A stretch of DNA of 64,000 nucleotides from an uncultured Roseburia sp. GTDB taxonomy: Bacteria; Bacillota; Clostridia; Lachnospirales; Lachnospiraceae. The position numbers and the translations under genes are program-made. Below the pieces are notes generated by a model, which ran no database searches, was not told the DNA's origin, and worked only from the letters and a program-made list of their open reading frames with translations. Location: the NCBI GenBank assembly GCA_947649645.1, contig CANSSP010000002.1:124001-188000 (forward strand), in the 5' to 3' direction. Every line of letters begins with the position of its first letter. Positions within the stretch are counted from its first letter, which is position 1. Positions 1 to 64,000 of the stretch are shown piece after piece.

Positions 1-1065
1 ACGGCACTGTTCGATCGCAAACGCCGGTGCACTGAGAAAACGATCGTCGAGAATGACAAACACATCCCCGCGGACATTTTTCTCGTCTTCTGTCTTCGGT
101 ATCGTTAAGTATGCCAGCTTTTCCAGCCCCTTTGTAAACGGCAGCAGAACAATGGTGGTAAAAATATTAAAAATGCTGTGAATCAGTGCGATCGATGCTG
201 CTCCCACGATCCTGTCCGTAAACGAAAACGTAAAAATGGCATTTCCCGCATAAAACACCGTCATGAAAATGGCTGTCCCGATCAGATTGAAATATAAATG
301 TACAAATGCAGTCCGGCGTGCCCCTTTGTTCGCCCCGACCGCAGAAATCATCGCCGTCACACACGTGCCAATGTTCTGCCCCATAATAATGGGTACGACA
401 GAACCATAAGTAAACGCCCCTGTCACAGAAAGCGCCTGAAGGATACCGACGGAAGCAGAAGAACTCTGGATGACAGCCGTCAGCACCGCCCCGGCCAGCA
501 CTCCGAGCAGCGGATTCCGGAACATCGTCAGAATATTTGTAAACCCGGGCACATCCGCCAGCGGTTTCACCGCGCCGCTCATCGCCTCCATGCCATACAT
601 CAGCACCGCAAACCCAAGCAGGATTTCCCCGACATCCTTCTTTTTGTCAGTCTTTCCCGACATCAGAAAAATAATACCAATCATCGCCAGAATCGGTGAA
701 AATGAGGACGGCTTTAACATCCGTATAAAAAAGTTACCACCCTCAATACCGGTCAGGCTCAAAAGCCAGGAAGTAATCGTCGTTCCGACATTCGCCCCCA
801 TAATAATGCCTACCGCCTGGGAAAGCTTCATAATCCCGGAATTTACAAAGCCAACCACCATCACTGTGGTGGCAGACGATGACTGTATAACGGCTGTCAC
901 TCCGGCGCCTAAAAGAACTGCCTTGACAGGATTGGAGGTCAGATTTTCAAGAATCCGCTCCAGCCTGCCGCCCGACATCTTCTCAAGACCGGCGCCCATG
1001 ACATGCATCCCATACAGAAACAGTGCAAGACCGCCGATCAGTGCCAATATTCCAAATATATCCAT
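1..1065 (-). CDS. Na/Pi cotransporter family protein (C-terminus beyond window)
   Basis: The frame is open from an ATG at 1065 to the window edge (355 codons), so the 3' part is missing. The start has a good ribosome site (GAAGGAGAAAG) just upstream. The N-terminus begins MDIFGILALIGGLALFLYGM and continues with the Gly/Ser/Thr-rich repeats typical of the NptA/PNaS family (QSSSATT-type QSS motif), repeated later as expected for an inverted-repeat carrier. The last visible residues, LDDRFLSAPAFAIEQ, resemble the junction into the C-terminal PhoU-like domain of the bacterial family. Role by family: Na+-coupled phosphate uptake at the membrane. It is divergent from the YfhO gene. Confidence 0.85.
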   Translation of the reverse strand, partial: MDIFGILALIGGLALFLYGMHVMGAGLEKMSGGRLERILENLTSNPVKAVLLGAGVTAVIQSSSATTVMVVGFVNSGIMKLSQAVGIIMGANVGTTITSWLLSLTGIEGGNFFIRMLKPSSFSPILAMIGIIFLMSGKTDKKKDVGEILLGFAVLMYGMEAMSGAVKPLADVPGFTNILTMFRNPLLGVLAGAVLTAVIQSSSASVGILQALSVTGAFTYGSVVPIIMGQNIGTCVTAMISAVGANKGARRTAFVHLYFNLIGTAIFMTVFYAGNAIFTFSFTDRIVGAASIALIHSIFNIFTTIVLLPFTKGLEKLAYLTIPKTEDEKNVRGDVFVILDDRFLSAPAFAIEQCR

Positions 1066-1310
1066 TCTTTCTCCTTCTTCTGCACGATGGCAGAAACTCT
1101 GATGTAATACATACAGTTCATTTATAACGTATTTTCTGTCACTTTGCAATTACTAAAAAGGAGTATGCAGAAACTTCGGGAAATTATACTAACTTTACTG
1201 GAATATGATCCCCGGTTTTTTAGCCAAAGTTAAGAAAAAATATAGTCTGTTCTTTCAGACCTTTATGTTATATGATATATTAAAACAAGTAAACGGAGTG
1301 TGAATAACCT
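1066..1310. other. Divergent intergenic region, no gene
   Basis: This 245-base AT-rich spacer separates two divergent genes and should hold both promoters. A small inverted repeat GTCTG-TTCTTT-CAGAC lies around 1243-1258, followed by AT-rich TATGAT/TATATT sequence that could be a -10 element for the rightward gene. No ORF or RNA gene was recognised. Confidence 0.4.
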
Positions 1311-3884
1311 ATGAATCAAAAAAAACTTACATGGATTTATTATGCCGGAGCTGCCTTGATTCCGATTCTTTTAATGCTGCTTATATACTCCAGCTTAAAA
1401 ATATGGCCTTTTGGTGAAAAATCCATACTTACCCTGGATATGAATAACCAGTATAAAGCATATTTTTCCTATTACAGACAGTGTATTTTAAGCGACCATG
1501 ATTTTTTCTACACATTTTCCAAAACCCTGGGCGGCGACATGGTCGGTCTGGCAGCCTATTATCTTGCCAGCCCGCTCAATCTGATTTTTTTACTTTTTCC
1601 GGTCGGCTTAATACCGGTCGGCGCGGAAATCATCACGCTCCTGAAACTAGGATTATGCGGCCTTACCTTTTATCTTCTGATCTCACAAAAAAGGAAGAAT
1701 TATTCCGGCTGGATTTTTTCCACCGCTTATGCCTTAATGTCTTACAATATTGTCTACCAGTCAAATGTAATGTGGCTGGACGGCATTCTGCTGCTCCCTC
1801 TGGTGATCCTGGGAATCCATTTTATTTTCCAGGACAAAACACCGCTCCTGTACATCGTCACATTATTTTCGGCAATTGTGACAAACTATTATATTGGTTT
1901 TATGATTTGTATTTTTTCTGTGTTGTATTTCCTTTATTATTACATTTTTGCAGACACAAGGAAGCCGTTTCTCAATTTCCGTATCATTGGCAGATACACA
2001 TCGGCTTCCGCCCTGGCAGGCGGTCTTTCTATGTGGCTCGTGATACCTGTAGTAAAATCGCTGGCAGGCGGTAAAGCCGAATTTCGATTGGCATCGCTCT
2101 TAGATCTTTCTCCTAATTTTGGGTGGCGGTCTTTCTTTGCCAAATTTTTTCTAGCAAGCTTCAACTATAATCAGCATGCCTATGGAACGCCAAATATCTA
2201 TTGCGGAATGATCGCCCTCCTTTTTGTTGGCATTTTTTTTCTGCTACGCAGTATTCCACTCAGAAAAAAAATCGGAGCTGCCGTATTATTCCTTGTACTC
2301 TTTCTCTCGTTTTATCTGAATGGAATCAATCTTCTCTGGCACGGAATGAATGCTCCCACAGGATTTCCGTTCCGCTATAGTTTTGTTGTCAGCTTTTCAA
2401 TGCTTCTGTTTGCCTGGGAAGGGTACGTGGCATGCCTTGATATGCCACAGCGCTTTTGCTCTTTATCCCTTGTGGGAGTTACGGCATGTATAGTGCTTGC
2501 CGCCGTCCTCCTAAGCAGAACAGAGCTGCCATTTATGACAGACGAAAAATATATCTGCAGCATTGTCTTTCTTACAATCTGTGCTGTTGCTTACTTTTTT
2601 TACGCCGCAAAAAAACAGAAGTTCTGCCTGACCCTTCTGTTATTGTTCCATTTTTGTGAATTATGTGTAAACGGCATGTGGGACCTTAGTTATTATGAAT
2701 ATGTCGATACCGCATACTATCAGACCTACACCAATGATATATGGAGTATTGTCCGGTCTGTCACTGATCAGGACCATGAATTTTATCGAATGGAAAAAAC
2801 ATTTTCCAGAAAAATGAGCGAGCCCATGCTTTTCAATTTTAACGGATTATCCCACTACAGTTCAACAGAAAAAGACTTTGTAAAAGAATTCATGGGACAG
2901 GCCGGATTCCGGAATCACGGAAACTGGGCCTATTATAACCGCGGTTCTACTTATGCAATGGACAGTCTTCTCGGTGTAAAATATATTTTGTCCTCCACGC
3001 CTCTTAACGCCCCATATGAGCTTATAAACGAAATGAAAGGCATTCTGATATACAAAAATCCATATGCACTGCCAATAGGTTTTTTGTCCTCAGAAAATAT
3101 CAAAAACTTCAGCTCGTCGATCGAACATAAATTTGAAATGCAAAATGAAATGTGGCGTGCCCTTGCTCCCGAAATTGGAGACGATATTTTTAAAGAACAG
3201 CCCATTAAAAAAGTAATTTTAAAAAATCTCACAGAGTCGCCGGTCGGCGACGGCTACTTTTATCCTATCGATACGGAGAAAAGAAGCGCTATTGTTTACA
3301 CTTTTACCGCAGAAACGGAAAACCCCGTCTTTCTCTTTCTCCCGACCATCGATATGAAAACCGTCGATGTAGAGGTGAACGAAGTACCAGTCGGACAATA
3401 TTTTCATTCTTACATCTATGATATTCTGCGGCTTGGAAGCTTCGAGAAAGGAGAAAAAGTTAAAATTAAATTAAAAATAAGAAAGAATCAATATGTAAAT
3501 ATTACAGACACGTGGCTGTATTACCAGGATCTGGAAACCTCGCAAAAATATTTCTCCGCTTTAAACGCAGACGGGATACCTTTAACAAAACTTTCAGATT
3601 CCAATCTGCAAGGCACATTTTCCTGCACCGGCGAAAAACAATACGCATTTTTTTCCATTCCCTACGAGGATAGCTGGCATGTCTATATTGATGGAAAAGA
3701 AACAGATACCTTTATGAGTGCGGATACGTTCCTCACAGTGAAAGTTCCCACTGGCGAACATGAGATCAAATTGCGATATATCCCGGAGGGCATCATACCG
3801 GGTCTGATTCTGACAGGTCTGAGTATCATTCTCTCTGTTGTATGGCTGTTTCCGGGAAAACGGCATAATAGAAATGTTGTATGA
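1311..3884 (+). CDS. YfhO family polytopic membrane protein
   Basis: An 857-residue protein with about a dozen hydrophobic segments in residues 1-450, a long extracytoplasmic portion at about 455-820 and a final membrane segment near 825-850 (GLILTGLSIILSVVWLF). The N-terminal loop (LTLDMNNQYKAYFSYYRQC, then LGGDMVGLAAYYLASPLNL) is the YfhO family signature, with acidic residues after TM1 as in GT-C glycosyltransferase folds. In other Firmicutes YfhO proteins are linked to glycosylation of lipoteichoic acid or other surface polymers. That role is taken from the family; the substrate cannot be read here. It is monocistronic and ends at a strong bidirectional terminator. Confidence 0.85.
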   Translation: MNQKKLTWIYYAGAALIPILLMLLIYSSLKIWPFGEKSILTLDMNNQYKAYFSYYRQCILSDHDFFYTFSKTLGGDMVGLAAYYLASPLNLIFLLFPVGLIPVGAEIITLLKLGLCGLTFYLLISQKRKNYSGWIFSTAYALMSYNIVYQSNVMWLDGILLLPLVILGIHFIFQDKTPLLYIVTLFSAIVTNYYIGFMICIFSVLYFLYYYIFADTRKPFLNFRIIGRYTSASALAGGLSMWLVIPVVKSLAGGKAEFRLASLLDLSPNFGWRSFFAKFFLASFNYNQHAYGTPNIYCGMIALLFVGIFFLLRSIPLRKKIGAAVLFLVLFLSFYLNGINLLWHGMNAPTGFPFRYSFVVSFSMLLFAWEGYVACLDMPQRFCSLSLVGVTACIVLAAVLLSRTELPFMTDEKYICSIVFLTICAVAYFFYAAKKQKFCLTLLLLFHFCELCVNGMWDLSYYEYVDTAYYQTYTNDIWSIVRSVTDQDHEFYRMEKTFSRKMSEPMLFNFNGLSHYSSTEKDFVKEFMGQAGFRNHGNWAYYNRGSTYAMDSLLGVKYILSSTPLNAPYELINEMKGILIYKNPYALPIGFLSSENIKNFSSSIEHKFEMQNEMWRALAPEIGDDIFKEQPIKKVILKNLTESPVGDGYFYPIDTEKRSAIVYTFTAETENPVFLFLPTIDMKTVDVEVNEVPVGQYFHSYIYDILRLGSFEKGEKVKIKLKIRKNQYVNITDTWLYYQDLETSQKYFSALNADGIPLTKLSDSNLQGTFSCTGEKQYAFFSIPYEDSWHVYIDGKETDTFMSADTFLTVKVPTGEHEIKLRYIPEGIIPGLILTGLSIILSVVWLFPGKRHNRNVV

Positions 3885-3887
3885 CAG

Positions 3888-3925
3888 AAAAGAGGTGGAA
3901 CATATTTTGTTCCACCTCTTTTTTG
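3888..3925. terminator. Bidirectional rho-independent terminator (yfhO / atpC)
   Basis: AAAAGAGGTGGAAC pairs with GTTCCACCTCTTTTTT around a short AT loop. It lies between convergent genes and has A/T tracts on both sides, so it can end both the YfhO transcript and the ATP synthase operon. Confidence 0.9.
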
Positions 3926-3931
3926 TATTGT

Positions 3932-4342
3932 CTATTTTGAGAGATCAATTCGCACCAATGCTTTGCGCAGCGCAAACTCCGCACGTTTCACGTCAGTCGC
4001 CTCCGTTTTATGGGCGAGCCGCTCCTCTGCACGCTTTCTTGCCGCCTCTGCACGGTTTTTATCAATCTCCTGCGGCCACTCCGCAACCTCGGCGAGAAGT
4101 GTAACCTTATCCGGCAGAATCTCTGCAAAGCCGGAATGAACGGCTGCCACCACGTCCTCCTCTCCGTCATTGTGAATCTTCACAATCCCCGGGGCCAGGA
4201 CGGTGGTGAGCGGAATGTGTCTTTTATACACACCAAGCTCACCGGCAGCCGTATTAAATTCAATCATCGTTGCCCTTCCCGTATGAAAAATACGGTCCGG
4301 TGTGATGATTTCCACCTGAAAAACCCTGCTGTCGTCCGCCAT
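3932..4342 (-). CDS. atpC: F1Fo ATP synthase epsilon subunit
   Basis: A 136-residue epsilon subunit, the last gene of the operon. The N-terminal beta-sandwich has the usual FQVEIITPDRIFHTG beginning and GELGVYKRHIPLTT; the C-terminal helical hairpin (about 85-135) is rich in Ala, Arg and Glu. An ATG six bases further upstream (4348) abuts the Shine-Dalgarno GGAGG, so the second ATG at 4342, six bases from GGAGG, is the better start. Epsilon couples the central stalk to the c-ring and can inhibit ATP hydrolysis. It follows atpD by 12 bases. Confidence 0.96.
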   Translation of the reverse strand: MADDSRVFQVEIITPDRIFHTGRATMIEFNTAAGELGVYKRHIPLTTVLAPGIVKIHNDGEEDVVAAVHSGFAEILPDKVTLLAEVAEWPQEIDKNRAEAARKRAEERLAHKTEATDVKRAEFALRKALVRIDLSK

Positions 4343-4354
4343 AACCATCCTCCA

Positions 4355-6648
<2,294 letters not shown>

Positions 6649-6680
6649 AATTCGCACACCGCCTTTCGTCCTGCCATAAA

Positions 6681-8739
<2,059 letters not shown>

Positions 8740-8752
<13 letters not shown>

Positions 8753-9264
8753 GTCGAATCACCCATTTCTTTCAATGTCTCTTCTACCAGCGTATCCTGT
8801 ACTGCTGCATTGATATTTGCCGCGACGACTTTTGCAGCCATCATGGATGCAATGGTGATCATTTCCTGTTTTACCTCATCCATCGCGCGCTTCCTGGAAA
8901 GTTCTGCTTCCTCGTCTGCTCTCTGGATGATACGGGCAGCTTCCTCTTTTGCCTCGCTCTCAATACGGGCTGCATTTTTCTGTGCCTGCCGGCGGGCATC
9001 GCTTAAAATCTGCTCTGCCTCCTTCTCGATATCCCTAATTTTCGCCTCATACTCTGTCTTTAACGCTGCGGCATCTTTTTTATCACTCTCCGCGGCGTCA
9101 ATGTCGCCTGCAATTTTCGCCCGCCTGTCCTCAAGCATCTTTCGGACCGGGTTAAAGAGCATTTTTGACAGAAACATGAACAGGAAGAATACGGCAATCG
9201 CCATCAGAATGGTGTCATGCAGCAGCTGGGCATCAAGATTAAAAAGTCTTGTCATTTCACCCAA
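8740..9264 (-). CDS. atpF: F1Fo ATP synthase b subunit
   Basis: A 174-residue b subunit with one N-terminal membrane helix (TILMAIAVFFLFMFLSKMLF) followed by a long charged, Ala/Glu/Lys-rich helix that dimerises as the peripheral stalk. The likely start is a TTG at 9264, seven bases after AAGGAGG; the ATG three codons later (9255) is 16 bases from that site. The order c-b-delta-alpha is normal. Confidence 0.95.
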
Positions 9265-9296
9265 GGTCTGGCCTCCTTTCTGTCAGTTCTTCCCTC

Positions 9297-9575
<279 letters not shown>

Positions 9576-9586
9576 TTAATGTTTCA

Positions 9587-10324
9587 CTACTCTGTGTCAT
9601 AATTCTGGCTGATATAGGTCATGGTCAGCATACAGAATACATAAGTCTGAATTGCCCCGGAGAACAAATCAAAGTATACGTGAAGCGCGGCAGGCCAGAT
9701 AATGGCAACTTTGCTCAACAGCCCGTATACAAGCGCCATCATAACCGTCCCCGACAGTACGTTTGCAAACAGACGCAGGGACAGAGACACCGGAACGGCG
9801 ATCTCGCTGATCAGGTTGATCGGAAACCAGATCGGCAGCCACGGCGGCAGCGGCGAACACATATCCTTCCATATCTGTGATAACGGCAGATTTTTAAACT
9901 GCGTGATATGGATCAGGAAAAATGTAATAAGCCCCATTGCGAAAGTGGTTCCGTAGTCTGCTGTCGGCGGCCTTAAGCCGAACAGGCCGGAAATATTGCT
10001 CACAAAGATAAATATGAAAATCGTGCTGATGTAGTTCACGAATTTCGGTGCAGCCACGCTGCCCATCGTTCCATATACCACCCCGTCGAGCTTTTCAACA
10101 AGAATCTCCATGACATTCTGGAAGCCTTCCGGTATTTCCTTTGCATGCTTCATCGTACGATTTGCCGCAAATCCCAATGCCGCAAGCAGCAGCATAACGA
10201 TGAGAATGCAGATGTGCGATGTCGTAATCCAGAGCGTCTGACCGAACAGTTCATAAGAAAAAACCCCGTGTATCATAAAGTCGATATCGTCGGCGCCGGA
10301 TGACATCAAAATTGCGTTGGTCAC
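9587..10324 (-). CDS. atpB: F1Fo ATP synthase a subunit
   Basis: A 245-residue membrane protein with five or more hydrophobic helices and the essential arginine helix SLSLRLFANVLSGT. The start is GTG at 10324, seven bases after AAAGGAGGTG. Subunit a provides the two ion half-channels beside the c-ring. Confidence 0.95.
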   Translation of the reverse strand: MTNAILMSSGADDIDFMIHGVFSYELFGQTLWITTSHICILIVMLLLAALGFAANRTMKHAKEIPEGFQNVMEILVEKLDGVVYGTMGSVAAPKFVNYISTIFIFIFVSNISGLFGLRPPTADYGTTFAMGLITFFLIHITQFKNLPLSQIWKDMCSPLPPWLPIWFPINLISEIAVPVSLSLRLFANVLSGTVMMALVYGLLSKVAIIWPAALHVYFDLFSGAIQTYVFCMLTMTYISQNYDTE

Positions 10325-10347
10325 ATTTTCACCTCCTTTATTTCACT

Positions 10348-10779
10348 TCATTTTCCACTGTCCGAAGACACATCACCTCTTCCCAGGACGCTTTTCCAGT
10401 GAATAAAATATTTATGTGCAAGAGGCGAAAGATATGCCGATACCTTAAGCCCCAGAACACCTAAAAACGCTGAAATCAGATTTCCGAGATTCCATCTCAT
10501 CATGACAAAAAAAACAACCACAACGACGAGATAGCGCAGAATGGATTTTGCGATGATTTTAGTCTGTGCCCCCGACTCTCCATAGATATCCACCGCATCC
10601 CGCAGCACGGCTGCCATATTCACCGCCATCCCGCAGGCAAGCGCAATCCCGATCAGAAGTCCGGTCGAATACCTCAGCTTATCGGACACAAACCAGATTC
10701 CGGCAAACTCCAGAATCACTCCATATACAATAATTCCCAGAACCAGTCCGGGCAATGCATCATTCAGTCTTCTTAACAT
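10348..10779 (-). CDS. ATP synthase subunit I-like membrane protein
   Basis: A 143-residue protein with four hydrophobic segments (LPGLVLGIIVYGVILEF, YSTGLLIGIALACGMAVNMAA, YLVVVVVFFVMM and LGNLISAFLGVLGLKV). Position, length and topology match the ATP synthase subunit I family, which assists c-ring assembly or stability. The start at 10779 lies inside the end of atpZ (20-base overlap). An upstream ATG at 10800 is possible; the longer frame to 10881 lies within atpZ and is unlikely. Confidence 0.75.
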   Translation of the reverse strand: MLRRLNDALPGLVLGIIVYGVILEFAGIWFVSDKLRYSTGLLIGIALACGMAVNMAAVLRDAVDIYGESGAQTKIIAKSILRYLVVVVVFFVMMRWNLGNLISAFLGVLGLKVSAYLSPLAHKYFIHWKSVLGRGDVSSDSGK

Positions 10780-11011
10780 GATTTTCGTCCGCCCCGCCAT
10801 CCTGTCCGTAAATTTTCCCGGCCATTTTAAATATATTTGTAAAACCTGCAAGCGCGCCGACCGCGAACAGCGGTACCGCAATCACCGGAATGTCGTATTT
10901 CTCTCCCAGCCACACCCCGATCATCGTACACATAAAAATAGGAACCACCATATTAAGGCCAAACTGCAGAATCAGCGTCAGGGACTGAAAGACTTTGCGA
11001 TTTTTTTTCAT
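10760..11011 (-). CDS. atpZ: AtpZ/AtpI-family small membrane protein
   Basis: An 83-residue protein with a Lys-rich N-terminus and two hydrophobic helices (LTLILQFGLNMVVPIFMCTMIGVWLG and IAVPLFAVGALAGFTNIFKMAG). This is the layout of the AtpZ/AtpI family (putative Ca2+/Mg2+ transporter or assembly factor), found at the start of Firmicute atp operons. The start is preceded by GGGAGGAGCCTG. Its function is uncertain even in model species. Confidence 0.85.
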   Translation of the reverse strand: MKKNRKVFQSLTLILQFGLNMVVPIFMCTMIGVWLGEKYDIPVIAVPLFAVGALAGFTNIFKMAGKIYGQDGGADENHVKKTE

Positions 11012-11046
11012 CAGGCTCCTCCCGCCAGAAACAGGCCGATATATAC

Positions 11047-11074
11047 ATTATACCATTTTTCCAGTTTTTGTCCA
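11047..11074 (-). promoter_or_regulatory. Promoter of the atp operon
   Basis: On the minus strand TGGACA (11074-11069), a 16-base spacer and TATAAT (11052-11047) preceded by TG (extended -10). Transcription would start near 11040, about 30 bases before the atpZ ATG, so the ATP synthase genes can be transcribed independently of upp and dCMP deaminase. Confidence 0.75.
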
Positions 11075-11120
11075 TGAATTAATCTTTTATTGTCAAAAAG
11101 ACACAGCACTTTAAAGCCGT

Positions 11121-11609
11121 TCACACCGAAATACTGATTTTACGCCCTGTGCAGCGGTATTCCTCAATCTTCACGCCCGCCGCTTTCAGCATCCTTTTGG
11201 ATGCGGTCACACCCGGACTCCCGTCGTATTTATCACATCCGTAAATCAGATGACGGATCCCGGCCTGTATGATCGCTTTGGCGCATTCATTGCATGGAAA
11301 AAGCGTCACGTACATCGTTGCTCCCTCCAGACTCCCGCCCCGATAATTTAAAATAGCATTCAGCTCGCTGTGTGTCGTATAAAAATACTTCGTCTCCAGA
11401 GGGTCGTCTCCCTCCCGCTCCCAGGGAAATTCATCGTCCGCACAGCCCACCGGAAACCCGTTATACCCCATTGAAAGAATTTTATGATCGGGACTGACAA
11501 TACATGCCCCGACCTGGGTATTCGGATCTTTTGACCGCATGCCAGACAATATCGCCACTCCCATAAAATATTCGTCCCAGCTGATATAATCCTCTCTCTT
11601 TGCGCTCAT
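11121..11609 (-). CDS. Deoxycytidylate (dCMP) deaminase
   Basis: About 162 residues. The zinc-binding and catalytic motifs of the cytidine/deoxycytidylate deaminase family are present: HSELNAI (His ligand, catalytic Glu) and PCNECAKAI (two Cys ligands). The N-terminal SWDEYFMGVA and DPNTQVGACIV are typical of dCMP deaminases, which make dUMP for thymidylate synthesis. Possible starts are GTG 11630, ATG 11621 and ATG 11609. The last is placed here because MSAKREDYISWDEYF matches the family start and a GAGGGAAG lies just before it. It follows upp by about 90 bases. Confidence 0.9.
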   Translation of the reverse strand: MSAKREDYISWDEYFMGVAILSGMRSKDPNTQVGACIVSPDHKILSMGYNGFPVGCADDEFPWEREGDDPLETKYFYTTHSELNAILNYRGGSLEGATMYVTLFPCNECAKAIIQAGIRHLIYGCDKYDGSPGVTASKRMLKAAGVKIEEYRCTGRKISISV

Positions 11610-11700
11610 TTCTTCCCTCATTATCTGCACCGCTTCTGTGCATGCTTACCGCCGGACAGCACGCAGACCCGCAGGTGCTTCTTTCTGGCTCTCTCGCTGC

Positions 11701-12330
11701 TTATTTGGTTCCAAAAATGCGGTCCCCGGCATCACCCAGCCCCGGCACGATATAACCATGCTCATTCAGGTGATCATCCAGCGCGCCGATATAGATATCT
11801 ACATCGGGGTGGGCTTCCTGCATCTTTTTTACACCTTCCGGCGCCGCTATAATACAGAGCATGCGGATATTTTTCACCCCTTTGTCTTTCAGCATCTGTA
11901 TGGCCGCGGCTGCAGAGCCCCCGGTCGCAAGCATCGGATCCACGACAAACACTTCCCTGTTTGCACAATCCGCCGGAAGTTTACAGTAATACTCCACAGG
12001 CGCCAACGTATCCGGGTCGCGATAGAGACCGATATGCCCCACTTTTGCGGCCGGAATCATTGCCAGCATCCCGTCCACCATCCCAAGCCCTGCGCGAAGA
12101 ATCGGCACAACGGCAAGCTTTTTGCCCTTCAGCTCTTTTGCCGCGGCCTCACAGACCGGTGTCCTGATCTCCACATCCATAAGCTTTAAATCCCGGGTCG
12201 CCTCATAGCACATCAGCATCGCAATCTCGCCGACCAGCGTGCGAAAGTCCTTCGCCCCGGTTTCCTCTCTCCGGATAATTCCGATTTTGTGCTGAATCAG
12301 CGGATGATCCATAACTACTACTTTAGACAT
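11701..12330 (-). CDS. upp: Uracil phosphoribosyltransferase
   Basis: A 209-residue enzyme that makes UMP from uracil and PRPP (pyrimidine salvage). It has the conserved [16 protein letters not shown] start, the PRPP loop region [14 protein letters not shown] and the uracil-binding end [17 protein letters not shown]. The ATG at 12330 lies nine bases after AAGGAG; an in-frame ATG at 12348 coincides with that ribosome site. It overlaps the upstream phosphatase-like gene by 8 bases. upp next to atp is common Firmicute synteny. Confidence 0.97.
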
Positions 12331-12796
12331 TTTCTTCTTCTCCTTCATTCAATAAATTTACAAGTTTCCGGATGGTCTTGCGCATCGTCTCGTAACACAG
12401 TCCGTATGCCTGAAGCGTTCCCCCGTAAGGGTCTATGATCTCCAGCTCGTCACCGACCAGCTCCGTGAGAATAAATACATTTTGCGGCCTGGCATTCTCA
12501 TATTTCTCCAGCACCTTCTCCCGCTGGACGTGTTCCATGACCAGCACCAGTGTATCATCCGTGAAATCATCCTCCTGAAGCTGGACAGACATATATCCGC
12601 TCATGTTGATACCATTGCTGATCAGAACTGCCTCCGCTTTCTGATTCAAGGGTTCGGGAAACAGGACGATAAGCCCCCGCGTCAGAATCTCCACCGGCTT
12701 TATCAGGCGATATTCCGCAAGGATTCCCGCCGCCATCGGCGCCCTGCAGGTTCCGCTTTCCGTCACAAATATAATTCTATGGTATTCTTTCATCAT
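12323..12796 (-). CDS. YwlE-like low-molecular-weight phosphatase homologue lacking the catalytic Cys
   Basis: A 157-residue member of the low-molecular-weight protein phosphatase fold. The order tsaC, this gene, upp, atp matches the position of ywlE (protein arginine phosphatase) in Bacillus. The P-loop should read CTGNTCRS, with the first Cys as nucleophile; here residues 12-19 read TESGTCRA, so the nucleophile is Thr12. Cys17, Arg18 and the general-acid region (Asp122-Pro123) remain. The reading is clear and the frame is intact, so the protein is made but is probably not a classical phosphatase. It may bind phospho-ligands or use another chemistry. It overlaps tsaC by 20 bases. Confidence 0.75.
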
Positions 12797-13910
12797 GAAA
12801 ACTCATTTCCTCTCCATAACTCTGCCGTCGGCTCTTCGTCCCCGCATGCAGAATGCGGTATCCGGCCGCCTTTTTCAGACGGTTCATAATGGCCCCTCCC
12901 ATACGCGGCGTGTCAAAACACTCCGAGTAAATGACATCGACATCCAGCCTGTCAAATTCCCGCAGGATCTGGTACAGCTGCCTGGCGATCGCCTCCTCAT
13001 CCGTCCTGGCTCCAATACTTGTCACATAATCCGCCCGGTATACAGCCTTCGTCTCGTCCGTTGCGATAACCCCGGCTTTCTTTCCTTCGCTTTTTTTCTC
13101 TGCTACCAGACGATTGATTTCTTCCACAACACAGTCTGTTTTCCCTTCCACCAGGGTGAGTTCTGCCTTCGGCGCATAATGACGGTAACGCATCCCAGGT
13201 GCCTTAGGGCGCACACCTTCGTTCGTAGTTTCACTGTGTTCCAGAGCAGAAATCCCGGGGTCAACACGTACTTCCCCGCAAAGAACGCTCTCAAGCATAT
13301 CTTTTGTGATATAGCCCGGGCGCAGGATTGTCGGAATATTGTCTGTCAGGTCTACGATTGTAGACTCGATGCCGATTCCCACCGGCCCCGCATCCAATAT
13401 CATTGCTATCTTTCCGTCCAGATCAGCCGACACATGCTCTGCGCGTGTCGGGCTGGGCTTTCCCGAGGTATTCGCGCTCGGAGCCGCGATCAGACATCCG
13501 CTATCGGCAATCAGTGCAAGCGCAACCGGATGTTCCGGCATACGGACAGCCACCGTATCAAGCCCTCCGGTCGTCTCACGGGGAACATCTCCATTTTTAT
13601 GGATAATCATGGTAAGAGGGCCGGGCCAGAACGCGTCGGCAAGCACTTTCGCCTGCGGCGGAACCTTGTCCGTAATCCGCAGCAGATCCTCGTGACGCGC
13701 AATGTGAACAATCAGAGGATTGTCTGAGGGCCGTCCTTTTGCCTTATATATTTTTCCGGACGCCTCCGGGTTCATGGCATCTGCGCCGAGACCATATACC
13801 GTTTCCGTAGGAAACGCCACCAGTTCGCCGCTGCGGATAAGGTCTGCGGCCTGTCTTATAGCCGTCCGGTCAATATGCAGGGAATCCATTCGGATTCGTC
13901 TTGTGTCCAT
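12777..13910 (-). CDS. tsaC: Threonylcarbamoyl-AMP synthase (Sua5/YrdC type)
   Basis: A 377-residue protein with an N-terminal YrdC domain (about 15-200; motifs FPTETVYGLG, KGRPSDNPL and SANTSGKPSPT) and a C-terminal Sua5 domain (about 240-370, beginning after the linker APGMRYRHYAPKAEL). It makes threonylcarbamoyl-AMP for the t6A37 modification of ANN-decoding tRNAs. The ATG at 13910 has AAAGGGAGGT eight bases upstream; the frame is open further but without a better site. It is the first gene of the leftward block that runs into upp and atp. Confidence 0.95.
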   Translation of the reverse strand: MDTRRIRMDSLHIDRTAIRQAADLIRSGELVAFPTETVYGLGADAMNPEASGKIYKAKGRPSDNPLIVHIARHEDLLRITDKVPPQAKVLADAFWPGPLTMIIHKNGDVPRETTGGLDTVAVRMPEHPVALALIADSGCLIAAPSANTSGKPSPTRAEHVSADLDGKIAMILDAGPVGIGIESTIVDLTDNIPTILRPGYITKDMLESVLCGEVRVDPGISALEHSETTNEGVRPKAPGMRYRHYAPKAELTLVEGKTDCVVEEINRLVAEKKSEGKKAGVIATDETKAVYRADYVTSIGARTDEEAIARQLYQILREFDRLDVDVIYSECFDTPRMGGAIMNRLKKAAGYRILHAGTKSRRQSYGEEMSFHDERIP

Positions 13911-13991
13911 TGGATAATACCTCCCTTTCCTTCTGTTTGTGCCGCGAAAAAACAATCCGGGAGTCTTTGACATATATATTGGTTATTATCT

Positions 13992-14047
13992 CATATTTAC
14001 AAAAAATAGGCAACAGGGTTGCTATGTTTTTGTAAATGTGGCATAAT
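13992..14047 (+). promoter_or_regulatory. Promoter overlapping a large inverted repeat, upstream of galM
   Basis: A -35 TTGCTA (14019-14024), a 17-base spacer and a -10 CATAAT (14042-14047) point toward galM. The -35 lies in an imperfect inverted repeat at 13992-14040: ATTTACAAAAA...GGCAAC on the left and GTTGC...TTTTTGTAAAT on the right, about 3 bases apart at the centre. The symmetry over the -35 suggests an operator. On the minus strand the inner GCAAC-CCT-GTTGC followed by CTATTTTTT also looks like a weak terminator. Confidence 0.55.
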
Positions 14048-14164
14048 AATTATGTTGCTGCCTTCTGGCAGGTTTATCTGCAATTTCATATTTTCTGATA
14101 TAGAGGCACTCCGGCAGACCCGGAAGCCATGGGAATCAGTTTATTTCCCAGGAAAGGAGTTTCC

Positions 14165-15214
14165 ATGAAAATCACAAAATCGGACTTTGGTCTGACCGGC
14201 GCAGGGGAAAGCGCCCACATATACCATCTGGAGAACGCCAGTGGCGCCTATGTAGAAATCACCGATTTCGGCGCCCGCCTTGTCAGACTCGCCGTTCCCG
14301 ACAGGAACGGGCATCTGACTGACGTCTGCCTGGGATTTGATACCATAAGCAGTTATGAAAAGGATACGGCAAGCCTGGGCGCTGTCTGCGGACGTGTGGC
14401 AAACCGGATCAAAAACGGCCGTTTCTCCCTGCACGGCAAAAATTATCAGCTTGCCGTCAACAATGGTCCAAACCACCTGCACGGCGGTATTGTCGGCTAT
14501 GGTTCCAGGCTCTGGGCGGCAGAAACGACAGAGAACAGACTGGTTCTCACCATGCACTCTGCCGACGGTGATGAGGGATATCCCGGAAATCTGACGCTGA
14601 CCGTCACTTACGGATGGTCGGAAGACAACGAACTCTCCATCTTATATGAAGCCTTCACCGATGCGGAAACACTGCTGAATGTAACAAACCATGGTTATTT
14701 CAATTTAAACGGCGAAGGAAACGGCGATATTCTCTCCCATGAGCTATTTATCGATGCGGATGCGGTCACCGAACTTGACGATTCACAGATACCGACCGGT
14801 ACGCTGCTCCCCGTCGAAGATACGCCCTTCGATTTCAGAACCATGCACACCATTGGAAAACTGATTGATTCTGAACACGAACAATACCAGAAATTCGGCA
14901 CCTATGACCACAATTTCGTCATCAACGGAGACGGATTCCGGGAGGCTGCCGTACTACAGTCCAGAGAAAGCGGTATTCGTATGACCTGCTTTACCGATCA
15001 GCCGGGTCTGCAGCTGTATATGGCCAGCCAGCCGGTCGGACTTCCCGGAAAAGGCGGAAAAACCTATGAGCGGCGTACGAGTGTCTGCCTTGAAACACAG
15101 CACTTTCCGGACGCGGTCAACCACGATCATTTTCCAAGCACGGTCCTGCTCCCCGGAGAAATGTTCTGCACCAAAACCGTATATCATTTCTCAACCTTTC
15201 TGACACAGGGATAA
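14165..15214 (+). CDS. galM: Aldose 1-epimerase (mutarotase)
   Basis: A 349-residue cytoplasmic enzyme that interconverts alpha and beta anomers of aldoses such as galactose. Catalytic motifs are present: NGPNHLHGG (substrate His), VTNHGYFNL (catalytic His) and the C-terminal CLETQHFPDAVNH (catalytic Glu). The ATG at 14165 is eight or so bases from AAAGGAG; the in-frame ATG at 14129 has no such site. It is monocistronic with no sugar operon beside it. Confidence 0.95.
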   Translation: MKITKSDFGLTGAGESAHIYHLENASGAYVEITDFGARLVRLAVPDRNGHLTDVCLGFDTISSYEKDTASLGAVCGRVANRIKNGRFSLHGKNYQLAVNNGPNHLHGGIVGYGSRLWAAETTENRLVLTMHSADGDEGYPGNLTLTVTYGWSEDNELSILYEAFTDAETLLNVTNHGYFNLNGEGNGDILSHELFIDADAVTELDDSQIPTGTLLPVEDTPFDFRTMHTIGKLIDSEHEQYQKFGTYDHNFVINGDGFREAAVLQSRESGIRMTCFTDQPGLQLYMASQPVGLPGKGGKTYERRTSVCLETQHFPDAVNHDHFPSTVLLPGEMFCTKTVYHFSTFLTQG

Positions 15215-15260
15215 GCCTTCTTTGCCTTATGTGTTAATTTAAATACAACATTTTTGGGGC

Positions 15261-15529
<269 letters not shown>

Positions 15530-15534
15530 AACAC

Positions 15535-15568
15535 CAAAAAAGCCGTCACCATGTGGCGGCTTTTTTTG
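15535..15568 (+). terminator. Rho-independent terminator after ferredoxin
   Basis: AGCCGTCAC-CAT-GTGGCGGCT (one G-T pair) followed by seven T. A-rich flanks could also serve the converging MerR gene weakly. Confidence 0.9.
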
Positions 15569-15615
15569 CGCCAGAGTCAGCCGGTCCGGCGTCGTTCTCT
15601 CCAGATGTATCTCTC

Positions 15616-16701
15616 TCAGACGCTTCCTGGCTCCTCTGTCATTTTCTTCTGTTTCCATTTTCTCCGTCTGGGTTCTTTCTTCTTTAAACTTCCGCGGATA
15701 GCCTCATCCAGCTTCCGGAAGCGTTCTTCCTCTGCTTCTTCCCGCTCGCGCATCAGATAATTGAGCTCCTTGACCACCTGCTCGCCGACATCATCGCTGA
15801 TATTTCTGCTCAGCTCATGATTGTTGGCCGCGATCGCCTTTCCGACGATCTGCGTCATCAGATCGGTAAACTGCGCCATTTTATCTGTATTATTTAATAT
15901 GCTCTGGCGCGACTCCTGCACTTTGAGCTGCCCGTCCACAGTTCCGGGTAAATCCGCGGGCTGCATCTTAAATGCCGCCGTCTGCATCTGTGGATTCGGC
16001 CCGCCCGGCCTGACCGCCTGTGCATGAAGCCCGGCTGCCTGACCCGCCTGGCCGCTGAGCCCCTTTGCCTGATCGGCCTGCGGATTTGTCCCTGGCGCTC
16101 TCTCCATCTGTGCATGAAGCCCGGCCGCCTGACCCGCCTGGCCGCTGAGCCCGGCTGTTCGCCCGGTCTGCCCCTGTTCACCCGCTGCCGGATACGTTCC
16201 CTGCGGCTGTGCACCTGCCGGAGCACTCCCCGGACGCTGTCCCTGCCCTGCAGCAACAGGCTGCCGTCCTCCCTGCGGCTGCACTGCCGCCTGCGTGTCT
16301 GCCTGTATGCGTGATGTCTGGTCTCCCTTTGTATGGCTCTGCTGCACTCCGGTCTGACCCGTCTGTGTTCTGGCGTCTGCCGCCTTAGTGACCCCTGTCG
16401 CTTTTGCAGTCTGCACCTGATGCAGATCCGGCGCGGCCTTTACACCTGCCGCCAGCTCTGCGATCTGTCCCTCCATTGACCCGTTATGTACAATCATACG
16501 TATTGCCTTTAACTGGTACCCTTGTTCTTTTAATTCCTTTATCCTTTGGAACTCCTGAATGTTTTCCTTCGTATAATACCGGTGCCCCATCTCATTCCTC
16601 GGAATATCAAGCTCCAGTTCATCCTCCCAGTAACGTAGTACATGTGATTCCACATTGACGATATTCGCCGCATCGGAAATCATGTAACGCACCTTTTCCA
16701 T
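15616..16701 (-). CDS. MerR-type DNA-binding protein with long Gln/Ala/Gly-rich linker
   Basis: A 361-residue protein. Residues 1-75 form a MerR-like winged helix (YMISDAANIVNVESHVLRYW, then RYYTKENIQEFQRIKELKEQGYQL). Residues about 80-265 are low complexity, rich in Gln, Ala, Gly and Pro, with the block GLSGQAGQAAGLHAQ occurring twice. Residues about 275-361 are predicted helical and highly charged, ending in a Lys/Arg-rich stretch (KKKEPRRRKWKQKK). The C-terminus has no recognisable effector domain. The ATG at 16701 follows GAAGGAGGAACTGGA. It has its own strong promoter and a 245-base leader. Target genes cannot be inferred. Confidence 0.8.
   Translation of the reverse strand: MEKVRYMISDAANIVNVESHVLRYWEDELELDIPRNEMGHRYYTKENIQEFQRIKELKEQGYQLKAIRMIVHNGSMEGQIAELAAGVKAAPDLHQVQTAKATGVTKAADARTQTGQTGVQQSHTKGDQTSRIQADTQAAVQPQGGRQPVAAGQGQRPGSAPAGAQPQGTYPAAGEQGQTGRTAGLSGQAGQAAGLHAQMERAPGTNPQADQAKGLSGQAGQAAGLHAQAVRPGGPNPQMQTAAFKMQPADLPGTVDGQLKVQESRQSILNNTDKMAQFTDLMTQIVGKAIAANNHELSRNISDDVGEQVVKELNYLMREREEAEEERFRKLDEAIRGSLKKKEPRRRKWKQKKMTEEPGSV
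16021..16151. repeat. 41-base direct repeat within the merR-like gene
   Basis: The sequence starting TGCATGAAGCCCGGC at 16021-16061 recurs at 16111-16151 with one mismatch, a 90-base spacing. It encodes the duplicated GLSGQAGQAAGLHAQ block, so the linker has grown by duplication and may vary in length between strains. Confidence 0.85.
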
Positions 16702-16946
16702 TCCAGTTCCTCCTTCTTTGTGCCAAGAGGGACCTGCAGACATGTCCCCTGCGCTTTTGCCAGTTTTCCCGTAAGCTGTCGTCAGGAGTCCGCACTCCGC
16801 TGCGGGCTTTGTGCCGCGCCTAAATACCGCGCGGTTTGTGCGTCTCCGCCTTAAGCCACAGGAACCCCTTTTTCATTTCTGACTGCGCTAATCTGCATCA
16901 GCAAGGGGTTTTCTGTCAGAGTGTTCGATAATTCGAATCAGCTACT
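16702..16946 (-). ncRNA. Candidate structured leader or small RNA upstream of merR-like gene
   Basis: About 245 untranslated bases lie between a near-consensus leftward promoter and the merR ATG. The predicted RNA has AACCCCTT (16909-16902 side) pairing with AAGGGGTT (16870-16863 side) around an inner CTGA...TCAG hairpin, then GC-rich segments (ACCGCGCGGT, GGAGTGCGGACTCC) and a final GGGAC...GTCCC hairpin. No T-box (no GGGTGGNACCGCG), SRP, tmRNA or RNase P signature was seen. It may be a riboregulator of merR or a stand-alone RNA such as 6S; I cannot decide. Confidence 0.4.
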
Positions 16947-16953
16947 AACCTAT

Positions 16954-16982
16954 ATTATAAGCGCACAGAACATGTCATACAA
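16954..16982 (-). promoter_or_regulatory. Strong promoter upstream of merR leader
   Basis: On the minus strand TTGTAT (16982-16977), exactly 17 bases, then consensus TATAAT (16959-16954). It lies downstream of dnaB and would start RNA near 16947. Confidence 0.75.
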
Positions 16983-17043
16983 CGAAAATCGCTCGTCTTA
17001 TTGCGACAAAATCCGCCGTCTTTTCACCGACCTCCTTTTTCAT

Positions 17044-18378
17044 CTATTTTTCCATATTGGCAAACTTCGTATACTGCGGCAGCCATACAAGATTAACCGT
17101 CCCAATCGGACCGTTTCTCTGTTTGGCGATTATAATTTCTGAAATCCCTTTCAGCTCAGAGTCATGATTGTAATAGTCGTCGCGGTAGATAAACATAACC
17201 ACATCGGCATCCTGCTCAATCGCCCCCGACTCACGCAGATCCGAGAGCATCGGCCTGTGATCCGGGCGCTGTTCGACTGCACGGGAGAGCTGGGAGAGCG
17301 CGATTACCGGAACAGACAGTTCCCGCGCAAGCGCCTTGAGCGACCGTGAAATATCGGATATTTCCTGCTGACGCGAATCCGAAGAACGGCCGGAACCGGA
17401 CATCAGCTGCAGGTAATCGATAATAATCAGTTTCAGATTATGTTCCAGTTTATACTTGCGGCACTTACTGCGCATCTCCGCGATGGAGATCCCCGGCGTA
17501 TCGTCAATAATCAGTTCTGAATTTCCAATCGTCCCGGCGCCCTCAATCAATTTTTCCCAATCCGTGTCAGAGAGATTTCCAGTGCGCAATGCCTGGGCGT
17601 CTACCCTGGCTTCCAGGGAGAACAGACGGTTCACAAGCTGCTCCTTCGACATTTCCAGGGAAAAAATAGCCGTGCACAGATTTTCATGAAACGCCACATA
17701 CTGCGCGATATTCAGAACAAAAGCCGTTTTTCCCATGGACGGACGCGCCGCGATCAGAATCAGATCAGAAGGCTGCAGTCCCGCCGTCCGATAATCCAGA
17801 TCGATAAATCCGGTGGGTATCCCCGTAACCGTCCCCGAATTTTTTGCCGCGTTCTCTATTTTTTCAAGCGCATTCATTACAACCTGGCGGATCGGAACGA
17901 AGTCCGCACCGCCGCCACGAAGAGAAAGAAGGTCAAACACCTTCTTCTCCACAAGATCCATAATCACATTGATATCTTCTTTTCCGAGATAACACTCGTT
18001 TTCAATCTCCTCCATGAGGCGTATCAGCTTCCGGCTCATGGAGTGCTCTTTCACAATCTGAGCATAATACTTTATATTCGCGGAAGTCGGCACCGACGTG
18101 AGCAGATCCCTCACAAATTCGAGACTTGCAATTTCCGCCGGGACATCCTTTTCTTTCAGCTTATTCTGAAGCGTAATCAGGTCCACAGGCATCCCTTTAT
18201 TAAAAAGCTCCACCATCGTGTCAAACAGGATGCCATACTGCTGGTGATAAAAATCCTCTGAAAAAAGCATTTCCATTGCTGTCACAATGGCATCTTTATC
18301 CATAATCATCGCCCCGATGACAGACTGCTCCGCCTCCAGGCTGTTTGGCATGATACGTTTTATCAGCGCCTCTTCCAT
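17044..18378 (-). CDS. dnaB: Replicative DNA helicase
   Basis: A 444-residue hexameric helicase. The N-terminal DnaB domain (about 8-110, PNSLEAEQSVIGAM) is followed by the RecA-like core with Walker A ARPSMGKTAF, Walker B LIIIDYLQLM and the sensor region SQLSRAVEQR. It unwinds DNA at the fork. The start follows GGAGGAATAATCC, six bases after the rplI stop. The gdpP-rplI-dnaB order is conserved in Firmicutes near the replication origin region. Confidence 0.97.
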   Translation of the reverse strand: MEEALIKRIMPNSLEAEQSVIGAMIMDKDAIVTAMEMLFSEDFYHQQYGILFDTMVELFNKGMPVDLITLQNKLKEKDVPAEIASLEFVRDLLTSVPTSANIKYYAQIVKEHSMSRKLIRLMEEIENECYLGKEDINVIMDLVEKKVFDLLSLRGGGADFVPIRQVVMNALEKIENAAKNSGTVTGIPTGFIDLDYRTAGLQPSDLILIAARPSMGKTAFVLNIAQYVAFHENLCTAIFSLEMSKEQLVNRLFSLEARVDAQALRTGNLSDTDWEKLIEGAGTIGNSELIIDDTPGISIAEMRSKCRKYKLEHNLKLIIIDYLQLMSGSGRSSDSRQQEISDISRSLKALARELSVPVIALSQLSRAVEQRPDHRPMLSDLRESGAIEQDADVVMFIYRDDYYNHDSELKGISEIIIAKQRNGPIGTVNLVWLPQYTKFANMEK

Positions 18379-18384
18379 AACGGA

Positions 18385-18831
18385 TTATTCCTCCACAACA
18401 TGTACCGTAAACACTCCTGTCACCTTCGGATGCAGCTTTATCGCTACTTCCGTCATTCCAAATGCCCTTATCGGCTCCGTAAGCTGCATTTTTTTCTTAT
18501 CCAGCTCCAGATCAAGCTGCTCTTTCGCCGCAGCCGCAATCTCTTTTGTCGACACAGAACCGAAAGTGCGTCCGCCCTCGCCGCCCTTCATTCTGACTGT
18601 CACTTTCTGATCTTTCAGACGCTCTGCGAGCGCGAGCGCCGCGTCGTAGGCTTCCTGGGCCTGCTTTTCAGCGTGCCTGTTTTTCAGCTTTAGGTCGTTC
18701 AGGTTTTTCGGGGAGGCCTCCACACCAAGTTTTTTTGGAAAAATCATGTTCCGCGCATAACCGTCGCTGACCTCTACGACCTCTCCTTTTTTCCCCAGTG
18801 ACTTTACATCCTGCAATAAAATGACTTTCAT
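18385..18831 (-). CDS. rplI: 50S ribosomal protein L9
   Basis: A 148-residue protein with the N-terminal RNA-binding fold [20 protein letters not shown], the long connecting helix and a C-terminal domain. GAGGAGGAAAACA precedes the start. It is 12 bases after gdpP and directly before dnaB. Confidence 0.98.
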
Positions 18832-18843
18832 TGTTTTCCTCCT

Positions 18844-20898
18844 CTACTCTTTGATATCGCCCGCCTTGATCATCTCATCAATCGTATCCTGTATAATACA
18901 CTTCGCGCGCATTACGGAACAATCTGTCAGCTGGGCTCCCGCCACGTTCAGATGGCCGCCCCCGCCAAGACGCTCCATGATCAGCTGTACGTTTATCTCA
19001 TCAATCGACCGGGAACTGACATAAATCTTTTCATGATACTCTGTCAGAACAAACGACGCCTTTATCCCGATAATATTCAGCAGCTCGTTTGCCGCCTGGG
19101 CACCTACAATCGTCGGGCTTTCCAGATTATCGGCGGGACAGATGGAAATGGCAAATGAATTGCGGTAAACGACCGCGTGCCGGACCGCCTCCGCCCTCGC
19201 CTTATAGGCCGCAAGGTCATTCCGAAGAAGCTTTCTCACCCTTGTGACTTCGGCACCCGCCCTTCTGAGATAAGCCGCCGCTTCAAATGTCCTCACGCCC
19301 GTCTTTGTCATAAAATTATTTGTATCGATCAGAACCCCCGCATAAATACAGTCCGCCTCGCAGGCGGCCAGTTTGATGTTTTCCGAAAAGTACTGCAGAA
19401 CCTCTGCGATCATCTCACACGCACTGGACGCATATGGCTCCACATAGGAAAGCACCGGATTCTCAATAACCTCGCTCCCCTGTCTGTGATGGTCAAAAAC
19501 ACAGATCGTACTGCTCCGTTTCAGAAGCTCCGGACATTCCGTGTAGCTTGGCCGGTTGACATCCACGACCATAACCAGTGTGTTCTCATTTGTGATCATG
19601 ATGGCCTCTTCACTCTTGATGAACAGATCTGTTGGGTACCCTTTTTCCTCAGAAAACAACTCCACAAGCGGGCGCAGTGACGATGTCACCTCATTTAAAA
19701 CGATCTGCGCTTTCTTTCCAAGCACACGGGCGGCACAGTAAACACCGATCGCAGCCCCCAGCGCGTCCACGTCGCTGATGCTGTGTCCCATTATGACAAC
19801 ATGCTCGCGGCTCTCAATAATCTCACGCAGCGCGTGCGCTTTGACTCTCGCCTTGACCCTGGTGTTGCGCTCGACCTGCTGGGTTTTGCCCCCATAATAG
19901 GAGACCTCCTCACCATCCCTTAAGACCACCTGATCGCCGCCGCGGCCGAGCGCCAGGTCAATCGCCATCCGGGCATACTCATAATTCTGCGTATAACTGC
20001 TGCCGTTCACCCCGACACCGATGCTGAGCGTGACAGCCATCTCATTTCCGACTCTGACTGTTTTTACATCTTCGATAATATTAAACCGGTTCTCTTTCAG
20101 TTTTTCCAGATATTTCTTCCGAAATACCACAAAGTACTTGTCCTTTTCAATTTTTCGCACCAGCGCATCTATTTCCGTAAAATACTTATTTACCTTACGG
20201 TCGATGAGTGCCACGAGCAGCGACTGTTTGACATCTTCTATGCTGTTTAAAGCTTCATCATAATTGTCAATATAAACCAGACCGGCGACAAGCTGCTGCT
20301 CCTCCTTTTCTTTGATACTGCTATAGAGCTCCGTCTCGTCAAACAGATACAGGGCGGTCAGGTATTCATCACCCCCGTCCATCTCCACCATCGTGCTGTC
20401 CGGAAGCATCGTATCAAAATAAATCCGCTTCATCGAAACGCGGTAATACCGGTCGTTTAAAGTCAGATTTACGGTCTCCACCACCTCGCTGCGCTGCAGA
20501 ATCTCTTTTGTCAGCGTCGGAAAAATGGTCATAACAGACTTGTGATAGTTTTTATCCTTGCCCGTGATCTTCGTAAACTGCTTATTCACCCACAGAAATC
20601 TGGCACTGTAGTCCACCAGCGCATATGGTATCTCAAATTCATTCAGAAGCTGTTTCTGTACCGTGCCATACTGCGTCGCAAAATTGACCAGCTCGTCCGC
20701 AAATCCTGGTTTGTTGCGCAGATAGGATATCAGCGTCACCAGAAAATAGATGACAACAAACACGGAAAACACGATTCCGGACACAATCTGATAAAAATAC
20801 AGGAAAACATTCATCACAACCAGCAGAATCGTCAGAATCAACGGCCAGCAAAAATATGTACGAAGCTTTCCCTTTAATTTCATGTTACTTTTTTTCAT
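18844..20898 (-). CDS. gdpP: Cyclic-di-AMP phosphodiesterase, GdpP/YybT type
   Basis: A 684-residue membrane protein. Two N-terminal membrane helices (about 14-58) are followed by a PAS-like domain (about 75-165), a degenerate GGDEF domain (about 170-300) and DHH/DHHA1 domains (about 335-660). Catalytic motifs are GHSISDVDALG, DVNRPSYTE, FDHHRQ and GGGGHLNVAG. It hydrolyses c-di-AMP and so affects cell-wall and potassium homeostasis. The ATG at 20898 is seven bases from GGGAGG; the open frame upstream to 21015 lacks such a site. Confidence 0.95.
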   Translation of the reverse strand: MKKSNMKLKGKLRTYFCWPLILTILLVVMNVFLYFYQIVSGIVFSVFVVIYFLVTLISYLRNKPGFADELVNFATQYGTVQKQLLNEFEIPYALVDYSARFLWVNKQFTKITGKDKNYHKSVMTIFPTLTKEILQRSEVVETVNLTLNDRYYRVSMKRIYFDTMLPDSTMVEMDGGDEYLTALYLFDETELYSSIKEKEEQQLVAGLVYIDNYDEALNSIEDVKQSLLVALIDRKVNKYFTEIDALVRKIEKDKYFVVFRKKYLEKLKENRFNIIEDVKTVRVGNEMAVTLSIGVGVNGSSYTQNYEYARMAIDLALGRGGDQVVLRDGEEVSYYGGKTQQVERNTRVKARVKAHALREIIESREHVVIMGHSISDVDALGAAIGVYCAARVLGKKAQIVLNEVTSSLRPLVELFSEEKGYPTDLFIKSEEAIMITNENTLVMVVDVNRPSYTECPELLKRSSTICVFDHHRQGSEVIENPVLSYVEPYASSACEMIAEVLQYFSENIKLAACEADCIYAGVLIDTNNFMTKTGVRTFEAAAYLRRAGAEVTRVRKLLRNDLAAYKARAEAVRHAVVYRNSFAISICPADNLESPTIVGAQAANELLNIIGIKASFVLTEYHEKIYVSSRSIDEINVQLIMERLGGGGHLNVAGAQLTDCSVMRAKCIIQDTIDEMIKAGDIKE

Positions 20899-21040
20899 AT
20901 CTCGGCCTCCCCATTCTGGTATGATACCGCAAAAATGGCGCTCACTGTCTATTATAACATTTTGAAGCCGCAATAGAAAGCATTTTGTGAAAAAATTAAC
21001 GTGAAAGGCACTCATTTATCAAAATGTGCCGGCCAGATTC

Positions 21041-21682
21041 TCACTGTGACAGGGTCAGATATCTCCCCTGATCGAGATCATCAATCAGATTGTTGGACAA
21101 AATCTGCGTACCCGACAGCAGCGGCATCTCGTCGAGCAGCTCACCCGCTTCTTCCTCATACCCGCTGCCCGCCCGGTACCGACAGACCTTATAGCCGGTC
21201 TCCGCCCCGAGACCATATACTTTATAGATAAAATCATGCCAGCCGTCTGTCGTCTGCTCACAGACAAACACCGGCGTGCGTATCCCGTCGAGGGCCTTTA
21301 TCACCGTAAAGCCTCCATTTTTCTCCTCCGCCAGAAGAAGCGCCGGGTCTCCGTTATCCTGTTGTGTGTGCTCACCGACGATCACCGCAAAGATCTCATT
21401 TATCCCGTCATCGTTTAAGTCCATATAATTATAATAATAGCGTGTCTCCACTCTGTATTCCTGCGGCACACGATAATATTCTGCCAGAAAATCCGCCAGT
21501 TCCTTATATTCTTCCTCACATGCATATATCCGGGAAACAGAAGGCTCCGCCGTCTCACTTTCCGAATACGCCGCCAGAAATTCCTCTCCCCGCCCGGTCT
21601 CTTCTTTTTCGCCGCATCCGGCAACGGACACCGTCACAAAAATCAGCAATATCGCAAAAATAATGCAAGCCCCTTTTCGCAT
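21041..21682 (-). CDS. Putative lipoprotein, unknown function
   Basis: A 213-residue protein with an N-terminal signal (MRKGACIIFAILLIFVTVSV) and lipobox VAGC, so it should be anchored to the outer face of the membrane. The mature part carries one acidic calcium-loop-like motif (DLNDDGINE), seen in integrin-like or dockerin-type proteins. No family was recognised. The start is next to CAGGAGGG. It stands alone between gdpP and the MATE gene. Confidence 0.65.
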   Translation of the reverse strand: MRKGACIIFAILLIFVTVSVAGCGEKEETGRGEEFLAAYSESETAEPSVSRIYACEEEYKELADFLAEYYRVPQEYRVETRYYYNYMDLNDDGINEIFAVIVGEHTQQDNGDPALLLAEEKNGGFTVIKALDGIRTPVFVCEQTTDGWHDFIYKVYGLGAETGYKVCRYRAGSGYEEEAGELLDEMPLLSGTQILSNNLIDDLDQGRYLTLSQ

Positions 21683-21793
21683 AAACCCTCCTGTCTGTCC
21701 GCATCGATCTGCTGTTCCGGACAAACATTATATTATATGATTCTCTTAAAAAATCCAAGCTCCTTTCATGAATATTAAAAAAACTTTCAGAAT

Positions 21794-23182
21794 TTAAATC
21801 TCAATTTTACCGGCCTTAAGAAGTACAGCCCCCAGCAGGGCAGACAACAGATCCGCCACCGGCTGAGCGGTAATCACGCCTGTATATCCCAGGCTGACAG
21901 ACAGGAGCAGTAAAACAACTGCAAAAATGATCCCCTGACGGCTCACAGAGAGTGTCAGCGTACAAAGTGATTTCCCGGCGCTCATAAACAAAGTACTGCA
22001 TACAAGAAATACGCCGGTAAACGGCAAACCCAGAAGCAGACGCCGCAGCATGGGAACCCCCGCTTCCACAATACCGGCATCATCCATAAACAGCCGGATC
22101 ATATGCGGCGCAGACACCATCAGAATGGCACCGCCCACAAACGCAGTCGCCAGCTGTACCAACAGGTCAAATTTTAATATTGCGCGCAGACGCTCCTTAT
22201 TTTTTGCGCCATAATTGTAACCGATCAGAGGCTGGGCGCCAAAAGCCGTCGCGATCATCACCATTGTCACCAGCATATTCACCTTACTGACAATTCCCAT
22301 TGCGGCGACCTTATCCGCTCCGTATGTCACGAGACTGCGGTTTAAAAGCGCTGTGCCAAAGCTGTTCATCAGATTATTGATACTGGCAGGAAGCCCGATC
22401 GCAAGCACAGCGCCCACAACTGCCAGATCCACTTTTGCCAGCCGCGGATCCACTGTCAGCTTCTGGCTCTTCCTGCAGATACACCCGATAAACACAATAT
22501 CGGTCGCCACATTGCCGAGCACGGTAGCTGCCGCCGCTCCGCCCGCTCCCATGCCGAAACCAAAAATAAAAACCGGATCCAGAATAATATTGACCACACT
22601 CCCGACAATACTTCCGGCCATCGCGATATTCGCCAGCCCTTCGGTTCTCAGCTCATTCACCGGAACCAGGGTCAGAATGATAAACGGTGCCCCCAGCGCT
22701 ATCCAGGTATAGTACTGACTGGCATAATAAAACACATTTCCCTCTGCGCCCAGCATTTTAAGAACCGGCGTGCGCAGAGCCAGCATCGCCAAAGCCACCA
22801 GTATTCCCGCCATGATTGCTCCGTAAAAGGTAAATCCGCTGACCCTTTTCCCTTCTTCGTCTCTTTGCTGCCCAAACAGACGGCTCATCACACTGCTGCC
22901 TCCCAGGCCAAAAAGATCGCCAAGGGATATCATCAGCAGGAAAACCGGAGCGCAGATGGATACCCCGGCCACAAGGTCGGCATCCCCCGTGCGGGCAATA
23001 AAAAAGGTATCCGCCATATTATAGATCAGGCTTACAATCTTTGACAGCACAACCGGCAGGGCCAGTGTCAGAAAAGCTCTGGGAACCGGAACGCTCTCAA
23101 ACAATGTGCTGCTGTTTTCACCTGGGTTTTTTTCGTTTCTTCTCTTTTCATACCATATTCTCCTAATCTTTATTTTTATCAT
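21794..23182 (-). CDS. MATE family multidrug/metabolite exporter, start uncertain
   Basis: A protein of up to 462 residues with 12 hydrophobic helices and typical MATE segments (LFESVPVPRAFLTLALP, YNMADTFFIARTGD, then FGAQPLIGYNYGAKN). It exports drugs or metabolites by Na+ or H+ antiport. The in-frame ATG at 23182 has almost no ribosome site and sits next to the predicted transcription start. The ATG at 23151 has an ideal TTAGGAG eight bases upstream but is out of frame with the rest by one base. An A7 tract (T7 at 23127-23133 on the plus strand) lies between them, and one more A would join the two frames. A sequencing slip, phase variation or a decayed start are all possible. Confidence 0.85.
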   Translation of the reverse strand: MIKIKIRRIWYEKRRNEKNPGENSSTLFESVPVPRAFLTLALPVVLSKIVSLIYNMADTFFIARTGDADLVAGVSICAPVFLLMISLGDLFGLGGSSVMSRLFGQQRDEEGKRVSGFTFYGAIMAGILVALAMLALRTPVLKMLGAEGNVFYYASQYYTWIALGAPFIILTLVPVNELRTEGLANIAMAGSIVGSVVNIILDPVFIFGFGMGAGGAAAATVLGNVATDIVFIGCICRKSQKLTVDPRLAKVDLAVVGAVLAIGLPASINNLMNSFGTALLNRSLVTYGADKVAAMGIVSKVNMLVTMVMIATAFGAQPLIGYNYGAKNKERLRAILKFDLLVQLATAFVGGAILMVSAPHMIRLFMDDAGIVEAGVPMLRRLLLGLPFTGVFLVCSTLFMSAGKSLCTLTLSVSRQGIIFAVVLLLLSVSLGYTGVITAQPVADLLSALLGAVLLKAGKIEI

Positions 23183-23190
23183 CCTGATTT

Positions 23191-23199
23191 ATTGTATCA
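23191..23199 (-). promoter_or_regulatory. Extended -10 element of the MATE promoter
   Basis: On the minus strand TGATACAAT (23199-23191) fits the extended -10 pattern TGnTATAAT with one mismatch. Transcription should start near 23184. No good -35 hexamer is present, as expected for an activator-dependent promoter. Confidence 0.55.
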
Positions 23200-23218
23200 A
23201 AAAATATTGACAAATTTC

Positions 23219-23232
23219 GTGACATATGTCAC
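23219..23232. promoter_or_regulatory. Crp/Fnr-type operator between MATE and crp-like gene
   Basis: GTGACATATGTCAC is a perfect 14-base palindrome and fits the Crp pattern TGTGA-N6-TCACA with one mismatch. Its centre (23225.5) lies about 41.5 bases upstream of the predicted MATE start, the classical class II activator position. It is also about 32 bases upstream of the regulator's own ATG, so autoregulation is likely. Confidence 0.65.
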
Positions 23233-23257
23233 AACAAAATGGGAAGGAGAACAGGAA

Positions 23258-23896
23258 ATGAAAAAAATTTATGAAAAATCCCTCGTCGAAAAATATCTGA
23301 AAACGTCGCATCTGTCCGGACAGTTTTGCACCGAAAAACTCGGTTTTTTTCTGATTGAATATCGGCGCGGAGAGTTTTTAAGCCGCCCCGGACAAGACAT
23401 CGCTTATTTTCTTTTCCCTGTCAGAGGCAGCGTCGTCCTCTATTATCTCGACGAAAACGGGGCCAGAAGAACCATGGCAGTCATGAACAATACCGGCCTG
23501 TTAGGCGACATGGAATTTGCGCTGAATACGATCCCGCATTTTTACGCAGAAGCCGTCACCCCCGTCACCGCACTTGCACTTTCCATGGAAAAGAACCGGG
23601 CAATACTGGAAAAAGACTGCCGATTTCTGATGTATCTCCTGCGCTGCAATTCCCGGAACAAAATGTCCGTCGCACGCAACACAATCGTACTTTCCCGCCT
23701 CGACGACCGTCTGCTCTACTACTTAAAAAATGACTGCCCCGATCAGATGATGATCGGAATGGAACATACCGCCACCCGGCTGCAATGCAGCCGCCGCCAG
23801 CTGCAGCGGGTAGTAAAAAAACTGCATGAGCAGGGCCGGCTGATCAAGGCGGGCAAAGGCTGTTATCAATTGTCAGAAAAAGGTCCCGAAGCCTGA
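23258..23896 (+). CDS. Crp/Fnr family transcriptional regulator
   Basis: A 212-residue protein with an N-terminal cyclic-nucleotide-binding-like beta barrel (about 15-125) and a C-terminal winged helix with recognition segment CSRRQLQRVVKKL. The Fnr iron-sulphur cysteines and the full cAMP-binding arginine/serine set are not evident, so the effector is unknown. The start ATG at 23258 follows GGAAGGAGAACAGGAA. It is divergent from the MATE exporter with a Crp-type palindrome between them, which points to the exporter as target. The 3' end overlaps a terminator hairpin. Confidence 0.88.
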   Translation: MKKIYEKSLVEKYLKTSHLSGQFCTEKLGFFLIEYRRGEFLSRPGQDIAYFLFPVRGSVVLYYLDENGARRTMAVMNNTGLLGDMEFALNTIPHFYAEAVTPVTALALSMEKNRAILEKDCRFLMYLLRCNSRNKMSVARNTIVLSRLDDRLLYYLKNDCPDQMMIGMEHTATRLQCSRRQLQRVVKKLHEQGRLIKAGKGCYQLSEKGPEA

Positions 23897-23912
23897 AGCT
23901 TCGGGACCTTCT
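23875..23912. terminator. Terminator hairpin shared by crp-like gene and rpsR operon
   Basis: GGTCCCGAAGC and GCTTCGGGACC form a near-perfect stem that contains the regulator stop codon. On the minus strand it is followed by TTTTT, making it a rho-independent terminator for rpsF-ssb-rpsR; on the plus strand the T-run is poor. Confidence 0.8.
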
Positions 23913-23934
23913 CCCGCCGCAGAATTTCTGCGGA

Positions 23935-24198
23935 TTATTCACACACGTACGGCATCAGAGCCACATGACGCGCCCTCTTGATCGCCGCCGTCAGAGCTCT
24001 CTGATGTTTTGCACAGTTTCCCGTGATTCTGCGGGGAAGAATCTTCCCACGCTCCGAGATATATCTCTTTAACTTGTTCGTGTCCTTGTAATCGATCACA
24101 TTGTCTTTGCCACAGAAAACACAAACCTTTTTTCTTCTATGCATCGGGCGTCTCTTTGCCGGAGCGCCTTCTTTGTCTGTCGATTTATTGAAAGCCAT
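23935..24198 (-). CDS. rpsR: 30S ribosomal protein S18
   Basis: An 87-residue protein with the conserved [33 protein letters not shown] and [18 protein letters not shown]. It binds S6 on the small-subunit platform. The two N-terminal cysteines (CVFC) are the version often seen in zinc-containing homologues. It is the third gene of the rpsF-ssb-rpsR operon. Confidence 0.98.
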
Positions 24199-24219
24199 GA
24201 TATTTACCTCCTGTATCGT

Positions 24220-24660
24220 CTAATTAAACGGTAACTCTTCGTCAATTCCGTCCGGGATATTCATAAAACCGTCGCCGGCCGCGCTGCTCGGGGACGGTCT
24301 TTCTGCCGGAGCATATCCAGAGCTGTCGCCGCCCGCATTTTTACTCTCCGCAAACTCCTGCTCCTCCACAATCACTTCCGTGGTATAAACCCGCTGGCCG
24401 TCTTTGTTGGTATAGCTCCCGGTCTGAATCCGCCCGGTAACCGCAATCTTGGTTCCTTTGCGAAAATAGCGCTCCGCAAACTCCCCCGCGCGTCCAAACG
24501 CGACACACGGTATAAAATCGGCGGTCTGCTGATCCGCGTCCCTCTTAAACCGCCTGTCCACGGCAAGCGTATACCGCGATATCGCCGTTGACTGGTCCCC
24601 CTGGGAATAACGGACCTCCGGATCCCTTGTCAGCCGTCCCATAAGAATCACTTTATTCAT
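24220..24660 (-). CDS. ssb: Single-stranded DNA-binding protein
   Basis: A 146-residue SSB with an OB-fold over residues 1-110 (MNKVILMGRLTRDPEVRY, then KGTKIAVTGRIQTGSY), a short Gly/Ser/Pro linker and an acidic tail ending DEELPFN, one residue longer than the usual LPF end. The tail recruits replication and repair proteins. GAGAGGAAATCAG precedes the start. Confidence 0.97.
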   Translation of the reverse strand: MNKVILMGRLTRDPEVRYSQGDQSTAISRYTLAVDRRFKRDADQQTADFIPCVAFGRAGEFAERYFRKGTKIAVTGRIQTGSYTNKDGQRVYTTEVIVEEQEFAESKNAGGDSSGYAPAERPSPSSAAGDGFMNIPDGIDEELPFN

Positions 24661-24675
24661 CTGATTTCCTCTCTA

Positions 24676-24966
24676 TTACGCCTCGTCTTTTCTGACGCAT
24701 AAGAAACGAAGAACGTTGTCCAGAATACGGACATCCTGCTCTACCGCCGCCGGGACTTTCGTGTCTGCCTCAAACTGAATGAAATAGTAATACCCTTCAT
24801 TCATCTTCTGTACCTCGTAAGCCAGTCTCTTCTTACCCCACTCTTCTACTTCTGTCACCGTACCGCCTGCACGGGTAATATACTCTTTTGCCCTCTCCAG
24901 CACGGCCGCTCTCGCATCGTCTTCGATCTTTGCATTTAAAACGAGCGCCAATTCATACTTATTCAT
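24676..24966 (-). CDS. rpsF: 30S ribosomal protein S6
   Basis: A 96-residue protein with the family start KYELALVLNAK and GKKRLAYEVQKMNEGYYYFIQFE. It is the first gene of the operon. Upstream on the minus strand a leader hairpin GCTCGCC...GGCGGGC (about 25013-24990) lies before AAGGAGG, in the place where many species carry an S6:S18-binding autoregulatory RNA; I could not confirm that motif. Confidence 0.97.
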   Translation of the reverse strand: MNKYELALVLNAKIEDDARAAVLERAKEYITRAGGTVTEVEEWGKKRLAYEVQKMNEGYYYFIQFEADTKVPAAVEQDVRILDNVLRFLCVRKDEA

Positions 24967-25102
24967 GCGAATGTTTCCTCCTTCTGGTCTCTGGCCCGCC
25001 TCTTTCTGTGGCGAGCAAGGAATTTATTTTATAATATATCACAATGAATTACTCTAACACGCTTCCACGCGGATTTCAAGCCTTTTTTCCGTTTTTGTGG
25101 AA

Positions 25103-26461
25103 TTATGTAGCGCTTCCGCCTGTACTCTTTTGAAAAAATTCGTCAATACATCCCTTAATCTGTTCCTGTTTCATTGTTTTCAGGAGATAACCCGCCGGTT
25201 TTAAGGCAACCACTTTCTGAATATGCTCCTTATTGGCCGTACCCGTCAGAAAAATAACCGGAATATCCGCAAATTCTTTTTCCGCCCGTATCATTTCCAG
25301 CACCTGTTTTCCGTCGCAGACAGGCATCTCATAATCCAGCAGAACCAGGTCCGGCCTGTCAAGAATCATAGAACGTATCGCTGACAGCCCCGACGGCGCC
25401 ATCGAGACATCATAATCCCTGCCGAGCAGTTCCTTCATTGCATGCCGCACAACATTGGAGTCATCTACCACCAGCACCTTCCTGCGTCCTCCCGCCTCGT
25501 TGTTTTTCAGATAATTCGCAATCTCAACCATCGCATTGTCCGCCTTGATTGCCGGTCCGACGGTCTCTTCGAGCAGATGCGGCGCCATGACACAATAGGC
25601 AAAATAACCCTCCCCTGTGTCAAAGAGCAGACTGCACTGCGGGCTGCGCTTTCCGAATACCCTCTGAAACTGCTCATAAGTGAGCAGATTTTCTTCCTTT
25701 ACTTCAAATAACTCGGCTGTCGGAAAATGGATTCTCACCCGGTCCACAAATTGCTGCGCCGTATACCTTGTCGCATTCATCATCATCGTACTCAGCTTTT
25801 CGGATTCCTCACCGAGCAGCTCACCGATCGTCCTGACAAGCAGGCGCTCTTCAAAAACAAGAAAGATTTCCCAGGTCTGACCGTCCTTAGAGCCATATGC
25901 AAGCCTGTAATATACCCCTTTTCCGAATTTTTCACCGCCGTAGCTCTCGCTGATCACCTTGGCCTGCAGACAGAACAAATCCTGGAGGAGCTGGATAATT
26001 ACCCGTTTCATCGCCGCCTGCTGCTCCTCCGGCAGAAGCCCGCCCCACTTGCTTACCGCCTTCCCCGTGATCGCCCTGTCCTCTGTCATCGTATGGCCGA
26101 TTAACCATCCCGCACACACGCCCAGAAAATGCTTTACGGCTTCGGGAGCATATTTTGTCTCCTTTAACTCCCGCTCGATCTCCGGAAGCGTCTTTTTTCT
26201 GAAATTGTCATGAAGACGCCGGTGCATATCATATCCGTGATAACCGATCGACGCCATATACACTTCTTCTTCCGAAAAATGTTTCATGGCGTGCTCTTTA
26301 AAAAATTTAATCCCTTCCTCGCAAACCCACCGGCTCTTTTCCCCATCTTCCATATAAGAAAAAAGCTTATTCATGATACTGAAAAGTCTTTTGTGCTCCC
26401 TGTCAATAATATCCACACCGATATTGAACCTATCCTGCCACAAAAATTGATTTCCACCCAT
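25103..26461 (-). CDS. Bacteriohemerythrin fused to a middle domain and a receiver domain
   Basis: A 452-residue three-part protein. Residues 1-135 are hemerythrin with a complete di-iron ligand set: His23, His61, Glu65, His80, His84, His123 and Asp128. Residues about 150-325 form a middle region with weak resemblance to CheX/CheC-like phosphatase domains (for example EKLSTMMMNATRYTAQQFVD); this is uncertain. Residues about 330-450 are a receiver domain (VLVVDDSNVVR, LVLLDYEMPVCDG, FLTGT, then Lys in GYLLK). It probably links oxygen or redox sensing to a phosphorelay. The ATG at 26461 is five bases from AAGGAGG; the in-frame ATG at 26479 lies before that site. It has no partner kinase nearby. 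Confidence 0.85.
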   Translation of the reverse strand: MGGNQFLWQDRFNIGVDIIDREHKRLFSIMNKLFSYMEDGEKSRWVCEEGIKFFKEHAMKHFSEEEVYMASIGYHGYDMHRRLHDNFRKKTLPEIERELKETKYAPEAVKHFLGVCAGWLIGHTMTEDRAITGKAVSKWGGLLPEEQQAAMKRVIIQLLQDLFCLQAKVISESYGGEKFGKGVYYRLAYGSKDGQTWEIFLVFEERLLVRTIGELLGEESEKLSTMMMNATRYTAQQFVDRVRIHFPTAELFEVKEENLLTYEQFQRVFGKRSPQCSLLFDTGEGYFAYCVMAPHLLEETVGPAIKADNAMVEIANYLKNNEAGGRRKVLVVDDSNVVRHAMKELLGRDYDVSMAPSGLSAIRSMILDRPDLVLLDYEMPVCDGKQVLEMIRAEKEFADIPVIFLTGTANKEHIQKVVALKPAGYLLKTMKQEQIKGCIDEFFQKSTGGSAT

Positions 26462-26633
26462 GCCATCCTCCTTAGCCATTTCATAAATTCAGCAGATACT
26501 CAGATCAGGCGGGAGACCACACAAAACCGACAATCCCCCTTATTTCATCTTAACAGACTCTTAATCCTTTAGCTCGAAATTATAGCATATTGGATACTTT
26601 ATTTCAATAATGCCATTTCAAACAAATACAAGA

Positions 26634-26662
26634 TTGATTTTATTGCTCCGCTGCCCTAAAAT
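26634..26662 (+). promoter_or_regulatory. Candidate promoter upstream of capA-like gene
   Basis: TTGATT (26634-26639), a 17-base spacer and TAAAAT (26657-26662). It would give an unusually long leader of about 190 bases before the capA-like ATG. The rest of the 26462-26862 gap holds no ORF. Confidence 0.45.
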
Positions 26663-26778
26663 AGACGTTATAATTATAAAATACACAAAAGCACACATCA
26701 CAATGTTTTTTCCTGCACGGAATCCATGTGAAAAAATACGAACTGAAAAACCCTTAAGCCCTCGGGCCGGGAACACGG

Positions 26779-26849
26779 AAACCTTCTGACTCACAGGTTT
26801 GTGTCTGCGTTGCATCCACAAACCCGATATGTGCAAAAAGCAACGCAGA
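26779..26849 (+). promoter_or_regulatory. Leader with mutually exclusive stems before capA-like gene
   Basis: Three pairings overlap: AAACCT (26779-26784) with AGGTTT (26795-26800); GTTTGTG (26797-26803) with CACAAAC (26817-26823); and a perfect 10-base stem TCTGCGTTGC (26804-26813) with GCAACGCAGA (26840-26849). The first and second share bases, and the second encloses the left arm of the third. The last stem ends three bases before the AAGGTG ribosome site. This is what a translation-controlling leader would look like, but no known riboswitch class was recognised. Confidence 0.45.
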
Positions 26850-26862
26850 AATAAGGTGATTT

Positions 26863-28062
26863 ATGAGCAAAAAAGTTCGTATGGTACTTTATGTACTCTC
26901 AATTGTAATTCTGGCAGGCACAGTCGGCCTGTGTGTTCTGAAAGGCTCCGGCCAGAGCACGGACCGCACATCACACACACAGACCGACCGTGCGCCACAC
27001 ACAAAAAACCAGGATACGGAAAAAAAACAGGATACTCCACAGACTGCAGATACGCCGCGCGAAAACAATCCGTACACCGGGATATCGGTAGAAAACCTGA
27101 TAAATACCGATAACTTCATTCCGGAAGAAAAATCGACGACAATCCTCTTTACCGGCGATGTGCTTTTTGCCAACGCATTCAAGGCCGGATATGACGCAGG
27201 CGGTATCGGCAGCATCATCGACGATGACCTGCTAAAGGAACTGACCGGCGCCGATATCCTTATGATAAACAATGAATTTCCGTTCAGCGACCGCGGTATG
27301 CCTGCACCGGACAAGCAGTTTACATTTCGCTGCAGTCCTTCATATATAAATGCGTTAAAGGAGATGGGTGTCGATGTCGTTACCCTGGCAAACAATCATA
27401 CACTCGACTACGGGAAAGATGCGCTTTCCGACACTTTTATTACGCTTGACAGCGCAGAAATCCTTTACGCAGGCGCCGGAGAAACCATCGAACGGGCAGA
27501 AGAAGTGCAGGTCATCGAGACAAACGGAAAGCGCTTTGGATTCCTCGGCGTTTCCCGTGTGATTCCGGAGGGGAGCTGGAAGATAGAAAACAGTGCGCCG
27601 GGACTTTTTTCCTGTTATAACGATACCCGGCTGATCGAACTTGTCGCAGAAGCAAAGAAAACCTGTGATTTCCTCGCCGTCTATCCACACTGGGGCACAG
27701 AACATGAAGAATATCCCCAGAGTTATCAGACAGCGATCGCACAGCGATGTATCGCCGCAGGTGCAGACCTGATCGTGGGCTCCCATCCGCACTGTCTGCA
27801 GGGCGTATCATACATAGACGGCAGACCGGTTTTTTACAGTCTTGGCAATTTTATCTTTGGCCAGACCATCGACCGCTCCGCCGTCTTAAAAGTGACGGTC
27901 GATGCTTCTGGCAATACATCTTTCCGCCTTCTTCCCGTTTATGCCACGCAAGGCATGACCCGCCTGGCCGACGGCGCCAGAGGAGAGGAAATCTGCCGAT
28001 ATCTCAACCGGATCTCTTCCGGAGCAGCAATCTCCTCTGACGGTGCCGTCACCGAAAAATAA
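26863..28062 (+). CDS. CapA/PgsA-family metallophosphatase-like protein
   Basis: A 399-residue protein with one N-terminal membrane anchor (VLYVLSIVILAGTVGLCVL), a Thr/Gln/His-rich linker to about 85, then a CapA domain. Metal-site motifs are TGDVLFAN, NNEFPFSDRG, LANNHTLDYG, YPHWGTEHEEYP and GSHPHCLQG. The family is named for poly-gamma-glutamate capsule assembly in Bacillus, but most clostridial members stand alone and their substrates are unknown. There are no pgsB/pgsC partners here. The start follows AAGGTGATTT. Confidence 0.88.
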   Translation: MSKKVRMVLYVLSIVILAGTVGLCVLKGSGQSTDRTSHTQTDRAPHTKNQDTEKKQDTPQTADTPRENNPYTGISVENLINTDNFIPEEKSTTILFTGDVLFANAFKAGYDAGGIGSIIDDDLLKELTGADILMINNEFPFSDRGMPAPDKQFTFRCSPSYINALKEMGVDVVTLANNHTLDYGKDALSDTFITLDSAEILYAGAGETIERAEEVQVIETNGKRFGFLGVSRVIPEGSWKIENSAPGLFSCYNDTRLIELVAEAKKTCDFLAVYPHWGTEHEEYPQSYQTAIAQRCIAAGADLIVGSHPHCLQGVSYIDGRPVFYSLGNFIFGQTIDRSAVLKVTVDASGNTSFRLLPVYATQGMTRLADGARGEEICRYLNRISSGAAISSDGAVTEK

Positions 28063-28119
28063 ATTTACCGAAAACCTGCAGTAACCCCGGACGCCGCTGC
28101 CAGAATCTGCGATAAGGGA

Positions 28120-29046
28120 TTACTGCAGGATCTGTGCGTCCCACTCCAGAAGTTCTCCGTCTGCCGCACTGATTTCAATCTCATGACTCATATTGTCATA
28201 TAACAGACGGCCGACATATCTCGCCCCGTCATCATGTGTATCCAGATACACAGTGATATCCTCCGCTTCCGCCCCAGGAACCAGAGCAAGAATATATGCA
28301 AGCGCCTGCTCTTCGGAAATCATGCCGGCCCCCTGCGCCGCGCCATGATGGTAGGACGCTTCTGCGTCGATCTCAAAACTGCGAATCGAGCCGTCGGCTG
28401 CATTCAGCTCATATTCGTACTCCGTACCGGAGGCGGACCAGAATTCCACGTCAAAAACACGCACGCCATCTTCCATATCCGGCTTCACTTCACTGGAATG
28501 CACATCGCCGGTACGCAGCCCCGCATGCTCCAGAGCGATGGAAAGCGCCTCCTCGGAACGAATGCCCTGCGCATCACCGCCGTCCCCTGTATTCTGCCCC
28601 TCATCCGTCTGCCGCTCCGTACCCTGCCGTATATCCTCTAAAGCTTCCTCTCCCTGCGCCGCATCGGAATCCCCTCCGCTCTGCCCTGTGGAATCAGGCG
28701 CTGCATTTCCTCCGCTCTGCGAGACAGAGCCTCCTGTATCTGCCGGCCTGTGACGCTCGCCTGTCACCGCCCCCGTGAGGGCGTCGACCTCATATTCATG
28801 TTCCATCCCATTTTCTGTGAAAACGACTTCATAGTAAAAAATATCATCCTCGCTTTCCAGTTCCACCGACGAAAAAATCACATTATCCGCCTGAGAACCA
28901 GCCTCTTTTAACGCCGCCTCTTTTGCAGCCTGTACTCCGATATAGTCTTCAACAGAACCTGCTTTGTCGCCACAGCCGGCAAAAAGCACGGCAAATGCCA
29001 TGCCACAGGCTAAAAATCGCTCTGCGCAGCCTCTTTTTCTATTCAT
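28120..29046 (-). CDS. Lipoprotein with repeated PepSY-type domains
   Basis: A 308-residue protein with signal and lipobox (VLFAGC). Three PepSY-like units are seen: about residues 38-97 (ending EYEVDALTGAVTGE), about 165-225 (ending YELNAADGSIRSFE) and about 238-306 (ending HEIEISAADGELLEW). A Gly/Ser/Gln/Glu-rich linker separates units one and two. PepSY domains occur in proteins that inhibit proteases or bind at the cell surface. The start has GGAGGTGCTT. It is convergent with the capA-like gene. Confidence 0.8.
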   Translation of the reverse strand: MNRKRGCAERFLACGMAFAVLFAGCGDKAGSVEDYIGVQAAKEAALKEAGSQADNVIFSSVELESEDDIFYYEVVFTENGMEHEYEVDALTGAVTGERHRPADTGGSVSQSGGNAAPDSTGQSGGDSDAAQGEEALEDIRQGTERQTDEGQNTGDGGDAQGIRSEEALSIALEHAGLRTGDVHSSEVKPDMEDGVRVFDVEFWSASGTEYEYELNAADGSIRSFEIDAEASYHHGAAQGAGMISEEQALAYILALVPGAEAEDITVYLDTHDDGARYVGRLLYDNMSHEIEISAADGELLEWDAQILQ

Positions 29047-29160
29047 AAGCACCTCCATAAATATTCTGACCACTGCTCCGGGACATCCGTTGCCGGACTC
29101 CTCCGACAGAGTGATATACCAGAAAACAAGAAACTCTGACGGATTTCTTCATTTATAACT

Positions 29161-29203
29161 ACAGGGCCTGCAGACGCTCCTGCCACGTCTGCAGACCCTG
29201 TAT
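29161..29203. other. Long hairpin without T-run between UDP-sugar pyrophosphorylase and PepSY genes
   Basis: ACAGGGCCTGCAGACG pairs with CGTCTGCAGACCCTGT (16 positions, one mismatch) around a 10-base loop. Neither strand has a following T tract, so it is not a classical terminator. It lies between two leftward genes and could be a processing or stabilising structure, or a weak terminator. Confidence 0.6.
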
Positions 29204-29221
29204 GAAGCTGAAAAATAACGA

Positions 29222-30430
29222 TTACAGGGCGATTCCACACCCCTTGAGCAGCTCGCGCGCACTGTCCAGAGAGTCGACGCCGTGCAGGTTTTTGATCGGT
29301 GCAAACTCTTTTGCACGATCCACCTCATACGGCAGGCAGTCGTCCATCATATGCACCATATCAAGCACCAGCGCCTCAAATTTATAACCGTTTGGCACAT
29401 CCGGTTTTACCATTCTGCCGTCTGCATCAATATGTGGTATCTTCTTTTCCACCACATGAACCTGCATCTTCTGGTCAACAATCTGCTCCAGCTTTTTCTC
29501 GGAAAACAGGTAATTTAAAATCACGCCGAACCCATATTCCAGCGTTCCGTCCTCTTTCCGCGCCGTCTCCATTTCCTCTGTCATCTCATAATACTCGACA
29601 ATGGACGGCTTTCCATCCTCCGTACACAACACGCCGATTTTTTCATCCGGCGCCGCCTTGCGCACCACCTTCGCCCCGCTCTCACAGCCATATGCAATGG
29701 TCGCACCGACAAATACCGGATCTGCGATCCGCTGCAGGCAGTTGTCGACGGCAAATACATTGAGCCATTCTATCCCCTTTTCACGGAGATCATCAAGGAG
29801 CCCTGCCTTTACCATCGAACCAAACCACCCACCGTTTCCATTCGGGGACATTGCGGCTTTTGTGGGCGAAGCCAGATAAACCCGCCCTTCATAGTCACAG
29901 GCCGGCGCCATCTCCTGCACAAAAAACTTTATATATTCTTTCGGATAGCCAAAATATGCATGCTCTTCAAAGAACGCCGTCGTATCGTCATGATTGATGT
30001 TGCTCGTCATCACATAGAGCGGAACCGGCACGCCGGCCTCGTCGGTCACATCGGTCAGATTACGCACAAGCTGCTCGAATAAATACAGCTCCCGGTCAAT
30101 TCCGATGTTTAACGTTCCTTTTGGCTTTTCAAGACCGAGTCTGGTCCCCTGGCCTCCCGCCAGAAGAACTGCGCCTACGCGCCCCTCCCTGATCGCCTTT
30201 AACCCGATCTCTTTAAATTCCGCACCGCGCGCCTGTATCTCAGCAAGCTCCACCGCCGCGAGAGGAGCAAAACACCCCCTCTGGCCCGTCACGTCTTTAT
30301 CGGCGATATGATCCAGAACGGACCAGTCAATGTTATCCAGGTTTTTCTTAAGTTCCTCGTTTTCCTGTCCGGAATTTCTGCTCATGGCGGACCGTATATA
30401 ATACTGTTTTTCATCCTCCCATATTTTCAT
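29222..30430 (-). CDS. UDPGP type 1 family uridylyltransferase
   Basis: A 402-residue enzyme of the UDP-glucose / UDP-N-acetylglucosamine pyrophosphorylase family in its eukaryote-like form. The nucleotide loop LAGGQGTRLG (about 90-99), the following PKG and the substrate region PNGNGGWFGSM are present. It joins UTP and a sugar 1-phosphate. Which sugar, Glc or GlcNAc, cannot be told. The ATG at 30430 is 11 bases from AAAGGAGG; a later ATG at 30385 is possible. It may share a transcript with the two upstream leftward genes. Confidence 0.88.
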   Translation of the reverse strand: MKIWEDEKQYYIRSAMSRNSGQENEELKKNLDNIDWSVLDHIADKDVTGQRGCFAPLAAVELAEIQARGAEFKEIGLKAIREGRVGAVLLAGGQGTRLGLEKPKGTLNIGIDRELYLFEQLVRNLTDVTDEAGVPVPLYVMTSNINHDDTTAFFEEHAYFGYPKEYIKFFVQEMAPACDYEGRVYLASPTKAAMSPNGNGGWFGSMVKAGLLDDLREKGIEWLNVFAVDNCLQRIADPVFVGATIAYGCESGAKVVRKAAPDEKIGVLCTEDGKPSIVEYYEMTEEMETARKEDGTLEYGFGVILNYLFSEKKLEQIVDQKMQVHVVEKKIPHIDADGRMVKPDVPNGYKFEALVLDMVHMMDDCLPYEVDRAKEFAPIKNLHGVDSLDSARELLKGCGIAL

Positions 30431-30467
30431 AGCGCTTCATGCCTCCTTTCTTCTTCTCCCATTCGTT

Positions 30468-32075
30468 CTACTTTCGCTCGAGGGATAAACCATTTAAAAT
30501 CTCACCATCCCCCGCCTCGTAAGAGATTGTCACCAGATCTTCCACGTTTAAAATGACAGCAGCCGGATATTCGCCGCCGTTGATCTGATAATATACGTTT
30601 TCGTCCTTCAGGCGGATCAGATACCAGGTGTCTCCGTTCATGACAAAGGAGCGGATCTCCGCCACTCTTCCCCTGGCCTCTTTCTGGTCGACGGGCTCCA
30701 CGGCCTCCACCTCCGCTATCCCGTTTTTCTTAAGCTGCTGCGCATAATTTTCCTGACATTCCTCCACGGTATTCCCGACTGCCACAATCTGATACTGACT
30801 GACATTTACCATGGCATACATCTTGACCAGCTGAGAGGCATCTTTTAACGCCATAAAATAAGTCGGTTCCCCGCCGATATTCAGAAGAATCGGAAATGTC
30901 GCCATATAACTGTACTGTTGTACCGCACCCTGCGCCGAGTTCATACCCGCATTTTCATTTGCCCCGGCACAGACATAATAGCGCGCCTCTTTCGTGCGCT
31001 GATTTACAAGGATAAAGCCGAGATTACTCTCGTCTCCGCCCACCGAGGTGACCCCGGTGTACACCCACACGTCGTCGTCCATGGCGATATAATTATAACC
31101 GGACGTAGACTTGGTACATCCACTCTGCCCCAGAATCGAATTCCAGAAACCGCTCTGGTACATTCCGTAATAATCATACTGCTCCATAATCAGCCGCGCG
31201 CTGCAGACACGGTCTACCCACGAAGGAACCTCGCTGATCGGATAATACGCGCTCTCTCCCGTGACCGCATTGACCAAAACCGCGCCCGTGACATCCGTCC
31301 CTCCGAACAGTCCGATCGTCTTTGTGACTGTCGTGGCACACCAGTAAGGTATGCCGTCGTCGTCCACTTCAAAATTGACGTCATAAAATATTTTCGTCGG
31401 ATAACGGAAGCGGAGGTGGCGGTAAATATTCCGGTTAAAAAGCTCTGACGGAGAATACTTCATCCCCTCCTCAAGCCGTTTAACCGTAACCTCCTGCGTG
31501 ACCATATCGATCAGAAGATAAGCCGGGATACCCGCCCCGCGATTTTTCCACCATTTAATAATATCGCCATAATTCAGATAGGTTGCGCGCACAGGAATGT
31601 CGCGGTAATTAATCTGCGCCGAGCTGTCGTCCACTTCAAACTGGGATACCAGGTCGGAAAGCTCTCCCATCTTTTTGTTTGCCAGCGTATTGGCCGAATT
31701 TTCATCCAGCATCGGTATCTGATCCCAGCTCACCTCATGCACCTCGGCCGCAAAGTCTCCCTGTTCCATCTTAAGAAGCTCTGCATAATCCCTTGCCCGG
31801 AAAAGCACATTTCCGGCCAGATTTCCCACAACCGCAATCACAGCCAGAGCCGCCGCCACGACAACGGGGATCGTGCATTTCCGGATCAGATGTTTCGCGT
31901 ATTCCTTCACACCGACCGCTTTAAACCCGGTCACAAACAGGCTGCAGGCGCAGTAAACGGCGCACAGAGCAAACACAAATGTATAAAATTCGGCTGTATG
32001 CAGATTAACAGCCGGCAGTTTCAGATAAAAATAGACTGCCCCGAAAACAACCGTCACCAGTATACTGATCAGCAT
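30468..32075 (-). CDS. Large membrane-anchored protein, unknown function
   Basis: A 535-residue protein with three hydrophobic segments near the N-terminus (about 1-20, 28-50 and 68-95), then a long extracytoplasmic part. The latter contains Tyr-rich blocks such as QYDYYGMYQSGFWNSILGQ and repeated short beta-rich units ending in Ile/Tyr. No family was recognised with confidence. AAAGGAGGAAGAT precedes the start, 11 bases after the YitT stop, so the two are co-transcribed. Confidence 0.7.
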   Translation of the reverse strand: MLISILVTVVFGAVYFYLKLPAVNLHTAEFYTFVFALCAVYCACSLFVTGFKAVGVKEYAKHLIRKCTIPVVVAAALAVIAVVGNLAGNVLFRARDYAELLKMEQGDFAAEVHEVSWDQIPMLDENSANTLANKKMGELSDLVSQFEVDDSSAQINYRDIPVRATYLNYGDIIKWWKNRGAGIPAYLLIDMVTQEVTVKRLEEGMKYSPSELFNRNIYRHLRFRYPTKIFYDVNFEVDDDGIPYWCATTVTKTIGLFGGTDVTGAVLVNAVTGESAYYPISEVPSWVDRVCSARLIMEQYDYYGMYQSGFWNSILGQSGCTKSTSGYNYIAMDDDVWVYTGVTSVGGDESNLGFILVNQRTKEARYYVCAGANENAGMNSAQGAVQQYSYMATFPILLNIGGEPTYFMALKDASQLVKMYAMVNVSQYQIVAVGNTVEECQENYAQQLKKNGIAEVEAVEPVDQKEARGRVAEIRSFVMNGDTWYLIRLKDENVYYQINGGEYPAAVILNVEDLVTISYEAGDGEILNGLSLERK

Positions 32076-32086
32076 ATCTTCCTCCT

Positions 32087-32953
32087 TTAATTAAACCCAC
32101 GGAACCCTTTTCCGATAATCTCGCTGCTGTTGGTAATCGCGATAAACGCGGACGGCTGGTTTCTGCGGATAAAATTGCGCAGCTCCACCGCCTGGCCCCG
32201 GTTTACAATCGTGATAATAATCGTCTTTTTATGATGTTCATATGTGCCCTGCGCGTCATAAACCGTCGCGCTGCGCTCCAGATCATGCATAATAAAATCA
32301 CAGATGGGCTCCGGCTCATTACAGATAATCGTAAAGTATTTGCACAGATTGACGCGCTCAATCACATCGTCTACCACCAGCGACTTCGCAAGAAGGCCAC
32401 ACAGCGAAAACAGTCCGATCTGCGCATCAAATATCATACAGGCTGCGATTACAATACCGAGATCCACAAAAAACAGCGCCGCCCCGATATTCAGCTTTGT
32501 ATATTTTTTCAAAATCATCGCGATAATATCCGTTCCTCCGCCGGACGCGCCCACATTAAATAAAATCGCAGAACCAAACGCGGGCAGCACAACGGCATAG
32601 ACCAGCTCAAGAACCGGCTGGGCCGTCAGCGGCGCCTCGAGCGGAAACAGCTTTTCCGCAAGGCTTAAGCCCACAGACGTAAGCAGGCTCACATACACCG
32701 TTTTTGTCCCAAATCCCTTCCCCAGAAACAGAAAACCGACGACAAGCAGCGCCATGTTAAGGATAAATGTAATCGTTCCCGGCGAAACCGGCATGACAGC
32801 CGCAAGCAGAACGGCAAAACCCGTCACCCCTCCGAACGAAAACTTGTTTGGAAATTTAAACAGATAAATCCCTGCAACCATAACAAGCGTCGCCACTGTC
32901 AGAACGGCATATTCCTCCAGAATCCTTATCACTTTTCCCCTATTCTTGTACAT
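32087..32953 (-). CDS. YitT family membrane protein
   Basis: A 288-residue protein with five or six membrane helices (FGGVTGFAVLLAAVMPVSPGT, GASGGGTDIIAMIL) and a C-terminal DUF2179 domain of about 80 residues (TIICNEPEPICDFIMHDLERSATVYDAQGTY region). YitT/DUF161 proteins are widespread in Firmicutes; transport is suspected but not established. It is the first gene of a leftward unit with the unknown 535-residue protein. Confidence 0.9.
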   Translation of the reverse strand: MYKNRGKVIRILEEYAVLTVATLVMVAGIYLFKFPNKFSFGGVTGFAVLLAAVMPVSPGTITFILNMALLVVGFLFLGKGFGTKTVYVSLLTSVGLSLAEKLFPLEAPLTAQPVLELVYAVVLPAFGSAILFNVGASGGGTDIIAMILKKYTKLNIGAALFFVDLGIVIAACMIFDAQIGLFSLCGLLAKSLVVDDVIERVNLCKYFTIICNEPEPICDFIMHDLERSATVYDAQGTYEHHKKTIIITIVNRGQAVELRNFIRRNQPSAFIAITNSSEIIGKGFRGFN

Positions 32954-33071
32954 TTTCCCAAAATCCTCTTATCCCCATATTCTTTTGCATTGACCAACGA
33001 TTCTATATCCTTCAATATACCACTTTATATCTTTTCTTTCAATCTATGTTTTATTGCTGAAATGATTTCAC

Positions 33072-33114
33072 CAAAAAAATGTCACACAGCCGGCTCACCT
33101 TCTGCATGACATTT
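33072..33114 (-). terminator. Terminator of hsp20
   Basis: On the minus strand AATGTCA and TGACATT close a hairpin with a GC-rich interior, followed by seven T. It lies 50 or so bases after the hsp20 stop. The remaining 32954-33071 is AT-rich promoter-type sequence for YitT with no ORF. Confidence 0.7.
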
Positions 33115-33166
33115 TCTGACTTATTTATCCTGCCCCGGGCACAATCCGGAAAACCGATCGGCCGGC

Positions 33167-33607
33167 TCACCCTTCAATCGCGATAAACTTCTTCTGCTCC
33201 GCTTCCGGAAGCGCCTGCTTTTTGGGCACGGTCATCGTAAGAATACCATCCGTGAATTTTGCCCGGATATCTTCTTCCGTCACGTTCTCCCCGACATAGA
33301 AACTTCTGCTGTAACTGCCGGAATAGCGCTCTTTGCGGACATATCTGCCCTTTGCATCCTTCTCATCCTTATTTTCCGTGCGTGAAGCCTGCACTGTCAG
33401 ATAGCCCTTCTTTAATTCTGCCTTCACATCTTCCTTCGTAAATCCCGGCAGCTCCATATCGATCTGATACGCATCCGCGAGCTCCCGGATATCAGTATTC
33501 ATCGCACTGGCCGTCCGCATCCCCCTGGCAGGTACAAACATGTTGTCAAAAAAATCTTCAAATAAGCTGTCCGTAAAATTGTCGTTGAAAATACCTGGTC
33601 TTAACAT
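33167..33607 (-). CDS. Hsp20/alpha-crystallin small heat-shock protein
   Basis: A 146-residue chaperone. The alpha-crystallin domain spans about 40-130 (AYQIDMELPGFTKEDVKAEL, then GILTMTVPK). It holds unfolded proteins in an ATP-independent way. The start ATG at 33607 follows AAAGAGGG. It is transcribed from a promoter covered by a CIRCE element, so control by HrcA is expected. Confidence 0.95.
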   Translation of the reverse strand: MLRPGIFNDNFTDSLFEDFFDNMFVPARGMRTASAMNTDIRELADAYQIDMELPGFTKEDVKAELKKGYLTVQASRTENKDEKDAKGRYVRKERYSGSYSRSFYVGENVTEEDIRAKFTDGILTMTVPKKQALPEAEQKKFIAIEG

Positions 33608-33699
33608 AACGCATACCCTCTTTCTCTAAAAAATGAAATATGTTTCACTGTGGTTTCTATTAGGTTCCCCTCGTAGGTGTTTTCCTATTCGGTAATTCT

Positions 33700-33742
33700 G
33701 TTATACACCTTATTGTTAGCACTGTCAATAGATGAGTGCTAA
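33700..33742 (-). promoter_or_regulatory. hsp20 promoter with overlapping CIRCE operator
   Basis: On the minus strand TTGACA (33728-33723), a 17-base spacer and TATAAC (33705-33700). The CIRCE element TTAGCACTG-N9-GAGTGCTAA (33716-33742) covers the -35 and differs from the consensus arm TTAGCACTC in one base. HrcA binding here would block the promoter. Confidence 0.9.
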
Positions 33743-33876
33743 AATTGTGTGAAAACAATATAAATATTTTATAAAATATCATTTTATTTAAAAAGCATTG
33801 ATGATTGCAAAAAGCAGATGAAAATGATAAGATGATGCACAAATTGTCATCATTTATAAATCGGAGGAAACATACC

Positions 33877-35034
33877 ATGATACAACTTCTACTGGCTGTA
33901 ATTTACCTGGCATTTATCAGTCTCGGCCTGCCGGATTCCCTGCTCGGTGCCGCATGGCCCATGATGTATCCAGAATTTAACGTACCGGTTTCCTACGCCG
34001 GAATCCTCTCAATGCTCATCTCGCTCGGCACGATCACATCAAGCCTGCAGAGCGACCGCCTCACCCGGCGCCTTGGCGCCGGAAAAGTCACAGCCATAAG
34101 TGTGGCGATGACAGCTATCGCCCTTTTCGGATTTTCTTTCAGCCACCAGTACTGGCAGCTGATTTTATGGTCCATTCCCTACGGTCTGGGTGCAGGAAGC
34201 GTGGACGCGGCGCTCAATAACTATGTCGCGCTGCATTTTGAGAGCCGCCATATGAGCTGGCTGCACTGTATGTGGGGACTGGGGGCCTCCACCGGCCCCT
34301 ACATCATGGGATACGCTCTGACCGGCGGCCGGCCATGGAATGCCGGATACTTTTATATCGGAATCCTCCAGGCCGCCCTCACATTGATCCTGTTTTTTAG
34401 TCTGCCGCTGTGGAAAAAAGAAGATACCGGAACCGCAGCTTCCAGAAAAGCGCTTTCTCTAAAAGAAATATTTTCGATTCCGGGTGCAAAAGAAATTATG
34501 CTGATGTTTTTCTGCTACTGCTCGCTGGAGCAGACCGCGGGGCTCTGGGCAAGCAGTTATCTCGTGTTACATAAGGGCGTTTCCGTCGAAATGGCTGCAA
34601 ATTATGCCAGCATGTTCTACATCGGCATCACCGTCGGCAGAGCCGCCAGCGGCTTTATCACAATGAAGCGGAACGATACACAGATGATCCGCCTGGGACA
34701 GACCATAATCGCCGCCGGCATCGCCGTTCTGCTCCTGCCGCTCACCGACACCGTCTCTCTGGCCGGCCTGATTTTAATCGGCCTGGGGTGCGCTCCGGTA
34801 TATCCCTGTGTCATTCACTCCACCCCGGCGCATTTCGGCGCGGAGCGGTCACAGGCAATCATCGGCGTCCAGATGGCAAGCGCATATGTCGGAACCTGTA
34901 TTATGCCGCCCGTCTTCGGCTGGATCGCCGCGCACATTACGGTGGCATTACTGCCCGTCTATCTGTTTCTGCTCGTCCTTCTGATGTTTTTCATGCACGA
35001 ACGGCTGCTGCAGAAAACTCCCACACAGAGCTGA
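33877..35034 (+). CDS. MFS transporter
   Basis: A 385-residue carrier with about 12 membrane helices (MIQLLLAVIYLAFISLGLPD, LHCMWGLGASTGPYIMGYAL, then LILIGLGCAPVYPCVIHST). The sequence resembles the sugar or fucose-permease-like branch of the major facilitator superfamily; the substrate is not clear. The ATG at 33877 follows CGGAGGAAACATACC. It is monocistronic. Confidence 0.9.
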   Translation: MIQLLLAVIYLAFISLGLPDSLLGAAWPMMYPEFNVPVSYAGILSMLISLGTITSSLQSDRLTRRLGAGKVTAISVAMTAIALFGFSFSHQYWQLILWSIPYGLGAGSVDAALNNYVALHFESRHMSWLHCMWGLGASTGPYIMGYALTGGRPWNAGYFYIGILQAALTLILFFSLPLWKKEDTGTAASRKALSLKEIFSIPGAKEIMLMFFCYCSLEQTAGLWASSYLVLHKGVSVEMAANYASMFYIGITVGRAASGFITMKRNDTQMIRLGQTIIAAGIAVLLLPLTDTVSLAGLILIGLGCAPVYPCVIHSTPAHFGAERSQAIIGVQMASAYVGTCIMPPVFGWIAAHITVALLPVYLFLLVLLMFFMHERLLQKTPTQS

Positions 35035-35090
35035 CGCGCCGCGCTGCAGCCTAAGCGCCGGGGGATGTCCCGCCAGATGAAACGGCTGCG

Positions 35091-36410
35091 TCACGTGCCG
35101 GCCGCGCCGGGGAATGTAGTGTGACTGACGCATTCCCCTGTCCGGCTGTCATACACCGTCACTTCTATATCGGCACCGGCGTCAGATGAAACGGCTGCGT
35201 TTTCTTCTGCTGCCGGCCCGGCCCCCTCCTTAAAATTGTCAACCCAAAAAATCTGCTCCACAGAAGAATCGACCGGTTTTTCGATTCCTCCGGCATTTTT
35301 TAAAAGTTTCCAGAACAGATCGTCCGAATAGATTTCAGACCCCGCCGCCACTTTTATCTCACTGCTGAAACCGGAATCCGCCAGAAGCATCAGATAAGGA
35401 TACAGCTCTTTCGTACTGTTCAGCTGCATATTTTCATAAAGCCTGTAATTTCTGTAATCCTCGTTCCATGCCGCGTACGCCGCATCCTGACGCCGGTCCG
35501 CAAGCTGATAGTTGTCTCTCATATATGCCCCCAGCCAGGAACTCCACTTCCTGGCGCCGGATGAATTCAGGTGTGTGCCGTCAAGAAAGTCACAGGACGG
35601 ATCCACGATATTCTCCTCCAGTCCATTCAGAAACGGAATCCCATACTCCTCTGCAATCTCATAGACGCTGTTCACATACCGCAGTTCCTCCTCGCTCCCG
35701 TAAAACGGGATCATCGTCAGAACGATCGGCACATCCAGCTCCTGGCACAGTTCGATTGATCTCCGCAGATACTCCTTCCCCACCGTCTCAGTCCGGTCAG
35801 CCTGCGTTCGCTCGAGCGTCGCCAGTTCCTGCATGGAAGATACCGCCGGTTTCATATGATCCGTATTTTCATAGGCTCCTTTCTGATAAGAAACCTTGCT
35901 GACAAAATAATCACTGTTCACACTTTCCCAGCGGCTGTGGTACAGCGAAAAGGGCCAGAAAAACGCAATCTGCATATCTCGTGGAATAAGATCAAGAATC
36001 GCCTGGATTTTTGTCTTTGTAAGCGGCATCGGATCCAGCGATTCATGCAGGAAATTCACCGTGCTCCCCTCCCATTTCTGATCAAAAGTGACAAGGCAGG
36101 CGTCCAGAACCACCAGCTTTGGCCTCTTCTGTTCCAGGGCATTCTTTAAAATCCAATAATCTCCATTCAGCTTCTGCCCGCTGTTGGCCAGATTAAAAGA
36201 AGTAATTCCATATTCATTCCATATTTCCATCGGGAGAACTCCCATTACGGCATGGCTGCTGCCCAGATAGATCACATCATACGCCTCATCCGTCTCATAA
36301 AAATCATGATTTTTTACAAATCCTTCGTCCCTGCGCAGAAACCGCGCGGCAAGCATTACAAACAGCACGATACTGACTGCAATCACAGCCGACTGTAAAA
36401 ATTTTCTCAT
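35091..36410 (-). CDS. SGNH-like surface O-acylation protein (MBOAT partner)
   Basis: A 439-residue protein with an N-terminal membrane anchor and an SGNH/GDSL-like extracytoplasmic domain: GSSHAVMG near the N-terminus and DGTHLNSSGARKW near residue 290 supply the Ser and the Asp/His pair. It lies immediately after an MBOAT acyltransferase, like AlgX/AlgJ or DltD partners, so it likely completes acyl transfer to a surface polysaccharide or teichoic acid. ATG 36410 is preferred to GTG 36419 because AGAGGTGGCGGAG spaces it properly. A 35035-35090 gap separates it from the converging MFS gene. Confidence 0.8.
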   Translation of the reverse strand: MRKFLQSAVIAVSIVLFVMLAARFLRRDEGFVKNHDFYETDEAYDVIYLGSSHAVMGVLPMEIWNEYGITSFNLANSGQKLNGDYWILKNALEQKRPKLVVLDACLVTFDQKWEGSTVNFLHESLDPMPLTKTKIQAILDLIPRDMQIAFFWPFSLYHSRWESVNSDYFVSKVSYQKGAYENTDHMKPAVSSMQELATLERTQADRTETVGKEYLRRSIELCQELDVPIVLTMIPFYGSEEELRYVNSVYEIAEEYGIPFLNGLEENIVDPSCDFLDGTHLNSSGARKWSSWLGAYMRDNYQLADRRQDAAYAAWNEDYRNYRLYENMQLNSTKELYPYLMLLADSGFSSEIKVAAGSEIYSDDLFWKLLKNAGGIEKPVDSSVEQIFWVDNFKEGAGPAAEENAAVSSDAGADIEVTVYDSRTGECVSHTTFPGAAGT

Positions 36411-36421
36411 CTCCGCCACCT

Positions 36422-37918
36422 CTAAAATTGAAAATAGATAAACCCGGCTTCATCGTATTCCGGCCCCCAGATGCCAAAAATCAGAATCAGCACGACAGAC
36501 CCGACCACTACAAGATACCGGAACCAGAAATCCTGCTTCTTAATAAACTCGCGCACACAGACTCCCCTGTATTTGAGAAAATCTGCCGCAGCCAGTATCA
36601 GAAGCCCGACAATCATAACAACAAAATTTTTTCTGGTGATAACTTTACATGAAAGCGATTCGTCAAACAAAATCCATAAATTGGGGTGATGCAGAATTGA
36701 CTGAATCACCTGCACGGCCTGATCAACGGAACCTGATCTGAAAAAAATCCACGAAAAGTCAACCAGCACAAACGTCACGATTATCTGTGCCAGCCGGTGC
36801 CCAAAGCTGTCCGTATGAAGACAAAAAACATCCGCCGCCCTCTCTCTGACTTTCCGGGTCATCCCGCCGATAATCTGATAGACGGCATTTAAGAGACCCC
36901 AGATCACAAAAGTCCATCCGGCCCCGTGCCAGAGTCCGCTCACCGAAAAGACAATCAGAATATTCAGATATTTCCGCAACGTTCCTTTCCGGTTTCCGCC
37001 CAGCGGTATATACAGATAATCCCTGAACCAGCTCGAAAGCGAAATATGCCAGCGCTGCCAGAATCCGGCGACGCTTTCCCCGAAATATGGCGCGCGAAAG
37101 TTTTCCATGAGCTCAAATCCCATAATCTTCGCCGCTCCCATTGCAATCGTGGAATATCCCGCAAAATCACAATAAATCTGAAAAGCAAACAAAAACGTAG
37201 CAAAGGCCAGATACACCCCCGTATAAGTCCTCATATTCCCATACACGGTATCCACAAACAGCGCAATCCGGTCAGCCAGAACCATTTTCAGAAAATACCC
37301 CCACAGCATCAGATAAACGCCGTCGCGTAAATTCTCATAATCAAACCGGTGTGTTTCCCTTACCTGCCTCAAAAGATTTTTCGACCGCTCAATCGGCCCT
37401 GCGACAAGCTGTGGAAAAAATGACACAAACAGCGCGTATTTCAGGAAATTTTTCTCTGCTTCAGTCTCTCCCCGGTACACATCAATTGTATATCCCAGCG
37501 CCTGAAACGTAAAAAAAGAGATACCGACCGGCAGAACAATATCATACGTCGCAAACTGCCTGTCCACATGCGCGGACGACAAAACCCGGTTAACATTCTC
37601 GATTGCAAAATTAAAATATTTGAAATAAAACAGAACGGCCAGATTCAGCGCGGCCCCCGCCGCCACGCACCACTTCATCCTGCGCCTGCAGACATCCGCA
37701 TCCGTCTGCCTCTCCTTTATGGATTGCAGTATACGCCCGCAAAGCCATGTCACAGTTGTAGAAAATAACATTAACAGCGCATATTTCGGGTTCCAGCTCA
37801 TATAGAAAAAATAACTCGCGAGCAAAAGCCAGATCGATTGGCATTTTGCCGGCATAAGAAAATAGCCCAGTACAACGACCGGAAAAAAGAGGACAAATTC
37901 AATGGAATTAAATAACAT
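36422..37918 (-). CDS. MBOAT family O-acyltransferase (AlgI-like)
   Basis: A 498-residue polytopic membrane protein with the family sequence LPVGISFFTFQALGYTIDVYRG, the LVAGPIER region and the catalytic histidine motif SGLWHGAGWTFVIWG. It moves acyl groups, usually acetyl, across the membrane to an exported polymer. Eleven bases separate it from the SGNH partner, forming a two-gene O-acylation module. The substrate is not given by neighbours. Confidence 0.93.
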   Translation of the reverse strand: MLFNSIEFVLFFPVVVLGYFLMPAKCQSIWLLLASYFFYMSWNPKYALLMLFSTTVTWLCGRILQSIKERQTDADVCRRRMKWCVAAGAALNLAVLFYFKYFNFAIENVNRVLSSAHVDRQFATYDIVLPVGISFFTFQALGYTIDVYRGETEAEKNFLKYALFVSFFPQLVAGPIERSKNLLRQVRETHRFDYENLRDGVYLMLWGYFLKMVLADRIALFVDTVYGNMRTYTGVYLAFATFLFAFQIYCDFAGYSTIAMGAAKIMGFELMENFRAPYFGESVAGFWQRWHISLSSWFRDYLYIPLGGNRKGTLRKYLNILIVFSVSGLWHGAGWTFVIWGLLNAVYQIIGGMTRKVRERAADVFCLHTDSFGHRLAQIIVTFVLVDFSWIFFRSGSVDQAVQVIQSILHHPNLWILFDESLSCKVITRKNFVVMIVGLLILAAADFLKYRGVCVREFIKKQDFWFRYLVVVGSVVLILIFGIWGPEYDEAGFIYFQF

Positions 37919-37991
37919 AATGTGTTGCTTTATCTCCTTCCTTGTTCATATATCTGACAGGAACTATTATAAAGCTTTTGCAAAAACATGT

Positions 37992-38411
37992 CTATCTATG
38001 AAATAAATCTGTCCATTCTCCGTTCTCATCACCCGTCTGCCCATACTCCATGGGTACCTCATCAGAAAGCTCTCTTATTTTTTTCAAGATACTCTCCAGG
38101 CTCTCGCCTCCCTCTTCCAGCGGAGGCTCCTCCTCCCATTTCTTTTGAGACGATATCCGTCCGGCCCACGAAAGTGTATAAAGCAGATCGAACATCAGAT
38201 AAAAAATCACAATGGCGCGCCAGTCTCCTGGTATCCCTGCAACAAAACACCAGTAAGCCCCCGGGACGATCAGCGTCATCGTAAAATACCGCAGAATATC
38301 AACCGGACATCCGCTGACCACATACAATCTCTCATATTTCGCCAGCTTTCGACATATTTCTACTAATTTTTCTCGTTTTCTAAGACTTTTAATCCTTGAA
38401 TTTTTTCTCAT
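37992..38411 (-). CDS. Small two-helix membrane protein, unknown
   Basis: A 139-residue protein with a basic N-terminus, two hydrophobic segments (about 43-62 and 66-83) and an acidic C-terminus (about 95-139). It lies 73 bases upstream of the MBOAT gene on the same strand, so it may belong to that unit. No family was recognised. Confidence 0.6.
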   Translation of the reverse strand: MRKNSRIKSLRKREKLVEICRKLAKYERLYVVSGCPVDILRYFTMTLIVPGAYWCFVAGIPGDWRAIVIFYLMFDLLYTLSWAGRISSQKKWEEEPPLEEGGESLESILKKIRELSDEVPMEYGQTGDENGEWTDLFHR

Positions 38412-38605
38412 TTTATATACCGCCCCTCAACGAAATACGCACTAATTCAAGGATATTCTACCATTTTAAACTTTTTTTTACAATTGATGGACGTAGGTTT
38501 TTCTCTTTTCTTATCGACACGTTTTTCTTGTAATCACAGAATTTTTATACCATAATTACTTTTGGCGATATATGGAATTTTGCCGCAGGCGCATCCTTAG
38601 AAATT

Positions 38606-38651
38606 AAAAACAGCAGAGAATACCACCGTCGTGTATTCTCTGCTGTTTTTT
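38606..38651. terminator. Bidirectional-looking terminator
   Basis: AAACAGCAGAGAATAC and GTATTCTCTGCTGTTTTTT form a 16-base stem with A and T tracts outside. It ends the leftward coiled-coil gene. The preceding 38412-38605 is AT-rich with no ORF and probably holds the promoter of the leftward small membrane gene. Confidence 0.9.
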
Positions 38652-38661
38652 GTACCAGACT

Positions 38662-39669
38662 TTATCGGAGCAGCTTTCCGAACAGGGAATGCTTCTCTAC
38701 TTTCTTTTCCATCGCCAGATCTTCTCCTGCCTCCTGCTTCCAGCGGAAATACTCCGCGTCCAGATTTACTTTGATCTCCGGCGTAATCTGCTTCTCTGCA
38801 GAATCTTCTTCGTCTGCTCCGATCCCGGAAAACGCCTCTTCCATCGGGATCCCGACTTTGTCAAAATACGCGCGATTCACCCTGATCTCCGGCTTCACAA
38901 TCTTAAAATCCGACTTTTCTGCCGAAGGCGCTGAAGGCTGCGGTCCCTGTACAGACTCTTTGTCATCCTTCTTTTCCTGCTCTGCTTCACCGGTATCCTT
39001 CGCGGGCGTCTGCTTGGACGGCACCGTTTCCGACGGCTGTGAATCCTCCGACGGCGGCGCTTCTGAAGACTGCGTGCCTTTTGATTTTGCCTCCTTTTCC
39101 CCGCGCACGCGCTCTCTTTCCTTCTCCCTCGCTTTTTCCCTCTCCCTTTCTTTTTCCTTCTCCCGCTCTTTTTCTTTTTTGATCTCCTTATTCCGATCTT
39201 CGATAAGCTTTAAATACTTCTCCGTATCCACCAGGTCCTGCAGATGACTTTTCAGCTCGGACTGGTCACGGCGCACAATATCCCGTTCCTTTTTCATTTC
39301 GTCGCTCATTTTCTCATAGACAGACTTCAGTGAATCAGCGGCTTCCTGCATGATATCCTGCACCCGGCAGAGCGCCTCATCCGTGTAAAGTACGGAAGCG
39401 GCATAGACGTCCTCCGCCTTGCGGCTGGCATCCCAGACGATCTCCTCTCCGCGTTTGCGCGCCTCTCTGTCCGCGGCGTCCCGGCTCTGCTGCGTCAGCT
39501 CATATTCGTCCATCAGCATGTAAATGGATGCGCTCAGACGGGCAAGCAGATCCGACATCTGCTTTTTATCCACGATCACCCGGTTTATATTTTCTCCATA
39601 AACTTCACTCCTGGAAAGCAGGATGTGAATTTCCCGTAAAACCTGTTCCGTCTTATCCTGTGCGCTCAT
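38662..39669 (-). CDS. Charged coiled-coil protein, unknown
   Basis: A 335-residue cytoplasmic protein. Residues 1-160 are helical with heptad-like spacing; about 165-195 is an almost pure Lys/Glu/Arg run (KEREKEKEREREKAREK); about 200-255 is Ser/Pro/Gln-rich; the last 80 residues hold PEIRVNRAYFDKVGIPMEEAF and end in KHSLFGKLLR. The layout recalls DivIVA- or cell-division-associated scaffolds, but no family was recognised. It is 25 bases downstream of the 5'-nucleotidase gene. Confidence 0.6.
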   Translation of the reverse strand: MSAQDKTEQVLREIHILLSRSEVYGENINRVIVDKKQMSDLLARLSASIYMLMDEYELTQQSRDAADREARKRGEEIVWDASRKAEDVYAASVLYTDEALCRVQDIMQEAADSLKSVYEKMSDEMKKERDIVRRDQSELKSHLQDLVDTEKYLKLIEDRNKEIKKEKEREKEKEREREKAREKERERVRGEKEAKSKGTQSSEAPPSEDSQPSETVPSKQTPAKDTGEAEQEKKDDKESVQGPQPSAPSAEKSDFKIVKPEIRVNRAYFDKVGIPMEEAFSGIGADEEDSAEKQITPEIKVNLDAEYFRWKQEAGEDLAMEKKVEKHSLFGKLLR

Positions 39670-39694
39670 TCTCTCTCTCCCGTATCCTCTTTGT

Positions 39695-41665
39695 CTATCT
39701 TATTCCTATTCTATTGGCGTTTTTCTTTTTCATGCGTCTTATCAATTTTATCACCAGAACCGCCAGTAAGACAACCAGAAAAATGAAGATCAGCAGGATA
39801 ATGACAAACATAACTGCGTATCTGCTGGGATTTTTCAAAAGATCTCCCATACTGCGGCTCTCTTCCACCACTTTTCTGTCATGCTGTGTGTTATAATAGT
39901 CCGACACGTCGGGAATACCGTCCCCGTCCACATCCGCAAACGACGCCATATACCGCGCAATGGCATCCCACGCTTTCAATTCTTTTGTGCCCTCATATAT
40001 AATAGCATCCTCAAAATCCTCAATCGGTGTCCCGTCCGCGTGCTTTGGAACAATGGAAAGCAGCCCGTAAGACATATCCGTGACGGCGCCCAGCATCTGT
40101 CCGCTGTACAGATCTGCCACAACACGGTACAATTTTTTATCCTCGACCTCCACGCGGCCGCCTTGCGCATCAACCAGATAAAGATCCGTTACTTTGTTTA
40201 AAATCAGGCGATTCGGATTGTAGTTAAAGTGCAGACCGCTGATATAAAGCCTTGCGGTCGTCATAAAATCAGAAACAGACGCATCGATCTCGGCGGCTGT
40301 CCGCAGTTCTTTTCCGGTCAGCCATACACTGATCAGCGGATATCCCGGCACTCCGTCCGGCCCTGTCCCCAGAGAAAAGGAATTGTACACGCTCTCGACC
40401 GTGATATCGCCTTTCGTGTAGGTATCGCGCACCGTACCGCTCGGCACTACCGCCAGATCCACCCCGACACCGTCAAAATCAGGCGATGCCGTCACCGCAT
40501 AGGCATATGCGTCGGACATAAGATCTCCCAGGTTCTGCTCTGTATGCTCCGTCTGCAGATCTTCAACCGTGGCAAACGTCACCTCATTTCTTGCGAGAAC
40601 CTGCTTTCTGGTATAGCCGAATGCCGAAAGATAACCGGTATCTACCGCATCCAGAAAGGCATCTGCCTTTTCCTGCGTCTTTTCATCCGCCGTAATCTCT
40701 TCCGTGACCGCAAGCAGTTCATATTCCGTGATTTTCCACCTGCCGCTGTCCTCCTGCTCCATGGACAGCGAACCCAGCCGCTTCCCATACTCTCCCGCCG
40801 AAACAATCGACGTATTTCCGTGAACAATCGGTTCTGAAAGCTCCGTATGCGTATGTCCGCTTACAATCAGATCCAGCTCCGGGACACTTTTCGCCAGCTT
40901 CTCATCCTCGGATTTACTCTCATCTTCCCAGGTTCCGCCATGCGACACACAGACGATCATATCAACGTCTTCGGCCGCCCGGATCTCCTCCACAGTCTCC
41001 TTCACAGCCTCCGCCGGATCTTTAAACAGTAATTCGCAAGTGGGCGCACAGGCAAGCGAATCCATCCCGAATACCCCCAGTACAGCAACGTCCACGTCCC
41101 CCTTTGTGAGAACAACGTAATCTTTCACACCATATGTAGCAAACCCTTCCGCGATCAGCGTCTGTCCCTCGCTCATCCCCGCTTTCTCCATGGCCTCCCA
41201 GTCCACATTGCAGACGACAAGCTCCGGTATGGGATCTCCGGATACCGCCGCGCTTTTTAACATATCGGCCAGTCCGCCGGAACGGTAATCAAATTCATGA
41301 TTTCCAAGCGTTGTGACGTCGCAGCCGATCTCGCCGAGCATGCGAAGTTCGGCCGCTTCCTGCTCATAAACCGTCTGCACCAGCGTCCCCATTGAAAAAT
41401 CGCCCGCATCGACAATAAGAGTGTCCGGATTTTTTTCTTTCTGTTCGTTTATCAGCGTTTTCATCCGGGCAAAACCACCGACTGTCACATTTTTTCCGTC
41501 AATAACTGTGGAAAAACTATTTATATGGGAATGCGTATCATGCGTAAACAGCAGATCAAGCCGTTTCTCTTTTTCCTCCGCGGATACGCCGTCCACCCCC
41601 GCCAGTATCTGCAGCAACAGAACAGCTGCAAAGAACACAGCCGGAACACTTTTTATTTTTTTCAT
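39695..41665 (-). CDS. Membrane-anchored 5'-nucleotidase / UDP-sugar hydrolase family protein
   Basis: A 656-residue surface enzyme. A signal peptide (about 1-27) is followed by the metallophosphatase domain (about 33-300: LLFTHDTHSHI, DAGDFSMGT, TLGNHEFDY, VSHGGTWED, SGHTHTE) and the 5'-nucleotidase C-terminal domain (about 330-540, NLGDLMSDAYAYA). A calcium-loop-like DVDGDGIPDVSD, a membrane helix (VMFVIILLIFIFLVVLL) and a basic end finish the protein. It releases nucleosides from extracellular nucleotides. ATG 41665 follows GAGGAGATTT. Confidence 0.93.
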   Translation of the reverse strand: MKKIKSVPAVFFAAVLLLQILAGVDGVSAEEKEKRLDLLFTHDTHSHINSFSTVIDGKNVTVGGFARMKTLINEQKEKNPDTLIVDAGDFSMGTLVQTVYEQEAAELRMLGEIGCDVTTLGNHEFDYRSGGLADMLKSAAVSGDPIPELVVCNVDWEAMEKAGMSEGQTLIAEGFATYGVKDYVVLTKGDVDVAVLGVFGMDSLACAPTCELLFKDPAEAVKETVEEIRAAEDVDMIVCVSHGGTWEDESKSEDEKLAKSVPELDLIVSGHTHTELSEPIVHGNTSIVSAGEYGKRLGSLSMEQEDSGRWKITEYELLAVTEEITADEKTQEKADAFLDAVDTGYLSAFGYTRKQVLARNEVTFATVEDLQTEHTEQNLGDLMSDAYAYAVTASPDFDGVGVDLAVVPSGTVRDTYTKGDITVESVYNSFSLGTGPDGVPGYPLISVWLTGKELRTAAEIDASVSDFMTTARLYISGLHFNYNPNRLILNKVTDLYLVDAQGGRVEVEDKKLYRVVADLYSGQMLGAVTDMSYGLLSIVPKHADGTPIEDFEDAIIYEGTKELKAWDAIARYMASFADVDGDGIPDVSDYYNTQHDRKVVEESRSMGDLLKNPSRYAVMFVIILLIFIFLVVLLAVLVIKLIRRMKKKNANRIGIR

Positions 41666-41673
41666 AAATCTCC

Positions 41674-42390
41674 TCATCTTATCAGATTATTTTTTATCTT
41701 TCCGATCGTGATATAATTGTTCAGCAGAGCGCTGACGTCACTGTCTCCCTGTGCTTCTTTCATCGGTGCCTCCACCGGCGTCAGCGTAAAGCTTCCGTCC
41801 TCTGCGTCCGTTCTGTCATAGAGGTCAAGGAAAAACGCATGGCCCGCCGTCCCGTCCACCTCGCAGATCCCCCTGCACTCCTTCAGGCTGCATCCGGGAA
41901 AGTTTACGTTCCAGATCTCATTCGCCCCGATCGGACGGCCAAGCAGATCTCTGGTGATGGAGCGGATAAAATGCTCCAGAACCTCATACACTCCGTTGGA
42001 CTGGCTGGAAAAAGCAATCGCAGGCACCCCCTGCATCAGCGCCTCCATCGCAGCTCCCACCGTTCCGGAATAAGCGATGTCATATCCCGCATTATATCCG
42101 TGATTGACACCGGAAAATACGATATCTGGTTTTTCCGGCATCAGATACGCCAGTCCGATTTTCACACAGTCTGCCGGCGTTCCGCCGACAGCATAGCCTT
42201 TGACACCCTCCACCGGAAATTCTGTCATTTTCACCGTCACCTCACCGTGCACGGTAATGCGCTGGGACATCGCACTGCACTGAAACTCGGGCGCAACCAC
42301 CCACACCTCACCAAGCTCCGCCGCCACGGCGGCGAGATGCCGGATGCCTTCCGCCCGGATTCCATCGTCATTCGTCACCAATATTTTCAT
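41674..42390 (-). CDS. surE: 5'/3'-nucleotidase SurE
   Basis: A 238-residue phosphatase with the metal motif MKILVTNDDGI, then VVAPEFQCSAMS, GGTPADCVKIGL and the SGVNHGYNAG box. It dephosphorylates nucleoside monophosphates in the cytoplasm. ATG 42390 is eight bases from GAGGGG; the frame to 42450 is not needed. It lies 8 bases upstream of the surface 5'-nucleotidase, so the pair covers nucleotide breakdown inside and outside the cell. Confidence 0.95.
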   Translation of the reverse strand: MKILVTNDDGIRAEGIRHLAAVAAELGEVWVVAPEFQCSAMSQRITVHGEVTVKMTEFPVEGVKGYAVGGTPADCVKIGLAYLMPEKPDIVFSGVNHGYNAGYDIAYSGTVGAAMEALMQGVPAIAFSSQSNGVYEVLEHFIRSITRDLLGRPIGANEIWNVNFPGCSLKECRGICEVDGTAGHAFFLDLYDRTDAEDGSFTLTPVEAPMKEAQGDSDVSALLNNYITIGKIKNNLIR

Positions 42391-42515
42391 AAACGTTTCC
42401 CCTCTTCTCCCTCTGCCTCCGTCTCCGGCCACAGCATACTCTCTCTTCAACTCTATGCTCTTGGGATTTTAAAGTCAAGAGCGGAACCGTTATTTCATAG
42501 AATCTTTAGAATCTG

Positions 42516-43706
42516 TTACCCTTTATGCACAACGATTCCATTGATAATCGTATACAAAATCCGGGTATCCACCGCGAACGGATTCCCGCGCACCAGCACA
42601 AAGTCAGCGTCTTTTCCCTCTTCGATACTGCCGACCCGCTCCTGCGCGCCGATGTGCTCCGCCGCATGGATCGTCACGGCCTTTAACGCGTCAGATTCCT
42701 TCATCCCATAGAGCATCGCCCGACCCGCACACAACAGAAGGCAGCGCTGCTCAATCACAGGTGAATCTGTGATAATGGACACCTTACATCCTGCTCTGGC
42801 GAGAATGGCCGGCGTCTCAAATCCCTTGTTTCTCAATTCATATTTCGTCGCGTGTCCAAAGGACGGCCCGATGGCAACCGGAAATCCTTCTTTCGCCAGT
42901 TCGTCCGCAATCAGCGCTCCGTCCGTGGCATGATCGATCCGCAGATCCAGATGAAATTCTTTCGCAATCCGGATAGCCGTAAAAATATCGTCCGCGCGGT
43001 GTGCATGCGCCTTCAGCGGAATCTCACCGCGGATGACCGGCAGCATGGCCTCCAGTTTCGCATTGTAAGGCGGCATTTTCCCATAATCAATGTTGTCCGG
43101 ATAGCCGGCCGCCCGCTTCTTTTTGTCATAAAAAATCGCTTCATGAAGCGTCTCCCTAAGCTTTGCCGCGACAGACATACGGGAATAAACCCCTTTGTTC
43201 TTGTAACAGTTTTTAGGATTTTCCCCAAACGCAATCTTCATCGCAGATTTTTCTTTTACGATCATATCGTCAATACGGTTTCCGTACGTCTTAATCACAC
43301 AGAATGTTCCTCCGATCACATTGGAGCTCCCCGGCCCGGTCGAAACACAGGTGACGCCGCCCTCCCTGGCCATCCGGAACGTCTCGTCCTGCGGGTTAAC
43401 CGCATCAACTGCAGAAAGCTGCGGTGTGACCGGATCCCCGGTTTCATTGAAATCTTCCCCTGCAAAACCGGCAGCATAACCGTCCAGACCAAGGTGACAG
43501 TGCGCGTCCACAAATCCCGGATAAACATTAAGCCCCGCCGCATCGATCACCTTTACCGCATCGGCCCGTCCGCCGGAAATCACCGGAGCAATCTTTGCAA
43601 TCCTGCCATTCTCCGCAAGAATATCCGCCACAAACGGTTCCCTGGTCACGGCATCGTGAATCGTCCCCTGTTTTAAAAGTAAGTATTGATTCCTGCTTTC
43701 CTTCAT
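42516..43706 (-). CDS. Amidohydrolase family protein (imidazolonepropionase-like)
   Basis: A 396-residue TIM-barrel metal hydrolase. Motifs are VYPGFVDAHCHLG (HxH metal ligands), KAHAHRADDI, RIDHATDGA and ITDSPV, with the C-terminal EEGKDADFVLVRGNPF. It belongs to the imidazolonepropionase/prolidase-like branch. The reaction is unknown. AGATGGAGGAATAGGAGAA precedes the start. It is 126 bases upstream of surE. Confidence 0.88.
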   Translation of the reverse strand: MKESRNQYLLLKQGTIHDAVTREPFVADILAENGRIAKIAPVISGGRADAVKVIDAAGLNVYPGFVDAHCHLGLDGYAAGFAGEDFNETGDPVTPQLSAVDAVNPQDETFRMAREGGVTCVSTGPGSSNVIGGTFCVIKTYGNRIDDMIVKEKSAMKIAFGENPKNCYKNKGVYSRMSVAAKLRETLHEAIFYDKKKRAAGYPDNIDYGKMPPYNAKLEAMLPVIRGEIPLKAHAHRADDIFTAIRIAKEFHLDLRIDHATDGALIADELAKEGFPVAIGPSFGHATKYELRNKGFETPAILARAGCKVSIITDSPVIEQRCLLLCAGRAMLYGMKESDALKAVTIHAAEHIGAQERVGSIEEGKDADFVLVRGNPFAVDTRILYTIINGIVVHKG

Positions 43707-43786
43707 TTCTCCTATTCCTCCATCTGCTTATCGTTCCCTGTACAAAAGCCCTCTATTCCATCACGCCGCGTTTGCTTTACATGAAA

Positions 43787-43836
43787 CAGGGCGCACACAG
43801 ACTGCATATACAATCCGTGTGCGCCCTGCCTTTTCT
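43787..43836 (-). terminator. Terminator after ptsI
   Basis: CAGGGCGCACAC pairs with GTGTGCGCCCTG around an 18-base loop, between ptsI and the amidohydrolase on the minus strand. The following T-run is short (GTTTCATG), but the stem is 12 pairs and GC-rich. Confidence 0.7.
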
Positions 43837-43856
43837 TTCTGTCCGTCCGCCGGAAA

Positions 43857-45509
43857 TTAATTTTTCGAAAGATCTGCATTCCTTATCTTGTCGCGTACCT
43901 TAAGCACCATCGACGGGGATACCGACAACTCGTCAAATCCCATCCTAAGGAACGTCTCCGTCAGTGTCGTGTCTGCGCCAAGTTCGCCGCAGATGCCGAC
44001 CCAGCATCCTCCCGCATGCCCGTTGTCCACCACCATCTGAAGCATTCTTAAGACAGCCTCATGGTGAGAATCATAGATATTGTCCAGTTTCGGATTCTGA
44101 CGGTCGATTGCCAGCGTATACTGCGTCAGATCGTTTGTCCCGATCGAAAAGAAATCGACTTCTTTCGCCAGCACATCACTGATCATCACCGCCGCCGGCG
44201 TCTCTATCATAATTCCAAGCTCGCAATCTTTATATGGGATACCCTCGTTTTCAAGCTCCGCTTTCACCTGCGCGACGATCTCCTTGATCTCCTTTACTTC
44301 CTGCAGCGAAATAATCATCGGAAACATAATGGAAATCGTACCAAAATGACTTGCACGGTAAATGGCGCGGAGCTGCGTCTTAAAGATCTCCCTGCGGTCA
44401 AGACAGATACGGATCGCACGATAACCCATGGCCGGATTCTCTTCTTTTTCCATCTGGAAATAATCCACCTGCTTGTCGGCGCCGATGTCCAGTGTACGGA
44501 TAATCACCTTTTTACCGGCCATATTTTCCGCCACCGTCTTGTAAGCCGCAAACTGCGTCTCTTCGCCCGGATAATCTTCCGATTCCAGATAGAGAAATTC
44601 GCTCCGGAACAGACCGATTCCCCCGGCATCGTTCGCCAGCACATTTGCCACATCGGCAACGCCGCCAATGTTCGCATACAGATTGATCTTTTTTCCGTCA
44701 AGCGTAACATTCTCTTTCCCTTTGAGCTCCTGCAGAAGGCGCTTTTTATCCTCGTCCTCGTCTTTTATCTTCCGATACTTTGCAATCGTCTCCTCGTCGG
44801 GATCGACATAAAGTATCCCCTGATAGCCGTCTACGATACCAAAGGCTCCGTCCAGACTCTTTTCTTCCTGTGCCGCCGTCTGAAAAGTCTCGGGATAATC
44901 CACACCGATCAGCGCCGGAATATTCATTGTCCGGGCGAGAATCGCCGTGTGGGAATTGGTCGAGCCGTGTCTTGTCACAAAAGAAAGCACAAGCGACTTG
45001 TCAAGCTGCACCGTCTCGCTGGGCGCCAGGTCATCTGCCAGAAGGATCACCGGTTCCTCTCCCGTGATCTGCCCCTGCCCGGTTCCCTGAAGGACGGCGA
45101 TGACACGGTTGCTGATGTCTTTTACATCCGCGGCGCGCTCCCGCATATAATCGTCATCCATCGCCGCAAACATTTTTGAAAAATTATCGCCCGTGACAGC
45201 CACCGCAAACTCCGCGTTGACCTCCTGGGTCCGTATCATATTTATAATGGATTCCACATAATCCAGATCATCCAGCATCATCTGATGTACTTCAAAAATC
45301 GCCGCATTGACTTCGCCGACTTCTTTCAGCGCTTTCTCGTAAAGCCCTTTCAGCTGTTCTTTTGCTGCCTCCCGCGCCTCGGAAAACCGTGTCTCCTCGG
45401 CGGCCACATCCTCCACCTTTCTGCGCTTTACCTGGTTATCTTTTTTGTTGTATACGGACAATTTACCGATTGCAATTCCGCCAAATACACTTTTTCCTTC
45501 CAATTGCAT
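43857..45509 (-). CDS. ptsI: PTS enzyme I (PEP-protein phosphotransferase)
   Basis: A 550-residue enzyme with the phospho-His loop HGSTNSHTAILAR and the C-terminal PEP-binding barrel (GIGLFRSEFLYLE, FFSIGTNDLTQYTLAIDRQN, GICGELGAD). It starts the phosphoryl chain from PEP to HPr. The ATG at 45509 follows GGAGGCAGCAGATC; the open frame runs further up to 45623 but without a site. No sugar-specific EII genes are in this window. Confidence 0.97.
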   Translation of the reverse strand: MQLEGKSVFGGIAIGKLSVYNKKDNQVKRRKVEDVAAEETRFSEAREAAKEQLKGLYEKALKEVGEVNAAIFEVHQMMLDDLDYVESIINMIRTQEVNAEFAVAVTGDNFSKMFAAMDDDYMRERAADVKDISNRVIAVLQGTGQGQITGEEPVILLADDLAPSETVQLDKSLVLSFVTRHGSTNSHTAILARTMNIPALIGVDYPETFQTAAQEEKSLDGAFGIVDGYQGILYVDPDEETIAKYRKIKDEDEDKKRLLQELKGKENVTLDGKKINLYANIGGVADVANVLANDAGGIGLFRSEFLYLESEDYPGEETQFAAYKTVAENMAGKKVIIRTLDIGADKQVDYFQMEKEENPAMGYRAIRICLDRREIFKTQLRAIYRASHFGTISIMFPMIISLQEVKEIKEIVAQVKAELENEGIPYKDCELGIMIETPAAVMISDVLAKEVDFFSIGTNDLTQYTLAIDRQNPKLDNIYDSHHEAVLRMLQMVVDNGHAGGCWVGICGELGADTTLTETFLRMGFDELSVSPSMVLKVRDKIRNADLSKN

Positions 45510-45632
45510 GATCTGCTGCCTCCAATCATTTTTTCGCGGCCCATAAAGCGCCGCGTTGTGGTTCTGCGGCGCCCGGATGCCCGGAAGGCATGCGTCCGCA
45601 GACGCATGCCTCATAAAATCCATATCCGGTTT

Positions 45633-45890
45633 TTACAGATTTTCTTCCAGGAATCTGCTAAGCTTCGCAATTGCCTCTTCTTCATTCTCACCGTCAGTTC
45701 TGATCGTGATTTCTTCTCCACATTTTACGCCGAGCCCCATCACTCCGAAAATACGTTTTGCGTCCGCTTCCTTGTCGCCTTTGCAGATCTTAACCGCACA
45801 GGGAAATGCCGCCGCTTCCTTGACAAATAAGCCGGCCGGTCTCGCATGGATTCCCTCCTGATCTTTCACTACATACTTAAATTCCTTCAT
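45633..45890 (-). CDS. ptsH: HPr phosphocarrier protein lacking Ser46
   Basis: An 85-residue HPr. The catalytic site GIHARPAG with His15 is intact. Position 46, the serine phosphorylated by HPr kinase in Firmicutes, is Arg here (KRIFGVMGLG instead of KSIMGVMSLG). So it can pass phosphate to EII proteins but cannot be seryl-phosphorylated at 46, and the usual CcpA co-repressor route would not run through this copy. It is 123 bases upstream of ptsI. Confidence 0.95.
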   Translation of the reverse strand: MKEFKYVVKDQEGIHARPAGLFVKEAAAFPCAVKICKGDKEADAKRIFGVMGLGVKCGEEITIRTDGENEEEAIAKLSRFLEENL

Positions 45891-45919
45891 ATCTGCTACT
45901 CCTTTACTTAAAATTATTT

Positions 45920-45937
45920 GTTAAAGTTTCATTTAAC
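45920..45937. promoter_or_regulatory. Perfect inverted repeat upstream of ptsH
   Basis: GTTAAA-GTTTCA-TTTAAC (plus strand) is a perfect 6-6-6 inverted repeat about 30 bases upstream of the ptsH ATG. AT-rich, short-armed sites like this are used by DeoR-family regulators, and one is encoded just upstream. The 45938-46108 stretch otherwise holds no ORF. Confidence 0.5.
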
Positions 45938-46108
45938 ATCCTTTTTGATTATGCCCGACAACACCCGTCCCTTTGCAGAACCTGTGTCAGCGCTGCAAAA
46001 TATAAGCGGATTACCTGCAGCCGATCGGTCCATCCATGTCTATAGATATCATACCACCAGCAAACGCCCGAAGCAAGACTGCACTTGTGCCATTTGTCCC
46101 ATTTTGAT

Positions 46109-46855
46109 TTATTCTATGTTAATAATATTTTCACATTTCTGATACGCAGCCTCTTTCAGCCCGGTTGTTATCACCATGGCACTATCAAACGATGCAAATG
46201 TGATACTGGAAATCTGATTGAACTTGCTCGCATCCGCAAGAACATAACGTTCCATACAGCTCATCATGGACCGTTTCTTCACCATCGCTTCCTTTGGTTC
46301 CGGGGTGGAAAAGCCCTTTTGAAGACTGATCCCGTTGGCCCCCCAGAACCCCTTTGTGAAGTTGTATTTTTCCAGTGCCTCGAGCGCTTCTTCTCCGACG
46401 ATGGCTTCCGTCACCGCCTTAAACTCTCCGCCCAGAAGATAGACCGTATGCCCATACTCTGCCAGAAGCCTCGCATGCGTAACCGCATTGGTCACAAACG
46501 TCATCCGCCTGCCCGCAACATGCGCGATCAGCCGCTCCGTCGTCGTCCCCGCGTCAAGATAGACAAAATCATTGTCCCCGATCAGTCCCGCCGCATATCT
46601 GCCGATCCGCTCTTTCGCCTCACGATTCTGCTCCTTCCGGTGTCCCACCTCATCGTCGCTGGTCCGGTAAACCATATTTTTTGAAACCGCCCCTCCGTGA
46701 ACCTTTGTCAGTCGTCCGTCCGCATCCAGCGCAGTCAGATCCCTTCGCACAGTAGATTCCGAAGCGTCAAGTTCGGCCATCAGATTTTGTACCGTCACAC
46801 TTCCCGTACTGTTGATAATTTCAAGAATCTTCGTGAATCTTTCTTCCGTCAGCAA
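46109..46855 (-). CDS. DeoR/GlpR family transcriptional regulator
   Basis: A 248-residue protein with an N-terminal DeoR helix-turn-helix (LTEERFTKILEIINSTGSVTVQNL, SESTVRRDL) and a sugar-phosphate-binding C-terminal domain (FVYLDAGTTTERLIAHV). Its start is TTG at 46855, five bases after GAGGTG. It stands upstream of ptsH-ptsI, so it may control the PTS genes. It lacks the fruK/fruA partners often found with it. Confidence 0.9.
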   Translation of the reverse strand: MLTEERFTKILEIINSTGSVTVQNLMAELDASESTVRRDLTALDADGRLTKVHGGAVSKNMVYRTSDDEVGHRKEQNREAKERIGRYAAGLIGDNDFVYLDAGTTTERLIAHVAGRRMTFVTNAVTHARLLAEYGHTVYLLGGEFKAVTEAIVGEEALEALEKYNFTKGFWGANGISLQKGFSTPEPKEAMVKKRSMMSCMERYVLADASKFNQISSITFASFDSAMVITTGLKEAAYQKCENIINIE

Positions 46856-47076
46856 ATAATCACCTCTACAATTTTTATATACATTCAGATTCTGTTATCT
46901 TATGCTTTTCATTTTAGCTTCAGATTCAGTCATAGTCAATCATTTTCATTCAAAATCATCCACAAAAATGATTTCTGTTTTTTGTTAAAAATGTATAATT
47001 GCAGGAAATACCTTTTCTTTTTGTATTGCCCGCGTTATAATGAAGGATGGAATATACAAAAAGGAGAGTTTATTTT
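46856..47076. other. Divergent intergenic region, no gene
   Basis: AT-rich spacer between the leftward DeoR regulator and a rightward membrane gene. A consensus -10 TATAAT lies at 47036-47041 for the rightward gene, with only a weak T-rich -35. Repeats of TTCA and TTCAG occur at 46910-46950. Nothing else was seen. Confidence 0.4.
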
Positions 47077-47682
47077 ATGGAAACAAGAGAAACAGAACGA
47101 TTTGTGCGGGTAGGCCGTTCTTATCTGCTGATTGTGCTGGGAATCGCCCTGATTCTGCCTCTTGCAATCGGTTTTGTGATCACATTTGTGATGGGAGAGT
47201 CTGATCTCACCATCGCGCTCGCAATGTCGGCAGTGGCAGCATTTGTCATCTGGCTCTGGATTCTGATGTCGATCTCATGGGGCGGATTTCTGGGATTTTT
47301 CGTGAAAAAAACCAGGAAAAAGGTTCCAGATCTGCCTTGGCACTTCAACAGTTCCTTCGAAAGCCGCGGCGGCATTCTCTACATAGACACAGATCAGGGG
47401 ATGATCGGTTTTATATCTGCATACAACCCCTTCGAGATACAGATTTTTTCCGCATCCAGAATCGACAGTATCCGAAGCGCAGGTTCGGCCATGTCGGGAT
47501 ATCGGTTTGAGTTTCGTCTGGACGGGAAAAAAATCTCCATGCCGACCCTGATTTCAAACAAAATCATTACTGCAAAGTCACGTGAAGGCGCAGAAGCGAT
47601 TTCCAAAGCAGATACCTTCGTCGCGCTGCTTGCCGAGGCAAAGATGCGCGCAGGCGACCGGCTTGCGGGAGGGAGACGCTGA
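47077..47682 (+). CDS. Two-helix membrane protein, unknown (envelope cluster gene 1)
   Basis: A 201-residue protein: two membrane helices (about 14-38 and 46-68), then a cytoplasmic-looking beta-rich domain (about 85-180, SSFESRGGILYIDTD and GYRFEFRLDGKKI) resembling a PH-like fold, although this is only an impression. The ATG at 47077 follows AAAGGAGAG. Its stop TGA overlaps the next gene's ATG by one base. Confidence 0.65.
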   Translation: METRETERFVRVGRSYLLIVLGIALILPLAIGFVITFVMGESDLTIALAMSAVAAFVIWLWILMSISWGGFLGFFVKKTRKKVPDLPWHFNSSFESRGGILYIDTDQGMIGFISAYNPFEIQIFSASRIDSIRSAGSAMSGYRFEFRLDGKKISMPTLISNKIITAKSREGAEAISKADTFVALLAEAKMRAGDRLAGGRR

Positions 47683-48149
47683 TGGGATGGCTATATTACC
47701 TTCCGGAGGCAATGGCGGTGATCGCCTTAATCGGCGTGGTCTGGTTCTGTATTCATCTTATCGGACTGATTATCCACACTGCACGCGGGACTGCCCAATG
47801 CCCGGAATGCCGGGGAAAGATGTACATAGAAAAGACAGAGCCTTATCTGTTTCTGCTGCCCGTTTTCTTTGGCGATACGTACGACAATGCCGAGCATTTT
47901 CTGCTTCACAGCTTAAAACCGATTGCTTCCCTGGATGACATCCCCTCGGGACAGCGCGCCGTGAGGGCAGTCATATACCGATGCAGTGTCTGTAATACAA
48001 AGCAGGTGGACTTCACGGACTTTCTTCTCGTGAGAGGTTCGGAAGACTTCAGAGGCCGCTATCTTTTTTCTTATGAGCCGTTTGCCGGTCTTCTGAACGA
48101 ATGGAAAATGAAATATGGGACAGGTGGAACACATGAAAAAAGTTCTTGA
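47682..48149 (+). CDS. Membrane protein with zinc-ribbon-like CxxC pairs (envelope cluster gene 2)
   Basis: A 155-residue protein with one or two N-terminal helices (about 5-31) and two cysteine pairs, CPEC (about 40-43) and CSVC (about 101-104). The pairs look like a split zinc ribbon. No family was recognised. It overlaps gene 1 (TGATG) and gene 3 (17 bases), so it is translated in a coupled set. Confidence 0.65.
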   Translation: MGWLYYLPEAMAVIALIGVVWFCIHLIGLIIHTARGTAQCPECRGKMYIEKTEPYLFLLPVFFGDTYDNAEHFLLHSLKPIASLDDIPSGQRAVRAVIYRCSVCNTKQVDFTDFLLVRGSEDFRGRYLFSYEPFAGLLNEWKMKYGTGGTHEKSS

Positions 48150-48846
48150 TATCATTATCTGTATTTTTGCCCTGGTTGTCGCATACCTTTCGGCGCGCTT
48201 TATCGCAGTCGAAGCCCTGCTGTGCGGTTCGCAGCCCGAGACCACGCTTGCGGCTGCCGAAGAAGGATATCCGGACGTCTGCATCGGAACCCCTGCTGCA
48301 GCCGATATTCCAAGAATCGAAACTGCCGCCGCATGGGAGGACACGTGGGAAACGTCTTATGTGACCATTGAACCGACCGACATCATCTGCACCGGTATCG
48401 GAGGCCGCAACCCCTGGGTGACAGAGTACCGCCAGCGGACGACGAGGCGGATGAGAACCATACGGCGGCCGGTTACAACGAGCATCTGGCTGGACTATAT
48501 GGGGGACTATACGGAATACTGCCTGATAGGCCTGCCCGATCAGACCTATATTCTGGCACAGATTCCGCTGGAAGACATCAAAAAATTGAAAACAGGCAGA
48601 GACGTCACGCTCCCGGTGGGCCGCAGACAGCGCGTAAACACCCAGGCACAGCCTGCCCTGCGTGAGATTTGCGCAAAATACGATGCCTCTGTCGAGAGTG
48701 AATTTTATTGCATCAACGACGCGTGGCTTGAATCGCACCGGTATCTTGTGTTTTTTGTCCGTTTTATACTCGGTGTCGCCATCTTTTTTGTTGTAGCCGT
48801 CGGACTGATCACAGGCATTTACAAACTGTTAAAATTAGAAAACTGA
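48133..48846 (+). CDS. Bitopic membrane protein, unknown (envelope cluster gene 3)
   Basis: A 237-residue protein with a membrane helix at each end (about 4-24 and 206-230) and a 180-residue outer domain between, containing Arg-rich TEYRQRTTRRMRTIRR and beta-like YCLIGLPDQTYILAQIP. ATG 48133 follows AGGTGG at five bases. The 48847-48976 gap before the next gene holds no clear terminator. Confidence 0.6.
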   Translation: MKKVLDIIICIFALVVAYLSARFIAVEALLCGSQPETTLAAAEEGYPDVCIGTPAAADIPRIETAAAWEDTWETSYVTIEPTDIICTGIGGRNPWVTEYRQRTTRRMRTIRRPVTTSIWLDYMGDYTEYCLIGLPDQTYILAQIPLEDIKKLKTGRDVTLPVGRRQRVNTQAQPALREICAKYDASVESEFYCINDAWLESHRYLVFFVRFILGVAIFFVVAVGLITGIYKLLKLEN

Positions 48847-48976
48847 TCCGGTGTGACCATTTTCACAACAACGCCGGATCCACTTCTATTTTAAATTAAC
48901 CAGAACTGCGGCTGCGCTGCCTCCGCCGTTTTGAAATATTAAAAGAAGCAGCGCAGAAATGGGGAAAGGGAAAATC

Positions 48977-49930
48977 ATGAAAAAAAGTATTTGTATGTTA
49001 CTGATCCTTGGACTGGGAACCGGTCTGTGCGGATGTGGAGGCAACACGCCGACCAGATACGAAAAACTGCAGGAATTTACGACTGCTTTCCAGAACGGGG
49101 ACGCCGAAGCACAGAAAGCGTTCCTCCAGGAGGACAGCCCCTGGCTTCCGATCCTGGACGCGCAGAGTTCGGGAGGCTCTTCCGCAAAAGAATCCTTATA
49201 TCAAAAGGTTGTCGAAGCCGTAAAAGATACGGACATTGAAATCAAAGAACCGGCAAAGAAATCAGATACACAGTATTTCGCCTCTATCACAGCAAAAGAC
49301 TTTGACACTTCCATCAAAGCCGCGATGGCAGAAGCCATCGCAGCCGAAGTGCAGAGTGGCGGCGAAGAGTTCCGCGGCGTCACCTCCTGGCTGGAAAACG
49401 GCGTCACAAACGCACAGAAGGGGGAATCCAGCGAGGCATACGCCGTGATCGATATCGTAGAGAAAGAATTTGTCATGGATACCAAATCCAACGAAAGCTT
49501 CCTGGACCGTATCACCGGAGACTTCCTGGAATACCTGGATACCACCATCACCTCCTGCACGGGAAGCGAGGACGGGATCACAGATGTCATGTACATCGCA
49601 GCCAAAGGAGACTACATTATCGGTATGATCGAATATATGGAGCAGGAATTTGACGTCTCCGAGTATACCGAAGAAGAACAGCAGGAAATGCTTGACCTCT
49701 ACCTGTCTGATTTTCAGGATCTGGAGGGTGTGACCTCTCACGCAGAATTTGCGGACGGAAAAGTCGTCCTGCGTGTTGGCGTGGATTTCAGCACTGCAAG
49801 CTCCTACACATTGCAGAAGCTCGGACTGATCGACGGAAGTATGAGGGGAACTTATTTAAGTCTTGAAGAGACGATTTCCGGCTTTGAAAGCACCGGACAG
49901 GTCTGCGAGACAAAAAGATGGGATGAATAG
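48977..49930 (+). CDS. Lipoprotein, unknown (envelope cluster gene 4)
   Basis: A 317-residue lipoprotein with signal and lipobox LCGC. The mature part is acidic and helical, with Asp/Glu/Gln-rich stretches (EEEQQEMLDLYLSDFQDLEG). No family was recognised. It starts at ATG 48977 after AAAGGGAAAATC and ends at a strong terminator. With genes 1-3 it makes an envelope unit of unknown job. Confidence 0.65.
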   Translation: MKKSICMLLILGLGTGLCGCGGNTPTRYEKLQEFTTAFQNGDAEAQKAFLQEDSPWLPILDAQSSGGSSAKESLYQKVVEAVKDTDIEIKEPAKKSDTQYFASITAKDFDTSIKAAMAEAIAAEVQSGGEEFRGVTSWLENGVTNAQKGESSEAYAVIDIVEKEFVMDTKSNESFLDRITGDFLEYLDTTITSCTGSEDGITDVMYIAAKGDYIIGMIEYMEQEFDVSEYTEEEQQEMLDLYLSDFQDLEGVTSHAEFADGKVVLRVGVDFSTASSYTLQKLGLIDGSMRGTYLSLEETISGFESTGQVCETKRWDE

Positions 49931-49940
49931 AATTTTATAA

Positions 49941-49986
49941 AAGAACAGCGCCCGCAGATTCAGAACTGCAGGCGCTGTTCTTTTTC
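49941..49986. terminator. Bidirectional terminator
   Basis: AGAACAGCGCCCGCAG and CTGCAGGCGCTGTTCT form a strong stem with one mismatch, followed by TTTTTC. It separates the rightward lipoprotein from the convergent acyltransferase-like gene. Confidence 0.9.
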
Positions 49987-51252
49987 TTATGCCTCCTCAA
50001 TTTCCCAGGTTATCATCTCAAGCAGATTTTCCAGCTGCGCCAGTTCCTCCGGCGTACATTCAGAAACAATACACAGACGTACCTCCCCGTCAAGACCGCT
50101 CACAGAAAGCTGCAAGGCAGGTTTCTTCTTCCTTGGGCCTGCAAAAATCAGCGCGTCCGGAGCATTTTTTTCCAATACCAGCTGTTCTCCCTTTATGTTT
50201 CCGAGGTTTGTCATGCCAATGGACATATTGCCATATACTTTTTCACCGGCACGGACAACCAGCGGAAAAGGAATTACCTTGTACATTTTCTGTATGGCAA
50301 GAATAAAATCCAGCCCTGCCTTTTTGTCTTTCTTCAAGGCAGTATTCTGCCGCGTTACCTCAGACAAAGTGTATTCGAAATCAGAACCAATGCCACTGGC
50401 AAGATTGATGCTGATGGGACCCGAAAGGTTTGCTATCCCCGCAGAATCGCTTTCCGGAATGTATTTCCGCAGATCCATCATGGACGCCATCCCGACAGGG
50501 GTATCAACGGTTAAATTCATCTGCTTCACATATGCCCTGAAATACGCTGCGAGAATAACATCGTTTACAGTGGCATCTTTCACCAGCTTTCGCCGTCTGG
50601 AAATACTTTCCTTCGGGACAATGCACTCTGCGATGCCAGGAACTCCCTCTTCTTCCGTGAGGTAACAGTATGCGCTTTTGATTTCAGATATTTTTTTCAG
50701 TATCAGTTTATCCACATCAAAAGAAAGCATTTCCGGGTCTCCGGAGTAACACTGCTTTACCGAACGGTTCCCCGATTTCAGAGCAACCTCTTCCCCTGTC
50801 CCTCCCTCAGAGAGCGCATTATAGATTTCTATCAGCTTTTTCAGCAAATAAACGGCGTCCCGCCCATCGGCACACATATGACCGACAAGGAACGCAAAGG
50901 CGCTTTCCGACTGGTTAGAAAACAGACAGCAGCGCACCTGGACTGCACGGGAATAATCGACGGAAAGCAGCGCCGCCTGCTTTGCCGCTTCCAGCACATC
51001 TCCCTCGGCCTCGCTCACGTCCATAAATCCACTTGTCTCATAGTTCTCATTTACATCCCACCTGGTTCCCCATATTCCGACATAGAAAGAACTATGTAAA
51101 ATATCAAGACGTTGAACCATTACTTCCATAGCCTTCTCTAATCGCTGCGCATCGATCCTGCAAGGATATTTTAAAACAAACCGAATGGTATTGTCGTTAA
51201 ACTGATGTGCAATATACTGTGACTTGTCTCCGACTTCTGTCTGAACTTTCAT
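49987..51252 (-). CDS. Condensation-domain / CoA-dependent acyltransferase superfamily protein
   Basis: A 421-residue protein. HMCADGRD (about 131-138) matches the HxxxDG catalytic motif of condensation-domain and BAHD acyltransferases, and DLRKYIPE near 260 plus GMTNLGNIKG near 350 are typical of the stand-alone branch that acylates alcohols or lipids. There is no carrier protein or adenylation gene nearby, so it is not an assembly-line module. AGGAGATAAGCG precedes the start. It is divergent from a TetR regulator, its probable controller. Confidence 0.8.
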   Translation of the reverse strand: MKVQTEVGDKSQYIAHQFNDNTIRFVLKYPCRIDAQRLEKAMEVMVQRLDILHSSFYVGIWGTRWDVNENYETSGFMDVSEAEGDVLEAAKQAALLSVDYSRAVQVRCCLFSNQSESAFAFLVGHMCADGRDAVYLLKKLIEIYNALSEGGTGEEVALKSGNRSVKQCYSGDPEMLSFDVDKLILKKISEIKSAYCYLTEEEGVPGIAECIVPKESISRRRKLVKDATVNDVILAAYFRAYVKQMNLTVDTPVGMASMMDLRKYIPESDSAGIANLSGPISINLASGIGSDFEYTLSEVTRQNTALKKDKKAGLDFILAIQKMYKVIPFPLVVRAGEKVYGNMSIGMTNLGNIKGEQLVLEKNAPDALIFAGPRKKKPALQLSVSGLDGEVRLCIVSECTPEELAQLENLLEMITWEIEEA

Positions 51253-51419
51253 CGCTTATCTCCTATAATATTTGCGGTATCTTTTATGCTTTTCTTTTTA
51301 TTTCGTATATGGTATCATGAATGAAATCAGAAAAAAACGGACAGAAACAAACCACTGTGTAATTTTGGGCCAAAACCGGACATTTCATGAAAAGTGGGTA
51401 AAGAAAAAGGAAGAATACT

Positions 51420-52004
51420 ATGCCTTATAAAAATGTTTCCGATCAGCGCAAGGAGATGATCGCTTCAAAGTTTAAAGAGATGCTTCAGACAAAGCCTCTT
51501 TCGAAAATTTCTGTCAGTGAGCTGACCCGCCAGTGCGGAATCAATCGAAAAACATTTTACTACCATTTCGAAGACATTTTCGCGCTGCTCGACTGGACCA
51601 TGGAGCAGGAGACAATCCAGATTATGCACCATTATGATTTACTTACGGATCACAACAGGATTGTCGGCCATATTCTTGATTATATCCATAATAACCACGC
51701 AAGCCTGAATAACGTCTATAATTCCACCGGCAGAAATCAGCTCCATTCCTTTATTTTCGCAAGCCTCCAGAAATTAATAAAATCGTTCATTGAGGAAATA
51801 ATCGATGAGGAAGGATATCAGATAACAACGGAGTACAAAACCTTTCTGACAAATTTTTATACGGGTGGAATCGTGGAAGGTATCATGAACGAGATTTCAA
51901 AATCCATACAATGCGAGAAAGAATTGCTGTCAGCGTACATTTTTATAACATTCCGCGGAGGAATGTACCAGTCATTGCAGGATGCGCATAAAAACAAGTT
52001 ATAA
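51420..52004 (+). CDS. TetR/AcrR family transcriptional regulator
   Basis: A 194-residue protein with an N-terminal helix-turn-helix (KISVSELTRQCGINRKTFYYHFEDI) and a C-terminal ligand domain of the DhaS/TetR_C_8 style (YTGGIVEGIMNEISKS). AAAGGAAGAATACT precedes the ATG. The 167-base divergent gap contains AATGAAAT and ATTTCATGAAA elements that could be part of an operator. The likely target is the acyltransferase gene. Confidence 0.88.
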   Translation: MPYKNVSDQRKEMIASKFKEMLQTKPLSKISVSELTRQCGINRKTFYYHFEDIFALLDWTMEQETIQIMHHYDLLTDHNRIVGHILDYIHNNHASLNNVYNSTGRNQLHSFIFASLQKLIKSFIEEIIDEEGYQITTEYKTFLTNFYTGGIVEGIMNEISKSIQCEKELLSAYIFITFRGGMYQSLQDAHKNKL

Positions 52005-52100
52005 GATTGCCGATGGATCAGGCGCTGACGGAACGGCGGACGAAAACGGTTGTCCGATTGCATTTCTTCTCTCTCCCGCACTTTCCTGTATGCAAAATAA

Positions 52101-52146
52101 CAGGCAGACAGGGCGATTTCACTTATCTCCTCTGTCTGCCGTTTTC
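52101..52146. terminator. Terminator between TetR and anti-sigma genes
   Basis: GGCAGACAG (52103-52111) and CTGTCTGCC (52132-52140) form a perfect nine-base stem between convergent genes, with T-rich sequence on the plus side (GTTTTCAG). Confidence 0.75.
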
Positions 52147-52155
52147 AGATTATTT

Positions 52156-52914
52156 TTAATGATGAGAACCATTCTCACAGTGATGCTTTCCTTCCGCGCA
52201 GCCGTCGGCGCTCTCCGCAGTCCCGTCACACCTATGAGATTCAATGTAGTCATCGTCATACTGTGACAGTCTCAGATGAAGCTGATGCATTGTCATATGC
52301 TGGCATTCCTCCGCCGTAATACTCTTATCGTACTTCGACAGCCTCTGATAGACTTCATACTTTCCAAGCGACATCCCACATTCATGTGCCGACGTGACAT
52401 TCGCCAGATCCGCCCGTCTGCACATTCCCTGATAGTGTGTCGAAACCACACTGCTTTTAAGCGCATTCAGAATCTCCTCTTCTTTCGGAGACGCCACCGT
52501 AAGGATCAGGTCTGCGTCCACAGTCAGATACTCCTGCATGCCGTCGCTCTCTACCAACAGCTCCACAGCCTCAATATAGTCACGCCCCATCAGCCGCAAA
52601 TCCTTTAGCACAGATTCTCCCGCTTCATTTCTGCTCTCCACTCCGGTCACGCGGTTCAGACGATTCAGGGTCAGTTCGATGGAAGGATTGACATCCAGAC
52701 TGACATAGGAAACAGGCTTCTCCCACAAATACCATCCTCCGATTCCAATACAGAGGACGAGAACTGAACATATGGCAGCCAGGGGGCGAAAAAACATTCC
52801 GGTTCTCTGACCGGACTGCCGCATCACCTTTTCTGAGAGGATAAGAACCGCAGTATCCTTCATCTGTTCAGTCGCACGAATCGGCTCAAATGCCTGCTGA
52901 ATTTTATTGCTCAA
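52156..52914 (-). CDS. RsgI-like anti-sigma factor with His-rich C-terminus
   Basis: A 252-residue protein: a cytoplasmic N-terminus of about 42 residues, a membrane helix (PLAAICSVLVLCIGIGGWYL) and an outer domain beginning YVSLDVNPSIELTLNRLNRV, the RsgI-type signature. The C-terminal 60 residues are rich in His and Cys (HMTMHQLHLRL, then CDGTAESADGC and HHCENGSHH), a plausible metal-binding tail. It starts at TTG 52914, overlapping the sigma stop as TTGA, so it is translationally coupled to the sigma factor it should restrain. Confidence 0.8.
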   Translation of the reverse strand: MSNKIQQAFEPIRATEQMKDTAVLILSEKVMRQSGQRTGMFFRPLAAICSVLVLCIGIGGWYLWEKPVSYVSLDVNPSIELTLNRLNRVTGVESRNEAGESVLKDLRLMGRDYIEAVELLVESDGMQEYLTVDADLILTVASPKEEEILNALKSSVVSTHYQGMCRRADLANVTSAHECGMSLGKYEVYQRLSKYDKSITAEECQHMTMHQLHLRLSQYDDDYIESHRCDGTAESADGCAEGKHHCENGSHH

Positions 52915-53390
52915 ATCCCCTCACCTCCCAACTCTTTTTTTAACAATTCTCTTCCCCTCGACAGGAGCGAATAGATCGTATTTTCCTTTTTATTCAATAT
53001 GGTCCCGATCTCTTTTGCCGTGTATCCCTCATAATAATGAAGATATATGACATCCTTGTATTTCGCCGGCAGGGAAAGCACGACCTGCAGGACCTCCATC
53101 TGTTCCGGCATCACGCTCGCCGCGTCCTCAGAGAGTGCGTCAAGCGGAACCGTACTGCGCCGGAAGATATTCCTCATAAAATCCTTGCAGGCATTGACCG
53201 TGACACGGATAAACCATGCTTTCTCATGCTCCGCACTCTCAAAGACACCAGAATAGAGGATGTATTTTAGGAATACCTCCTGAAACACATCCTCCGTGTC
53301 AGCATGATTTTTCAGATGCAGAAGGCAAATCCTGCGAATCATGTCAGCATATAATTCTATTGCGCGGTTTACCTCCTGTTCGCTGTGCAT
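52911..53390 (-). CDS. ECF-type RNA polymerase sigma factor
   Basis: A 159-residue sigma factor with region 2 (TEDVFQEVFLKYI, ESAEHEKAWFIRVTVNACKDFMR) and region 4 (YEGYTAKEIGTILNKKENTIYSLLSRGRELL). It has no extra C-terminal domain. It is immediately upstream of and overlapping its anti-sigma gene, and 21 bases downstream of the secreted repeat protein. The regulon is probably this operon plus others. Confidence 0.92.
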   Translation of the reverse strand: MHSEQEVNRAIELYADMIRRICLLHLKNHADTEDVFQEVFLKYILYSGVFESAEHEKAWFIRVTVNACKDFMRNIFRRSTVPLDALSEDAASVMPEQMEVLQVVLSLPAKYKDVIYLHYYEGYTAKEIGTILNKKENTIYSLLSRGRELLKKELGGEGI

Positions 53391-53411
53391 AGGATATCCC
53401 CGTTCTCTTCC

Positions 53412-53930
53412 TTAGTGATGACGTCCTCCGTGATGTCTGCCGCCATGATGGCCGCCGCTCCATCCCTGACCGCTGTAAGTGCCGCCGACACAGTGATCAC
53501 AGATCCCGTCTCCATTTGCATCTACCCAGTAACCGCATGCATTGTGGCTGCTTCCGCCGACGCAGTGATCGCAGATCCCGTCTCCGTTTGCATCCACCCA
53601 GTAACTGCATGTGTAATTTGTAGCCGTCGTTGTGGTTTCTGTCCTGACAACGGTCGGTGTCTCCTGTGTCGCCTGCTTCTCGGGCTGCACCTCAGCCACC
53701 TGCTCAATCTCTGCCCTGGGCGCCTGCTCCACCGCCATCGTTTTCAACTCTGCCGCAATGTTTACCGCCGGGCCGAGCGCAGCAGCGCTTTCCTGTGAAA
53801 GGACAATATCCGTATCCGGGATCTCATCCCCCTTCTGGACATTGCCCGGATGTATGCCTGCGGCAATCACCGGTACCGAAATACCAACCGCCACAAGAAT
53901 AGCCGCCCCTAAAACCAATACTTTTTTCAT
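53412..53930 (-). CDS. Secreted Asp/Cys-repeat, His-rich protein
   Basis: A 172-residue protein with a signal peptide (MKKVLVLGAAILVAVGISVPVIAA), a central acidic/Ala/Thr part, two 24-residue tandem repeats of the form C-YWVDANGDGICDHCVGG, and a Gly/His-only tail (GGHHGGRHHGGRHH). The repeats combine a calcium-loop-like DANGDG with Cys pairs; the tail is a typical Ni/Zn/Cu ligand. So it should bind metal outside the cell. ATG 53930 follows AAGGAGACTGATC. It is the first gene of the sigma/anti-sigma unit. Confidence 0.8.
   Translation of the reverse strand: MKKVLVLGAAILVAVGISVPVIAAGIHPGNVQKGDEIPDTDIVLSQESAAALGPAVNIAAELKTMAVEQAPRAEIEQVAEVQPEKQATQETPTVVRTETTTTATNYTCSYWVDANGDGICDHCVGGSSHNACGYWVDANGDGICDHCVGGTYSGQGWSGGHHGGRHHGGRHH
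53482..53625. repeat. 72-base tandem repeat (two copies)
   Basis: The unit starting CCGCCGACACAGTGATC at 53482 recurs at 53554 with a few changes, a 72-base period that encodes the 24-residue repeat. Similar short repeats may expand or shrink between strains. Confidence 0.85.
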
Positions 53931-54044
53931 GATCAGTCTCCTTCCTGCTTTATTTACTGTCTCATTTATAATACGATACAAACGCACCTTTCCTTGCATA
54001 CATGAAAAAAAAGTTATTTTATTTGCCGGAACAGCCACTTGCCC

Positions 54045-54072
54045 TTGTACCGATTTTGTGCTACAGTATAAA
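54045..54072 (+). promoter_or_regulatory. Promoter of ahcY
   Basis: TTGTAC (54045-54050), a 16-base spacer and TATAAA (54067-54072). It gives a leader of about 75 bases to the ahcY start. No SAH riboswitch motif was seen in it. Confidence 0.6.
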
Positions 54073-54155
54073 AATCAGAGTGATGACAGGACAGACGACC
54101 ATCACTATAATAAAAATTCGGCTGAATTCATTTCCATATAACAGGAGGACACAAT

Positions 54156-55409
54156 ATGAACAGTGAAATCAGAGACATTCATTTAGCCGAATCCGGCGAA
54201 CGCAAGATCGAATGGGTAAAGCGCAACTGTGATCTGCTCCGCACCCTGGAAGCAGAATTTTCAGAGAAAAAACCTTTTGCCGGAAAAAAAATTGCGCTCT
54301 CTGTACACCTGGAAGCCAAAACCGCGTATCTGTGCAAGGTTTTAAAGGCGGGCGGCGCCGAAATGTATGTGACAGGCTCCAATCCGCTCTCCACACAGGA
54401 TGATGTGGCCGCCGCTCTTGCAGCGGATGGAATGGAAGTTCACGCCTGGTATGACAGCACACCGGAAGAATATGAGACACACATCCGCCATACACTCGAA
54501 GCCGGTCCCAACATTATTATCGACGACGGCGGCGACCTTGTCAATATGGTACACAGCCACATGCCGGAGCTGATTCCTGGTATTATCGGCGGCTGTGAAG
54601 AAACCACAACCGGAATTATCCGCCTGGAGGCAATGAACCATGCGGGCGAGTTAAAATTCCCGATGGTCCGTGTCAACAACGCCGACTGTAAACATCTGTT
54701 TGACAATCGCTACGGCACCGGTCAGTCTGTATGGGACGGCATCAACCGGACAACCAATCTGATCGTTGCAGGAAAAATCGTCGTGGTTGCAGGCTATGGC
54801 TGGTGCGGAAAAGGAACAGCCATGAGAGCCAAAGGCTTAGGCGCCCGTGTCATTGTGACAGAAATCGACCCGATCAAGGCCATCGAAGCCGTAATGGACG
54901 GATTTGACGTAATGCCGATGAACGAAGCTGCCAGAGTCGGCGATTTCTTTGTGACGGTAACCGGCTGTGACAAAGTCATCGACGCAGAAGACTTTGCAGT
55001 GATGAAGGACGGCGCAATCCTCTGCAACGCGGGTCATTTTGACTGCGAGATCGATATGGCAGGGCTTCGCAAAATTGCCGTCGAGACAAGAGAACAGCGG
55101 AAGAACATCATGGGCTATAAGCTTCCAACCGGTCAGTGGATTTTTGTGCTGGCGGAAGGCCGCCTGGTCAATCTGGCCGCGGGCGACGGACATCCTGCCG
55201 AAATTATGGACATGAGTTTTGCCATCCAGGCCCTTTCTGCAAAATATCTGGTCGAGCACGGAACAGAGCTGACAGAAAAACTGATCGATGTACCCAGAGA
55301 GGTTGATCTCGATGTGGCAAAGCGCAAGCTTGCCTTCCTCGGAAAAGAAATCGATGTTCTGACGGCAGAACAGGAAAAATATCTCCACAGCTACAATGTA
55401 AACGAATAA
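54156..55409 (+). CDS. ahcY: S-adenosylhomocysteinase
   Basis: A 417-residue NAD-dependent enzyme, the short bacterial type. It splits S-adenosylhomocysteine into adenosine and homocysteine. Motifs are LSVHLEAKTAYL, SNPLSTQDDVAA, the NAD loop VVAGYGWCGKG, TGCDKVI and CNAGHFDCEID. ACAGGAGGACACAAT precedes the start. It is monocistronic, with its own promoter and terminator. Confidence 0.96.
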   Translation: MNSEIRDIHLAESGERKIEWVKRNCDLLRTLEAEFSEKKPFAGKKIALSVHLEAKTAYLCKVLKAGGAEMYVTGSNPLSTQDDVAAALAADGMEVHAWYDSTPEEYETHIRHTLEAGPNIIIDDGGDLVNMVHSHMPELIPGIIGGCEETTTGIIRLEAMNHAGELKFPMVRVNNADCKHLFDNRYGTGQSVWDGINRTTNLIVAGKIVVVAGYGWCGKGTAMRAKGLGARVIVTEIDPIKAIEAVMDGFDVMPMNEAARVGDFFVTVTGCDKVIDAEDFAVMKDGAILCNAGHFDCEIDMAGLRKIAVETREQRKNIMGYKLPTGQWIFVLAEGRLVNLAAGDGHPAEIMDMSFAIQALSAKYLVEHGTELTEKLIDVPREVDLDVAKRKLAFLGKEIDVLTAEQEKYLHSYNVNE

Positions 55410-55414
55410 GTATT

Positions 55415-55449
55415 CCAAAAAAGCAGGCGAATAACCGCCTGCTTTTTTT
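55415..55449 (+). terminator. Terminator of ahcY
   Basis: AAAAAGCAGGCG and CGCCTGCTTTTTT around a six-base loop; A and T tracts on both sides, so it may also serve the convergent spmB. Confidence 0.93.
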
Positions 55450-55465
55450 ATGTATGAAAATCACC

Positions 55466-55990
55466 CTACATCCGCCCGGCCAGCAATATGCTGGCCACCG
55501 TTCCGGCCAGCGTAGCCAGAAGCGCTCCCGCCAGCGTATAGCGGCTCTTTTTTATCTTTGCCGTCATAAAATAAACGGACATCGTATAAAAAATCGTTTC
55601 CGTACTGCTCATCATAATGGAAGCCGCCCGGCCAAGATAAGAATCGGCACCGTATTCCTTAAAAATATCCAGAAGGAGTCCGGTCGCAGCAGATGAAGAA
55701 AACATCTTGACAACCGTGACCGGCAGAAGCTCAGACGGAAACCCTATTCTTTCCGTAAAGACGCCACACACCAGGGCAATCGCCTCCAGGAATCCGGACG
55801 CCCTGAGAATCCCCACTGCCACCATCAGCCCGATCAGCGTCGGCATAATTCCAATCACCGTCTCAAATCCGTCTTTCGCTCCTTCAATAAACTCTTCATA
55901 AATATGATGCCTTCCCATCAGTCCATAACCGACAATACTAAAAATCAGAAGCGGTATCATCACATCCGATAAAAACAGCATGATATCCAT
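55466..55990 (-). CDS. spmB: Spore maturation protein B
   Basis: A 174-residue membrane protein with five or six helices (LLIFSIVGYGLMG, GIMPTLIGLMVAVGILRASG, MMSSTETIFYTMSVYF). SpmB helps spore core dehydration in Bacillus together with SpmA. No spmA is found beside it; the 180-base gap upstream is too short. ATG 55990 has GGAG eight bases upstream. Confidence 0.92.
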   Translation of the reverse strand: MDIMLFLSDVMIPLLIFSIVGYGLMGRHHIYEEFIEGAKDGFETVIGIMPTLIGLMVAVGILRASGFLEAIALVCGVFTERIGFPSELLPVTVVKMFSSSAATGLLLDIFKEYGADSYLGRAASIMMSSTETIFYTMSVYFMTAKIKKSRYTLAGALLATLAGTVASILLAGRM

Positions 55991-56136
55991 ACGCCCTGCT
56001 CCAATTGACTGCTTAGCATATTATATGAACCAATATGACACTTTTATCACAAATCGGCCGGGGAAGATTTTTCCCTGTCCCGCCGGTCAGCCGGCAGCTA
56101 TGGTGATATGATCCTCTGGACGCCCGTGTAATAAAT

Positions 56137-56173
56137 AAACAGCGCGGGTCAGAATGTCCCGCGCTGTTTTTTA
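56137..56173 (-). terminator. Terminator of the REC-GGDEF-EAL gene
   Basis: AAACAGCGCGGG and CCCGCGCTGTTT form a 12-base stem with T/A flanks, touching the stop codon of the gene. The 55991-56136 gap also contains a GC-rich inverted region (CCGGCCGGG-type) but no gene. Confidence 0.85.
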
Positions 56174-57841
56174 TTCTTCCGCCGCTCTGCCGATGAGCTT
56201 TTTGTACTGTGTAATCGTCATCGGTTCCGCAAAATAATACCCCTGAATATAATTGCATCCCAGGCTGCTTAAAAAATCTACCTGCTGTCGCTCCTCAACG
56301 CCTTCCGCGATCACTGGCATTTTCAGTGCCTGCGCCATCCTCACAACGGCCTCCAGAATCTTCGTCCCCCTGCTGTCGGCCGTCTGGCCTTTCGAGAGAA
56401 ACTTCATGTCAATCTTGAGTACGTCCAGATTAATATCTTTTAAAATATTAAGAGATGAATACCCGCTTCCGAAATCATCCATCATAATCGTAAAACCGAC
56501 TCTGTGCAGATAGTCTACCGCCTCCTGAATCATCTCTGTGTTATCGGAAAACGCACTTTCTGTCAGCTCCAGATTGAGATATCTGGGCGGAATTTTGTAT
56601 TTCTCAACCAGATTGATCAGCGACTCAAGAAACTTAGGGTTGTACAGGTTGACCCGTGACACATTCACCGAAATCGGCGCCGGAGATTCCCCGTCGTCAA
56701 GTTCCCTGCGTATAAAACGGCATACTCTCTCCCAGACATAATAGTCTGACTTAATGATAAACCCGTTCTTCTCAAAAATCGGAATAAACTCCCCGGGCGG
56801 AACGAGCGTCCCATCCGGCCGCTGCCAGCGCACAAGAGCCTCCGCCCCATAAGGCGTAAGATTTTCCAGCTCATATTTCGGCTGAAAATAGACGACAAAC
56901 TGCTCCTCAAGCAAAGCCGTATCCATCTCATTGATAATCCGCTGCTCCCTCTGCAGCCAGGCATCCATTTCATTCGTATAAAAAGCATTGTGCACGATAT
57001 ACTGGCCCTTGCACCGCTCTGCCGCCATCGATGCCCGGTCAAATATCATGGACACTTCCATCTCTTTGTCATTGATCAGATAAATCCCCGCCGATATCTC
57101 AAGATAATAGTGAACCGCTTGGCTCTTTACCTTATTTTTGATCGTCTCGACCATCTTTAACAGTTCTTCTTTTTTATTATAACTCAGGCAGATACCAAAG
57201 ACGTCCCCGCCAATTCTCCCGTATGTACACTTTTCGCCGGAAGACTCCATAATCTCTTTCACCGCATCTGCCAGATAGCAGATCAGGCGGTCGCCTTCCA
57301 CCGAACCGTAAAAGGAATTGATCATGGTAAACCGGTCAATATCCAGATAGACAAAGGCATAATCTTCATTACCGGCGGCATCCAGCATCTCTCTGGTAAT
57401 CTGGAAAAACTTTAAGTGATTATAAATGCCTGTCAGATTGTCGTATTCAAGCACGCGGACTTTGCTCTTGTCAATTGCATTCAGCACGCGGAAACGGATG
57501 ATTTCGGGATGAAACGTCTTTGGAATAAAATCCCAGGCCCCAAGCTCCAGGCAGCGGCACTCATTTGCCATATCGTCGCTTGTCGTTGCGACAATAACAG
57601 GAATATTTTTATAGCTGTCCACCTTTCCAAATTCCTCCAGAAACGTAAACCCGTCCATAACCGGCATCATCAGATCTGTAATGATCAGCGCGATTGACTC
57701 TTTGCGTTCGGCCAGTTTCTGCAGCGCAATCTCACCGTTCTCCGCCTCCACAATATCAAACTTGTCTTTCAGGATGTCCGTGAACGTGATACGATTCATT
57801 TTAATGTCATCCACGACCAGGATCTCATTTTTGCCCCTCAT
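56171..57841 (-). CDS. Receiver-GGDEF-EAL signalling protein, probable c-di-GMP phosphodiesterase
   Basis: A 556-residue protein. The receiver domain is about 1-125 (VVDD, LIITDLMMPVMDG), the GGDEF domain about 130-295 and the EAL domain about 305-550. The cyclase signature reads RIGGDVF, not GGDEF, so cyclase activity is doubtful. The EAL part keeps EALVRW, NLELTES, DDFGSGYSS and EGVE, so it should hydrolyse c-di-GMP. ATG 57841 follows GGAGGAG. No partner kinase is beside it. Confidence 0.9.
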   Translation of the reverse strand: MRGKNEILVVDDIKMNRITFTDILKDKFDIVEAENGEIALQKLAERKESIALIITDLMMPVMDGFTFLEEFGKVDSYKNIPVIVATTSDDMANECRCLELGAWDFIPKTFHPEIIRFRVLNAIDKSKVRVLEYDNLTGIYNHLKFFQITREMLDAAGNEDYAFVYLDIDRFTMINSFYGSVEGDRLICYLADAVKEIMESSGEKCTYGRIGGDVFGICLSYNKKEELLKMVETIKNKVKSQAVHYYLEISAGIYLINDKEMEVSMIFDRASMAAERCKGQYIVHNAFYTNEMDAWLQREQRIINEMDTALLEEQFVVYFQPKYELENLTPYGAEALVRWQRPDGTLVPPGEFIPIFEKNGFIIKSDYYVWERVCRFIRRELDDGESPAPISVNVSRVNLYNPKFLESLINLVEKYKIPPRYLNLELTESAFSDNTEMIQEAVDYLHRVGFTIMMDDFGSGYSSLNILKDINLDVLKIDMKFLSKGQTADSRGTKILEAVVRMAQALKMPVIAEGVEERQQVDFLSSLGCNYIQGYYFAEPMTITQYKKLIGRAAEE

Positions 57842-58095
57842 ACTCGAATCACTCCTCCATAAATGCGTTTTACGCTCTATTATGTTCATTATAAGTAATT
57901 TTTCCGCATTCAGCAACGGTTTTTTACTTTTTTCTCTTCCGGGCTGTTCTTTCTATCCCGATACTTACATCTTTCATCCCGTCCTGCAATCAACACTGTT
58001 ATTGTACCATAAAGCATTAAAAACAAACAAGAGCAGATGACAGACAAATTTACAAACGCCTGTCATCTGCTCTCTGCAATCCATGTGTTCCGGTT
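57842..58095. other. Intergenic region with terminator of the sugar operon
   Basis: Contains a perfect hairpin, GAGCAGATGACAG (58031-58043) and CTGTCATCTGCTC (58060-58072), followed on the minus strand by TTGTTTGTTTTTAA, which ends the leftward sugar operon. The rest is the promoter region of the REC-GGDEF-EAL gene, with no ORF. Confidence 0.8.
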
Positions 58096-59352
58096 CTATC
58101 TCCTGCGCGCCACGATCAGGGCGTCCTCCCTAAAAGGATGCATCTCTACGATCGTTTTTCCTTCTTTTATCTCATGATCTACATATGCCGTAAAACGTTC
58201 CGCCAGATCGATCACCGTAAAATCCCAGCCGCTCAGATCCATATTGAGCCGCACCTTCGTATTAAACGGCACATACACAAGAAGAAGATCGGAACCATTC
58301 TGCGCCACCCTGATATCCGTCGTGGGATTCACCAGAAGATCCTGTCTGGGCGAAAGCGCAAAAACCTGAAGTTCCTCCATCAACATTTTAAAGTATCCAT
58401 AATCCCAGGATGCGGGAAACGCCATCGCCTCCTCCCAGGATGCCGGCATATCAAACCCCTCTCCCAGAAGACTCGAAAACCCTTTCTTTACCTTATGCCA
58501 GCTGTAGATACCTGCCGCTCCATAGGTAATGCCGGCGCAGGCCCCGGAAAGAACACTGACATAAGCGGCCCTGCGGACGTCGCGGCGGCTCCAGCGGCCA
58601 TACAGATTTCCGGAATATCCCATGCCCTCATAGCAGGGCTCGGAATTGATCAACGGTTTCCCGGGGTATTTTTCCTGCATCGTTTCACTGAGCGTATACG
58701 GCATGGTGAGATCCGCAGCGTTGTGTCCGCTCTGGTAAAAGCATAGGTCGAGAAGCCGGTACAGCTCGTCGGGAATATCCGAATATCTTCCCCTGATGTG
58801 GGTCGTAAACAGGCATTCCGGCGCCAGCTCTTTTAAAATCTCCGCCACATGTACATAATACCGAATCGTCTCCTCTTCGGGAAAATCCGTATCGCCGCTG
58901 ATCACATAAAGCGGCTCCAGCCCGGTAAAAACCTCATGCACCTTCTGCACGTAATTTCTGAGACAGTCAAAGGGAAGGATTCCGTCCGGAAACATTTTAG
59001 AAGCCCAGGTACCCGGCACGTAATTGCACCACAGGACAACCAGGGCGAGCTCAAATCCCTCCTGTTTTGCCTTTACGCACATCTCTTTTGCATGTTGAAA
59101 ATACGCGTCATTCAGGCACTGTGGATCCTGGTTTACAAAAGGTCTGTAATCCAGGTCTGTGACCGAAGCGTCCCACTGGGGAAGAATATTGATCTGAATG
59201 GTATTAAATCCCTGCACTTTTCTTCTGTACAGGTAATAATCCCATTCGTCGTCAGTGATGTTGGTAAATGCCGACCAGCAGGTATCCGCCAGATAAAAAA
59301 AGGGGCGCCCGTCCTTTAATATATTTTTTTTGTTTTCTGCAATCTGAAGCAT
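58096..59352 (-). CDS. DUF4038-type glycoside hydrolase, apiosidase-like (GH140-related)
   Basis: A 418-residue TIM-barrel protein with the DUF4038 beginning (GRPFFYLADTCWSAF, KVQGFNTIQINI). VISGDTDF and INSEPCYEG supply an Asp and Glu that match the catalytic pair positions in apiosidases. It lacks a signal peptide, so it acts in the cytoplasm on imported material. AGGAGGAATCTT precedes the start. It is the last gene of the sugar operon. The sugar is inferred from neighbours. Confidence 0.8.
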   Translation of the reverse strand: MLQIAENKKNILKDGRPFFYLADTCWSAFTNITDDEWDYYLYRRKVQGFNTIQINILPQWDASVTDLDYRPFVNQDPQCLNDAYFQHAKEMCVKAKQEGFELALVVLWCNYVPGTWASKMFPDGILPFDCLRNYVQKVHEVFTGLEPLYVISGDTDFPEEETIRYYVHVAEILKELAPECLFTTHIRGRYSDIPDELYRLLDLCFYQSGHNAADLTMPYTLSETMQEKYPGKPLINSEPCYEGMGYSGNLYGRWSRRDVRRAAYVSVLSGACAGITYGAAGIYSWHKVKKGFSSLLGEGFDMPASWEEAMAFPASWDYGYFKMLMEELQVFALSPRQDLLVNPTTDIRVAQNGSDLLLVYVPFNTKVRLNMDLSGWDFTVIDLAERFTAYVDHEIKEGKTIVEMHPFREDALIVARRR

Positions 59353-59367
59353 AAGATTCCTCCTATA

Positions 59368-60816
59368 TTATCGTAACAAGATATGAACAGCTTCATTCCA
59401 GCGGTCCATACGCTTTTTCCAGACGTCGGGCTTACTGTTCTGATGATAAGCCCTGTATTCACGGTGTGCAAAGATATCCTCTTTCTGATACACGCCGGCC
59501 GCAATCCCTGCCATATAGGCTGCGCCGATGGCCGACAGCTCTTCTTCCAGGGAGACGAGAACCGTGGTTTTTGCGATATCACTCAGAAACTGCATTAAAT
59601 ATTCGTTTTTACTGGGCCCTCCGTCTGCTTTCACTTCCGATAACATAAGCCTGCTGTCATCCGCCATCGCATTCAGAATATCTGTGATCTGATAGGCAAT
59701 GCTTTCCACGGCGGCTTTGATCAGCTCGTTTCTGGAAGTGGTCCGGCTCATACCATAAAACATGGCACGTACGTTTTCATTCCAGTATGGCGCCGATAAT
59801 CCGGAAAACGCCGGAACCAGAACGGTTTCATCCTCTTTATTGCTCTTTTCTACGGCGGCAGCCGTGTCATCCGGGCTTTCAATCAGACCCAGATCGTTCT
59901 GCAGCCATGATATCACGGCGCCGGCGTAATTGATATTTCCCTCCAGCACATACTCGGTCACGCCGTCCATGCGCCAGGCCAGCGAAGTAGTCAGACCGTT
60001 TCCGCTCTTTTTGTACTCTTTTCCGATATTCATCATAATCGAAGAGCCGGTTCCAAGCGTCGTCTTTACCTGTCCTTTTTCATGACACCCCTGACCGAAC
60101 AGCGCCGCATGGGAATCGCCCAGAACGGCATAAATCGGAATCGGTTTATCCAGGCAGCCGGCAAAATCCGTATAACCAAAGCAGGCATTGCTGTCACATA
60201 CTTCGGGCAGGGTATCCATGTCAATCTCAAACAGCTCACACAGGCGTTCCGACCATTTTCCCGCATGAATGTCAAACAACTGTGTGCGGGAGGCGTTGGA
60301 AGCGTCTGTTTTAAACACCTTTTTTTCCGTAAGACAGTAGACGAGCCAGCTGTCCATCGTCCCCAGATGGTATTTTCCTTCTGGCTTTACATGCTCGATA
60401 AGCCAGCGCATCTTTCCCGCCGGAAAATAGGGAGAGAGAACCAGACCGGTAATATCGTAGATCTCGTCCCGGTACGCTTCATAGCGTTTTACAATGCCGA
60501 CCGACCGGGAGCACTGCCAGACCACGGCGTCTGCCAGCGGCCTGCCGTTTTCGTCCCACATCAATGTTGTTTCTCTCTGATTGCTGATGCCCACCGCGCG
60601 GATCTCATCGCGGCTGACATGAGAAGAATCAATCACCTCGTACACGGCCTGCAGCGTGTTAAAATAAATCTCCATGGGATCGTGGGATACATATCCCTGC
60701 TCATTGACAATCTGCCTGTGTTTTTTATCGACCCGCTTTAACAAATTTCCCTTGTGATCAAACAGTACCGCCTTTGTGTTCTGCGTACTCTGATCGATGC
60801 TTATCACGTAACTCAT
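59368..60816 (-). CDS. FGGY family sugar kinase (glycerol-kinase-like; apulose kinase candidate)
   Basis: A 482-residue kinase with the FGGY folds: DQSTQNTKAVLFD (phosphate loop), SNQRETTLMWD, TTLGTGSSIM and ADGGPSKNEYLMQFLSD. It resembles glycerol kinases in NQRET and in the EGNINYAGA region. In a cluster with a sugar isomerase and split transketolase it is best read as a ketose kinase, possibly D-apulose kinase (ApsK). It overlaps the transketolase gene as ATGA. Confidence 0.85.
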   Translation of the reverse strand: MSYVISIDQSTQNTKAVLFDHKGNLLKRVDKKHRQIVNEQGYVSHDPMEIYFNTLQAVYEVIDSSHVSRDEIRAVGISNQRETTLMWDENGRPLADAVVWQCSRSVGIVKRYEAYRDEIYDITGLVLSPYFPAGKMRWLIEHVKPEGKYHLGTMDSWLVYCLTEKKVFKTDASNASRTQLFDIHAGKWSERLCELFEIDMDTLPEVCDSNACFGYTDFAGCLDKPIPIYAVLGDSHAALFGQGCHEKGQVKTTLGTGSSIMMNIGKEYKKSGNGLTTSLAWRMDGVTEYVLEGNINYAGAVISWLQNDLGLIESPDDTAAAVEKSNKEDETVLVPAFSGLSAPYWNENVRAMFYGMSRTTSRNELIKAAVESIAYQITDILNAMADDSRLMLSEVKADGGPSKNEYLMQFLSDIAKTTVLVSLEEELSAIGAAYMAGIAAGVYQKEDIFAHREYRAYHQNSKPDVWKKRMDRWNEAVHILLR

Positions 60817-61739
60817 AATGCCTCTTCCACAGATTTTACAATACCGGCGTCATCCAGGCCATAATAGGCAAACATCTCCCGATTGGTCCCCGAAATCAGA
60901 TGTTCATCGGGCAGATTCTTCTCTACCAGACGCCTGGGACAGCGGGAAGAAAGCGCCTGGGCCACTGCGCTTCCCAGCCCTCCCTGGGGCGCATGCTCCT
61001 CAACGGTCACAACCAGTTTCACATCCCTGGCTTTTTCCACCAGCGTATCCGCATCAAGCGGTTTCAGACAGTACATATCGATCAGTCCGGCGGATATCCC
61101 CTTTTCACCAAGCTGTTCCACAGCCTTTTTCGCATACGGAACCATTTCTCCGCAGGCCACCAGCAGCACATCTTTCCCGTCTGCGATCACGTTTGCCCTG
61201 TTCAGCGTAAAATCCATATTTTCGTCATAGATATCCTCCGTGGCAGAACGACTCACACGGATATAGGCCGGAGCTGTATCCTTAAGCAATGCCTCGATAA
61301 GCTTTGTGGTCTGGAACCGGTCGCTGGGATTGTAAACACGCATGCCCGTCAGCGCCGACATAGCCGCAAAATCCTGACACGAATGGTGCGTCATGCCCAG
61401 CGCACCATAGCTGACGCCGCCACTGATGCCAATCAGCGTCACATTGGTTCCCGAGTATGCCACATCCACCTTTGCCTGTTCATAACTGCGGGTAGTCAGA
61501 AAGCTTGCAGGAGAGGCGGCAAACACCTTCTTGCCGCAGGCCGCCAGCCCTGCGGATATTCCCACCAGATTCTGCTCCGCAATGCCTGCTTCCACAAACT
61601 GTCCGGGATATGTTTCGGCAAAAGGCGCCAGGGAAGCGGATCCTCTGGAATCGGAACAGACAACAACAATATTTCTGTCGCTTTTCGCTTTTTCCAGCAG
61701 ACAGTCGCAGATCGCCTGCCTGTTTGTGATTTTATTCAT
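60813..61739 (-). CDS. Transketolase-like C-terminal subunit
   Basis: A 308-residue protein with the pyrimidine-binding domain (catalytic Glu in FVEAGIAEQNLVG) and the C-terminal domain (LIDMYCLKPLDADTL, EEHAPQGGLGSAV). It corresponds to the second half of transketolase. With the next gene it forms the TPP enzyme of the operon. It overlaps both neighbours by four bases. Two-subunit transketolases like this serve apulose-4-phosphate (AptB), pentose or other sugar phosphates. Confidence 0.9.
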   Translation of the reverse strand: MNKITNRQAICDCLLEKAKSDRNIVVVCSDSRGSASLAPFAETYPGQFVEAGIAEQNLVGISAGLAACGKKVFAASPASFLTTRSYEQAKVDVAYSGTNVTLIGISGGVSYGALGMTHHSCQDFAAMSALTGMRVYNPSDRFQTTKLIEALLKDTAPAYIRVSRSATEDIYDENMDFTLNRANVIADGKDVLLVACGEMVPYAKKAVEQLGEKGISAGLIDMYCLKPLDADTLVEKARDVKLVVTVEEHAPQGGLGSAVAQALSSRCPRRLVEKNLPDEHLISGTNREMFAYYGLDDAGIVKSVEEAL

Positions 61740-62554
61740 GCCAGCACCTCCTCAATGTCTTTTACTGCCCGCTCATATTCTTCCTGTGTCATCACGCCGT
61801 GGTGCCACTTCTTTTCATTTTCCATAAAAGAAACGCCCTTTCCCTTTACGGTGTGTGCGATCACAACCGAAGGTTTTCCCTTGCAAGCTGCCGCTTTTTT
61901 GTATGCCTCCACAAGCTGTGCACAATTGTTCCCGTCCTCTGCCTCAATGACATTCCAGCCGAAAGAGGCGAACTTCTCCGCGAGCGGAGCGCTTGACATC
62001 ACCTGATCTGTCGTTCCGCTGATCTGCAGACGATTTAAATCTACGGTAGCGCATAAATTATCCAGCTGATACTGACGGGCCGCCATCATGGCTTCGTAAT
62101 TGGATCCTTCCGCCATTTCCCCGTCACCCAGCACTACATAGGTACGATAAGTCCTGTCATCCATTTTTGCAGCCAGCGCCATGCCGACACCGACGGCAAG
62201 ACCGTGCCCCAGAGAACCGGAATTGATCTCAACGCCGTTCACATCGGTATTTGGGTGTCCGATAAACTCAGACTGGTACTGTGAAAACGTGTCAATCGCT
62301 CTCTGCTTGTCAAAAAAACCTTTTTCCCCCAGCACTACAAACAGGGCATCGGCACAATGCCCCTTGCTCAGAAGAAAACGGTCGTGATTATCATCCTTAA
62401 AGTTATCCGGATTTACATTCATGATATCAAAATATAAAACCGTAAGAATGTCGATCACGCTTAAATCTCCGCCCACATGTCCGGCCTGCGACTTATGTAT
62501 CATTTCAATAACGTCCCGTCTCAGCTCATAGCTCTTTCTCGTCAATGCATCCAT
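61736..62554 (-). CDS. Transketolase-like N-terminal subunit
   Basis: A 272-residue protein holding the thiamine-diphosphate-binding half: QAGHVGGDLSVID, SKGHCADAL, GSLGHGLAVGVGMA and the GDG motif LGDGEMAEGSNYEA. It starts one base after the isomerase stop. It should pair with the following subunit. In the described apiose route the equivalent is AptA. Confidence 0.9.
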   Translation of the reverse strand: MDALTRKSYELRRDVIEMIHKSQAGHVGGDLSVIDILTVLYFDIMNVNPDNFKDDNHDRFLLSKGHCADALFVVLGEKGFFDKQRAIDTFSQYQSEFIGHPNTDVNGVEINSGSLGHGLAVGVGMALAAKMDDRTYRTYVVLGDGEMAEGSNYEAMMAARQYQLDNLCATVDLNRLQISGTTDQVMSSAPLAEKFASFGWNVIEAEDGNNCAQLVEAYKKAAACKGKPSVVIAHTVKGKGVSFMENEKKWHHGVMTQEEYERAVKDIEEVLA

Positions 62555-62555
62555 C

Positions 62556-63956
62556 TTATTCTCCCCGAATATACGCCTTCACGGCCTCTTCATTGTCATC
62601 ATACAGATCCGGTTTTACACCAATATATTTGCACGCCTCATACAAAACAGGCACAATATCCTTGTGTATCCCCACACAGTGATGGATATACGGCCCTTCT
62701 ACAATTTTTGCCTCCAGGCGTTTCCAGTTTTTCACCTCAACCCACACGTAAGTGCCTTTCGTATAAGGGCCGTCCACACCCTTTGCATTTCCCAGAAGCA
62801 GTGAATATTCCCCGTTGTCCCCGTCAAAACGGCACAGCGTCATCTCGCCGGATTTCGCCAGCGCTTCCACCGCGCCGGGATGATCAAACGCCAGCGGATA
62901 GCCGATGGTCGGTCTGCAGGAAGCGCAGGAAATCGGCCACGGACCGCAGTGCTGCAGCAGCTCCGCATTGTCATTGTCCGGATGTCTTACCGTCCAGTCT
63001 GCAAAAAAGGTTCTCGCCTCATCCATACCGGCTGCCTCCGCCAGAATTGCCGTCACGGCGCCGTGGATATCCGTCTCACACACCACAGGCAGCCCCTCTT
63101 CATTGAGCAGGCTGTTTGCCGCGCAGGGCATAATCCCGATCTCGTCCTGAAGGGCATTCCAGCACTGAATTGCAATAGCGTTACAGCCATATTTTTCTGC
63201 CAGGTTTCGCATGGCAACCTTTAAGGCAGCGACATTCTCCAGTTGCTCGTCGTTGATCGCGATCTCAAAATTTTCCCTGCAGTAAGCAACCGTGGCAGCA
63301 ACGGCGTTCCCTTCTGCCTTTGCTTTTTTCATCTCCGCCGTCAGCTCCGGAATCGGTATGGGCGACAGCTGGATATGAAATTTTTCCAGCAGTTCCCCTT
63401 CATTGCACATGGTTGACCAGAAATCAAACGGGCGGGGCCCGATCTGAAGGATGCGCGTTCTGCGGAAGGCTTTTACCACGTTGCAGACGGCAAGAAAATT
63501 CCTTATTCCCCTCTCAAATTCCGGATCTTCCAGATCACAGTTGCACAGATAAGTGAAAGGAACCCTGAAACGGCGCAGCACCTTCCCGGTGGCAAACAGA
63601 CCGCACTGGCTGTCGCGCAGACGGATTCCTTTTTCATCGGGCCTCTCGTCCCTGGGCCCCCACAGCAGAACCGGGACATTCAGTTCCTTTGCCAGGCGTG
63701 CCACTTCATATTCGGTTCCGAAATTGCCATGCGGAAAAAACAATCCGTCTATTTTTTCCGCTTTAAACTTCTCACAGATCGCTGCCCTGTCCGCATCGTC
63801 ATGCAACAGCCCGTCGTCGGCTATATCGTCGATATCGACATAAGAAACTCCCATCTGCTGCAGTTTCTTTCTTGTAAGTCCGGCGTATTCCTCGGCAGCC
63901 GGAGCCGAAAAAATGCTTCTTCTGGTGGGCGCCAGACCAATCTTTATCTTTGCCAT
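62556..63956 (-). CDS. L-fucose/L-arabinose isomerase family protein
   Basis: A 466-residue protein of the fucose/arabinose isomerase fold. It contains PHGNFGTEYEVARLAK, PVLLWGPRDERPDE, NALQDEIGIMPCAANSLLNEEG and VCETDIHGAVTAIL, with Glu/Asp residues in the metal-ligand places. It should convert an aldose to a ketose. In this operon the aldose may be D-apiose. ATG 63956 follows AGGAGGAAGT. Only 44 bases remain to the window end, so genes further upstream in the operon, such as a transporter, may be missing. Confidence 0.85.
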   Translation of the reverse strand: MAKIKIGLAPTRRSIFSAPAAEEYAGLTRKKLQQMGVSYVDIDDIADDGLLHDDADRAAICEKFKAEKIDGLFFPHGNFGTEYEVARLAKELNVPVLLWGPRDERPDEKGIRLRDSQCGLFATGKVLRRFRVPFTYLCNCDLEDPEFERGIRNFLAVCNVVKAFRRTRILQIGPRPFDFWSTMCNEGELLEKFHIQLSPIPIPELTAEMKKAKAEGNAVAATVAYCRENFEIAINDEQLENVAALKVAMRNLAEKYGCNAIAIQCWNALQDEIGIMPCAANSLLNEEGLPVVCETDIHGAVTAILAEAAGMDEARTFFADWTVRHPDNDNAELLQHCGPWPISCASCRPTIGYPLAFDHPGAVEALAKSGEMTLCRFDGDNGEYSLLLGNAKGVDGPYTKGTYVWVEVKNWKRLEAKIVEGPYIHHCVGIHKDIVPVLYEACKYIGVKPDLYDDNEEAVKAYIRGE

Positions 63957-64000
63957 ACTTCCTCCTGTTTCTCCCTGACAACCAGGCACCAGTCGCCTGC

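Follow-up and report, generated by a model that had tools for sequence, protein, structure and literature searches.

A conserved operon of an ECF sigma factor, an RsgI-like anti-sigma factor and a secreted His/Cys-rich protein in gut Clostridia: a candidate unit for extracellular metal handling

The window, by which we mean the whole 64,000-nucleotide stretch of DNA analysed, contains on its minus strand one operon encoding a secreted His/Cys-rich protein, an ECF sigma factor and an RsgI-like anti-sigma factor. This trio is a conserved system in gut Clostridia, with a promoter and a small target set, and metal sensing is the best inference that its sequences allow.

Results

Layout of the operon and the sigma factor

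The three leftward genes that an earlier note on this DNA had reported within 1.8 kb were all found where it had placed them on the minus strand: the secreted partner of 172 aa (53412..53930), the sigma factor of 159 aa (52911..53390), and the anti-sigma factor of 252 aa (52156..52914), the four-base overlap claimed between the latter two holding provided that the TTG start assigned to the anti-sigma factor is correct. The neighbouring genes, which encode an S-adenosylhomocysteine hydrolase (54156-55409, plus strand), a TetR-type regulator (51420-52004, plus strand) and a condensation-domain protein (49987-51252, minus strand), gave no sign of belonging to the operon; nor was any metal transporter or metal regulator noticed adjoining it. 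Around the operon there was no Rfam match, and consensus sigma-70 promoters and terminators showed no surplus relative to shuffled sequence.

The sigma factor scored above cut-off with Sigma70_r2 (35.0 bits), Sigma70_r4_2 (51.8 bits) and TIGR02937 (73.6 against a cut-off of 42.9) and, being a short protein with regions 2 and 4 only, is of the ECF type (group IV). The presence of region 4 ruled out a strict SigI, which is about 230 aa long and lacks that region, and a CorE-type ECF factor was ruled out as well, the protein stopping after region 4 with no Cys-rich sensor extension. The label "RsgI-like" in the earlier note was apt for the extracellular domain of the anti-sigma factor (RsgI_M), the paired sigma being an ECF factor and not SigI.

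The anti-sigma factor

In Pfam, at E values up to 1, RsgI_M was the only family matched in the anti-sigma factor (81.3 bits against a cut-off of 25.3), the N-terminal part remaining unmatched; a strict SigI/RsgI pair was rejected on this count too, since the cytoplasmic domain expected there, RsgI_N, was not detected. The protein comprises a membrane helix at about residues 42-65 (52720..52791, minus strand), hydrophobic in sequence and helical over H42-65 in the structure model; an extracellular RsgI_M (SEAL-type) domain at about residues 66-217 (52264..52719, minus strand), on which Pfam, the model and the fold match concur; and a disordered His/Cys tail at residues 227-252 (52159..52236, minus strand), where the pLDDT fell below 50 and whose terminus, as had been pointed out before, is rich in His and Cys and reads KHHCENGSHH. 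All ten best matches of the model in the structure search were RsgI extracellular domains, eight of them at E <0.001, and these fold matches included 8t9n, 8hep, 8her, 8hdj, 8heq and 8u9o; solved RsgI structures were the best sequence matches too.

The residues N76-P77-S78 were invariant in 24 of the 24 aligned anti-sigma factors, and the Pro corresponding to Pro77 is the first residue of the solved RsgI chains. Asn-Pro is named as the self-cleavage bond of RsgI in the excerpted text of PMC12203970, and by analogy the window anti-sigma factor probably cleaves itself at the predicted bond Asn76-Pro77 (52684..52689, minus strand). Three related anti-sigma factors outside the 24-row alignment, those of locus L178 (about 2000, minus strand), locus L186 (about 1740, plus strand) and locus L099, lack the Asn-Pro bond and carry Gly-Ser or Gly-Ala in its stead. 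Since SEA domains are cut at Gly-Ser, the cleavage chemistry of these three may have switched and not vanished.

The window genome encodes exactly one RsgI_M protein, namely the anti-sigma factor of the operon, and one Peptidase_M50 (site-2 protease). Within the last 40 residues, the 48 anti-sigma factors of the ECF-trio type had a median of 5 His, against a median of 0 in 28 other RsgI_M proteins (p 6e-7).

The secreted partner

The partner consists of a signal peptide-like N-terminus, a spacer, two repeats and a His tail, and homologues of it were found. The C-x-YWVDANGDGICDHC repeats that had been ascribed to it, two in number, are present, and its terminus is indeed HHGGRHHGGRHH: repeat 1, CSYWVDANGDGICDHC, at residues 108-123 (53562..53609, minus strand); repeat 2, CGYWVDANGDGICDHC, at residues 132-147 (53490..53537, minus strand); and the tail HHGGRHHGGRHH at residues 161-172 (53415..53450, minus strand). 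No Pfam or NCBIfam family scored above cut-off on this protein, the calcium-loop repeat families among the Pfam models (TSP3, EF-hand, dockerin) included, and solved structures resembled it by sequence at chance level only.

Among the 42 complete partners described below, every one had 3 or more Cys downstream of its signal peptide, and the repeats occurred in up to six copies in the Lachnospiraceae loci. D-x-[DNQ]-x-[DN]-G loops were present in 33, His-free partners among them; the 9 loop-less ones were still rich in His and Cys, His making up 5-23% of the mature part. Stand-alone secreted proteins with the same kind of repeat, having neither a sigma pair nor a promoter match upstream, were observed at L057, L060 and L061.

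Conservation of the trio

A profile built from 24 relatives gave RsgI_M-type matches in 128 of 397 Lachnospiraceae genomes, the trio type constituting the high-scoring part; the sigma factors were 56-96% identical to that of the window (23 comparisons). For the counts that follow we used 48 Lachnospiraceae loci, obtained from a 60-row table of loci where a motif rule had found an anti-sigma plus a sigma factor, upon removal of 12 rows on account of sigma length or name. A complete secreted partner was present in 42 of the 48, directly upstream of sigma in 39 and adjoining the pair in 3 (the partners of L004, L095 and L097, which lie beside the pair, and those of L010, L093 and L096 were assigned by hand). 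The six remaining loci comprised three with a partial partner at contig ends (L036, L058, L080), one with a degenerate partner (L042) and two in which none was seen (L091, L098). Three further loci scored as relatives outside the table: L105, a trio with a two-mismatch promoter site, and the damaged copies L099 and L092. The order of the three genes, whose recurrence in other Lachnospiraceae the earlier note had proposed as a check, was conserved there and likewise in other families of the order and class. The flanking genes vary from locus to locus.

Two loci showed peculiarities of their own. On contig 39 of G190 (L042/L157) the degenerate partner lies upstream of sigma, and an intact relative with a perfect promoter site lies about 2.6 kb off, on the other side of the pair; at L180 the signal peptide frame continues straight into sigma, a configuration suggestive of a partner lost to a deletion or an assembly error.

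Co-variation of His between the two tails

We counted residues in the last 40 positions of the anti-sigma factors and the last 25 of the partners. Over the 42 loci the His numbers of the two tails were strongly correlated (rho 0.735, p 3e-8), and phylogenetic contrasts computed over the sigma tree upheld this (r 0.726, p 5e-8); His ranked first among the 11 residues compared by contrasts, with weak values for R, N and E (r 0.31-0.34, with R at 0.33 and N at 0.34). The correlation was not accounted for by GC content, held for other window sizes and in the loci with at least 3 His, and recurred in loci from other families, with rho 0.84 in 14 loci and 0.83 in 17 after the addition of L178, L183 and L186 (L180 and L181 were excluded for want of a clear partner). 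As for other parts of the proteins, partner-tail His had a rho of -0.005 with sigma His and a weak 0.33 with SEAL-domain His, and anti-sigma tail His a similarly weak 0.36 with SEAL-domain His. A similarity in whole composition between the tails also appeared (p 0.0014), yet two control comparisons were significant as well, and because control regions were equally similar we set that test aside and used the His result alone.

Such a co-variation is expected if both tails meet the same ligand. Where His is scarce, it is scarce in both tails, with none in either at L007 and L171 and one or none at L043, L066, L082 and L184; His-poor tails are rich in R, K, G and N. The earlier note had named homologues with missing His/Cys tails as evidence against a metal signal, and this minority with little or no His in either tail does touch that point, the loss being concerted; these systems show that the design can do without His, and they may use another metal or ligand. 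Cys behaved otherwise than had been supposed: no co-variation of Cys between the tails was found in the 42 loci, contrasts included, and Cys in the anti-sigma tail is neither conserved nor co-varying among the relatives, so that it has to be dropped as a general feature.

The promoter and its targets

The upstream regions of the homologous operons have in common the motif TGMAWGG-N15-TCGTATTA, a shared promoter such as the earlier note had suggested seeking. In the window a perfect match, TGCAAGG-N15-TCGTATTA (53969..53998, minus strand), stands 38 bases before the ATG as the predicted promoter of the operon, and we presume that the sigma factor recognises this site as its own. In the 1500 bases ahead of sigma, perfect sites came up in 25 of the 48 loci, while the best site had one mismatch in 10, two in 4 and more in 9, so that a promoter with at most two mismatches was found in 39 of the 48; the reversed pattern, as a control, had at least 3 mismatches at its best in all 48. 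In each of the 39 sites, moreover, a T lies 5 bases downstream of the searched pattern, a conservation that extends beyond the letters searched. As to the other 9 loci, L014, L036, L058 and L080 are short of upstream sequence or located at the end of a contig, L004, L095 and L097 have the site beside the adjoining partner, L089 has three mismatches and L098 has no site.

The window genome contains two perfect sites, one at this operon and the other on a different contig, where it stands 45 bases ahead of the start of an unlinked gene for a secreted protein of 264 aa with 26 His and 18 Cys. This protein lacks the D-x-[DN]-x-DG-x-C-D loop and is composed of repeats of the form C-x-V-x-G-C-K-K-T-G-x-H-x-H-x-G-x-x-Y-Y-G-H-S, in a sequence unrelated to the operon partner; orthologues of the gene and of its site occur in G202 and G199. 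On contig 53 of G424 (L154) an unlinked perfect site precedes the gene of another secreted protein, of 276 aa with 41 His and 28 Cys, made of C-x3-C-x2-H-x3-H repeats. Sites with one mismatch lie ahead of His-rich secreted genes adjoining the pair in G057, G427 and G256, and in G057 also ahead of an unlinked repeat protein. Of four His/Cys partners that are unlinked or divergent, three gave nothing above cut-off in Pfam, and the other, L155, combines its repeats with a Flg_new domain.

In the 43 genomes that bear the system we counted 31 perfect sites, spread over 26 of them, whereas 43 genomes with no anti-sigma match yielded a single one; 24 of the 31 are circular as evidence because the motif was drawn from those very operons. 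The other 7 comprise 3 before unlinked secreted His/Cys genes (G199, G202, G424); 1 before a secreted gene near the anti-sigma factor (G190); 1 ahead of a broken sigma gene that lacks a partner and whose anti-sigma tail is free of His (G356); 1 at a contig end (G141); and 1 inside another reading frame, with no secreted His/Cys gene (G410). We placed the weight on perfect sites because, at one mismatch, the pattern matched 84 times in the 43 genomes and the control 59 times; in the window genome, sites with two mismatches were dismissed as noise, 14 matches with up to two mismatches having been obtained against 26 for the backward control. The same one-mismatch site was observed in G334 and G323 (L159, L160) before the same small membrane protein, which has an HLGLHW motif and no Pfam match.

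Parallel loci of the SigI type

At L015, L016, L102, L103 and L106, a canonical SigI-type sigma factor of about 230 aa and a short His-tailed RsgI have a secreted His/Cys gene as a neighbour, upstream of which we found ACCCTA-N18/19-TCGTA; a CGWA motif is named for SigI in the portion of PMC10575876 consulted. In a set of 33 RsgI loci not of the ECF type, such a neighbour was present in 5 of the 8 with at least 3 tail His against 1 of the 25 without (p 0.0013), a test that embraces about three independent lineages, L015 and L102 being from one genus and L016 and L103 from another; the sole match among the loci without a His tail, L049, resembles an antisense reading frame.

Discussion

The metal signal put forward in the earlier note gains from the single operon, the conserved order, the shared promoter, the co-variation of tail His and the unlinked His/Cys target, and loses the Cys of the anti-sigma tail from its argument. 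Taking the observed gene order, promoter, small target set, domain family and fold, and concerted His content together, we lean, on balance, towards an autoregulated signalling unit for extracellular metal handling, for which we infer self-cleavage, metal as the signal, the identity of that metal and the feedback. In this scheme the membrane anti-sigma factor would keep the ECF sigma factor inside the cell, its outer SEAL/RsgI-type domain self-cleaving at Asn76-Pro77 into halves that stay together, with the disordered tail beyond. A transition metal—Zn, Ni or Cu most likely—would meet the outer tail and loosen the cleaved domain; the signal, acting on either the tail or the SEAL domain, would make the domain come apart, upon which the site-2 protease (Peptidase_M50 family) would cut the membrane helix and free the sigma factor. 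From TGMAWGG-N15-TCGTATTA promoters this latter would then transcribe its own operon together with a small number of unlinked genes, and the secreted metal-ligand repeat proteins would bind the same metal, either as a buffer or in competition with the anti-sigma tail, thereby turning the signal off. The proteolytic steps are proposed on the ground of kinship with RsgI, and metal as the ligand because the unrelated repeat types of the targets share only His and Cys and the His content is concerted. Buffering of excess metal fits best with the sponge-like products; a scavenger role under metal shortage is a possible alternative direction.

A unit answering to envelope stress, in which the anti-sigma factor would sense damage to the wall or surface and the secreted proteins would form surface or matrix material with His and Cys in a structural role, seems to us unlikely. 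The RsgI of B. subtilis has been linked to wall synthesis, SigI/RsgI acting with RasP in answer to the loss of class A PBPs (PMC7478892, as far as its excerpted text goes); His-free systems exist, and the Cys found in every complete partner could form disulfides. Against this stand the fact that His is the one residue co-varying strongly between the tails and the nature of the promoter's unlinked targets, which are His/Cys repeat proteins of unrelated repeat type and not wall enzymes. Those same targets weaken the idea that the tails sense pH or charge, their clustered His becoming charged in mild acid in response to fermentation acid while Arg/Lys/Gly-rich tails keep a fixed charge: the R-, K-, G- and N-rich composition of the His-poor tails and the weak co-variation of R and N would suit it, but it leaves unexplained both the C-x3-C-x2-H-x3-H or C-x4-C...H-x-H repeats and the Cys richness of all 42 partners, and we hold it to be quite improbable.

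The loops of the partners raise the question of calcium, which the D-x-[DN]-x-DG-x-C-D loops would bind with the tails as mere accessories. Although the loop occurs in 33 of the 42 partners, those free of His included, the other 9 have none and are rich in His and Cys instead, no calcium-loop family of Pfam reached its cut-off, and the unlinked target in the window genome is without the loop, for which reasons we give calcium sensing little credence. Finally, small, secreted, fast-changing proteins encoded with a regulator of their own might be antimicrobial or signalling peptides whose production is under the control of the sigma pair; this we regard as very improbable indeed, since the loci listed show no recurrent immunity gene, peptidase or exporter next to the trio and up to six copies of a repeat suit binding more than killing.

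To return to the metal-handling unit, its parts are of known kinds. With the SigI/RsgI systems of Clostridium thermocellum and Bacillus subtilis it shares the RsgI_M domain, the NPS bond and the single membrane helix; it differs from them in having an ECF sigma factor with region 4, an anti-sigma N-terminal part with no Pfam match, a short disordered His tail at the sensor end where those have a carbohydrate-binding or other module, and secreted His/Cys proteins as targets in place of cellulosome genes. CorE carries a Cys-rich sensor end of its own, whereas the 159-aa window sigma is devoid of such an extension and is paired with an anti-sigma factor. With respect to the cobalt-nickel system CnrH/CnrY/CnrX of Cupriavidus, no separate sensor of the CnrX kind was seen here, a SEAL domain being present instead, and the output consists of secreted proteins and not of efflux. 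The likeness lies, for CnrH/CnrY/CnrX, in an ECF sigma factor with a membrane anti-sigma factor and a proposed answer to outside metal (PMC12153292, PMC8103513, both in excerpt), and for the CorE type in an ECF sigma factor in a metal response (PMC8103513, in excerpt), putative in our case. Acinetobacter SigAb with AabA/AabB is likewise an ECF operon with an anti-sigma factor, SigAb activity being copper-linked, and the excerpted text of PMC12153292 describes for it neither a SEAL domain nor a secreted His/Cys repeat protein. In the open literature of PMC we found no paper describing an ECF sigma factor together with a His-tailed SEAL-type anti-sigma factor and secreted His/Cys repeat proteins.

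As a tentative possibility, one may envisage a recurrent design of gut Clostridia, occurring with both ECF and SigI sigma factors, in which a disordered His tail on a self-cleaving anti-sigma factor would match the His tail of the proteins under its control, a metal being bridged or shared between the tails, so that a secreted metal sponge might report its own loading state to the cell, while the class of the sigma factor would set the promoter.

Metal supply shapes gut communities, and to our knowledge few extracellular metal sensors are known in Clostridia. The trio offers a compact and testable candidate: its signalling domain is known, a single promoter motif serves it, its targets number as few as two genes in the window genome, and its ligand-rich proteins lend themselves to production and titration. 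As read from its sequences, it suggests a so far undescribed route of sensing and catching metals outside the cell in Clostridia, and, if that is true, signalling of the self-cleaving RsgI type would reach beyond the sensing of polysaccharides and the wall, embracing ECF sigma factors and a ligand that is small and soluble.
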